Shown one piece after another: positions 1-35,829 of a DNA stretch of 35,829 bases. Each line of letters opens with the position of its first letter. Position 1 is the first letter of the stretch. Source of the stretch: Alphaproteobacteria bacterium (GTDB taxonomy: Bacteria > Pseudomonadota > Alphaproteobacteria > Puniceispirillales > Puniceispirillaceae); assembly GCA_011524995.1 (NCBI GenBank), contig WTJA01000058.1, positions 1 through 35,829 on the forward strand, in the 5' to 3' direction. The notes beneath the pieces were generated by a model. It was not told the DNA's origin. It saw only the letters and a program-made list of their open reading frames with translations, and made no database searches. Made by a program: the position numbers and the translations under genes.

Positions 1-1083
1 AGGATGGGCATTTTGCAATTGCGCCTGCAGCTCTTTTTTCTCATCAGCCAGATCTTGCAAGGCTTTTTGGGCATCGTTTTGCAAATTGCCTTCGCGCTGA
101 CGGTCATTTTCAATTTGTAGCAATTGATTTGCGATTTGCTGTAATGAGCTTGCAACACGGCTCATTTCGCGGTCACATTCGTCATGGGCGAGCTTCAGGC
201 GTTGAAATTCTGCGGCTGCCTCAGCCTCGCTCGCAATCAAAGGCGGCAGCGCCTCATTCGCAAGGAGATGATGTTTTTCAGCCTCTGCGGCTTGTTGGGC
301 AGCGGCGGCAGCCTCTCTTGTGGCCTCACGTAACGCCGCTTTGGCCTTTTCATCCTCTGTTGATGCCTCTTGCCAGCGCGCTAAAAATAGGCTCGCTTCT
401 GCTTTGCGAATGCGGTCTGCCACAGATTTATAGCGCGACGCTTGCCGGGCTTGTTTCGCCAATTGGGCGCGCTGCTCGGCTAATTGCGCTTCAATATCAG
501 CCAAACGTTCCAGATTCGTCTCAGCATTTTTGAGCCGTAACTCGGCTTCATGGCGTCGTTGATGGAGGCCTTTAATATTGGCAGCTTCTTCCAAGAGGCT
601 GCGTCTATCTTCTGGTTTTGCGCCAACAATGGCGCCAATACGGCCTTGGCTGACCATGCCAGCTGACCGTGATCCCGTCGCTGTGTCAGCAAATAATAAT
701 TGGACATCTTTGGCACGCACAGGCCGGCCATTCACATAATAGGACGAGCCTTTGCCACGCTCAACTTTGCGTGTGACTTCTAAATCATCACTTTTGTTAA
801 AATCAACAGGCGCGCGCCTGCTTGAATTATCTAGCATCAATGAGATTTCAGCGAGGTCGCGCGAAGCTCTATTTTGGGTGCCAGCGAAGATGATATCATC
901 TAATTCGGTACCACGCATTTGCCTCGCATTTGATTCGCCCATCACCCACCGCAAGGCTTCAACGATATTTGATTTTCCGCACCCATTTGGGCCAACAATC
1001 CCAGTCAACCCCTGTTCAATATCAAGCGCTGTTTGGTCAGCGAATGACTTGAAACCAATCATTTTGAGGTGACGGAAAATCAT
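1..1083 (-). CDS. smc: Chromosome segregation protein SMC, N-terminal part (gene runs off the window)
   Basis: The reading frame opens at an ATG complementary to 1081-1083 and stays open for 361 codons to the window edge, so only the N-terminal head and the start of the coiled coil are present. The Walker A loop GPNGCGKSN lies at residues 31-39, and a Q-loop-like segment VSQGRIGAIV follows near residue 145. From about residue 165 the chain becomes a charged, Ala/Glu/Gln/Lys-rich heptad region, as expected for the SMC coiled-coil arm. SMC is the ATPase of the condensin complex, which organises and segregates the chromosome. It lies 38 bases downstream of the dsbA-like gene on the same strand, so the DUF721, dsbA and smc genes probably form one transcription unit, an order I recall from other alphaproteobacteria. 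The C-terminal half (hinge, second arm, Walker B) is not visible. Confidence 0.95.
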   Translation of the reverse strand, partial: MIFRHLKMIGFKSFADQTALDIEQGLTGIVGPNGCGKSNIVEALRWVMGESNARQMRGTELDDIIFAGTQNRASRDLAEISLMLDNSSRRAPVDFNKSDDLEVTRKVERGKGSSYYVNGRPVRAKDVQLLFADTATGSRSAGMVSQGRIGAIVGAKPEDRRSLLEEAANIKGLHQRRHEAELRLKNAETNLERLADIEAQLAEQRAQLAKQARQASRYKSVADRIRKAEASLFLARWQEASTEDEKAKAALREATREAAAAAQQAAEAEKHHLLANEALPPLIASEAEAAAEFQRLKLAHDECDREMSRVASSLQQIANQLLQIENDRQREGNLQNDAQKALQDLADEKKELQAQLQNAHP

Positions 1084-1121
1084 AATATCAGGGTGATAAA
1101 ACGCAGTCTGCTAGCACGTTG

Positions 1122-1772
1122 CTAGACACCAAATGCGCTTAGTTCCTTCACAAAATCATCATAGGTGCGGCCACCGCTAATGACTTTGTCATTATTAATA
1201 ACAAAGCTCGGTGTTGAGTTGATTTTCCAATCATCAACCGCAGCCTGGCGCATAGCAACCACAGCTTCCAGCACATCTCTGTCACGCATGACAGCGTTAA
1301 ACTTATCTTCTGAAATGCCAGCTTGGCGACCATAATCCATCAAGGCCTTTAGCGGGTCGGCCGCGCGGACCCAGCTTTTCTGGTCTTTCAATAAAATCTC
1401 AGTCATCGCGAAATAGGCTTTGTTTGATAGCAAACGGCACATGACATGGGCCCGAAGCGCCAATCCATCTAGCGGGAAGGGCGAGAGTTCAAATTCAACC
1501 TTGCCTGTATCAACCAATTTTTCTTTGAATTCCGGCCATGTCTCACGATGGAACGCGCCACAATGCGAGCATGTCATTGAAAAATATTCGACCACTTTGA
1601 TAGGCGCGTTTGCATCGCCAATCCGGCGTGGTGCAGTAATGGCATCAATATCAAAGCTCTGCGCTTGTGCGATGCTGACCTGACCAATTGTTAGGGCGGC
1701 GGTTGCGCCTGCCATAAAGTCACGACGTGAAGGGGTCAAAATACGTGAAAGCGTTTTAGATGCCATGGTCAA
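1122..1772 (-). CDS. DsbA-family thioredoxin-fold protein with Tat-like signal
   Basis: This 216-residue protein has a thioredoxin-fold active site CSHC at residues 68-71 and a TPSF segment near residue 190 that fits the cis-proline loop. Residues 16-37 hold an RRDFM motif followed by an Ala-rich hydrophobic stretch ending in AQA, a plausible twin-arginine signal peptide, so the mature protein should act in the periplasm. DsbA/DsbG-like proteins with CxHC sites oxidise or isomerise disulphides of exported proteins. ATG codons at residues 1 and 3 are both possible starts. The gene sits between the DUF721 gene and smc on the minus strand. Whether it is an oxidase or an isomerase cannot be told from the sequence alone. 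Confidence 0.88.
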   Translation of the reverse strand: MTMASKTLSRILTPSRRDFMAGATAALTIGQVSIAQAQSFDIDAITAPRRIGDANAPIKVVEYFSMTCSHCGAFHRETWPEFKEKLVDTGKVEFELSPFPLDGLALRAHVMCRLLSNKAYFAMTEILLKDQKSWVRAADPLKALMDYGRQAGISEDKFNAVMRDRDVLEAVVAMRQAAVDDWKINSTPSFVINNDKVISGGRTYDDFVKELSAFGV

Positions 1773-1913
1773 TTATCTCATTAATCTCTAGTTGGTTTTC
1801 TATCTTGTCACTACTCTAGTGATGCATCATGTCTAAACTGTGGCCGGCCCTATCAGGAAAAGAACACACACATCGAGGGAATATTAAAATCGTCTTTCAG
1901 CGCTAATTCAAGT

Positions 1914-1935
1914 CACAAAAGCCAAAACAACGAGG
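1914..1935 (-). terminator. Weak hairpin after the DUF721 gene
   Basis: AAAGCC and GGCTTT arms of six bases enclose a ten-base loop just past the DUF721 stop, with a short T-rich run after the stem on the minus strand. The stem is short and the T-tract poor. It may only slow transcription into dsbA. Confidence 0.25.
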
Positions 1936-1948
1936 CTTTGCTGGAAAA

Positions 1949-2419
1949 CTAACCTGAAGATCGCTGTTTTTTAGCGATGGCTTCGCCTAGCCGTGTGAGC
2001 TGCTCGCTTAAATCAGCCGCTGGGGGGCGTTCTTGTATTTGTTTGGATTGTGATTCTGTAGGGGCTTTGGCAGGTAGATCTTGTTTGATGCGCAACTGCC
2101 CAATCAAGGCAAAGCCAAAGAGACGATTCACATCAGCCATAATCTCTTCGGCACGTGCTTGGGCTTCTGGGCCACGGCCAGACCTAACAGAAAGGACAAG
2201 CGTTGCGCGTGCCCCATCTGATGACGCCGCTATCACATCAGCAGGCTGTGCCCAGTCTGCCAACGGTCCCATGATTCGTGGCCAATGCGCGATTAATTGG
2301 CGAAGATAGCCACTTCTTTTGACAAGGGCCGGGGCAATCAGCGTTTCTGTCAGCCCTGAGAGGCGCGCCATTTTCTTTTGTCGCTTTGCCTGAATAGGGG
2401 CTTTTCCGAAATGTTTCAT
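1949..2419 (-). CDS. DUF721 family protein (DciA-like)
   Basis: This 156-residue basic protein matches the DUF721 pattern: an N-terminal helical region, a core around residues 40-110 with the HWPRIMGPLADWAQP segment followed by a beta-rich LVLSVRSGRG stretch, and a polar Gln/Lys-rich tail. DUF721 includes DciA, the replicative helicase loader or operator used by bacteria that lack DnaC/DnaI. Alphaproteobacterial DUF721 proteins are often annotated only as hypothetical. It is divergent from mutY, with about 64 bases between the two starts, and is the first gene of the group that runs into dsbA and smc. A helicase-loading role is inferred from the family, not shown by the sequence. Confidence 0.75.
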   Translation of the reverse strand: MKHFGKAPIQAKRQKKMARLSGLTETLIAPALVKRSGYLRQLIAHWPRIMGPLADWAQPADVIAASSDGARATLVLSVRSGRGPEAQARAEEIMADVNRLFGFALIGQLRIKQDLPAKAPTESQSKQIQERPPAADLSEQLTRLGEAIAKKQRSSG

Positions 2420-2483
2420 GACACTATCTTAGCCTCATATTAGGTTCTGTCCAAATGAAAGCGACAAAGGGGTAAGTACGCCT

Positions 2484-3548
2484 ATGGCTAAGAATGTTCA
2501 GTCATCATCGCCTGATTTTTCAGATGCCCTTCTCACTTGGTATGACCAGCAAGCGCGCCACCTACCATGGCGTACTTTTTGGCCTGTGTTATCTGACCCC
2601 TATGATGTCTTCTTATCTGAATTAATGTTGCAACAGACAGTGGTGGCAACGGTCATTCCCTATTTTCAGAAATTCAAAGAGATTTGGCCGACCATAAACG
2701 ATCTCGCCGCGGCTGAAGAGGCTGATATTCTGCGTGAGTGGGCCGGGCTTGGCTATTATGCGCGGGCCCGTAATATGCGAAAGGCAGCGCAAGCCGTGGT
2801 GAATGATCATGGCGGCGTCTTTCCAGAGGAAGAAGCCGCACTCCTCAGCTTGCCAGGCATTGGCCCCTATACCGCCGCTGCAATTATGAGCTTTGCCTTT
2901 GATAAACCGGCCATTGTGCTGGATGGTAATATTGAGCGTGTCTTGTCACGGTATTTTGCCGATGACACCCCTCTGCCTGCTTTGAAGGCGCATCTGCGCA
3001 ATCGCTACCCCGCAATCCAACCAAAGGAGCGGTTTTCCGATTTCCCGCAAGCGATGATGGATTTAGGGGCACGTATCTGCATTTCAGGCGTGCCACGTTG
3101 CGAACAATGCCCGCTTTCGGCCCATTGTGCCTCTGCTTTTGATGCGGCAGCTGAAACGCGTCCTGTCAAAGCCCCCAAAAAGGCTAAGCCAAAGCGAGAG
3201 GGCAGTGTGTTTGTCGCGCGCTATGAGGGGAAAGTCGCGATGACGCAGCGCCCAGATAAAGGGCTGCTAGGGGGCATGATGGTGTTTCCCACTTATGGTT
3301 GGTGGCATAAAGAGGACCAATCGAACGGGCTAACTGATGCGCCTTTTGCGGCATCTTGGGTCAAAGAAGATGTCACCCTGACGCATGTCTTTACGCATTT
3401 TGAGTTGCGCCTGACCCTATATCAGGCACGCTTGACCAAAGAAGAAGCTGCGCTGGCGGCGAAGCATTTTGAATTTAAGGCAGTCGAAGATGTGGGACTT
3501 GCCTCAATTATGGCCAAGGTCTGGCGCGCATCTGATAAGCAACACTAA
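2484..3548 (+). CDS. mutY: A/G-specific adenine DNA glycosylase MutY
   Basis: The 354-residue protein has the complete MutY layout. SELMLQQT near residue 45 carries the catalytic Glu (E46). The helix-hairpin-helix LPGIGPYTAAAI spans 123-134, and DGNIERVLSR at 147-156 holds the catalytic Asp (D147). Four cysteines at 199, 206, 209 and 215 in C-x6-C-x2-C-x5-C spacing form the [4Fe-4S] ligand set. The C-terminal region from about residue 235 resembles the NUDIX-like domain that recognises 8-oxoguanine. The enzyme removes adenine mispaired with 8-oxoG in base-excision repair. It is divergent from the DUF721 gene and convergent with purH, whose stop lies 33 bases beyond. Length and motifs are normal. 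Confidence 0.96.
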   Translation: MAKNVQSSSPDFSDALLTWYDQQARHLPWRTFWPVLSDPYDVFLSELMLQQTVVATVIPYFQKFKEIWPTINDLAAAEEADILREWAGLGYYARARNMRKAAQAVVNDHGGVFPEEEAALLSLPGIGPYTAAAIMSFAFDKPAIVLDGNIERVLSRYFADDTPLPALKAHLRNRYPAIQPKERFSDFPQAMMDLGARICISGVPRCEQCPLSAHCASAFDAAAETRPVKAPKKAKPKREGSVFVARYEGKVAMTQRPDKGLLGGMMVFPTYGWWHKEDQSNGLTDAPFAASWVKEDVTLTHVFTHFELRLTLYQARLTKEEAALAAKHFEFKAVEDVGLASIMAKVWRASDKQH

Positions 3549-3581
3549 AACGTCGCTGCTTATCATGCCGTGCGCTATCAC

Positions 3582-5165
3582 TTAGTGATTAAAGTGCCTC
3601 ATACCTGTAAAGACCATGGCGATACCAGCCTCATTAGCGGCTTTGATAACCTCTTCATCACGCATGGAGCCACCTGGCTGGATCACAGCCTCAGCCCCGG
3701 CTTCAATGGCTTCGAGCAAACCATCGGCAAAGGGGAAAAACGCATCCGAGGCAACGACAGACCCAATGGTTCTTGCCTTATCATAGCCATGCATCTCCGC
3801 CATGCGCTGCGCTTTTTGCGCGGCGATTTTGCAGGAATCAACGCGGCTCATCTGGCCAGCACCAATGCCAACTGTTGCTTTATCTTTCACATAGATAATA
3901 GCATTTGATTTGACATGTTTTGCCACCTTCCAGGCAAACAACATATCAGCTAGCTGTGCTTCATTTGGCCGCTTTTCAGTCACAAATTGCAAATCATCAG
4001 CGGTGATCAGGCCATTATCAGCTGATTGTACTAACATGCCGCCTGCGATGGCTTTGAAGGTCATGCCAGGCTGTGACATATCAGCCATCTCCCCTGTTAC
4101 TAAAAGGCGCAAATTCGGTTTAGCAGCCATAATCGCTTGGGCGTCGTCACTGGCCGCTGGCGCAATAACCACCTCAGTGAACAATGAGGTAATTTTGGTC
4201 GCTGTTTCAGCATCAAGCGGACGGTTCATTGCCACAATCCCGCCAAAGGCAGAGACAGGGTCGCACGCCAAGGCCTCATCCCACGCCGCGCTAAGATTAG
4301 CCGCAGTTGCGACACCGCACGGGTTAGCATGTTTAATAATGGCAATGGTTGGATCTTGAAACTCAGAGGCGAGCTGAAAGGCGGCATCTGTGTCATTGAG
4401 ATTATTATAAGATAGCGCTTTGCCTTGCAGTTGTGTGGCATGCAAAACAGAGGGCGTTGCATCACCCACCGCATAAGCAGCAGCTTGTTGATGCGGGTTT
4501 TCACCATAGCGAAGGGCCGATATCTTTTGGCCGATAATGCCCATCTGTTGCGGCAGCGCCTCGCTCTCGTCAAGCGTGCCAGCTAGCCAGCTTTGGATAG
4601 CGTTGTCATAGGCTGAGGTGCGGCAAAAGGCTTTGTAGGCAAGGCGGCGACGCAATGCTGTATCTGTGCCGCCGGTCGCTTCAATCTGGGATGCCACCAC
4701 ATCATAATCTTGGGGGTCTGTGACAATCGTCACATAATGATGATTTTTGGCAGAGGCGCGGATCATGGCTGGTCCACCAATATCAATATTTTCAATGGCC
4801 TCATCAAAATCAGCGCCCTTTGCGATGGTCGCTTCAAAAGGATAGAGATTAACCACAACCAAATCGATCGGTGTGATGTCATGTGTGGCCATCGCCTGCT
4901 GGTCACCGTCATGATCGCGGCGCGCTAATAATCCGCCATGAATGGAAGGGTGGAGTGTTTTGACCCTGCCATCCATGATTTCTGGGAAGCCTGTCACGTC
5001 ACTCACGTCAATCACCTCTAATCCGGCATCACGCAGAGCCTTGGCAGACCCACCGGTGGACAGCAAAGTGACATTAGCCGCCGCTAATCTTTGGCCTAGA
5101 GCCAGCAAGCCAGATTTATCAGAAACAGAGAGAAGGGCACGTTTAACAGGGCGCACATCAGACAT
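3582..5165 (-). CDS. purH: Bifunctional AICAR transformylase / IMP cyclohydrolase
   Basis: This 527-residue protein is the normal length for PurH. Residues 1 to about 200 form the MGS-like IMP cyclohydrolase domain ([38 protein letters not shown]). The C-terminal AICAR formyltransferase domain carries [17 protein letters not shown] and [10 protein letters not shown], with the catalytic Lys-His pair in IIKHANP. It catalyses the last two steps of de novo purine synthesis, using 10-formyl-THF, so it draws on the same one-carbon pool as the corrinoid gene cluster further right. An AAAGG element lies about 11 bases before the start. Upstream, a 7-bp hairpin sits in the 111-base gap behind the heparinase-like gene. 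Confidence 0.97.
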
Positions 5166-5221
5166 ATCGTATCATACCTTTTTATGAACAAGTCTCATTG
5201 GGGTTGGGAGTGTGGCGCCTA

Positions 5222-5239
5222 TATGGCATAGATGCCATA
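5222..5239. other. Short perfect hairpin upstream of purH
   Basis: TATGGCA and TGCCATA arms of seven bases pair around a four-base TAGA loop in the purH leader. No T-tract follows on the minus strand, so it is not a classical terminator. It could be an operator or a leader stem; there is no direct evidence for either. Confidence 0.3.
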
Positions 5240-5276
5240 AAAAGTCTATGCATCGCGCCCTAATGGCACAGAGACC

Positions 5277-6968
5277 TTAGGCAGGCGTGCTTTTGATAAA
5301 AGCCCATTTCGCCTCAATCGTCCCAAGGCTCCGAATGTGGCTAGCAGGTACCTGAAGCACGATCTGTTGGCAAGAGGTGCGGCGCCCATTCTCTAAATAA
5401 AGTGAAGGGGCTAAGTGAGGGGTTCCGCCAGAGGATTTGAAAATCCAGCCTGCTTTTTGGCCATGAATCTTTAACAAAATACGGGCATCTCCTAGCATCG
5501 CGGCGGAGACACGCGGATGGAGATGAAAGCGAATTATGGCAAAATCAGGAATTTCCCCTGGGTCACCTGTATATTCTAGCCGGTCAGCGCCTCGTAAATT
5601 GCCGCCATCTGAGGTCAAATAGACTTGCCTATGATGCAAGATGCCATGCGTGGCGAGATAGCCATCATGGCTTGCCACGGCAAGCATACCGCCTTGGGCA
5701 GGGCCAGCTTCGATATCATGGAGTTGCGCGATGCGTGAGGCGCGGCTATCGGAGGAATCAAGCCCATCTAAGGTTAGGGTTGAATGGGCAGAGCTTTGGC
5801 TAAGCGCGGCGGCTAATTTAGGGTCTGCACTATATTGTCCGACCCCAACAATGAAACGCGCTTGTCCGACGGAAAATTCAATGCCTAATGTGCTGGCGGC
5901 TGGAAAATCAGCCTCTGGCTGTGGCGCGCCAGCATCCATAATTAAACAATTGCGACCGGCCGATAGACGCAAATAACCTGTATGAGGGGCCTGTGTCGTG
6001 ATTTTACCTTTGGCACCTGTCTTTTTCAGCACATCATCAATCAGCGGGGCTGCGCTAGCGCCGCCCCCTTGGAAATGCGCAAATTCCCCATTTTGATGAC
6101 GCCATAATTTTGTGAGGTTTGCCATATTCGCAATGATGTCATTCAGGCGCCCTTCAAAAGATTCTGTCTGTTGGCGTGGTGCTAGAAGGGCTGCTTGGCG
6201 TAATTCAATTAATTTACGAAGCAGCCTGAGGTGCGTCTCAGGGCTGCGTGACTTATGTCCCCAATCAGGATTGAGAGAAGATAGAATTTTATCCAAAATA
6301 ACATCAGCAAGCGCAGGGAGTTCAGCTTCATTTTGCTGCAACATCACATGCGCAATATACAAGCCAATAAGCGCCGTAATTTGCGCCTCTTTATCCTCAA
6401 TACGCTGCCAATCAAGAGCGAGGATTTTGGCTTGGAATTGCAGCATATCCAGACAATCTTGCTGGAATTCATCACTTGCGGATTCGCCAAACCACCGCAA
6501 TGAAAAGAACATATGGGTCAGCCGCGCCCCCAGCCTGTCAGGGCGGTATAACGCCTCATCCCACCGGTGAAAGCGATGTTTGAATTTCATGATGTGATCA
6601 CGTGCGAGGCTCATCCCCGCAAGACCGCCATAATCACGCACATCCCGAAGCCAGCCAAAATCTTGATAGGCTTCATCAGATAATAAGGTGGTAAGCCCGC
6701 CTTGCACCAATTGACCACCGCGCATCGGGTTGCCTTGCCAGGGGTCAATTAATTTAGCCGTCGGCCAATCAGCGGCTTTGCCTCGTAATTGCCACCGGAA
6801 AAGCGCAGAGCTGCGCAATAGCCGCTCCACATGCGTGATGCGCCAATTTTGCTGAGTGGTCTCTCTATCATAGGATAGTTTCGTCAACGCATAGGCCTTC
6901 GGACTGACAAGCTTTCTGTTTATGTAACTATTCTCAAAGAGCCTGCAATCTGGCAATGAAAAATCCAT
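5277..6968 (-). CDS. Heparinase II/III family protein
   Basis: The preferred product is 563 residues. The frame is open to 6992, but the ATG at 6968 has a GGGGG element five bases upstream and overlaps rsmB less, so it is chosen. The N-terminal two thirds are helical (an alpha/alpha-toroid-like region with WQGNPMRGGQLVQGG and WLRDVRDYGG), and the C-terminal third is beta-rich with repeated GYLRLSAGRNCLIMDAG and FHLHPRVSA-type segments, as in the heparinase II/III family (PF07940). In alphaproteobacteria such a gene commonly sits between rsmB and purH, as here. Family members are polysaccharide lyases, but no signal peptide is seen and no substrate can be assigned. A role in capsule or envelope polysaccharide turnover is possible. 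It overlaps the 3' end of rsmB by about 35 bases, implying translational coupling. Confidence 0.85.
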   Translation of the reverse strand: MDFSLPDCRLFENSYINRKLVSPKAYALTKLSYDRETTQQNWRITHVERLLRSSALFRWQLRGKAADWPTAKLIDPWQGNPMRGGQLVQGGLTTLLSDEAYQDFGWLRDVRDYGGLAGMSLARDHIMKFKHRFHRWDEALYRPDRLGARLTHMFFSLRWFGESASDEFQQDCLDMLQFQAKILALDWQRIEDKEAQITALIGLYIAHVMLQQNEAELPALADVILDKILSSLNPDWGHKSRSPETHLRLLRKLIELRQAALLAPRQQTESFEGRLNDIIANMANLTKLWRHQNGEFAHFQGGGASAAPLIDDVLKKTGAKGKITTQAPHTGYLRLSAGRNCLIMDAGAPQPEADFPAASTLGIEFSVGQARFIVGVGQYSADPKLAAALSQSSAHSTLTLDGLDSSDSRASRIAQLHDIEAGPAQGGMLAVASHDGYLATHGILHHRQVYLTSDGGNLRGADRLEYTGDPGEIPDFAIIRFHLHPRVSAAMLGDARILLKIHGQKAGWIFKSSGGTPHLAPSLYLENGRRTSCQQIVLQVPASHIRSLGTIEAKWAFIKSTPA

Positions 6969-8454
6969 CATTGCCCCCAGAATGCGCGTCATCTGTTGTT
7001 AACGCATCTGGTAGAAGGCGTAACGTTCCCTCATTTGTGAGCGCAGTCGCAAAGGGGCCAGCCTCCTCTGCTGTAAAAGGCAGGAGGCGTGCCCGTGGTT
7101 TATCACCAGATGTTAGTCTTGTGATCACCTGCTCGCCTTCTTCTGGCTGTAGCGAGCATGTGGCATAGATAAGCTGGCCATCTGTTTTAAGCCAGCCAAG
7201 CGCCGCGCGTGCCAGTTCATATTGCAATTGTGGCAGCTCTTTTAAGTCGGTGCTGATATCTTTTTGCATCACGTCAGGGCGCTTGCGGATGGTGCCAGTC
7301 GCTGAGCAGGGGGCATCCAATAAGACGGCATCAACCTTGCCATCAGGGCGATACTGGCGCGCATCTTCGACCTCAATCACACAGCTCATCTGTAATCGTT
7401 CAAGATTGTCCTGAAGGCGGCGCGCTCTTTTGGGATCAATTTCAAGCGCGGTCACTTTGGCGCCTGATGCGATGAGTTGGGCGGTTTTACCACCAGGCGC
7501 TGCGCACATATCAATCACATGCTTATCCGCCACATCCCCTAAGAGGTGTGCAGGCATCGCAGCGGCAATATCCTGGACCCACCATGCCCCTTCAGCAAAC
7601 CCCTCCCAGCTCGTAATGTCACCGCCTAATTTTGTGCGCACAACCTTGTCAAGCAAACAAACCGCCTCTTTATCCTTGGCAAAATCAGCGGCCCTCGCAG
7701 CCTTTGCAAAACTCAAATCCATTTCAGGCGGGGTGAATAGGACAGGCAAGAAGCGTGCCACTGTCTCTGCACCATAGGCGGCTTGCCAGCTTTCCAGAAG
7801 CGGCGCAGCGATATTATCAGATAGGTTCTCAGCAGCCAGAAGGTCAAAATCCTGATTGGCAATTTTGCGTAAAACAGCGTTGGCAAGACCTGTCATATGG
7901 TCAAAGCCAGCAGCGCGCATCAAATCAACAGAGGTGCTAATGGCGGCATGAGGTTGCATCTTCAAGAGCCATAATTGCGCGGCGCCCATCATCAAAATCA
8001 AATTAGCTTCTGCTGGGGGCTTGCGGTTCACAAGCGAGGTAATGGCCGTATCGAGCTGCGCGTGATGGCGCAACACACCAGTCACCAACAGGCGCACAAA
8101 TTGCCTGTCAGACGGATAAAGAGATGATAGGCGCTCATTCTCGGCCAGCGCTTTATCAAGGTAATGATCATGAAGTAACACAAGCTGAGCGACTTCAAAG
8201 GCAGCCATCCGGTTAGCAGGCAGATTATCAACTCGTGATAGCGAGACGATATCTCTCTTCTGGCCTTGTTGTGGTTTTGGCTTGGCTTTGGTTTTATCAC
8301 GTCGTTTTTGATCAAAGGAGGCGCCGCCTTTGCCAAAATGCCCACCAAAGGGGCCAGGGGCGCGTTTCTTACCAGCTGACTTTTTAGCTGGTTTGACCTG
8401 AACAGGCTTAGTCAGCTTTAAGACAGGCTTTTGCTTTTGGGTATCATCACTCAT
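6934..8454 (-). CDS. rsmB: 16S rRNA (cytosine-C5)-methyltransferase, RsmB/NOP family
   Basis: This 506-residue protein has a Lys/Arg/Gly-rich N-terminal extension (residues 1-70), a NusB-like RNA-binding domain (about 80-210) and a Rossmann SAM domain. MCAAPGGKTAQL at 316-327 is the SAM-binding loop. DAPCSATG at 380-387 and ATCS at 431-434 hold the two catalytic cysteines (C383 and C433) typical of m5C RNA methyltransferases. RsmB methylates C967 of 16S rRNA using SAM. The basic extension is longer than in the E. coli enzyme, where the NusB domain starts almost at the N-terminus, and may help bind RNA. The gene is divergent from the DUF1674 gene across only 63 bases and no clear Shine-Dalgarno precedes its ATG. 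Confidence 0.93.
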   Translation of the reverse strand: MSDDTQKQKPVLKLTKPVQVKPAKKSAGKKRAPGPFGGHFGKGGASFDQKRRDKTKAKPKPQQGQKRDIVSLSRVDNLPANRMAAFEVAQLVLLHDHYLDKALAENERLSSLYPSDRQFVRLLVTGVLRHHAQLDTAITSLVNRKPPAEANLILMMGAAQLWLLKMQPHAAISTSVDLMRAAGFDHMTGLANAVLRKIANQDFDLLAAENLSDNIAAPLLESWQAAYGAETVARFLPVLFTPPEMDLSFAKAARAADFAKDKEAVCLLDKVVRTKLGGDITSWEGFAEGAWWVQDIAAAMPAHLLGDVADKHVIDMCAAPGGKTAQLIASGAKVTALEIDPKRARRLQDNLERLQMSCVIEVEDARQYRPDGKVDAVLLDAPCSATGTIRKRPDVMQKDISTDLKELPQLQYELARAALGWLKTDGQLIYATCSLQPEEGEQVITRLTSGDKPRARLLPFTAEEAGPFATALTNEGTLRLLPDALTTDDAHSGGNDGFFIARLQAL

Positions 8455-8482
8455 GGCGCAGTTATCAACCAGAAGCCCCCTC

Positions 8483-8512
8483 TTGTCTATGAGTTATTTT
8501 TTCCCATATAAC
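8483..8512 (+). promoter_or_regulatory. Candidate sigma70-type promoter for a leaderless transcript
   Basis: TTGTCT (8483-8488) and TATAAC (8507-8512) are separated by 18 bases, close to the -35/-10 consensus. The -10 box ends five bases before the ATG of the DUF1674 gene, which places the expected transcription start on or next to that ATG. No ribosome binding site precedes the ATG, so the two observations agree with a leaderless mRNA. Confidence 0.5.
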
Positions 8513-8517
8513 AAAGC

Positions 8518-8670
8518 ATGACTGAAAAACAGACAAAAGACCCAAAAAAGCCAGCTGCTGAGACGCAAACAGATGAAGCGAAAACACCTGTTGAGCGCGG
8601 CGGTCCCAAAGGCCCAGAGCCGACCCGATTTGGTGATTGGGAAAGCAATGGCAGGTGCACTGATTTTTAA
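8518..8670 (+). CDS. DUF1674 protein (SDHAF4-like succinate dehydrogenase assembly factor)
   Basis: This 50-residue protein begins with a Lys/Thr/Glu-rich disordered region and ends in the family signature, with GPKGPEPTRFGDW at residues 29-41 followed by NGRCTDF at the C-terminus. The C-terminal motif is the conserved core of DUF1674, the bacterial relatives of mitochondrial SDHAF4, which binds flavinylated SdhA and helps assemble succinate dehydrogenase. The function here is inferred from that family. In alphaproteobacteria DUF1674 genes are often next to rsmB, as here. The ATG at 8518 has no Shine-Dalgarno but is placed correctly for leaderless translation. Confidence 0.88.
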   Translation: MTEKQTKDPKKPAAETQTDEAKTPVERGGPKGPEPTRFGDWESNGRCTDF

Positions 8671-8682
8671 AAGCAGGATGCG

Positions 8683-9012
8683 ATGGGAAAGCTGAAGACA
8701 CAACATCTCGTCAATGCTGCGATGCGTCTTGCTGACCAAGAGCTGATTGGCTTTTATGTGACGAAAAAAGGTGACCCTGATTCAGGGATTATTTTCATCG
8801 AGTGTGATGTTGATGGTCGCCAGAGTATGCTCTATGCGCGGGCGATGTCCTTTGAGGGTGTGTATGAATATACCGCTATTTCAGGTGAGGCGCCTCGTGA
8901 CCGCCACGATATTGCTGCCTTGATTGAACGCGAAGTCGCGCGCGACCAAGATTGCTGGGTTATCTCTGTCGAAGGTCAAAAGGGACTTCAAATTTTTGAG
9001 CAAATAACGTAG
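8683..9012 (+). CDS. DUF1491 family protein
   Basis: This 109-residue protein fits the DUF1491 pattern of alphaproteobacteria: an ...GFYVTKKGDPDSGIIFIE... strand pair, a central DGRQSMLYAR strand, and a C-terminal region with a RDQDCWVISVEG element. The function of the family is unknown. No signal peptide or membrane segment is seen, so it is probably cytoplasmic. An AGG element lies five bases before the ATG. It starts 12 bases after the DUF1674 gene and probably shares its transcript. Confidence 0.72.
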   Translation: MGKLKTQHLVNAAMRLADQELIGFYVTKKGDPDSGIIFIECDVDGRQSMLYARAMSFEGVYEYTAISGEAPRDRHDIAALIEREVARDQDCWVISVEGQKGLQIFEQIT

Positions 9013-9059
9013 AAGCTAGGTCTTAGCGCGTCATCTCTCATTGCCAGGAGCTTGCCATC

Positions 9060-10394
9060 ATGCGAACCATCGCTCTTTATGATTATGCCACCTTATCAGA
9101 GGCGGACCGCGCGGCTCTTTTGCGACGTACCGAAGATGATTTATCCGACTATATCGCCAAGGTCACACCTGTTATTGAAGAGGTGCGTCAAAATGGGGAT
9201 GAGGCCATTGCCAAATTCGTAAAGCAGTTTGATAAGGCTGAGATTGATCCGCAAAACATCCTAGCGACTGAAGCTGAATTTGATGCCGCATTTGATGCGC
9301 TGGATGATGAGTTTATCGATGTGCTACGCTACGCCGCTGATAATATTAAGCGCTTCCATGAGATGCAAAAGCCGGAAGATATTTGGTGGACAGAGATCCG
9401 GCCTGGCGTGAAGGTTGGGGAGCGTGCCACCCCGATTGAGTCATGCGCGCTCTATTCGCCGCGCGGCAAAGGCTCGTTTCCGTCTGTGACATTAATGACC
9501 GCTATCCCGGCTGTTGTGGCTGGTGTCAAAACCCCTGTTATTTTAACGCCGCCTGGACCAGATGGGGAAATCGACCCTGCCACTTTGGTCGCAGCCCGTA
9601 TCGCTGGTGTAGAGCTGGTTGGGCGTGCTGGTGGACCTCTTGCAGTGGCGGCAGCGGCCTTTGGTACAGCTTCTATTCCGAAATGTTTGAAAATCGAAGG
9701 GCCTGGCAGTCCGTGGTTTGTGGCGGCAAAACATGTCTTGGCTGATAAGATAAGCTCACGCCTGCCAGCCGGGCCATCAGAAGTTGTCGTGTTGGCAGAT
9801 AATACTGTCTCACCTCGTCTAGCAGCGCTTGATATCCTGATTGAATCTGAGCATGGGGCTGATAGCTCTGGCTTCCTTGTCACATGGGATAGAGCATTTG
9901 CCGAAGAAGCCGCGCGCCTCATCCCAGAATTTTATCCGCATATGAGTGCAGAGCGTGTTGATTATGCCTCGGCAGTATTAGCAGGGCCCCGTGGCGGTAT
10001 TGTCCTGACAGAAAGCCCCGAACAGGCCTATCAGTTCATCAATGATTATGCGCCAGAACATTGCCAGATTTTATCAAAAGAGGCAGAGACGCATCTGCCT
10101 CATATTACCAATGCGTCTGAAGTGTTGCTTGGTGAATATGCAGCTGGCTCGCTGGCGAATTATATGATGGGGCCAAATTGTGTGCTTCCGACATCTGGGG
10201 CGGCCCATATTCATTCGCCGCTTGGCGTGATGGACTTTATGAAACTTAGCTCTGTTGGCATGGTGACCAAAGAGGGCTTTGCGGAAATGGGGCCTAAGAC
10301 TGAAATTTTTGCCCGCTATGAAGGGTTTGATGCGCATGCCAATGCGGTATCAGATTTAAGATATGAGGTCATGAATGAAGACACTAATAAGTAA
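9060..10394 (+). CDS. HisD-family (histidinol dehydrogenase-like) dehydrogenase with altered zinc ligands
   Basis: This 444-residue protein aligns over its whole length with histidinol dehydrogenase (AGPSEVVVLAD, YAPEHCQ, GPNCVLPTSG, SPLGVMDFMK, GFDAHANAV). The catalytic Glu-His pair (E333, H334; E. coli E326, H327) and two zinc-ligand histidines (H265 and H426; E. coli H262, H419) are present. By motif alignment, however, the ligand Gln259 is Glu262 here and Asp360 is Asn367. The usual GNIYV substrate/NAD loop is replaced by GSPWFV (216-221), and VYRVGGAQAIAA is replaced by VGRAGGPLAVAA. It is therefore either a divergent HisD or a paralogue that oxidises another alcohol, as HpsN (sulfopropanediol dehydrogenase) does within this family. 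CAGGAG lies 11 bases upstream of the start. No other his gene is nearby. Confidence 0.85.
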   Translation: MRTIALYDYATLSEADRAALLRRTEDDLSDYIAKVTPVIEEVRQNGDEAIAKFVKQFDKAEIDPQNILATEAEFDAAFDALDDEFIDVLRYAADNIKRFHEMQKPEDIWWTEIRPGVKVGERATPIESCALYSPRGKGSFPSVTLMTAIPAVVAGVKTPVILTPPGPDGEIDPATLVAARIAGVELVGRAGGPLAVAAAAFGTASIPKCLKIEGPGSPWFVAAKHVLADKISSRLPAGPSEVVVLADNTVSPRLAALDILIESEHGADSSGFLVTWDRAFAEEAARLIPEFYPHMSAERVDYASAVLAGPRGGIVLTESPEQAYQFINDYAPEHCQILSKEAETHLPHITNASEVLLGEYAAGSLANYMMGPNCVLPTSGAAHIHSPLGVMDFMKLSSVGMVTKEGFAEMGPKTEIFARYEGFDAHANAVSDLRYEVMNEDTNK

Positions 10395-10680
10395 AGCGCT
10401 CTGTTTGACGGCACTCACACAGCTCCTCTTTGTCGGGCAGGCAAAGGCAGAGTTCACACCTCAAGCTGAATATCTTCTCGTTTGGGTGCTAGCCAATGAT
10501 TATATTGATAGCGGGCTGCGCTATCAAACAGCGCCGGATTGCTATACCGCCGCGCAGAATATCGGCCTCGAGATGGGCGAGGTGAATATGAAAGCGCCGC
10601 AATTTATTTGCATGCCTTTGGCAGATGATTACCCGCTTGCCATTACGACCAAACAGGCACAAAGCCGCTTTCCGTTTTAA
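10375..10680 (+). CDS. Small exported protein of unknown function
   Basis: This 101-residue protein is not recognised. It starts with a clear Sec signal peptide (MKTLISKALCLTAL..., cleavage predicted after GQAKA, residue 25). The mature part of about 76 residues has two cysteines (in PDCYTAAQ and FICMPL) that could form one disulphide in the periplasm. The start codon lies inside the end of the HisD-family gene (20-base overlap in another frame) with GAGG upstream, so translation is probably coupled. It converges on tcuB. Confidence 0.7.
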   Translation: MKTLISKALCLTALTQLLFVGQAKAEFTPQAEYLLVWVLANDYIDSGLRYQTAPDCYTAAQNIGLEMGEVNMKAPQFICMPLADDYPLAITTKQAQSRFPF

Positions 10681-10707
10681 GGTCTGCAGCTTAGTGTCTT
10701 GTTTCGC

Positions 10708-11832
10708 CTAGTGAGAGGTTTTGGCCTCTGTTGCATTGGCCAATAGCGCGGCAAAGCGATAAATGCCATGCACAAATTTCGAAAATGGTAGAATGAGGAA
10801 AAAGCCGTAAACAAGGCCTAAATGGATAGCAAGCGCCAATCCCATATAGCTGGTTTCACGCACCGCCAATAGGATGAGACCTGTTGCAGATACCCAAAAT
10901 AACAACCAGATAAACGCATAATCCATGCCCAAAGTGGCCAATGATTTCACGCGTTCATCCATGCGTCTCTTTTCAATCCACAGGCCAGCTGTGCCGATAC
11001 ATAATATGATGCCGCCAACGGTGCCTAAGAGAACAGGCAAGCTGAAATAATCATAAGGGGCTTCGCGCCCTAATAGATAGTGATAGAGCGTTCCGACCGA
11101 GGTTGAGGCAAAACACATCATAAAGCCATAAAAGGTCAGGTGATGATAATATTTGCGCGCGTTTGACGAGCGTGAATCTGCGGTTGGGCAGCCAGGCGAA
11201 CCACCAGCATTGTCACCGCCCAAATAGCGCAAGGTAGACATCGCGGTCAGCGCATCTTGTAAGGCCGGCATGCCGCCCCACTTTGCCCCTGTTTGATGCC
11301 AATAACGGCGCCAGCCGATGATGAAAGCCACAAAGACATAGCTCGTTATGGTAAGGGGAATGCCGGCCATAACTGTATGTGGCATGATCACATAAAACGC
11401 GCCTTCGCCGAGGTGCACGCCCCAGAATAAAGCCGGATTAATCAGGGCTAGCATTAACCCTACCGCGAGGGCTAAGGCGATTGAGATGGCGATTGAGACA
11501 AACAACCCATTGGCTTCAAAGACTTTCCCGGCAGCTCTCGGCCAAGCGTAATCCGCATAGGTTTCAAGGCGGCGTTCGGCTAATGTTGCTGGGACATTCA
11601 CAGCAAATTCATGCGGCGGCGCATATTGGCAGGCATGATAACAGGCACCGCAATTATGGCACAGATTGGCAAGAAAGGCTGTGTCACCTTCATCAAATTC
11701 ACGGCGCCGTTCCATGGCGGGAAAGACAGCACAAAATCCTTCACAATAGCGGCAAGCATTGCAAATTTGCATGATGCGCTTGGTTTCTTCATGGCTTTGT
11801 GCGCTTGCCAAATCTTGTAGATTCACGCTCAT
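10708..11832 (-). CDS. tcuB: Tricarballylate utilisation protein TcuB (Fe-S / haem membrane electron carrier)
   Basis: The 374-residue product begins at the ATG at 11832; a GTG at 11844 overlapping the tcuA stop is an alternative. Two cysteine clusters near the N-terminus, CNACRYCEGFC and CHNCGACYHAC, are ferredoxin-like Fe-S ligand motifs. About six hydrophobic helices with conserved histidines follow, matching TcuB/CitB. In Salmonella, TcuB oxidises the reduced flavin of TcuA and passes electrons into the quinone pool, which lets TcuA turn tricarballylate into cis-aconitate. The partner tcuA is directly upstream, eight bases away, in the same order as in known tcu operons. The tricarballylate substrate is inferred from these families. 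Confidence 0.88.
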   Translation of the reverse strand: MSVNLQDLASAQSHEETKRIMQICNACRYCEGFCAVFPAMERRREFDEGDTAFLANLCHNCGACYHACQYAPPHEFAVNVPATLAERRLETYADYAWPRAAGKVFEANGLFVSIAISIALALAVGLMLALINPALFWGVHLGEGAFYVIMPHTVMAGIPLTITSYVFVAFIIGWRRYWHQTGAKWGGMPALQDALTAMSTLRYLGGDNAGGSPGCPTADSRSSNARKYYHHLTFYGFMMCFASTSVGTLYHYLLGREAPYDYFSLPVLLGTVGGIILCIGTAGLWIEKRRMDERVKSLATLGMDYAFIWLLFWVSATGLILLAVRETSYMGLALAIHLGLVYGFFLILPFSKFVHGIYRFAALLANATEAKTSH

Positions 11833-11840
11833 AGTATCTC

Positions 11841-13250
11841 TCACTTATTCTGAAGGCGCTTTGCGGCCTCTTCGCCGGCAATCCGTCCAAAGACAGCGCC
11901 GATTGTCATGCCAATGCCAGCTAAATATCCTTGGCCCAAAATATTGCCTGCCATAATCTCACCGGCGGCAAATAAATTTGTGGCTGCTTTGCCATCATTA
12001 AACAGGATTTGGGCCTTATCATTCACCTCAACCCCCATATAGGTAAAGGTGATGCCTGGGCGTAAGGGGAAGCCATAAAAGGGAGGAATGGCGACGGGGG
12101 CTGCCCAGTTGGTTTTTTCAGGTGTTAATCCTGTTGTTGCTTTGCCATCAAGAATGGATTGGTCAATGGGCCCCTCTGGGCAGGCATCATTAAATTGCAC
12201 AACTGTTTTGGCAAGTGCCTCAGGCGCAAGGCCCAATTCGCCGGCTAACCCCTCAATAGTCTCAGATTGTATGGGGGTGAAAACAGATGGCATGAATCGT
12301 TTCACGCCGGCTGAGTCCAAGATGGCATAGGCAGTTTGGTCAGGTTGCCCCGCTACGAGGCGCCCCCAAATGGCATACCGTTTTGGCCAAAAATCCTCCC
12401 CCTCATCATAGAAGCGCTCAGCTTGTTTATTCACAACGAGCGAGAAGGGGACACCATCAATGCGGCTCGCAATGCCACCATCATATTTCGGGGCGCGCGC
12501 ATCAATGGCAACAGCATGACATTGATCAAGCGAGCCAACGGGGACAGCGCCCTGATCAAGCAAGGATCGTAGCATCACGCCTTTGTTATAGGGTGTGCCT
12601 CTCACAAGAAAATTCTTGGCTGCGTCACCCCAGCCCTCAGCCAACCAATCAAGATTAGCTTCAAACCCCCCGGCAGTGAGGATGAACTGCCGCGCTTCCA
12701 ATGGGGTATCATGCCCTTCAAATAACAGGCCCCGACACATACCATCATCGATAAGTAATTCTTTCACAGGGGTGTCATAGATAAAGGAGATGCCAATATC
12801 TTCGGCATAGTGACACAAGCTGTTCAACAATGCGCGTCCCCCACCAAGGAAGAAAGCGTTGGTTCGACCCAAATTCAACGTGCCTGATAAAGCTGGTTGA
12901 AAGCGGACACCGCGATGGCTCAACCAACTTGTGAGCTCAGCTGATTTTTCAAGTGTGAGGGCGGCCAAGGCTTCGTTGGTAACGCCTTTTGTCACACGCA
13001 TTAAATCGTCAAAATATTCTTCAAAGCTATAGGCATCTGTGAGGATATCGGTCGGCTCCTCATGCATGGCGCGCAAATTACGTGTGTGGCGGGTATTGCC
13101 GCCTCGCATGTCACGTGGTGCGGACTCAATCACAAGCACTCGCCGACCTGCCTCAGCCGCGGTAATCGCCGCGCAAAGACCAGCATTGCCAGCGCCAATA
13201 ACAATGACATCCCAAGATGTAGAAAAAAGTTGTGTTTTATCTGTATACAT
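11841..13250 (-). CDS. tcuA: FAD-dependent tricarballylate dehydrogenase TcuA
   Basis: This 469-residue flavoprotein has a Rossmann FAD-binding motif DVIVIGAGNAGLCAA near residues 15-30 and a C-terminal FAD motif region LFAAGEIMAGNILGQGYLAGIGMTIG-like (only part shown by motif), as in the fumarate reductase/succinate dehydrogenase flavoprotein family. TcuA oxidises tricarballylate to cis-aconitate in the cytoplasm, using TcuB to reoxidise the flavin. An in-frame TTG at 13286 exists, but the ATG at 13250 gives the family's normal start a few residues before the FAD motif. No strong Shine-Dalgarno precedes that ATG. It diverges from a GntR-family regulator, and a double TGTATACA operator overlaps its start codon, so repression by that regulator is likely. 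Confidence 0.88.
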   Translation of the reverse strand: MYTDKTQLFSTSWDVIVIGAGNAGLCAAITAAEAGRRVLVIESAPRDMRGGNTRHTRNLRAMHEEPTDILTDAYSFEEYFDDLMRVTKGVTNEALAALTLEKSAELTSWLSHRGVRFQPALSGTLNLGRTNAFFLGGGRALLNSLCHYAEDIGISFIYDTPVKELLIDDGMCRGLLFEGHDTPLEARQFILTAGGFEANLDWLAEGWGDAAKNFLVRGTPYNKGVMLRSLLDQGAVPVGSLDQCHAVAIDARAPKYDGGIASRIDGVPFSLVVNKQAERFYDEGEDFWPKRYAIWGRLVAGQPDQTAYAILDSAGVKRFMPSVFTPIQSETIEGLAGELGLAPEALAKTVVQFNDACPEGPIDQSILDGKATTGLTPEKTNWAAPVAIPPFYGFPLRPGITFTYMGVEVNDKAQILFNDGKAATNLFAAGEIMAGNILGQGYLAGIGMTIGAVFGRIAGEEAAKRLQNK

Positions 13251-13259
13251 GTGTATACA
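13242..13259. promoter_or_regulatory. Double palindromic operator, probably for the adjacent GntR/FCD regulator
   Basis: Two copies of the self-complementary octamer TGTATACA (13242-13249 and 13252-13259) lie two bases apart, ten bases centre to centre, so both face the same side of the helix. The site covers the tcuA ATG and sits about 75 bases before the GntR gene. GT...AC-type palindromes are typical of GntR-family sites. Regulator and site are matched by proximity only. Confidence 0.6.
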
Positions 13260-13274
13260 ATTAAGGAAGGTTTC

Positions 13275-13292
13275 ATGAAAATGCAACTGTAA
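13275..13292 (+). CDS. Possible five-residue leader peptide ORF
   Basis: An ATG at 13275 with a very strong AAGGAAGG ribosome binding site (13263-13270) opens a five-codon frame (MKMQL) that stops at 13292, 41 bases before the GntR gene. It is too short to be a functional enzyme. It may be a leader peptide, or mark a ribosome-loading site. The regulator itself has only a modest AGAGG 11 bases before its ATG. Confidence 0.3.
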   Translation: MKMQL

Positions 13293-13333
13293 ATCGCCGT
13301 AATCTCTATCTTAAGTCAGAGGATCTGCCCGCT

Positions 13334-14038
13334 ATGATGAGCTGGGATGATATCATTGAACAGATTGATGCTGAGATGCCATCTCTAAGCGCAGCACAAC
13401 GGTGCCACCATGCGATTATCGCGGCTATCAAAGCGCATCTATTGCAGCCTGGAGCGCGGGTAGTCGAATCAGAATTATGCCGTGTGCTAGCAGTGTCTCG
13501 GACCCCCTTGCGAGAGGCTGTGGCGATGTTGCGTGCGCAAGGCGTGCTGGAATTTGATGGCAATAACTTAGCGGTTCGTAAATTAGGTTGGTCTGATATT
13601 CACGATTTATATGATATGCGTATCTTGCTAGAGGGGGCGGCTGCCAAAGGGGCGGCGCAACGCGCTGGTGCCGCTGAAAAGCAGGTTTTCGCGCATCTGC
13701 TAGCGCAGGAGGCCAGCTATCTTGCGACAGGCGCAGACCCAGCCACGCTTGCCGCGCATAATGGCCGGTTTCATAGCGCTTTGCTTGATGCGGCACGCAA
13801 CCCCTTTTTGACAGAGGCCTTAAGCCGTCTCTCACACCTTTTGGTTCTGTTGGGTGATACGGCCTATCTCCTTGATGGGCGAGCCCATGTGATTTTTGAC
13901 GAACATAAAGCCGTTATCACAGCGATTGACGCAGGCGATGAGGTGGCCGCTGAACAGGCGATGCAGCATCATCTCAAACAAGCTCTTGCCGCGCGTCTAC
14001 AACTTTTGGCAATGCGCCAAGATCAGGTGATGGATTAG
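13334..14038 (+). CDS. GntR-family (FCD) transcriptional regulator
   Basis: This 234-residue protein has an N-terminal winged helix (AIIAAIKAHLLQPGARVVESELCRVLAVSRTPLREA as the family's pattern; the recognition helix is SRTPLREAVAMLRAQG, around residues 55-70) and a C-terminal helical FCD ligand domain. Putative metal and ligand histidines are seen in HNGRFHSALLD, DEHKAVI and MQHHLK. FCD regulators commonly repress catabolic genes until a carboxylate ligand binds, which suits the divergent tcuA/tcuB genes and the operator between them. In Salmonella the tcu regulator is LysR-type, so the control differs here. It ends six bases before the AbrB-family gene and is probably co-transcribed with it. 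Two adjacent ATGs (13334, 13337) are possible starts. Confidence 0.88.
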   Translation: MMSWDDIIEQIDAEMPSLSAAQRCHHAIIAAIKAHLLQPGARVVESELCRVLAVSRTPLREAVAMLRAQGVLEFDGNNLAVRKLGWSDIHDLYDMRILLEGAAAKGAAQRAGAAEKQVFAHLLAQEASYLATGADPATLAAHNGRFHSALLDAARNPFLTEALSRLSHLLVLLGDTAYLLDGRAHVIFDEHKAVITAIDAGDEVAAEQAMQHHLKQALAARLQLLAMRQDQVMD

Positions 14039-14043
14039 AGGCC

Positions 14044-15129
14044 ATGAGTGCAATCCCTCCCTCCTATCGCGCTCTTGTAACCGACATCCGCAAAATGGCG
14101 GTCACCTTCACCATTGCGCTTGTCACAGGGGCGCTATTTTGGGCTGTTAATTTCCCGGCTCCTTTTTTGATGGGCAGCCTCTTTGGCGTATGGATCATTG
14201 GAGCGAATGTGCCAGCCTTGCATCCGCATTTAGGGGTCTCACGCTGGTTTCATATCCCCGTTGTCTTAGGTCTCGGCGTGTTGATAGGAAGCTATTTTAA
14301 CGCTGAGGTGGTCAGCCAAGCCTATCGCTGGTGGGATACATTTGTGATGATGATCCTCGTGACCATCATTGTCAGCAGTGCGGGGTATGTCTTCTTAACA
14401 CGTGTGCGCCACTATGATCCGCTGATGGCGTTTTTCTGCTCCATACCAGGCGGTCAGGCAGAAGCCATCATTATGGCGCGCGATACCGTTGAAAAAGATT
14501 ATGTGGTAGCGTTATTCCACCTCATCCGCGTTGCTTTTGTCTTTGTCTCGACACCACTCATTCTCGGGTTGTTTCAAGGTGCCGCCGCTGTCGCAGACAG
14601 CAATAATCAGCTTGCCAATATGCCAGGTTTGTTAGATATGCCAGCGCTTGATTTAGTGGGGTTTTTTACACTCGCCATCACAGGCTATGTCATAGCGCGT
14701 CGCTTGGGGTGGCCGATGGCCCATTTATTGGGTCCGGTGAGCGCCTCAACCGTGGCCCATATGGCTGGCATCATTGCAATCCCTCGTATTTTTGAATTTG
14801 TGATGCTGGCCCAATTAGCGATCGGGGGCGCGGTTGGGGCACGCCTTGCCCAGGTGCGCTTTGCCGAATTGCGGGTTTATTTACGCGATGCGGCGCTTAC
14901 GACTGTGATGATCTTAACGCTCTATTTTACCGCCGCTTGTTTTATGACCGTTGTGACAGGGCTTGACTTGTTGCAAATCTGGTTAGCCTTTGTCCCCGGC
15001 GGTTTGTATGAGGTCACTTTGCTCGCGCTTTTATTTGGGTTTGATATTGCCTTTGTTGCTTTTCATCACACAGCGCGCATCATCCTCATCTTCCTCGCCA
15101 TGCCAGTAGCGGTAACTAAGCTGAAATAG
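14044..15129 (+). CDS. AbrB-family integral membrane protein
   Basis: This 361-residue, very hydrophobic protein has about ten predicted membrane helices arranged as two similar halves, with GALLFWAVNFPAPFLMGSLFG-like and GYVIARRLGWPMAHLLGPVS-like repeats, each ending in a Gly-Pro-rich membrane-embedded loop (shown in fragments). SIPGGQAEAI and FVPGGLYEVTLLAL are paired conserved elements. This is the pattern of the AbrB duplication family (PF05145), once linked to regulation of ammonia monooxygenase but plausibly a transporter. The name AbrB is unrelated to the Bacillus transition-state regulator. It follows the GntR gene by five bases, so it may take up or export a carboxylate linked to the tcu genes. 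Function is uncertain. Confidence 0.8.
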   Translation: MSAIPPSYRALVTDIRKMAVTFTIALVTGALFWAVNFPAPFLMGSLFGVWIIGANVPALHPHLGVSRWFHIPVVLGLGVLIGSYFNAEVVSQAYRWWDTFVMMILVTIIVSSAGYVFLTRVRHYDPLMAFFCSIPGGQAEAIIMARDTVEKDYVVALFHLIRVAFVFVSTPLILGLFQGAAAVADSNNQLANMPGLLDMPALDLVGFFTLAITGYVIARRLGWPMAHLLGPVSASTVAHMAGIIAIPRIFEFVMLAQLAIGGAVGARLAQVRFAELRVYLRDAALTTVMILTLYFTAACFMTVVTGLDLLQIWLAFVPGGLYEVTLLALLFGFDIAFVAFHHTARIILIFLAMPVAVTKLK

Positions 15130-15196
15130 TGAGGCGCCCCTTGCCACTTGGGCAGGGGGCAGTTAGCCTTGGCGTTGCGTGATAGTGACATGAGGT

Positions 15197-16165
15197 ATGA
15201 TGATGCGTGTTAGTGGGTATATATTCGGGGCCGCGCTGTTGGTGCTAACTAATCCAGCTATGGCTTTAACCTTTAAATCTGGGCAAACGATTTCAGGCGG
15301 CGATGCCAGTGCGCCCCCAATAACACCTGACTTGATGGCGGCTTGTGAGCCTGCCAGCCTAACACCGCATCCGACAGAGACGCTGCAAGCGCTATCGTTC
15401 AATATCCGCTATGACAGCGGTGATACCGGCCATAATGGTTGGGCCACAAGAGCGCCAAAGGTCGCGAGTATCTTTACAAAATATGATGTTGATTTTGGCG
15501 GTTTGCAGGAAGTGCTTCACCATCAATTAGACTGGTTAGAAGAGAATTTGCCCGCCTATCACTTTGTCGGAGTGGGGCGTGATGATGGCGTTGAAGCAGG
15601 GGAATATGCCCCGATATTCTTTCGCAAGGACATGTTCGAACTGATTGAGACAGATACTATCTGGTTGAGCGAGACCCCGACAGAAGCCGGTAGTAAAGGA
15701 TGGGATGCGGCGCTGCCACGCATTGCCACCTTCGCCACCTTGCGTCATAAGCCAAGCGGTGAGGTGATGTTGCTTGGTTCGGCGCATTATGACCATCGCG
15801 GCACGCAAGCCCGTCAAAATAGCGGCAAAGTTATCCAAGATTATATTACCGCCCAGCGTGCCACTTATGACATGCCGCTTCGTGTGTTGGTCGGGGATTT
15901 TAACGATATCCCCAATTCCTCAACCACCAACGCGATTGAGCGCCAGAATTGCCTATTTGATAGCCGGCGGATGGCAGATAACAACATCGGGCCTAATTCA
16001 ACATGGAATGGCTTTCGCTCGATTGAGGCTTATCGCCGGATTGACTATATCTTTATGAACCCGGCCTTGCCTGTGGCCTCTCACATCATTGATGATGAAC
16101 GGATTAAGGGGGGATATCCCTCAGACCATCTGCCTGTCATCACCGTAATGAGTGCGCCACAATAA
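15197..16165 (+). CDS. Exported endonuclease/exonuclease/phosphatase (EEP) superfamily protein
   Basis: This 322-residue protein starts with a signal peptide (three Met codons at the start, hydrophobic core, AMA before residue 25), so it should be periplasmic or secreted. The EEP fold motifs are all present: SFNIRYD, the metal Glu in GLQEVL, GSAHYDHRGTQAR, the GDFNDIPNS metal/catalytic loop, and the C-terminal SDHLPVI catalytic pair. Members hydrolyse phosphodiester or phosphomonoester bonds in nucleic acids, inositol phosphates or sphingolipids. The substrate here cannot be told. It could release phosphate from organic phosphates outside the cell. It is convergent with the prpF-like gene and 67 bases after the AbrB-family gene. 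Confidence 0.85.
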   Translation: MMMRVSGYIFGAALLVLTNPAMALTFKSGQTISGGDASAPPITPDLMAACEPASLTPHPTETLQALSFNIRYDSGDTGHNGWATRAPKVASIFTKYDVDFGGLQEVLHHQLDWLEENLPAYHFVGVGRDDGVEAGEYAPIFFRKDMFELIETDTIWLSETPTEAGSKGWDAALPRIATFATLRHKPSGEVMLLGSAHYDHRGTQARQNSGKVIQDYITAQRATYDMPLRVLVGDFNDIPNSSTTNAIERQNCLFDSRRMADNNIGPNSTWNGFRSIEAYRRIDYIFMNPALPVASHIIDDERIKGGYPSDHLPVITVMSAPQ

Positions 16166-16174
16166 GGGTGCTCT

Positions 16175-17260
16175 TTATCTTTGCCAAATAGAGGCCGGGA
16201 TAAAGAGCTCACCTTTTGCTAATTTGCGTGCAGTGCGAATAAGACCAGCAGAGCGATGGGTAAAGCCATCCTCCGTCATGTCATAATCAATGACGACATC
16301 CATGACCCCCATCGGGTGATGCAAATGAATGGTGGCTGGCGTCTCATTCGGCGCTGTCATCATATCATAGGCAATCGTCCCTGGGGTTAGCGCACAAGAG
16401 GCCATACATTGGCTGCCTGTTACGGCCATAGTCGGATGTGTACTCCAGGGCATGAAATAACGTGTTGTGATATGGCCAACCTCATCATGAGGGGCGAAAA
16501 TGCCAAATTTAGGTGTTACTGACTGGCTGCAATCACCCATCCCCATCAAGGCGCCGGCCTTAATGCGTATCGCTTCCATTTTCGCAAAGAAGTCTTTATT
16601 GGCATCAAGCTCTTCTCTGGTTTCATGACCTGTTAGGCCAAAGTCAGCGGCGCGTGCCATCACCATTGGCATAGCCACATCCATACATGTGACCTCAATG
16701 CCATCAACCACATCAATCAGGTTGCCTGTTGGTAAAAAGGCGCCGGTCGATGAGCCGGCAACATCCATAAAATTCAACTCAATAGGGGCTGAGGTGCCAG
16801 GCACCCCATCAATGGCTGCCTCACCCTCATAGCTAACCATCCCGCCTGGTGTTTGCACTCGGGACATAATGCGCGCGCCAGTATTAACCGCGCGGATATT
16901 CACATTTGTCACGCCATCTTGCGCTGGTAATAAGCCCATTTCAATCGCAGCAGGTCCCACCGCTGTCAGGATATTGCCGCAGGTTGGTTTGAAATCAACT
17001 AGCTTATCCTCAACACTTACTTGCGCGAAGAAATAGTCAATATCTGCCCACTCATCATCCGATGCTGAGAGGATAGCGACCTTCGTTGTTACAGCATTGC
17101 CGCCGCCAATGCCATCAATATTAAGCGGGTGACCAGAGCCCACCGCAGCGCACAACACCTCTGCCAGCTGGTCACGGTCAGAAGGCAAATCAGCTTGGTT
17201 CATATAGGGCCCGCGTGATGTGCCACCACGCATGAAATAAAAGGGGATCGCTGTTTGCAT
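16175..17260 (-). CDS. PrpF-family isomerase (4-oxalomesaconate tautomerase / aconitate isomerase-like)
   Basis: This 361-residue protein opens with the PrpF/GalD-type FYFMRGGTSRGPY motif. K60 in GNAVTTK and C94 in FKPTCGNI correspond to the lysine and cysteine that do acid-base chemistry in PrpF. ALMGMGD and GHITTRYFMPWSTHPTMA-type segments (shown in part) match the 4-oxalomesaconate tautomerase branch. PrpF relatives move double bonds or isomerise cis/trans forms of aconitate, 2-methylaconitate or oxalomesaconate. The neighbours (Tct transporter, tricarballylate dehydrogenase, hydroxyacid dehydrogenase) favour a tricarboxylate such as trans-aconitate. Its start lies nine bases after the dehydrogenase stop, so it is the last gene of the tctC operon. 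Exact substrate is not assigned. Confidence 0.82.
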   Translation of the reverse strand: MQTAIPFYFMRGGTSRGPYMNQADLPSDRDQLAEVLCAAVGSGHPLNIDGIGGGNAVTTKVAILSASDDEWADIDYFFAQVSVEDKLVDFKPTCGNILTAVGPAAIEMGLLPAQDGVTNVNIRAVNTGARIMSRVQTPGGMVSYEGEAAIDGVPGTSAPIELNFMDVAGSSTGAFLPTGNLIDVVDGIEVTCMDVAMPMVMARAADFGLTGHETREELDANKDFFAKMEAIRIKAGALMGMGDCSQSVTPKFGIFAPHDEVGHITTRYFMPWSTHPTMAVTGSQCMASCALTPGTIAYDMMTAPNETPATIHLHHPMGVMDVVIDYDMTEDGFTHRSAGLIRTARKLAKGELFIPASIWQR

Positions 17261-17269
17261 GATAAGCTC

Positions 17270-18334
17270 CTAATCTGATGAGATGAGAGAACAGAGATGA
17301 GTTGTGAAAGCGCTGGTCGACAGGCTGCCACCTAAATCGGCGGTTCTTGTCGTGGTGTCTTGTAACATATGCCTGATGCTTGTCTCAATGCGCGTTGCGG
17401 CCGCACTCTCACCAAGATGCGATAGCAGCATCGCCAATGACAAAATCAATGAACAGGGATTTGCTATATCTTGTCCAGCGATTTGCGGCGCAGAGCCATG
17501 TTGCGCTTGTGCGGCGGCATGATGTTCCCCGGCATTTAGCGACCCAGCAAGGCCTAATGAGCCAGATAGCTCAGCGGCTAAATCAGATAGAATATCGCCA
17601 AACATATTGGTTGTCACAATCACATCAAATTGTTCCGGCGTGCGCACCAGCATTGCCGCCGCGGAATCAACCAACATCTCATCATAGCTAATTGTCGGAT
17701 AGCGGGCGGCCACCTCTCTGACAGCATCAAGGAAAAGCGTATCAGACAGCCGCATCACATTTGCCTTATGGATGGCTGTTACCTTCTTTTGGTCTCGTTG
17801 CGCGGCCCAGGCAAAGGCGCTTTCTGCGATATTGCGTGAGGCTTCGGTTGTGATGCGTCGCAGCGATAATGCCACACCTTCGATAGGCATGAATTCAGCA
17901 TTGCCTTGGAACATATTACGGTCGGCATAAAAGCCTTCTAAATTTTCACGCATCACAATGACGTCAATCGGCTTAGCAATGGGCGAAACGCATCCCGGCC
18001 AATTGCGCGCCGGGCGGATATTGGCATAGAGCGACAGCGTCTTTCGCAAAATGCCAGAAGGGTTGACCCCGCCCTCTGCCACAGGCGGATACTCATTATG
18101 CGAGACAGGGCCAAGGATGATGCCATCGGCCGCTTTGGCCGCCTCTAACACCTCATCCGGCATTGTTGTGCCTGTCTTCGCAAGGGCGGCAAACCCAATC
18201 TCTTTGTGCGAGACGTTTACAGCTCGTGATAAGTGCGGCCGGACTGCCTCTAACACAGCAAGTGTGGCCTTCATAATCTCAGGGCCAATACCATCACCCT
18301 CAAGGGCTAAGAAGTGATAAGGCGTCTCAGACAT
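17270..18334 (-). CDS. Isocitrate/isopropylmalate-family beta-decarboxylating dehydrogenase
   Basis: This 354-residue protein begins with the ALEGDGIGPEIM nucleotide motif. The catalytic Tyr is in RENLEGFYADR, the Lys in TAIHKANVMR, and metal-binding Asp residues in NMFGDILSDLAAE. The coenzyme loop reads QAQHGSAPQIAGQDIANP, a change from the common EPVHGSAPDIAG. The family oxidises and decarboxylates (2R,3S)-type hydroxy acids (isocitrate, isopropylmalate, homoisocitrate, tartrate) with NAD(P). The specificity loop RENLEGFYADRNM matches neither typical LeuB nor typical tartrate dehydrogenase. Housekeeping Icd is unlikely, because the gene sits in a transport operon between the Tct fusion and the prpF-like gene. 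Substrate unknown, probably a tricarboxylate derivative. Confidence 0.85.
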   Translation of the reverse strand: MSETPYHFLALEGDGIGPEIMKATLAVLEAVRPHLSRAVNVSHKEIGFAALAKTGTTMPDEVLEAAKAADGIILGPVSHNEYPPVAEGGVNPSGILRKTLSLYANIRPARNWPGCVSPIAKPIDVIVMRENLEGFYADRNMFQGNAEFMPIEGVALSLRRITTEASRNIAESAFAWAAQRDQKKVTAIHKANVMRLSDTLFLDAVREVAARYPTISYDEMLVDSAAAMLVRTPEQFDVIVTTNMFGDILSDLAAELSGSLGLAGSLNAGEHHAAAQAQHGSAPQIAGQDIANPCSLILSLAMLLSHLGESAAATRIETSIRHMLQDTTTRTADLGGSLSTSAFTTHLCSLISSD

Positions 18335-18348
18335 TCCTCACATCCTCA

Positions 18349-20376
18349 TCAGCCAAGTGGCCAAGGCAAAGTCACATAAGACTGCAATAGGCCTGGTGGG
18401 AAATCACGATTAAGCAAGGAGGCCATAAAGCACATAAAGCCAATGCCTGCCGCTGAATAGAGCGTTGTTTGCACCCATGATAAGCCTGCACGCAAGCGGA
18501 AGAAGCTGAATAAGAACAGCGCCAAGGCTAAGATAAAGCCAAGTAGTGAGGTCAGAATCAACAAGCCTGCAAACCACCGCAAGGTGACCCAGAGCCCATA
18601 TCTATTCTCTTCAGACAGATTGGTCTCTCTATCGGCAAAGAGGATATCTGTTTCTGGCTTTAGGCGCATCTGCACCAGCAAAATGACGCCACAAAGCACG
18701 GTGATAGAGGCAATCACCAGAGGGAAGATCGCATCAACAAAGGCGTAGCTTGGAATGAGCCAGGCATCGATAAGGGCATAGAGCGCAAACCCTGTCACCG
18801 CCAATAAAAAGATGAGCGGCGCTCTTTTACCACCAGACGGTACTTCGCCTTCAGCAAGGATATTTTTGGCTTGGCGGAGGCCAACAATGACCGACAAAAC
18901 GGTAATCACAATCAAAGTTAAAACAATGGGGCTAGCGATATAATCAAAGCCCGCTTCTAGTGATTGGCGAAAGCGAATGCCCGCAATTTGATTGGCATTA
19001 TTGGCATAATTTTCAACAGGATTCGCCAGCACAAACCCGATGAGGAAGGCAGGGCGTGACCAGTCAAAACGGCGCATTAAAATGCCCAAAAGACCAATAG
19101 AGAATAACGCCACCAAATCCATCAAATTTTGTCCTGATTGGAAGGCGGCGAACGCTATAATCATAAAGACAAATGGCGCCACAAGCGCAAAGCGGATATT
19201 GGTAATCTTCGCAATATAGCTTGATAGCGCGATACATAAAATTGTGCCAAGCACATTCGCCAAGGCTAATAGCCACACAATCGAATAAGTATAGTTGAGG
19301 TTGTTTTTCAGCATGACCTGACCAACCTCTAATTCACCTGAGCCAAGCAAAGATAGCGCGCCGATGAAAATCGCCATTGAGCCAGAGCCAGGTATCCCAA
19401 AGAGAAGCGTCGGTACAAGCCCGCCCCCTTCTTTGGCATTATTTGAACTTTCAGGCCCAATGACACCCCGCACTTCACCCTTGCCAAAACCAGATTTGTC
19501 CTTCGTGGTCTGAACCGTATGGCCATAGGCAATCCAATCCACCACAGAGCCGCCCAGACCAGGGATGACACCAACTGTCACACCAATGAGCGAGCAGCGA
19601 ATAGACAGCCATTTATTAGTCCACCAATCCTTGATGCCTTCATACCAGCCTGACCCTAGGCTTGCCTTATCAGAAATAGCTTTATCCTGGCGAAGCAGAG
19701 CGATGATTTCTGGGATTGCAAAGATGCCAAGACCTACGATGACTAATTTCAAGCCATCAATGAGGTAGGGATAATCATAAGATGACATCCGCAATTCCCC
19801 ATTAAAGGGGCCTTCACCAATGGTTGCCACCAACATGCCGAGCCCGGCTGCCATAATGCCTTTGATGGCGATACGCCCCGCCAAAATACCAACCATGGAT
19901 AGGCCAAAGGCGGAGACCATCAATAATTCGGGTGATTGGAACATCAGCACGATAGGGCGTGCGATCAGAATAAAAAAGGTGAGGAAGAAGGCGCCGACAA
20001 TCCCGCCAAATAGCGAGGATGCAAACGCAGCGGACAATGCGCGCGCGGCCATGCCTTTTTTCGCCATGGGGAAACCGTCAAGCACCGTTGCCTGCGAGGC
20101 AGAAGAGCCGGGGATTCCCATCAGGACAGACGCAAAGGTATCAGATGTTGGGACAACAGCGACCATCCCGACCATCAAGGCAAGACCCAGGATAGGGTCA
20201 AGGCCAAACATAAAGGGCAAAACAAGCGAGAGGCCGGCAATGCCGCCTAGACCAGGGAATATGCCAATCGCTAGCCCCATGACAACGCCAAGCATGAGAT
20301 AGCCAATAACCGTTGGCTGCAGAATTAATTGCCAAGCTTGTCCCAGAGCTGGCAGAGCATCAACGAAAATGTCCAT
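18349..20376 (-). CDS. Tripartite tricarboxylate transporter, TctA-TctB fusion
   Basis: This 675-residue membrane protein is about 170 residues longer than ordinary TctA. Residues 1 to about 505 are TctA: GIFPGLGG at 38-45, GIPGSSASQ at 87-95, a second GVIPGLGGSVVDW repeat at 269-281, and SSNNAKEGGG at 310-319, with 10-12 helices. After a polar linker (506-517) the remaining part has four predicted helices (about 518-537, 545-568, 598-626, 635-655), the topology of the small subunit TctB. No separate tctB gene is seen in the operon, so the two permease subunits appear fused. With TctC it would import a carboxylate using the ion gradient. It is followed by the dehydrogenase gene after 14 bases. 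Confidence 0.88.
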   Translation of the reverse strand: MDIFVDALPALGQAWQLILQPTVIGYLMLGVVMGLAIGIFPGLGGIAGLSLVLPFMFGLDPILGLALMVGMVAVVPTSDTFASVLMGIPGSSASQATVLDGFPMAKKGMAARALSAAFASSLFGGIVGAFFLTFFILIARPIVLMFQSPELLMVSAFGLSMVGILAGRIAIKGIMAAGLGMLVATIGEGPFNGELRMSSYDYPYLIDGLKLVIVGLGIFAIPEIIALLRQDKAISDKASLGSGWYEGIKDWWTNKWLSIRCSLIGVTVGVIPGLGGSVVDWIAYGHTVQTTKDKSGFGKGEVRGVIGPESSNNAKEGGGLVPTLLFGIPGSGSMAIFIGALSLLGSGELEVGQVMLKNNLNYTYSIVWLLALANVLGTILCIALSSYIAKITNIRFALVAPFVFMIIAFAAFQSGQNLMDLVALFSIGLLGILMRRFDWSRPAFLIGFVLANPVENYANNANQIAGIRFRQSLEAGFDYIASPIVLTLIVITVLSVIVGLRQAKNILAEGEVPSGGKRAPLIFLLAVTGFALYALIDAWLIPSYAFVDAIFPLVIASITVLCGVILLVQMRLKPETDILFADRETNLSEENRYGLWVTLRWFAGLLILTSLLGFILALALFLFSFFRLRAGLSWVQTTLYSAAGIGFMCFMASLLNRDFPPGLLQSYVTLPWPLG

Positions 20377-20402
20377 AATGAATGCCCCCGCATAAATGTG
20401 TA

Positions 20403-20436
20403 AAAAATGGCTCTGCCCATCAAGACCGGCAGAGCC
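20403..20436 (-). terminator. Intrinsic terminator between tctC and the tctAB fusion
   Basis: A perfect nine-base-pair stem (20409-20417 with 20428-20436) with a ten-base loop is followed on the minus strand by a run of six T residues. It lies 18 bases past the tctC stop codon and before the tctAB start. Partial read-through would give more TctC than permease, as usual for binding proteins. Confidence 0.85.
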
Positions 20437-20453
20437 TTATTAGATGGGTATGA

Positions 20454-21542
20454 CTAGTTTAGTGATACGCCGAAATCAGCCTGTAGCCAATCTGTGACAT
20501 ATGTCTTGGCGCTGTCTGATACTGTGATTGCACCACCAAGCGCAGCTTGGGCATCGTCACCAACATACATGGGGTACTTACCAAGACGCTTTGCTGAGAT
20601 CTCTGCAAAATCTGGACGTGCAGCAATTGCGTTGAATGCCTTTACATAGGCGTCAACTACATCTTGTGGTGTGCCAGCTGGCAAGAAGGCGATCTTCTGT
20701 GATGGGAAACCAGCAATGAAGAAGGCTTTCCACGCATCCCATGCTGGGCCTGAAGTTTCACAGCCATCTGTTGCATCACAAACTTCTTTGAAAGTTGGGA
20801 TCTCTGGGAATGTTGGGTCACGCACAATATCGCCATTTGATGCTAAGGCACCCCATGTCATCATTGGGACAGCTTTGCCTTCTTCAACCAAAGGTGTGAC
20901 TGACTTCAAGAATGATGAAGATGTCTGGTAATCAATTGTGGCTTCGCCTGATTCGAACATCTTACGGCCATCACCACGACCCTTAATGCCCATCACATGC
21001 TCAACCTTCATGCCTAGCATTTTCCATGCCAAAGCCGGGATCAGGTCAAGACGTGTTGCGCCTTGGTTACCATAGATAAAAGTCTTGCCTTTCAGGTTAT
21101 TGGCTGTGCCGTCAAATAGCTTGCCATCTTCAGCATTCAAATACGCAACGCCGCCTGTGCCTGAGGCCATGACAGGGATCCAGTCCTTATATTCATAGCG
21201 AACACGTGGGTCGCCCAATAGGTATGGGAACTGTGTTGAGCCTGATGAGCCGAACATTGTAAGGCCATCTGTATGTGACTGACCTTGGAACCAGTTTGCG
21301 CCCTTTGTTGAGCCGGCACCTGGCATGAACTTCACAACCACAGTTGGGTTGCCGTCCATATGCTCAGAGATCAATGGTGCAAAGAAGTTTGCCCATTTGG
21401 CTGAACCACCAGTTTCTGAGAATGGGATTGTCCATTCAATTGTCTTACCGCTGAAATCAGCAGCTGTTGCGGGAAGTGATGCTGCGGCTGCCAAACCAGC
21501 TGCTACACCAGCGCCTAATACGAGGCGAGTAAGCTTTTTCAT
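20454..21542 (-). CDS. tctC: Tripartite tricarboxylate transporter substrate-binding protein TctC
   Basis: The 362-residue product starts at the ATG at 21542, which is preceded by a perfect AAGGAGG six bases upstream; an upstream in-frame start at 21596 lacks this. The signal peptide (MKKLTRLVLGAGVAAG..., cleavage near SLPATA-A) is followed by the Bug/TctC fold: GKTIEWTIPFSETGGS near residue 30, MPGAGSTKGANWF, and RDPTFPEIPTF. TctC proteins bind carboxylates in the periplasm and hand them to TctAB. Several residues typical of strict citrate binders cannot be judged by eye. The gene leads the operon tctC-tctAB-dehydrogenase-prpF and diverges from a tctD-like response regulator. Its codon choice looks more biased than its neighbours, in keeping with high expression. 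Confidence 0.9.
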   Translation of the reverse strand: MKKLTRLVLGAGVAAGLAAAASLPATAADFSGKTIEWTIPFSETGGSAKWANFFAPLISEHMDGNPTVVVKFMPGAGSTKGANWFQGQSHTDGLTMFGSSGSTQFPYLLGDPRVRYEYKDWIPVMASGTGGVAYLNAEDGKLFDGTANNLKGKTFIYGNQGATRLDLIPALAWKMLGMKVEHVMGIKGRGDGRKMFESGEATIDYQTSSSFLKSVTPLVEEGKAVPMMTWGALASNGDIVRDPTFPEIPTFKEVCDATDGCETSGPAWDAWKAFFIAGFPSQKIAFLPAGTPQDVVDAYVKAFNAIAARPDFAEISAKRLGKYPMYVGDDAQAALGGAITVSDSAKTYVTDWLQADFGVSLN

Positions 21543-21597
21543 TATTTCCTCCTTCAATGAAAAGCACAATATGACGAAAGCATATAAGAAGGACACA

Positions 21598-21611
21598 TGG
21601 GACCTATCCCA
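21598..21611. promoter_or_regulatory. Inverted repeat in the tctC promoter region
   Basis: TGGGA and TCCCA arms of five bases flank CCTA about 56 bases upstream of the tctC ATG. It may be an operator for a second regulator. No promoter element is strong enough here to call. Confidence 0.3.
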
Positions 21612-21650
21612 GGTGAACTTTCGCTTGTATTGTGACAGTAAATCATCAAG

Positions 21651-21669
21651 CTTACATGAAACTTACATG
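21651..21669. promoter_or_regulatory. Tandem 11-bp direct repeats, probable TctD-like regulator site
   Basis: CTTACATG occurs at 21651-21658 and again at 21662-21669, exactly 11 bases apart, in the divergent tctC/response-regulator gap. Tandem direct repeats at one-turn spacing are the usual binding pattern of OmpR-family regulators. Assignment to the neighbouring regulator is inference. Confidence 0.5.
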
Positions 21670-21704
21670 GGCAAAATAATTCAAGAACGAGGCTTGCCAG
21701 GCGG

Positions 21705-22370
21705 ATGCATATTCTCATTGTAGAAGATAACCCAACGCTACAAGAGGCGCTGCAGCTTCATTTTACCGATGATGGACATTTGGTAACAGCGCTTGAAGAT
21801 GGGGAACAAGCCTTACATTTTCTGGTTCAAGAGCCGTTTGATTGTTGTATCTTAGACGTCAATCTCCCACATATGTCAGGCTTAGAGGTGCTGCGAGCCG
21901 CGCGCCGCAAAGGGGTGACGATGCCTATCTTATTGCTAACAGCGCGTGATGAGGTGGCGGACCGTGTAGCGGGGCTTGACGCCGGCGCTGATGACTACCT
22001 CACCAAACCATTCGAGATGGCAGAATTAGATGCCCGCTTGCGTGCCCTATTGCGACGAGAGCCGCGCTTGCGCGACGATACCAGCCAGATTGGTCAGCTC
22101 ACCCTTCATCATGCTGCCCGCCACATTACCCATCGCGGTGCAATCCTCACGCTATCGGCCAAAGAAGTGGCAGTGCTTGAGATGCTCTCTGATACACGCA
22201 ATCAGCTCGTCGCAAAATCCCAGCTTATTCAGAATATTTATGGGGTAGGGGCTGAAGTGAATGAGACGACAATCGAAGTGTTGATCTCGCGCTTGCGTAA
22301 GAAACTGGCCCCCTATGATGTCCAGATTAAAACCATGCGCGGCCTTGGCTATTATTTGGAGGAGGAGTAG
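21705..22370 (+). CDS. OmpR-family response regulator (TctD-like)
   Basis: This 221-residue protein has a receiver domain (residues 1-115) with the acidic pair in HILIVEDNP, phospho-acceptor D51 in CCILDVNLP, the Thr in LLLTAR and the Lys in YLTKPF. The C-terminal winged helix (about 125-221) carries the ETTIEVLISRLRKKL recognition region and ends in MRGLGYYLEE. It is divergent from tctC and is followed directly by a TctE-type kinase gene, so it most likely activates the tct operon when the substrate is present, as TctD does in Salmonella. Tandem 11-bp repeats upstream are its probable target. Confidence 0.9.
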   Translation: MHILIVEDNPTLQEALQLHFTDDGHLVTALEDGEQALHFLVQEPFDCCILDVNLPHMSGLEVLRAARRKGVTMPILLLTARDEVADRVAGLDAGADDYLTKPFEMAELDARLRALLRREPRLRDDTSQIGQLTLHHAARHITHRGAILTLSAKEVAVLEMLSDTRNQLVAKSQLIQNIYGVGAEVNETTIEVLISRLRKKLAPYDVQIKTMRGLGYYLEEE

Positions 22371-22375
22371 CGCCA

Positions 22376-23749
22376 ATGCTCTTTGCGACCTCATTGCGTT
22401 TGCGTTTGTTGGTGCTGATTTTACTGCCTTTGATGGTGGTGGCCAGCTTAGCTATTGGCTGGCAATATCGCCAATCCAGCCAATCGGCAGAGGCCGTGTT
22501 TGATCAAAAATTATCTATTCTCGCGCTTGCGGTCTTTCGTGACTTATTGGCAACGCAGGGGGAAAATCTCTCACCTAGCACCAAGGCCCTATTTGAAGAG
22601 GCCTCTGGCGCAACCTTCTTTTATCACGTGTCTGGTCCAGATGGCGGGTTTGTAAATGGCTATTCCCCACCGCCGATTGCCCCTGATGCGACATCGCTGC
22701 CATTGGGGGAGCTTGCCTTCTTTGATGCGACGTTCCGCGGCGAGCCGGTGACAGTGGTGCGCCTGCAGGAACGCGCGCGGGTTGACCAGCTGACCGGCAC
22801 CATTATTGTGTCTGTCTGGCAAAATCAAGAAGAGCGTGCTGCCTTTGCGCGTAATCTTGCGATGCGTGGTGCTGTGGTGGTGATTGCCTTGATTCTCACC
22901 GTCTGTGCCGTGGTGTTTTTTGGTATTCGCACAGGCCTCCGGCCGCTCAGTGCCTTGGATGGCGCGATTACCTCACGTAGCTCCTCTGACTTGAGCCCGA
23001 TCATGCGGACAGTCCCGCATGAGGTGCGTCATATTGTTGATAGGCTCAATCATCTCTTTGCTGAGGTCACAGAGGCGCAGGCTGAGAAGGATAAATTTAT
23101 CTCAGACGCGGCCCATCAACTCCGGAATCCTATCGCGGCTATGACCTCGATGGCTGAGGTGGCGCAGAAGGCCAAGACGCTGCCAGATGCCAAAGCGCGG
23201 ATGACAAGCCTTGCTGCTGCGGCGCGTGATCTCTCTCATCTAACAGAACAGATGCTGTCCTATGAAAGGCTGCAGCATCATGAATTGCGGAAAGTCACGA
23301 CCCATATTGATGGTTTTTTGGCAGATGTCGCTATGCCGCTGGCCCAGCGTGCTTTGGCCCAAAATTGCCAATTTGCCTTTGAGCCGGGCGCCGGTGACTT
23401 AGCTTTGCCCATAGATGATATGATGATGGCGCAAGCGATCACTAATTTGGTTGATAATGCCCTTAAACATGGTGGGGAGGAATTGGGGCTAATTCAATTA
23501 TCTAGCCAGCTCGTCCCTGATAGCGAGCGGGCAGGGACGGCTCTGCACATCATTGTGGGCAATGATGGCGCGCCCTTATCAGTCGCTGACAGTGAGCGGT
23601 TATTTGAGCGTTTTGTGCAAGGGCATGAAGGCGAGGGGACAGGGCTCGGCCTTGCCATCGTCAGCCAAGTTGCGCGCCAGCATGAGGGACACATCACATT
23701 TGAGGACCAAGAGGGCCTGCGCTGCTTTATCCTCTCCCTGCCTATCTAA
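22376..23749 (+). CDS. Sensor histidine kinase (TctE-like)
   Basis: This 457-residue kinase has a first membrane helix at about residues 10-28, a periplasmic sensor domain of about 130 residues resembling the two-component sensor kinase N-terminal family (PF08521), and a second helix at about 165-183. It ends with HisKA and HATPase domains. The phospho-accepting His is H247 in DAAHQLRNP. The N-box is ITNLVDNALKHG and the ATP lid GEGTGLGLAIV. GGAGGAG at the end of the response regulator gene provides its ribosome binding site. Together with the preceding regulator it probably senses an extracellular tricarboxylate and controls tctC-tctAB. Confidence 0.9.
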   Translation: MLFATSLRLRLLVLILLPLMVVASLAIGWQYRQSSQSAEAVFDQKLSILALAVFRDLLATQGENLSPSTKALFEEASGATFFYHVSGPDGGFVNGYSPPPIAPDATSLPLGELAFFDATFRGEPVTVVRLQERARVDQLTGTIIVSVWQNQEERAAFARNLAMRGAVVVIALILTVCAVVFFGIRTGLRPLSALDGAITSRSSSDLSPIMRTVPHEVRHIVDRLNHLFAEVTEAQAEKDKFISDAAHQLRNPIAAMTSMAEVAQKAKTLPDAKARMTSLAAAARDLSHLTEQMLSYERLQHHELRKVTTHIDGFLADVAMPLAQRALAQNCQFAFEPGAGDLALPIDDMMMAQAITNLVDNALKHGGEELGLIQLSSQLVPDSERAGTALHIIVGNDGAPLSVADSERLFERFVQGHEGEGTGLGLAIVSQVARQHEGHITFEDQEGLRCFILSLPI

Positions 23750-23803
23750 GCCGCGTGCGAAGATGGCTTGATCAACCAAGAGGGCATTTGGTACATATGC
23801 CCC

Positions 23804-24847
23804 ATGACACACGCAACCTCCTCGCCTTACCCAAAATCAGCAGATGGCATTGACCGCCGCCTGTCTGTCGCACCGATGATGGATTGGACGGATAGGCATT
23901 GCCGTGTGTTTCATCGCCTATTGGCGCCAGATGCGTTATTATTCACCGAAATGGTCACAGCAGAGGCGATTTTGCACGCCGGCGCAGAGCGGTTTTGTCA
24001 GCATGAGGCCGCCGAGCATCCGCTGGCATTACAATTGGGCGGCTCTGATCCTGCGCGGCTGGCAGCAGCAGTCAAGGCCGTTGCACCGTTTCAGTTTGAT
24101 GAGATTAATCTCAATGTCGGCTGCCCCTCTGATAGGGTGCAATCAGGGCGCTTTGGCGCATGTTTGATGGCAGAGCCAGAGCTTGTGGCTGATTGTGTGG
24201 CTGCGATGCAAGATGCGTCATCCGTCCCTGTCACGGTCAAATGCCGTATTGGGATTGATGATATGGATGATGAGGCTGGTTTGTCTCACTTTGTTGAAAC
24301 TGTTGCTGCGCGCGACATTACTCATTTCTATATTCATGCCCGCAAAGCCTGGCTGCAGGGCCTAAGTCCGAAAGAAAATAGAGAAATCCCGCCCCTGAAT
24401 TATGACAGGGTGAAGCGCCTCGCCGCAGCCCACCCTGATTTGGCGATTTATTTAAATGGCGGTATTGTGACATGCGAAGATGCTGTTCGCTATATTGATG
24501 AATTTGATGGCGTGATGATAGGGCGAGCAGCTTACAAATCACCCCTAATCCTATCCGATATTAGCGAGGCTGCCTTTGGCAGAGCGCCCGTTAATCGGTT
24601 AAAGGTCATTGAAGCGATGGCTGATTATATTGCCGCCCAGTTAAAAGAGGGCGCCAGCTGTCATAATATTACACGTCATATGCTGGGCTTTTATAATGGG
24701 TTTGCAGGTGCACGCGCCTGGCGGCGTTGTTTAGGGGAAGAGATGCGCGGCGCTGATAATCCAGACTTGATGGTCGAAGCAGCGGCTGCTATCGAAGCCA
24801 AACAAGCCGAGAAAGACTTCGTCCTTTTAGAGAAAGATGCCTCATGA
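23804..24847 (+). CDS. dusA: tRNA-dihydrouridine synthase A
   Basis: The 347-residue product starts at the ATG at 23804; an in-frame TTG at 23768 would add 12 poorly conserved residues. It has the FMN TIM-barrel motifs SVAPMMDWTDRHCR, LNVGCPSDRVQSGRFGACLM (with the catalytic Cys in NVGCPS), VTVKCRIGID, HARKAWLQGLSPKENR and YLNGGI. The HARKAWLQGLSPKENR element marks the DusA branch over DusB and DusC. The enzyme reduces specific uridines in the tRNA D-loop with NADPH. Its stop overlaps the next gene by four bases (ATGA), so yciB is translationally coupled. Confidence 0.94.
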   Translation: MTHATSSPYPKSADGIDRRLSVAPMMDWTDRHCRVFHRLLAPDALLFTEMVTAEAILHAGAERFCQHEAAEHPLALQLGGSDPARLAAAVKAVAPFQFDEINLNVGCPSDRVQSGRFGACLMAEPELVADCVAAMQDASSVPVTVKCRIGIDDMDDEAGLSHFVETVAARDITHFYIHARKAWLQGLSPKENREIPPLNYDRVKRLAAAHPDLAIYLNGGIVTCEDAVRYIDEFDGVMIGRAAYKSPLILSDISEAAFGRAPVNRLKVIEAMADYIAAQLKEGASCHNITRHMLGFYNGFAGARAWRRCLGEEMRGADNPDLMVEAAAAIEAKQAEKDFVLLEKDAS

Positions 24848-25428
24848 GTGATATGAAACAACCTGAATCAAGCCGGCCAAGCCGTCCTCTTTTGGAATTT
24901 GGTCCGCTTTTACTGTTTTTTGTAACGAATTACGCGGCTGGCATTTATGTCGGCACGGCTGTTCTTGTTGTCGCGACGGTCATTGCGCTGGCGCTATCCT
25001 GGCATCTGGATCGCAAAATTCCTTTGGTGCCAGCTGTGGGATGTGCGGCCGTTGTCTTATTTGGGTCGCTGACGCTAATTACCGAAGATGAATTCTTCAT
25101 CAAGATTAAGCCAACGGTTATTTCGGCGATGTTTGCCATTGGTCTGGGTGTTGGCATGTTGCTCGGACGTAACCCGTTAAAAGCGCTGCTAGGTGGTCAA
25201 ATGCGGATGCATGATGCGGGCTGGCAACGCATGACCTATATTTGGATGGCGATGTTTGCGAGCACCGCCATCGCGAATGAAATTGCATGGCGGATGTTAT
25301 CAACAGATGGTTGGGTGAATTTTAAAGTCTTTGGCCTTACCGGCCTGTCTTTATGTTTTGCGATTCTAACCGTGCCAGTCCTTCAGAAATACCAAATTGA
25401 AGACACGGACGATAAAACAGACGGCTAG
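24844..25428 (+). CDS. yciB: YciB/IspZ family inner-membrane protein (septation protein A)
   Basis: This 194-residue protein has five or six membrane helices and the family signatures LLEFGPLLLFF near residue 20, LGRNPLKALLGGQM, and NEIAWRMLSTDGWVNFKVFG. YciB links envelope elongation with division and takes part in normal septation. Its exact action is not known. It overlaps dusA by four bases. It ends 186 bases before the corrinoid gene cluster, where the transcription unit probably changes. Confidence 0.9.
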   Translation: MSDMKQPESSRPSRPLLEFGPLLLFFVTNYAAGIYVGTAVLVVATVIALALSWHLDRKIPLVPAVGCAAVVLFGSLTLITEDEFFIKIKPTVISAMFAIGLGVGMLLGRNPLKALLGGQMRMHDAGWQRMTYIWMAMFASTAIANEIAWRMLSTDGWVNFKVFGLTGLSLCFAILTVPVLQKYQIEDTDDKTDG

Positions 25429-25443
25429 CTATTGTGCTAAGTC

Positions 25444-25482
25444 TTTGCCAGATCATGGAAAATCAGCTTTAATCTTGGCAAA
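25444..25482 (+). terminator. Imperfect hairpin after yciB
   Basis: TTTGCCAGAT (25444-25453) can pair with ATCTTGGCAAA (25472-25482) with a single bulge, giving a ten-pair stem just past yciB. No T-tract follows, so it may be a Rho-type pause or the first stem of the corrinoid gene leader. Confidence 0.35.
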
Positions 25483-25564
25483 TGTCGCACCCGCGCTAGA
25501 ATCAGTCGAGTGATGCTATTTGCATCTGAAGCCGAAATGATTTAGCTGAAAGTGGAGAAATATA

Positions 25565-25608
25565 GCAGGCCGTTCATGAGTTGTGCCTGTCATGTACCTG
25601 CGAAGGAG
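25565..25608 (+). promoter_or_regulatory. Candidate switching leader next to the corrinoid-protein ribosome binding site
   Basis: GCAGG (25565-25569) can pair with CCTGC (25597-25601), enclosing a CATGA/TCATG stem (25575-25579 with 25590-25594). The same 5' strand can instead pair with GCCTGT (25585-25590). The two folds exclude each other. The AAGGAG ribosome binding site (25603-25608) begins right after the outer stem. It matches no riboswitch family I can name. Confidence 0.4.
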
Positions 25609-25614
25609 TTTAAA

Positions 25615-26313
25615 ATGGCTGATGAAGACGATATCATTCTATCTGAACTTGATGATGAAGAGCTAGTTCAGCAGATGCATGACGACCTGTATGATGGCAT
25701 GCAGGACGAAGTGGTAGAAGGTGTGAACATCCTTCTTGAACGTAAATGGACTCCTTACGACGTTCTCACTAAGGCGTTGGTTGAAGGTATGACAATCGTC
25801 GGTATCGACTTCCGCGATGGCATCTTGTTCGTGCCAGAAGTGTTGATGGCAGCGAATGCGATGAAGGCTGGCATGGGTGTTCTTCGTCCGCTATTGGCTG
25901 AAACAGGCGCCCCACGTGTTGGGACAGTTGTTATCGGTACTGTGAAGGGCGATATCCACGACATTGGCAAGAACCTTGTATCAATGATGATGGAAGGCGC
26001 AGGCTTTGACGTGATTGATATCGGGATTAACAATCCCGTTGAGAACTATCTCGAAGCTCTCGAAGAGCATAAGCCAGACATCCTTGGTATGTCAGCGCTT
26101 CTCACAACCACAATGCCTTATATGAAAGTCGTCGTGGATGCGATGATCGAAAAAGGCATCCGCGATGATTACATCGTGCTTGTCGGTGGTGCGCCATTGA
26201 ACGAAGCCTTCGGTGAATCAGTTGGTGCGGACGCTTATTGCCGTGATGCCGCTGTGGCTGTGGAAACAGCTAAAGAGCTCATTGCAAAGAAGTTTGCTGC
26301 ACAAGCCTCTTAG
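25615..26313 (+). CDS. Corrinoid (B12-binding) methyl-carrier protein, MtgC/MtbC-like
   Basis: This 232-residue protein starts at the ATG at 25615, which has AAGGAG six bases upstream; a GTG at 25552 opens the frame but adds a cysteine-rich stretch not typical of the family. Residues 1-95 form the helical cap (B12-binding domain 2), with ILLERKWTPYDVLTKALVEGM. The Rossmann-like domain carries the cobalamin motif D113-x-H115-xx-G118 in KGDIHDIGKN, then GMSALLTTTM and VGGAPLNEAF. In MetH and methyltransferase systems this protein carries a methyl group on cobalt between two enzymes. It heads a cluster with a methyl-THF:corrinoid methyltransferase and a reductive activator. Whether it serves methionine synthesis or methylated-compound breakdown is not set by the sequence. 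Confidence 0.92.
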   Translation: MADEDDIILSELDDEELVQQMHDDLYDGMQDEVVEGVNILLERKWTPYDVLTKALVEGMTIVGIDFRDGILFVPEVLMAANAMKAGMGVLRPLLAETGAPRVGTVVIGTVKGDIHDIGKNLVSMMMEGAGFDVIDIGINNPVENYLEALEEHKPDILGMSALLTTTMPYMKVVVDAMIEKGIRDDYIVLVGGAPLNEAFGESVGADAYCRDAAVAVETAKELIAKKFAAQAS

Positions 26314-26324
26314 CGTCGGTCCTC

Positions 26325-26945
26325 ATGGCACAGCCCGCTGGATTAACAATCATTGGCTGCGGTGCTCTTGCCAGAGAATTACTCGACCTTATTAAACAAT
26401 TTCCAGACGGGCAGGTTGACTTAACCTGCCTGCCTGCTATCTGGCACAATTCCCCTGAAAAAATCACACCTGGTTTAGCCAAAAAAATCACCTCTCTGAA
26501 GAAACAGGGGCGCCGTATCCTTGTGGCTTATGGTGATTGCGGCACAGGGGGTGATATCGACCGGCTATTACAAAAGGAACAGGTTGATCGTATCGCAGGG
26601 CCTCATTGTTACGAGATGTATATGGGCAAGGCTGATTTCGATGCTGAAATGGAAGCAGAGCTTGGCACATTTTTTGTCACAGACTACATGGTCAGGCATT
26701 TTGAACGCATCGTGATGAAGGGGATGGGGTTGCGAGACCATCCGCAATTGCGCGATATGTATTTCGGCAATTACACAAGATTTTTATATCTCGCGCAGAC
26801 AGAAGATGACGCATTGCAGCGTAAAGCAGAAAAAGGCGCTGAAGAGCTTGGTTTGCGTTATGAATATCGTCTAACCGGCTATGGTGAATTTACCCAATTT
26901 ATGGGGCAAGCTGCGGGGCAAAGCAGCACGCCTCACACAGAATAG
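26325..26945 (+). CDS. DUF1638 family protein in corrinoid gene cluster
   Basis: This 206-residue protein fits DUF1638: GCGALARELLDL at the N-terminus (C12), LPAIWHNSPEKI, the Gly-rich YGDCGTGGDIDRLL and GPHCYEMYMG. Three conserved cysteines plus a histidine (C12, the Cys in GDCGTGG, His-Cys in PHCYE) could hold a metal or a cofactor. The family is known mainly from its location next to corrinoid methyltransferase genes in bacteria and methanogens; no biochemical role is established as far as I know. It follows the corrinoid gene by 11 bases. Candidate roles are a corrinoid chaperone, a metal carrier or a methyl-acceptor accessory. Confidence 0.85.
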   Translation: MAQPAGLTIIGCGALARELLDLIKQFPDGQVDLTCLPAIWHNSPEKITPGLAKKITSLKKQGRRILVAYGDCGTGGDIDRLLQKEQVDRIAGPHCYEMYMGKADFDAEMEAELGTFFVTDYMVRHFERIVMKGMGLRDHPQLRDMYFGNYTRFLYLAQTEDDALQRKAEKGAEELGLRYEYRLTGYGEFTQFMGQAAGQSSTPHTE

Positions 26946-26957
26946 GAACTTTGAAGA

Positions 26958-27269
26958 ATGGCACAGATTACAACTCTTTATTGGCGTGATATTCCAGCGC
27001 AGGTGATTGCTGAAAAAGGCCGGGGTCGCAAGCGTGAGCAAGCCAAAATTGAGCTTCACCGTCGTTTTGCCCTCGCGATTGACGAGGCAGCCATGCGTGG
27101 TGATGCGGCGTCAACCGATGATTATCTGGCTGATTGGCGCAAGGGCGAGCCGGTTGAGTGCTCAGATGAGCTAGAAGAAGAGGCGCAGAAATTAGCCGCC
27201 CAACTAGAAGAAGACTATCCATCAAGCCGTGTAAAGGAGCTGGTGGAGAATGGTGGTTTTGCGGCTTAG
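26958..27269 (+). CDS. Small PF13769-type 'virulence factor' family protein
   Basis: This 103-residue cytoplasmic protein contains the family pattern LYWRDIPAQVIAEKGRGRKREQA-type start (key residues W-R-D-I-P, then G-R-G and K), followed by a RF..AID.AAM helix and DDYLADWR. The 'virulence factor' name comes from an uncharacterised hit and does not describe a function. In this window it is nested between the DUF1638 gene (12 bases upstream) and the methylene-THF reductase-like gene, so a part in one-carbon or corrinoid chemistry is more likely. Its basic N-terminus and acidic C-terminus suggest a binding partner or adaptor. Confidence 0.75.
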   Translation: MAQITTLYWRDIPAQVIAEKGRGRKREQAKIELHRRFALAIDEAAMRGDAASTDDYLADWRKGEPVECSDELEEEAQKLAAQLEEDYPSSRVKELVENGGFAA

Positions 27270-27289
27270 AGTTGCGACGCCTTCGCTTT

Positions 27290-27308
27290 GCCCATAAGGG
27301 GCCTTTTC
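27290..27308 (+). terminator. Weak hairpin after the PF13769 gene
   Basis: A four-base GCCC/GGGC stem with a five-base loop is followed by CTTTTC. The stem is short, and termination would be partial at best. Confidence 0.25.
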
Positions 27309-27385
27309 TCTAAAGCCGTCATCATGTCGTTTGCGGACGCGAGAAAGGCGAGGTAAGGCGATTCATAATTCATCCTTTTTGCCAC

Positions 27386-27441
27386 TAATAATCTAGAAAC
27401 GGATGCCTATGCGTAAATAGCGCATCAATTCTAGGGTATTA
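27386..27441 (+). promoter_or_regulatory. Folded leader upstream of the methylene-THF reductase-like gene
   Basis: Three nested inverted repeats line up in one hairpin: TAATA with TATTA (27386-27390, 27437-27441), CTAGAA with TTCTAG (27393-27398, 27429-27434), and ATGCG with CGCAT (27409-27413, 27421-27425). The hairpin ends 45 bases before the ATG. Further on, CGTCC and GGGCG can form another stem. The pattern suggests a cis-acting RNA element; no known riboswitch was recognised. Confidence 0.4.
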
Positions 27442-27486
27442 GCTAATTGCGTCCTCATCAGGGGCGAAACGTAAAAGGGGTTGTTC

Positions 27487-28386
27487 ATGGCTGTCACAAT
27501 TGATGATATCGCCAAAGCTGGCGCAGGCTGGTCAATTGAAGTCACACCAGCAGGTGCCGGTAAAGTCGAGAGCTTTGCTGATGTTCTCGCACCTGGCACA
27601 GATGTGAATGTTACCTTCCTGCCTGGGTCTGACCCTGCTGATACCGCCTTGGTGGCAGCGCGGTTACGTGATGAGGGCATGCATCCTATTCCACACATCG
27701 CCGCGCGCTCTGTGACTGACAAGGCGATGCTTGATTCGATGCTGAAAAAGCTGACAGACGAAGCCTCAATCGATGAAGTGCTTATCATTGGCGGCGGCGT
27801 TGATAATCCGGTTGGTGATTTTGACAGCTCTATGCAAATCCTGGAAACCGGCCTTATCCAAGATTACGGCATTCGCAAGATTGGCGTATCTGGTCACCCA
27901 GAAGGCAGCCCGGATATTCCAGATGATGCGCTTGCGGCCGCTCTGGAATGGAAGAATAACTTCGCAGAAAAAGAAGGCCTCGATTTATATATTGAGACAC
28001 AATTCTGTTTTGAAGCTGACCAAGTCTTAGCATGGGAGCGTGATATCCGCGCTGCTGGTAACAAGCTACCTATTCGCATTGGTATTCCTGGTCCTGCCAC
28101 GATCAAAACATTATTCCGCTTTGCGCAAATCTCAGGCATCGGACCATCCATGCGCTTTATCTCTAAGCAAGCGCGTAATGTGGCAAAGCTCATGACAGTG
28201 CAAGCACCAGATAAGTTGTTGGCGGGTTTGGCTGAGGGCATGGCAAATGACAAAGATTGTTTGCTGGCTCATTTCCATTATTACCCATTCGGCGGTTTTG
28301 CCAAAACAGCGGCTTATGCCAAAGCCGTTTCTGATGGTGCCATTACGCTAAAAGCCAAAGGTGGCTTTGACGTGCGCCAAGACTAA
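27487..28386 (+). CDS. Divergent methylenetetrahydrofolate reductase-family protein
   Basis: This 299-residue protein starts at the ATG at 27487, with AAAAGGGG six bases upstream; an in-frame TTG two codons earlier is less likely. It has a MetF-like TIM barrel: E18 in SIEVTPAG aligns with the catalytic Glu of E. coli MetF (E28), H70 is in PIPHIAAR, GHPEGSP lies near residue 136, and TQFCFEAD near 171. The conserved RGD-type segment that carries the folate-stabilising Asp (D120) is replaced by IIGGGVDNP (100-108). It may reduce methylene-THF to methyl-THF for the corrinoid methyltransferase encoded next, or run in reverse. It ends 40 bases before that gene. Confidence 0.85.
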   Translation: MAVTIDDIAKAGAGWSIEVTPAGAGKVESFADVLAPGTDVNVTFLPGSDPADTALVAARLRDEGMHPIPHIAARSVTDKAMLDSMLKKLTDEASIDEVLIIGGGVDNPVGDFDSSMQILETGLIQDYGIRKIGVSGHPEGSPDIPDDALAAALEWKNNFAEKEGLDLYIETQFCFEADQVLAWERDIRAAGNKLPIRIGIPGPATIKTLFRFAQISGIGPSMRFISKQARNVAKLMTVQAPDKLLAGLAEGMANDKDCLLAHFHYYPFGGFAKTAAYAKAVSDGAITLKAKGGFDVRQD

Positions 28387-28426
28387 CACCTGATTGACAC
28401 CATTAAGACGAAGAAAGATTTCACCT

Positions 28427-29329
28427 ATGACAAAGACAGTAATTTCATCTGCAAAGCAGGAAATCACCATTGGTTTCGACCAGCCATTTTGCGTAATTGG
28501 CGAGCGTATTAACCCAACAGGCCGTAAATTATTGGCAGCTGAAATGGCCGCCGGTGATTATAGCCGCGTTGAAGCTGACGCCATTGCTCAGGTCGAAGCC
28601 GGCGCCACAATGCTTGACGTGAATGCTGGTATCCCAATGGCTGATGAGCCGCAAATTTTGGCCGATTCAATCCAGTTGGTGCAATCTGTTGTTGATGTGC
28701 CATTGGCTATTGATAGCTCTATTGTTGAAGCGCTTGAAAAAGGCCTGTCAGTTTATCAGGGTAAAGCGCTTGTGAACTCAGTCACAGGCGAAGAAGAGCG
28801 TCTTGAAGTGGTGCTTCCTTTGGTCAAGAAATATGGTGCTGCTGTTGTTGCGATTTCAAATGACGAAACAGGCATCTCAGAAGATCCAAACGTACGTTAT
28901 GAAGTCGCAAAGAAGATTGTTGAGCGTGCCGAAGATTACGGTATCCCGCGCGAAGATGTGGTTGTTGATCCCTTGATCATGCCTGTTGGCGCGATTAACC
29001 TTGCGGGCCGCTCAGCGCTTGATTTGATCATTCGTTTGCGTGATGAGCTAAAAGTGAACACAACTTGTGGTGCGTCAAACATCTCATTTGGCTTACCAAA
29101 CCGTCATGGTATGAATGCGGCCTTCCTCTCAATGGCCGCTGGTGCCGGTATGACATCAGCCATCATGAACCCGCTTCATTCAGAAGAAATGACAGCGATC
29201 ATGGGCGCCAATGTGATGAATGGTGTTGACCCTGAATGCCGCACATGGATTTCACGCTTCCGTGAGCCAGCAGCAGAGGGCGCAGCAGGTGGTCGTGAGC
29301 GTCGGACAAATCGTCGTCGCCGTGCATAA
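28427..29329 (+). CDS. Methyltetrahydrofolate:corrinoid/cobalamin methyltransferase (MtgA/AcsE-like)
   Basis: The 300-residue product starts at the ATG at 28427; an in-frame TTG at 28394 is less likely. It has the pterin-binding TIM-barrel pattern of MetH, AcsE and MtgA: CVIGERINPTGRK near residues 22-34, ATMLDVNAG, LVNSVTGEE, VDPLIMPVG and NISFGLPNR. It moves a methyl group between methyl-THF and the cobalt of the B12-binding protein. The protein ends in a Gly/Arg-rich tail with ERRTNRRRRA, which is not part of the barrel. The activator encoded next has a similar tail. The gene is followed by a hairpin terminator at 29362-29409. Confidence 0.9.
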   Translation: MTKTVISSAKQEITIGFDQPFCVIGERINPTGRKLLAAEMAAGDYSRVEADAIAQVEAGATMLDVNAGIPMADEPQILADSIQLVQSVVDVPLAIDSSIVEALEKGLSVYQGKALVNSVTGEEERLEVVLPLVKKYGAAVVAISNDETGISEDPNVRYEVAKKIVERAEDYGIPREDVVVDPLIMPVGAINLAGRSALDLIIRLRDELKVNTTCGASNISFGLPNRHGMNAAFLSMAAGAGMTSAIMNPLHSEEMTAIMGANVMNGVDPECRTWISRFREPAAEGAAGGRERRTNRRRRA

Positions 29330-29361
29330 GGTGCGTTTTGTGCCTATATTTAAGTAAAGAA

Positions 29362-29409
29362 AACAGGTAGGTAGGATTGTGGGGCTTGGCCTACCTGTTA
29401 TTTAATTTT
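29362..29409 (+). terminator. Probable intrinsic terminator between the methyltransferase and activator genes
   Basis: A ten-base-pair stem (29362-29371 with 29390-29399) with an 18-base loop is followed by a T-rich run. It lies 32 bases past the methyltransferase stop and ends 35 bases before the activator start. It should reduce transcription of the activator relative to the upstream genes. Confidence 0.75.
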
Positions 29410-29444
29410 TCGCATCATCTATCTGACACGCAATAGGTGCCGTC

Positions 29445-31511
29445 ATGACACAAACAACAGACCAAACATCTTCACAAAACCCTACAGCCAGTGAAGATCT
29501 CAAGATTGTTTTCACACCATCTGGACGCCAAGGCGCGGTCAAAAAGGGAACCAACCTTTTGCAAGCGGCACGTCAATTAGGCGTTGATGTTGATTCTGTT
29601 TGTGGTGGGCGCGCTATGTGTGGACGCTGTCAGGTGAATGTCGGTGATGGCGCGTTTGCCAAACATGGCATTACCTCATCAGCTGAGAATTTGTCAGCCC
29701 CGTCAGCATCTGAAGCGCGCTATGCCGAAAAGCGTGGGCTAGCTGATACCAGACGTCTTGCTTGTCAATGTACGGTGGAAGGCGACCTTGTCATTGACGT
29801 GCCAGCTGAATCACAAGTGCATAACCAGCTTGTGCGTAAGGCCGCTGATAACAGAACCATCGCCCTCAATCCACCGGTGCGCTTGTGTTATATCGAAGTA
29901 CGTGAGCCGGATATGCATGAGCCGTCTGGTGATTTGCGCCGCGTTATCGAAGCGCTTGAAACACAATGGGCTGATCGTGTCACTGGCGCGATTGATTGCG
30001 ACCTCCACGTGCTTCGTGAATTGCAGCCAGCGCTGCGGAAGGGTAAATGGGCCATCACAGTGGCATTACGTGATGGCAACCAGATTATTGCCGTTTGGCC
30101 AGGCTTGAAAGAGCGGATTTTGGGCGCAGCGGTCGATGTTGGCTCGACCACCATGTCAGCGCATATTTGCGATATGAATTCCGGTGAGGTATTGGCCTCA
30201 ACAGGCATTATGAATCCGCAAATTCGCTTTGGCGAAGATTTGATGAGCCGCGTCTCTTATGGCTTGATGAATCCTGGCGGGGCAGAAGAGATGACAAAGG
30301 CTGTGCAAGATGGATTGCAACAGCTTATCCAAGGCGGCGCTGAGCAAGCTGGTATGGCTGCGAATGACGTCATGGAAGTGGTTCTTGTCGGGAACCCTGT
30401 CATGCATCATTTGCTTTTGGGTGTTGACCCGATTGAGTTGGGCGGCGCGCCGTTTGCTTTGGCAGTGGATACCGCGACACAAATGCGTGCTGATGAGATT
30501 AATCTAGCGCTTCATAAAGGAAGCCGCGTCTATGTCTTGCCATGTATTGCTGGCCATGTTGGTGCAGATGCGGCTGGCGTGGTGTTGGCAGAGGCCCCGC
30601 AAACCTCAGATAAAATTAGCCTTCTTGTTGATGTTGGCACGAATGCTGAGATTGTGTTGGGCAATAAAGACCGTATGCTTGCTGCTTCATCACCTACTGG
30701 CCCCGCTTTTGAAGGGGCGCAGATCTCATCTGGTCAACGTGCGGCCCCTGGCGCGATTGAGCGCATTCGGATTGACGCAGAGACCTTAGAGCCGCGCTTT
30801 GCTGTGATTGGGTCTGAGATCTGGTCAGACGAAGAGGGATTTGATGATGCCGTCAAAGATACAGGGATCACAGGGATCTGTGGGTCTGGCATCATTGAGG
30901 TGCTTGGCGAGATGTATCTTGCAGGGATTATCTCAGAAGATGGGGTGATTGATGGCACGCTTGCTGCCAAGACTGACCGCATCATCGAAGATGGTCGTAC
31001 CTTTAGCTACCGCGTCAGTGATACGGTAACCGTCACACAAAATGACATTCGCGCTATCCAGCTTGCCAAAGCGGCGTTACATGCGGGCTTTAAGCTTCTC
31101 ATGGATAAGATGGCAATTGAACGTGTTGATCGTGTGGTTCTGGCTGGAGCGTTCGGCACGCATATTGATCCAAAATATGCGATGGTTCTCGGCATGGTGC
31201 CAGATTGCTTGCTAGACCATGTGGTTGCCGCTGGTAACTCAGCGGGGGCCGGTGCGAGAATGGCGCTGCTTAACATCGAAAAGCGTGCGGAGATTGAGGC
31301 TGTTGTTCGGGATATCGAAAAGATTGAAACCGCAGTTGAACCCTCATTCCAAGATCATTTTGTACGGGCTATGGCTATCCCGCATAAGACTGACCCTTAT
31401 GAGGAATTGACAAAAGCTGTGACTTTGCCATTCCGCTCATTGAAGGATAATGCAGGTGACGCGGCTGAGCCAACACGCTCAGGTCGTCGTCGTCGCCGCC
31501 GCGACGCCTAA
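29445..31511 (+). CDS. Ferredoxin/ASKHA reductive activator of corrinoid proteins (RACo/RamA-like)
   Basis: This 688-residue protein has an N-terminal [2Fe-2S] ferredoxin domain with C53, C59, C62 and C107 in the C-x5-C-x2-C...C pattern. A linker and a long C-terminal ASKHA ATPase domain (DUF4445) follow, with AVDVGSTTMSAHI, LVDVGTNAEI, GICGSGIIEVLGEM and VVLAGAFGTHIDPK. RACo-type proteins use ATP and an electron to turn oxidised Co(II) cobalamin back to Co(I), which corrinoid methyltransferases need. In alphaproteobacteria with split MetH a RamA-like protein of this type has been linked to methionine synthesis. The protein ends with six consecutive arginines then DA. It is convergent with ccmD, with 12 bases between the stops. 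Confidence 0.93.
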   Translation: MTQTTDQTSSQNPTASEDLKIVFTPSGRQGAVKKGTNLLQAARQLGVDVDSVCGGRAMCGRCQVNVGDGAFAKHGITSSAENLSAPSASEARYAEKRGLADTRRLACQCTVEGDLVIDVPAESQVHNQLVRKAADNRTIALNPPVRLCYIEVREPDMHEPSGDLRRVIEALETQWADRVTGAIDCDLHVLRELQPALRKGKWAITVALRDGNQIIAVWPGLKERILGAAVDVGSTTMSAHICDMNSGEVLASTGIMNPQIRFGEDLMSRVSYGLMNPGGAEEMTKAVQDGLQQLIQGGAEQAGMAANDVMEVVLVGNPVMHHLLLGVDPIELGGAPFALAVDTATQMRADEINLALHKGSRVYVLPCIAGHVGADAAGVVLAEAPQTSDKISLLVDVGTNAEIVLGNKDRMLAASSPTGPAFEGAQISSGQRAAPGAIERIRIDAETLEPRFAVIGSEIWSDEEGFDDAVKDTGITGICGSGIIEVLGEMYLAGIISEDGVIDGTLAAKTDRIIEDGRTFSYRVSDTVTVTQNDIRAIQLAKAALHAGFKLLMDKMAIERVDRVVLAGAFGTHIDPKYAMVLGMVPDCLLDHVVAAGNSAGAGARMALLNIEKRAEIEAVVRDIEKIETAVEPSFQDHFVRAMAIPHKTDPYEELTKAVTLPFRSLKDNAGDAAEPTRSGRRRRRRDA

Positions 31512-31523
31512 TCACATAGACGA

Positions 31524-31661
31524 TTATGAAAGCGTATCAGCACCTGATTGTTTCAGGGACTGATGCGCTTTTATATAAAGGCCTATGACAAAGGCAAATG
31601 TCAGCGCATAGCAAGGCCAGATAAACACACCATAGCCATTCATATCAAAAAAAGCTGTCAT
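31524..31661 (-). CDS. ccmD: Cytochrome c maturation protein CcmD
   Basis: This 45-residue protein starts at the ATG at 31661, overlapping the ccmC stop by four bases. It has the short CcmD pattern: a FFDMNGYGVFIW segment, one membrane helix (YALTFAFVIGLYI) and a charged C-terminal tail (KAHQSLKQSG). CcmD helps release holo-CcmE from the CcmABC complex. It is the last gene of the ccmABCD run; no ccmG, ccmE, ccmF or ccmH gene follows here. Confidence 0.85.
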   Translation of the reverse strand: MTAFFDMNGYGVFIWPCYALTFAFVIGLYIKAHQSLKQSGADTLS

Positions 31662-32380
31662 GAGGTCGCCCCTTTGCGATGTTGTGCCATTTGTTTCATC
31701 TCTGCCAGCATGGCAAGCATGCGCATCAGCACAATGACGATGAAGAAGGCTTGGAAGGCAATGAACATGGTCATCAACGGCCAAAGCATGCTCGCATCAA
31801 TTGAGACGCCGCCTGATCGCAAGATGCTGGCTGGCTGATGCAGAGTGTTCCACCAATCAACAGAGAATTTGACGATTGGTAAGTTCAGTGCACCAACAAG
31901 CGCTAGGATAGCGGCAGGACGGGCGCCGCGTCTGCGGTCGGAAAAGCCGTTCGCTAATGCCATATAGCCAATGAAAAAGAAGAATAAGACTAACATCGAT
32001 GTCAGCCTGGCATCCCACACCCAATAGGTGCCCCAGGTTGGTTTGCCCCATAAAGCGCCCGTAAATAAGGTTAATCCCGCAAAGACAGCGCCGATAGGCG
32101 CAATGGCTCGCGCGCCAATATCAGCTAGCGGGTGTTTCCACACAAGATAAAATAGCCCTGATAGCGCCAGCAGGAAATAGCTAGAAGAGGCCAGCCAAGC
32201 AACAGGCACATGGATATACATGATACGCACCGTATCACCTTGCTGATAATCAGCAGGAGAGGTGATAAGGCCCCAATATAACCCTAAGCCAAATCCAATG
32301 AATGCCACAGCTTTTGCCCATGGCAAGATGGCACGCGCTAATTTCACAAAACGGGTTGGGTTCGCAAAAAAATCAAACAT
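31658..32380 (-). CDS. ccmC: Haem-handling protein CcmC
   Basis: This 240-residue protein has six membrane helices and the tryptophan-rich haem-binding WWD motif (WGTYWVWDARLTS around residue 118), flanked by conserved histidines in YIHVPVAW and WKHPLADIGA. CcmC loads haem on CcmE in the periplasm. It begins two bases after the ccmB stop and overlaps ccmD, consistent with one translation unit. Confidence 0.95.
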   Translation of the reverse strand: MFDFFANPTRFVKLARAILPWAKAVAFIGFGLGLYWGLITSPADYQQGDTVRIMYIHVPVAWLASSSYFLLALSGLFYLVWKHPLADIGARAIAPIGAVFAGLTLFTGALWGKPTWGTYWVWDARLTSMLVLFFFFIGYMALANGFSDRRRGARPAAILALVGALNLPIVKFSVDWWNTLHQPASILRSGGVSIDASMLWPLMTMFIAFQAFFIVIVLMRMLAMLAEMKQMAQHRKGATS

Positions 32381-32382
32381 GT

Positions 32383-33048
32383 TTATCGCTCTTCAATCGC
32401 AATACGAAGCGCAAAGACGCTCGCAATGGGGCTTAAGACAAGTAAAAATAAACAACTACTCAGCAATAGATAGAAATGCGCGTGATAGGCCGTCCCTGTC
32501 AAGAGGGCCTCGGTAGCAAGCGTGCCGAAAATCAACAACGGAAAGGAGAGCGGCAGGACCAATATCGCTGATAAAAGACCAGAGCGTCTGGCCCCTAATG
32601 TCAATGCCGCGCCAATGGAGCCAAGACAGGTGAGGGCCGCCAAGCCCGCTGCCATAATCACAAGCATGATAGGAAGGTGATAAGGTGCGATTGCGAAAAA
32701 TAATGCAAGTACGGGCACGGTTAATAATAACGGGCCACCCATTACCAGAAAATGAGAGGCAATTCGCACCAGGACATAGCCAGAGAGGGGGGTGCGGCTG
32801 ACAATGATGCGATCAAGAAAGCCGCTCGCCTCATCATCAACATATAATCTATCAAAAGAGGGCAGGGCCGCTAGTAACACCGCAATCCACAAAATGGCAC
32901 TGGTAATCAGCGCCAATTTATCGGGGGCAGGGCCTACCGCTAGCGGGAATAATGTCGCAATCATCACGAAATAAGTGATAGCGCTAATCACCTCGCCAGG
33001 GCGTCTCATGGCCAATCTGATATCACGCAGGAAAAGCTGGCCTAGCAT
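32383..33048 (-). CDS. ccmB: Haem ABC transporter permease CcmB
   Basis: This 221-residue permease has six predicted membrane helices and family segments FLRDIRLAMRR at the N-terminus, FDRLYVDDEASGFLDRI, and LGARRSGLLSAILVLPL. It starts at the ATG at 33048, which shares a base with the ccmA stop (TGATG). The frame stays open to 33072, but that would overlap ccmA by 25 bases. With CcmA and CcmC it frees haem-loaded CcmE. Confidence 0.93.
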   Translation of the reverse strand: MLGQLFLRDIRLAMRRPGEVISAITYFVMIATLFPLAVGPAPDKLALITSAILWIAVLLAALPSFDRLYVDDEASGFLDRIIVSRTPLSGYVLVRIASHFLVMGGPLLLTVPVLALFFAIAPYHLPIMLVIMAAGLAALTCLGSIGAALTLGARRSGLLSAILVLPLSFPLLIFGTLATEALLTGTAYHAHFYLLLSSCLFLLVLSPIASVFALRIAIEER

Positions 33049-33644
33049 CACGCCGCCTCCAAAGTCAGGCATTGTGTGACAAGCGCCTCTGCAATATCGG
33101 TATGAGTGGCGACAATCACACGCCCCCCTGCTGCGAGGAAGGTGGCGATACGCTCTTCTAAAATCGCTAAATTAGACGCATCTAAGCTTACTGCTGGCTC
33201 ATCAAGTAACCAGAGATCGGCGCTGTCATCTAAGGTAAGCAGGTTTAGATATTGCCGTTGTCCGGCGCTATAGCTGTGAACCTGCCTATGATAGACTGGC
33301 TCATCCTGCAACGCCGCGGGCAGTTTGGCCCCTAGCAGAGCAAGGTTTTCAAGCCCTGTGAGGTCAGGATGAAATCCATCACGATGCCCCAGATAGCACA
33401 GCGTAAACTCAGTCTCCTCATGATGGGGACGAAAGGCCTCGCCATTTAACAAAAAGCGTCCCTCATCAAAAGGCGCCAGGCCAGCAATATGGCGAAGAAA
33501 GGTTGATTTGCCGATGCCATTCGGCCCGCGCAGTTGGATATAAGATCCCGCTTCACTGTCAAAGCTGATGGGCTGGATAAGGGGTTGTCCTCCGCGCATG
33601 GAGACCACCTGGTCACTTCGTAATATGGCGCGGCGCTCAGACAC
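33048..33644 (-). CDS. ccmA: Cytochrome c maturation ATP-binding protein CcmA
   Basis: This 198-residue ABC ATPase has a Walker A LRGPNGIGKST, a signature YSAGQRQYLNLL (in place of LSAGQ) and a Walker B LWLLDEP with VSLD. It drives the CcmABCD complex. The frame starts with GTG at 33644, with GGGGG five bases upstream. The gene leads the ccmABCD run. Its upstream region is the 257-base gap before the helicase. Confidence 0.93.
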   Translation of the reverse strand: MSERRAILRSDQVVSMRGGQPLIQPISFDSEAGSYIQLRGPNGIGKSTFLRHIAGLAPFDEGRFLLNGEAFRPHHEETEFTLCYLGHRDGFHPDLTGLENLALLGAKLPAALQDEPVYHRQVHSYSAGQRQYLNLLTLDDSADLWLLDEPAVSLDASNLAILEERIATFLAAGGRVIVATHTDIAEALVTQCLTLEAA

Positions 33645-33713
33645 TTATACCCCCATTCGTTATACAACAGGATGTTTATACCGCGTCTGATAGGTGACTG
33701 TCAGGTAAAAATA

Positions 33714-33839
33714 ATGAAATCCCTGCGTCATAATGCAGCAAAAGGCCACGATAGTTGTGTCTTTTTACTAGGCGGTGGCGATGAGACCTTTTATAAATTT
33801 ATGATACATCTTCGGCTCGTCGCAGTACGTAAGAGGTAG
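33714..33839 (+). CDS. Possible 41-residue protein in the ccmA/helicase gap
   Basis: A short frame (MKSLRHNAAKGHDSC... ending VRKR) with an AGG eight bases before its ATG. It has one cysteine, a Gly-Gly-Gly turn and a basic end, and no family is recognised. The gap it occupies (33645-33901) otherwise shows no RNA gene or clear hairpin. It may simply be chance. Confidence 0.2.
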   Translation: MKSLRHNAAKGHDSCVFLLGGGDETFYKFMIHLRLVAVRKR

Positions 33840-33901
33840 TCTCTGATATGTAGGGCACATAACTTTGCCTTATCCTATGGTATTATGTTGGGTTTATCGA
33901 A

Positions 33902-35829
33902 ATGAAACAGCGTCTTATTCGCGTGCTCTTAGGCCCGACAAATACCGGTAAGACCTATATGGCATTGGAAAGAATGCTTGGTCATGAATCAGGCATGATT
34001 GGTTTTCCGCTGCGCCTGTTAGCCCGGGAAAATTACGATAAAATTGTCGCCAAGGTTGGCGCGAATCAAGTCGCCCTCATCACCGGTGAAGAGAAGATTC
34101 AGCCGCCAAATGCGCGCTATTTCTGTTGTACGGTAGAGGCAATGCCCGTTGAAAAATCAGTGGCCTTCCTCGCTGTGGATGAGATTCAGCTCGCTGGTGA
34201 CAGAGAGCGTGGCCATGTATTCACCGACCGCTTGCTCTATGCCAGAGGCAAGTCAGAGACGATGTTTATGGGGGCAGAGACCATCCGCCCATTTATCAAA
34301 CGGCTCCTACCTGAAGCTGAGATTGAGACAAGGCCGCGTTTGTCGCGTTTGTCTTATTCTGGGGTGCGCAAGGTCACGCGGCTACAACGGCGCTCTGCGA
34401 TCGTTGCCTTTTCTGCCTCAGATGTCTATGCGCTCGCTGAAACCGTGCGCCGCCAAAGAGGGGGCTGCGGCATCGTCATGGGGGCCCTGTCACCGCGCAC
34501 AAGAAACAAACAGGTGGAAATGTACCAAAATGGGGATGTCGACTTCCTGATTGCGACTGATGCCATTGGTATGGGCTTGAATATGGATATCCACCATGTA
34601 GCACTGGCGTCTGATATGAAATTTGACGGTCGCTATATGCGCCGCCTTGTGCCGCAGGAAATGGCGCAAATTGCAGGTCGTGCGGGCCGCCACTCGCAAG
34701 ACGGGACCTTTGGCATGACAGATGGGGTTGATGCCCTTGAGCCAGAAGAAGTCGATGCCATTGAAAATCATATTTTTCCGCCTTTGCGCGGCCTGTATTG
34801 GCGGAACCGGCATCTTGATTTCAACTCTGCCACAGGGTTGGTGAAATCACTGGAAATGCCGCCGCCAGAGCCCTTCCTCGTGCGACAGGCAGAATCGACC
34901 GATCATAAAACATTGGCGGCCATGGCTGATCTGCCTTCTGTCCAAGCCTTGGCAAACTCACCAGGGCGCGTGCGGCTTCTATGGGATGTCGCCTCTATTC
35001 CTGATTTCCGGAATATGATGACGGACAATCATACGACGATGCTGGTGCGCATTTATGAGAATCTCGCCACAAACGGTCAGTTGGATAAAGACTGGGTGGC
35101 AAACCAGCTTCGGCATCTGGATAGGGTGGATGGTGATATTGATACGCTGATGATGCGTATTGCGCATATTCGGACTTGGACTTACATCACCCATAAATCA
35201 GGCTGGACAGATACCCCTGATGAATGGCAAGATTTGGCCAGATCAATAGAAGATCGGTTATCGGATGAACTCCATGACCGCCTAACACAAAAATTTGTGG
35301 ATAAACGTGCTGCGCATTTATCCCGTAGATTAAAGGAATCTAATATTTTGTCTGCATCTGTTAAGCTAGACGGCACCGTCCTTGTTGAAGGACAAGAAGT
35401 GGGTCGTCTAGATGGTTTTATTTTTACGCCTGACATCGCTGATAGTGATGAAAAATCCATGATTCTAGCTGCGGCACGCAAAGGGTTGCCTGAGGAAATT
35501 GAACGCCGTGTGCGCGCGCTTATCGCCTCTGCTGATGAAGCCTTCAAATTACAGCCTGATGGCCGGATTGAGTGGCGGGAAACAACGCTTGCGAAATTAC
35601 TCAAATCTGATCAAGCCTACGCCCCGCGGGTTGTGATGGCTGATGCCGAGCTTGTTACCACCGACCAGATGGCACGGATGCAAGAGCGGGTTGAGCAATT
35701 TATCAAAGATCATGTGAATTTTGTATTGGCGCCTCTTATGGCGCTTGAAAACCCTGTTCTGCCTGCGCCAACAACCACCCAAACAGATGAAGCATCAGAG
35801 GCTGGCGCAGAGGCACCACAAGACGCCCC
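33902..35829 (+). CDS. SUV3-like superfamily 2 RNA helicase, truncated at the window end
   Basis: 642 full codons are visible and the frame is open at the edge. Walker A GPTNTGKT is at residues 11-18, motif II DEIQ at 93-96, motif V region ATDAIGMGLNM at 218-228, and motif VI QIAGRAGR at 256-263. The rest has SUV3-type C-terminal segments. The family includes the mitochondrial RNA helicase SUV3, and alphaproteobacterial relatives are common but little studied. It probably unwinds RNA for degradation or processing. No other start fits better than the ATG at 33902, though only a weak GGG lies before it. Confidence 0.88.
   Translation, partial: MKQRLIRVLLGPTNTGKTYMALERMLGHESGMIGFPLRLLARENYDKIVAKVGANQVALITGEEKIQPPNARYFCCTVEAMPVEKSVAFLAVDEIQLAGDRERGHVFTDRLLYARGKSETMFMGAETIRPFIKRLLPEAEIETRPRLSRLSYSGVRKVTRLQRRSAIVAFSASDVYALAETVRRQRGGCGIVMGALSPRTRNKQVEMYQNGDVDFLIATDAIGMGLNMDIHHVALASDMKFDGRYMRRLVPQEMAQIAGRAGRHSQDGTFGMTDGVDALEPEEVDAIENHIFPPLRGLYWRNRHLDFNSATGLVKSLEMPPPEPFLVRQAESTDHKTLAAMADLPSVQALANSPGRVRLLWDVASIPDFRNMMTDNHTTMLVRIYENLATNGQLDKDWVANQLRHLDRVDGDIDTLMMRIAHIRTWTYITHKSGWTDTPDEWQDLARSIEDRLSDELHDRLTQKFVDKRAAHLSRRLKESNILSASVKLDGTVLVEGQEVGRLDGFIFTPDIADSDEKSMILAAARKGLPEEIERRVRALIASADEAFKLQPDGRIEWRETTLAKLLKSDQAYAPRVVMADAELVTTDQMARMQERVEQFIKDHVNFVLAPLMALENPVLPAPTTTQTDEASEAGAEAPQDA

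Follow-up and report, generated by a model that had tools for sequence, protein, structure and literature searches.

Two neighbouring genes in the window (the whole 35,829-nucleotide stretch of alphaproteobacterial DNA that was analysed) encode a methyltransferase and a corrinoid activator, each ending in an arginine-rich tail, and we found such tails on four enzyme families of the same split corrinoid methyltransferase system. From sequence comparison, we lean towards the view, which we hold as somewhat probable, that the tails serve for electrostatic docking or tethering of these enzymes to the corrinoid carrier, MtgC.

By its predicted gene content, the locus is a member of the published MtgBCDE or split methionine synthase system, which is widespread in bacteria. 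MtgC (25615–26313, plus strand, as are all features below; 232 aa) matches the profiles of the B12-binding cap PF02607 and of PF02310 within one small stand-alone protein, and would be the partner common to the tailed enzymes; its acidic N-terminus and first cap helix (MADEDDIILSELDDEELVQQMHDDLYDG; 25615–25698) form the proposed docking site. Downstream lie genes for a DUF1638 protein (PF07796; 26325–26945), a PF13769 ‘Virulence_fact’ protein (26958–27269) and a MetF2-like methylenetetrahydrofolate reductase (27487–28386), followed by MtgD (28427–29329), a stand-alone pterin-binding methyl-THF:corrinoid methyltransferase (PF00809; 300 aa from the ATG at 28427), and the RACo/RamA-like reductive corrinoid activator (29445–31511; 688 aa). 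The latter is a DUF4445 protein (PF14574/PF17650/PF17651) with the 2Fe-2S, linker, middle and ASKHA domains of the RACo family. The source genome also has a separate MtgE (one PF02574 match, in a 343-aa frame) and eight PF06253 matches, which represent MTTB-family MtgB proteins. As described in the accessible parts of three papers (PMC12478193, PMC5764234, PMC12366255), the Ruegeria pomeroyi and Phaeobacter inhibens system has identical components: corrinoid carrier, MtgD, RamA-like DUF4445 activator, DUF1638 protein, MetF2, separate MtgE and MTTB/MtgB. MtgC is homologous to the split MetH/MtgC carrier (PMC5764234, PMC12478193, in the portions available). According to the available text of PMC12478193, both methionine synthesis and the demethylation of glycine betaine require mtgC and mtgD in R. 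pomeroyi.

Both tails are real, and the two proteins end as the sequence-only reading had noted: MtgD in ...FREPAAEGAAGGRERRTNRRRRA (residues 282–300; 29270–29326) and the activator in ...AGDAAEPTRSGRRRRRRDA, with six Arg in a row (residues 670–688; 31452–31508). The folds that carry them do differ, being Pterin_bind PF00809 in one case and 2Fe-2S/RACo linker/middle/ASKHA (PF00111, PF17650, PF17651, PF14574) in the other. In 325 kb of the source genome, with genes called by a simple ORF rule, at least 5 Arg in the last 15 residues were found at 2 of 285 complete gene 3’ ends, exactly those of MtgD and the activator. Because only these two ends, both in the system, reach 5 Arg, the pair exceeds chance expectation. 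AlphaFold2 gave MtgD residues 287–300 a pLDDT below 50, and the MtgD tail is therefore a disordered extension; the alignment of the activator to solved RACo 3zyy (631 aa) stops at activator residue 648, with 9 residues of 3zyy left over. The pairing of two proteins, as first described, turned out to be incomplete: the C-terminus of MtgE and the N-termini of all eight MTTB/MtgB proteins found in the source genome are also Arg-rich. Among N-termini of the source genome, at least 4 Arg occur in 14/290 and at least 5 in 3/290. The tails on MtgE and MTTB/MtgB are new in this analysis.

The tails are conserved among orthologues. Under a rule of at least 5 Arg in some 15-residue window within the 40 C-terminal residues, distinct orthologue C-termini passed in 153/154 cases for MtgD (one of these, L228, via core residues only), 144/149 for RACo and 49/51 for MtgE. 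The N-terminal extensions of MTTB proteins had at least 4 Arg in 71/73 cases and at least 5 in 67/73, and the two that scored low (L254, L248) nevertheless start Arg-rich. The RACo exceptions are of several kinds: L225 lacks a tail, that of L228 is weak and mixes K with R, the tail of L132 precedes a long read-through, that of L073 is visible in another frame beside an ambiguous base, and the contig of L068 ends within the gene. Real tail loss among MtgD and RACo orthologues was seen at two loci. One genome, G129, has lost the RACo tail (L225) and has a single, untailed MtgE (L382) while keeping its MtgD and MTTB tails, and another, G110, has an MtgE without a tail. For outgroups in other phyla, the evidence comes from a few loci on plasmids (L211, L212, L237–L240). 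The exact tail sequence drifts between lineages and the Arg content is kept, at a steady 6.4–6.8 Arg per tail across 36 to 65% GC (the lowest GC bin holds only 9 proteins). All six Arg codons are used in the tails, and R/(R+K) is 0.87–0.95 there versus 0.45–0.70 in the cores. Tails are also retained at loci L167–L178, where large distances separate the MtgD and RACo genes, so that cluster-specific tails can be rejected and the proposed restriction to clusters of this type was too narrow.

We then compared relatives outside the system and neighbours within it. An Arg tail was present in 0/15 MtgD-like and 0/16 RACo-like relatives outside the system, the contrast with other contexts that had been predicted, and in 0/11 clear cases of full-length MetH from genomes in which Mtg genes are found as well. 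Nor are tails the mark of any separate corrinoid-linked methyltransferase: twenty separate homocysteine-methyltransferase proteins (L310–L329; 30–36% identity), which from their neighbouring frames appear to be the first pieces of a two-piece MetH, lack them, with at most 3 Arg in the last 15 residues in 20/20. Among MtgE-like controls, 4/23 reach the 5-Arg window, via a stretch that precedes the conserved end. At the locus itself the DUF1638 and MetF2 proteins have no Arg tail, and in the PF13769 protein a basic stretch (RGRKR) lies inside the domain, with nothing tail-like beyond it. Across cluster neighbours, the C-terminal 5-Arg rule was passed by 3/83 DUF1638, 2/96 PF13769 and 0/76 MetF2 proteins, and at least 5 Arg near the N-terminus were found in 2/68, 8/76 and 0/59, respectively. 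The domain-internal stretch gives PF13769 at least 4 Arg near the N-terminus in 42/76 proteins, so basic stretches are not wholly limited to the four tailed families. The tails are thus near-specific to the MtgD, RACo, MtgE and MTTB/MtgB families. Close relatives were searched for absent or variable tails, which would have spoken against a shared purpose, and tails were found kept; together with their absence outside the system, this makes a shared purpose, as first suggested, well supported.

The tails co-occur with an acidic motif in the carrier. DLY[DN]G was present in 84/84 distinct MtgC orthologue N-termini (at least 70% identity), with a median net charge of −10 over the first 25 aa, and in 0/16 more distant carriers. 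Three Leu, one Gln and most of DLYDG are invariant across the 84 sequences. The more distant carriers, too, are frequently acidic (net 0 to −9 over the first 25 residues), and the contrast between orthologues and distant carriers is therefore one of motif, not of charge. AlphaFold2 predicted a helix at MtgC residues 14–26, in blocks of mean pLDDT 92–96, with residues 1–4 below 50, in a model that is itself uncertain (mean pLDDT 59 to 85 over five models). In genome G300, a second region encodes a carrier that is 45% identical and lacks the motif, together with an untailed MtgD (68% identical). Graded co-variation of carrier and tail charge was not seen in the few genomes examined for it, chiefly G129: the carriers of G129 and of fully tailed G131 are equally acidic (−6 each), and the carrier of G110, with its untailed MtgE, is ordinarily acidic (−8). 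The tails and the motif probably arose once; their joint distribution may therefore reflect shared ancestry, and it is the few losses that bear on the question. Of the partners first suggested, the acidic carrier N-terminus is favoured, since MtgC is the component that the four tailed types would have in common and carries the motif, and we treat it as the candidate partner. The PF13769 C-terminus, the other suggestion, is not an obligate one: two near-complete genomes, G302 (99% complete) and G294 (97%), carry both tails and have zero PF13769 matches. Nothing observed speaks for a membrane, also among the first suggestions.

How docking might work follows from the published model, in which MtgC is visited in turn by MtgB, which loads a methyl group from a quaternary amine, by MtgD, which exchanges it with tetrahydrofolate, by MtgE, which passes it to homocysteine, and by the RACo activator, which re-reduces oxidised cobalt. 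For the methyl group to be transferred, the carrier cap has to move out of the way, as the MetH cap does. We infer that the Arg-rich ends of the visiting enzymes (N-terminal in MtgB, C-terminal in MtgD, MtgE and RACo) would bind the acidic N-terminus of MtgC, which runs into the first cap helix and would serve as their binding patch. Such binding would be loose and exchangeable, would hold the enzymes at high local concentration around the carrier and might assist in lifting the cap. The pterin, homocysteine, cap and B12 modules of MetH are homologous to those of the Mtg proteins but lie in a single chain, connected by covalent linkers. The tails may stand in for those linkers; the 11 MetH from Mtg-bearing genomes are untailed, in contrast to the Mtg enzymes.

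Docking on the carrier cap or N-terminus has a precedent in methanogens. There the methyltransferase docks via the carrier cap or an N-terminal extension: the MttC cap domain is a main contact in MttB–MttC, and a groove of MtaB takes the extra N-terminal domain of MtaC (PMC9842639, available part). These are folded-domain interfaces, unlike the Arg tails described here, and ‘arginine’ is not mentioned in the accessible main text of that paper. RACo–CoFeSP, AcsE/MtgA-like proteins of anaerobes and D. hafniense MtgB are likewise homologous activators or methyltransferases that visit a corrinoid protein. Chains 3zyy, 4c1n, 2yci, 1f6y, 4o0q and 9yce align to the cores, with at most about nine residues beyond the relevant end; 2qne is the exception, with its first 22 residues outside the displayed alignment. 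The MTTB chain 4yyc includes an Arg-rich N-terminus in its sequence. Among the matches listed in open-licence literature the tails are undescribed. For the published system, the text searched gave neither Arg tails nor the acidic carrier N-terminus: the accessible main text of PMC12478193 makes no mention of ‘arginine’, ‘acidic’ or ‘tail’, the accessible text of Price et al. (PMC5764234) none of ‘arginine-rich’, and that of PMC12366255 none of ‘arginine’ or ‘tail’.

Other explanations fit parts of these data. The tails could bring the pathway enzymes together by binding RNA, ribosomes or another cellular polyanion, with no docking on MtgC. Gly/Arg-rich runs in which Arg far outnumbers Lys (R/(R+K) 0.87–0.95) resemble RGG-like RNA-binding tails and would also suit RNA or phosphate binding. 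We nevertheless consider this unlikely, as the tails sit on four enzyme types with one proposed common protein partner, co-occur with the MtgC motif, are rare on DUF1638, PF13769 and MetF2 proteins and are missing from the separate homocysteine-methyltransferase and full-length MetH controls. Somewhat less likely again is a many-body condensate or metabolon driven by the tails and MtgC, which would concentrate all components with no defined one-to-one site for docking. Several polycationic tails facing one acidic carrier terminus, the drift of tail sequence at constant Arg content and the disorder of the MtgD tail would all be expected of one; the exact-residue conservation of the carrier segment, however, exceeds what loose charge attraction needs, and a condensate scaffold would, in our judgement, call for a longer acidic stretch.

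We think it improbable that the tails dock on PF13769 or DUF1638, the small accessory proteins of the cluster, even though the C-terminal halves of PF13769 look acidic at many listed loci, Terrarubrum flagellatum (L210) has a fusion of PF13769 and RACo, and DUF1638 tracks the activator in Alphaproteobacteria (PMC5764234, available part). Besides the tailed G302 and G294, which lack a PF13769 match and exclude it as an obligate partner, two Paracoccus clusters have no PF13769 annotated (in an incomplete gene table), and there is no evident reason for MtgB or MtgE to bind either protein. Functionless, neutral low-complexity drift in GC-rich genomes would account for the differences in exact tail sequence between lineages, but it is very improbable given tails that are near-universal in four families, rare in neighbours and missing from the paralogues examined, and the GC version of it is rejected by an Arg number that holds steady over 36 to 65% GC with all six codons in use.

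Docking onto MtgC may be part of something broader, a proposal for which we see close to even chances, if anything slightly under: a system-wide electrostatic docking code, in which generic Arg tails on four families, including eight paralogous methyltransferases in one genome, would fit a socket formed by the acidic N-terminus and cap helix of MtgC. The tails would then be swappable, non-covalent linkers in place of the covalent ones of MetH, and new methyltransferases could join by growing a tail. If true, this would explain how the parts of a methionine synthase stay together when the enzyme is divided among separate proteins, and how many substrate methyltransferases of abundant marine bacteria can share a single carrier. 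An Arg tail together with the acidic carrier motif would also provide a sequence signature for finding carrier partners among uncharacterised MTTB proteins.

Both proteins on which the sequence-only reading had noticed arginine-rich C-termini proved to be real genes with real tails, and the observation extends to further proteins of the same system. The methyl-THF:corrinoid methyltransferase MtgD (Pterin_bind by Pfam/NCBIfam; + strand) is listed as an ORF opening at TTG 28394, for which we prefer the ATG at 28427 (28427-29329, 300 aa); it ends in AAEGAAGGRERRTNRRRRA. The reductive activator RACo (29445-31511, + strand, 688 aa; 2Fe-2S/RACo by Pfam/NCBIfam) ends in DAAEPTRSGRRRRRRDA. Upstream of the pair, the same family searches placed the corrinoid carrier MtgC (25615-26313, + strand), a DUF1638 protein, a PF13769 protein and a MetF-like protein, MetF2 (27487-28386), whose MTHFR family matches are weak. 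An extra annotated ‘MTHFR C-terminal domain’ protein, found in Azoarcus, Sinorhizobium and Paracoccus loci, was not seen in the window's cluster. The gene set matches the split methionine synthase/MtgBCDE system published in PMC5764234 and PMC12478193, and our MtgB-E names follow the latter, which reports that R. pomeroyi mtgC and mtgD are required for methionine synthesis and glycine betaine demethylation alike. This genome also encodes one separate homocysteine methyltransferase, MtgE (a 343-aa frame, the sole PF02574 match), and eight PF06253/MTTB proteins.

To set a chance level, we used 325 kb of this genome (20 contig starts plus the window), where calling non-overlapping ORFs by a simple rule produced 297 genes. 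At least five Arg in the last 15 residues occurred in 2 of the 285 genes with a complete 3' end, and these were MtgD and RACo. For N-termini, scored by the richest 15-residue window within the first 35 residues, at least four Arg were found in 14 of 290 genes and five in 3 of 290. Across the compared loci, at least five Arg in the last 15 residues occurred in 93% of 156 MtgD and 96% of 150 RACo C-termini (identity at least 50%), and in 3.6% of 1235 other ORFs, a set that includes spurious GC-rich ORFs.

From an MtgD scan of species genomes we kept the best 80 of the 583 confirmed, and 61 close genomes contributed another 30 loci. Further relatives were part of the matches that RACo, MtgD, MTTB and MtgE each gave in 337 Alphaproteobacteria, together with several fetched plasmid records. 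The species span Alpha-, Beta- and Gammaproteobacteria. Counting distinct C-termini with at least five Arg in any 15-residue window of the last 40, tails were kept almost universally: in 153 of 154 MtgD (identity at least 59%), including L228, which counts through core residues only and whose tail is gone; in 144 of 149 RACo (at least 50%); and in 49 of 51 MtgE (at least 44%). Three MtgD at 54-59% identity, beyond the 154 counted, were tailed as well, and the Paracoccus MtgD of L209 has four Arg. Five RACo fell below the count. L132 has its tail, followed by a long read-through; in L073 the tail appears in a different frame, beside an ambiguous base; and L068 is cut by the end of its contig. 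The L132 and L073 frames look extended or broken in these assemblies. Of the other two, L225 has lost the tail and L228 has a weak one. The low MtgE cases were L349 (genome G110), without a tail, and L303, with four Arg; outside the count, L382 (G129) had none, L416 a weak one and L418 a tail. Both tails were also kept where the two genes are widely separated or sit on separate contigs (L167-L178).

The MTTB-family proteins, to which the model of PMC12478193 assigns the loading of the carrier, bear the feature at the other end. All eight MTTB of this genome have Arg-rich N-termini (4 to 7 Arg per 15 residues), and distinct N-extensions carried at least four Arg in 71 of 73 cases and at least five in 67 of 73; the two low ones (L254, L248) are start-choice artefacts, and six further MTTB beyond the 73 were also Arg-rich. 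None of 68 MTTB C-termini had at least five Arg in the last 15 residues; many of these C-termini close with a brief common sequence, for instance SMPDAF(T) (L209, L180 and L198 among many loci). Among solved structures, the chain of the MTTB 4yyc includes the N-tail in its sequence, whereas that of the MtgB 9yce has hardly any residues ahead of the core; for 2qne the view covers residues from 23 on. The eight MTTB of this 1.96 Mb genome (G000; L242-L249, contigs 59, 63, 75, 77, 82, 96 and 102) diverge from the main MtgB to identities as low as about 25%, with Arg-rich N-termini throughout; they likely serve many unassigned methylated-amine substrates.

Relatives in other contexts were predicted to be tail-less, and this held: across all controls below 45% identity, 0 of 15 MtgD-like and 0 of 16 RACo-like proteins had tails. 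A paralogous carrier/MtgA-like/RACo-like set in 12 alphaproteobacterial loci (L213-L224) has no tail on either the MtgA-like or the RACo-like protein, and three of these loci lie in genomes that also bear the tailed system (G223, G294, G302). Nine fetched genomes have this set alone, and all nine fall outside the 75 genomes, out of 337 searched, that gave an MTTB match. Separate homocysteine methyltransferases at 30-36% identity (L310-L329) had at most three Arg in the last 15 residues in 20 of 20 cases; 4 of 23 MtgE-like controls reached the looser 40-residue count, via a stretch ahead of the conserved end. From 12 loci taken for full-length MetH in Mtg-bearing genomes, we obtained 11 clear MetH ends (in L376 the longest frame is not MetH), and 0 of 11 had a tail.

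Base composition is a poor explanation. Arg per tail was 6.4, 6.7, 6.8 and 6.7 at mean GC 0.36, 0.48, 0.54 and 0.65 (n=9, 43, 105 and 197 proteins, the lowest bin being thin), and MtgD and RACo tails use all six Arg codons, which points to selection on the residue itself while the exact order drifts. R/(R+K) was 0.87-0.95 in tails versus 0.45 to 0.70 in the cores of the same proteins. In the AlphaFold2 model of MtgD (44 sequences), the last helix ends at residue 278 and pLDDT is below 50 at 287-300.

The sequence-only reading had proposed a common purpose, such as docking to an acidic partner (PF13769 or the carrier), nucleic acid or membrane, an interpretation that our results support in part. 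PF13769 as the obligate partner was rejected, since it had no match in G302 and G294, 2 of 18 genomes searched, yet tails are present in both. By the same C-terminal count, tails were rare in DUF1638 (3/83), PF13769 (2/96) and MetF2 (0/76); at least five Arg at the N-terminus occurred in 2/68, 8/76 and 0/59. Of 76 PF13769 proteins (26958-27269 in the window), 42 had a 15-residue window with at least four Arg among their first 35 residues, from a recurring basic stretch (e.g. RGRKR) inside the domain, whose match begins at residue 8; this is no tail, although it could bind the same acidic partner. On a Terrarubrum flagellatum plasmid, a single 760-aa CDS annotated ‘virulence factor’ (L210:8692-10974) spans the RACo match where PF13769 is expected; it appears to be a PF13769-RACo fusion, suggesting that PF13769 works directly with the activator.

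The carrier fared better. The MtgC N-terminus is an acidic stretch continuing into cap helix 1, with a median net charge of -10 (range -12 to -5) over the first 25 residues of 84 distinct orthologues (identity at least 70%). All 84 carry a DLY[DN]G motif, with three Leu, one Gln and most DLYDG positions invariant; 0 of 16 more distant carriers have it. Those carriers range from 0 to -9, so charge alone fails to separate the groups. In AlphaFold2, residues 1-4 are disordered and four helices, beginning with one at 14-26, precede the Rossmann part; the five models differ widely (mean pLDDT 59 to 85). In the methanogen complexes described in PMC9842639, a corrinoid-protein cap or N-terminal extension serves as docking element. 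A second region of G300 (L228, contig 57), a genome that also carries a standard Mtg region, pairs a divergent carrier (~45% identical) without the motif with the tail-less MtgD, a single case in which the pairing is judged from closeness and another divergent carrier lies in the same region. G129 has lost the RACo and MtgE tails and kept those of MtgD and MTTB; its carrier, at -6, is among the less acidic ones, as is that of the fully tailed G131, so this comparison gives no sign of graded co-variation. Tails and motif likely had a single origin, which makes their co-occurrence roughly one event plus a few losses.

It is possible that the tails bind RNA or another polyanion. We lean, with modest confidence, towards a charge-based docking code centred on MtgC, in which binding is predicted from these sequence patterns. 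Among the matches listed in the open-licence literature (main texts), none described Arg tails for these proteins; arginine is not mentioned in the main texts of PMC12478193, PMC12366255 and PMC9842639, nor ‘arginine-rich’ in that of PMC5764234. The docking code would add a new feature to a system already described.
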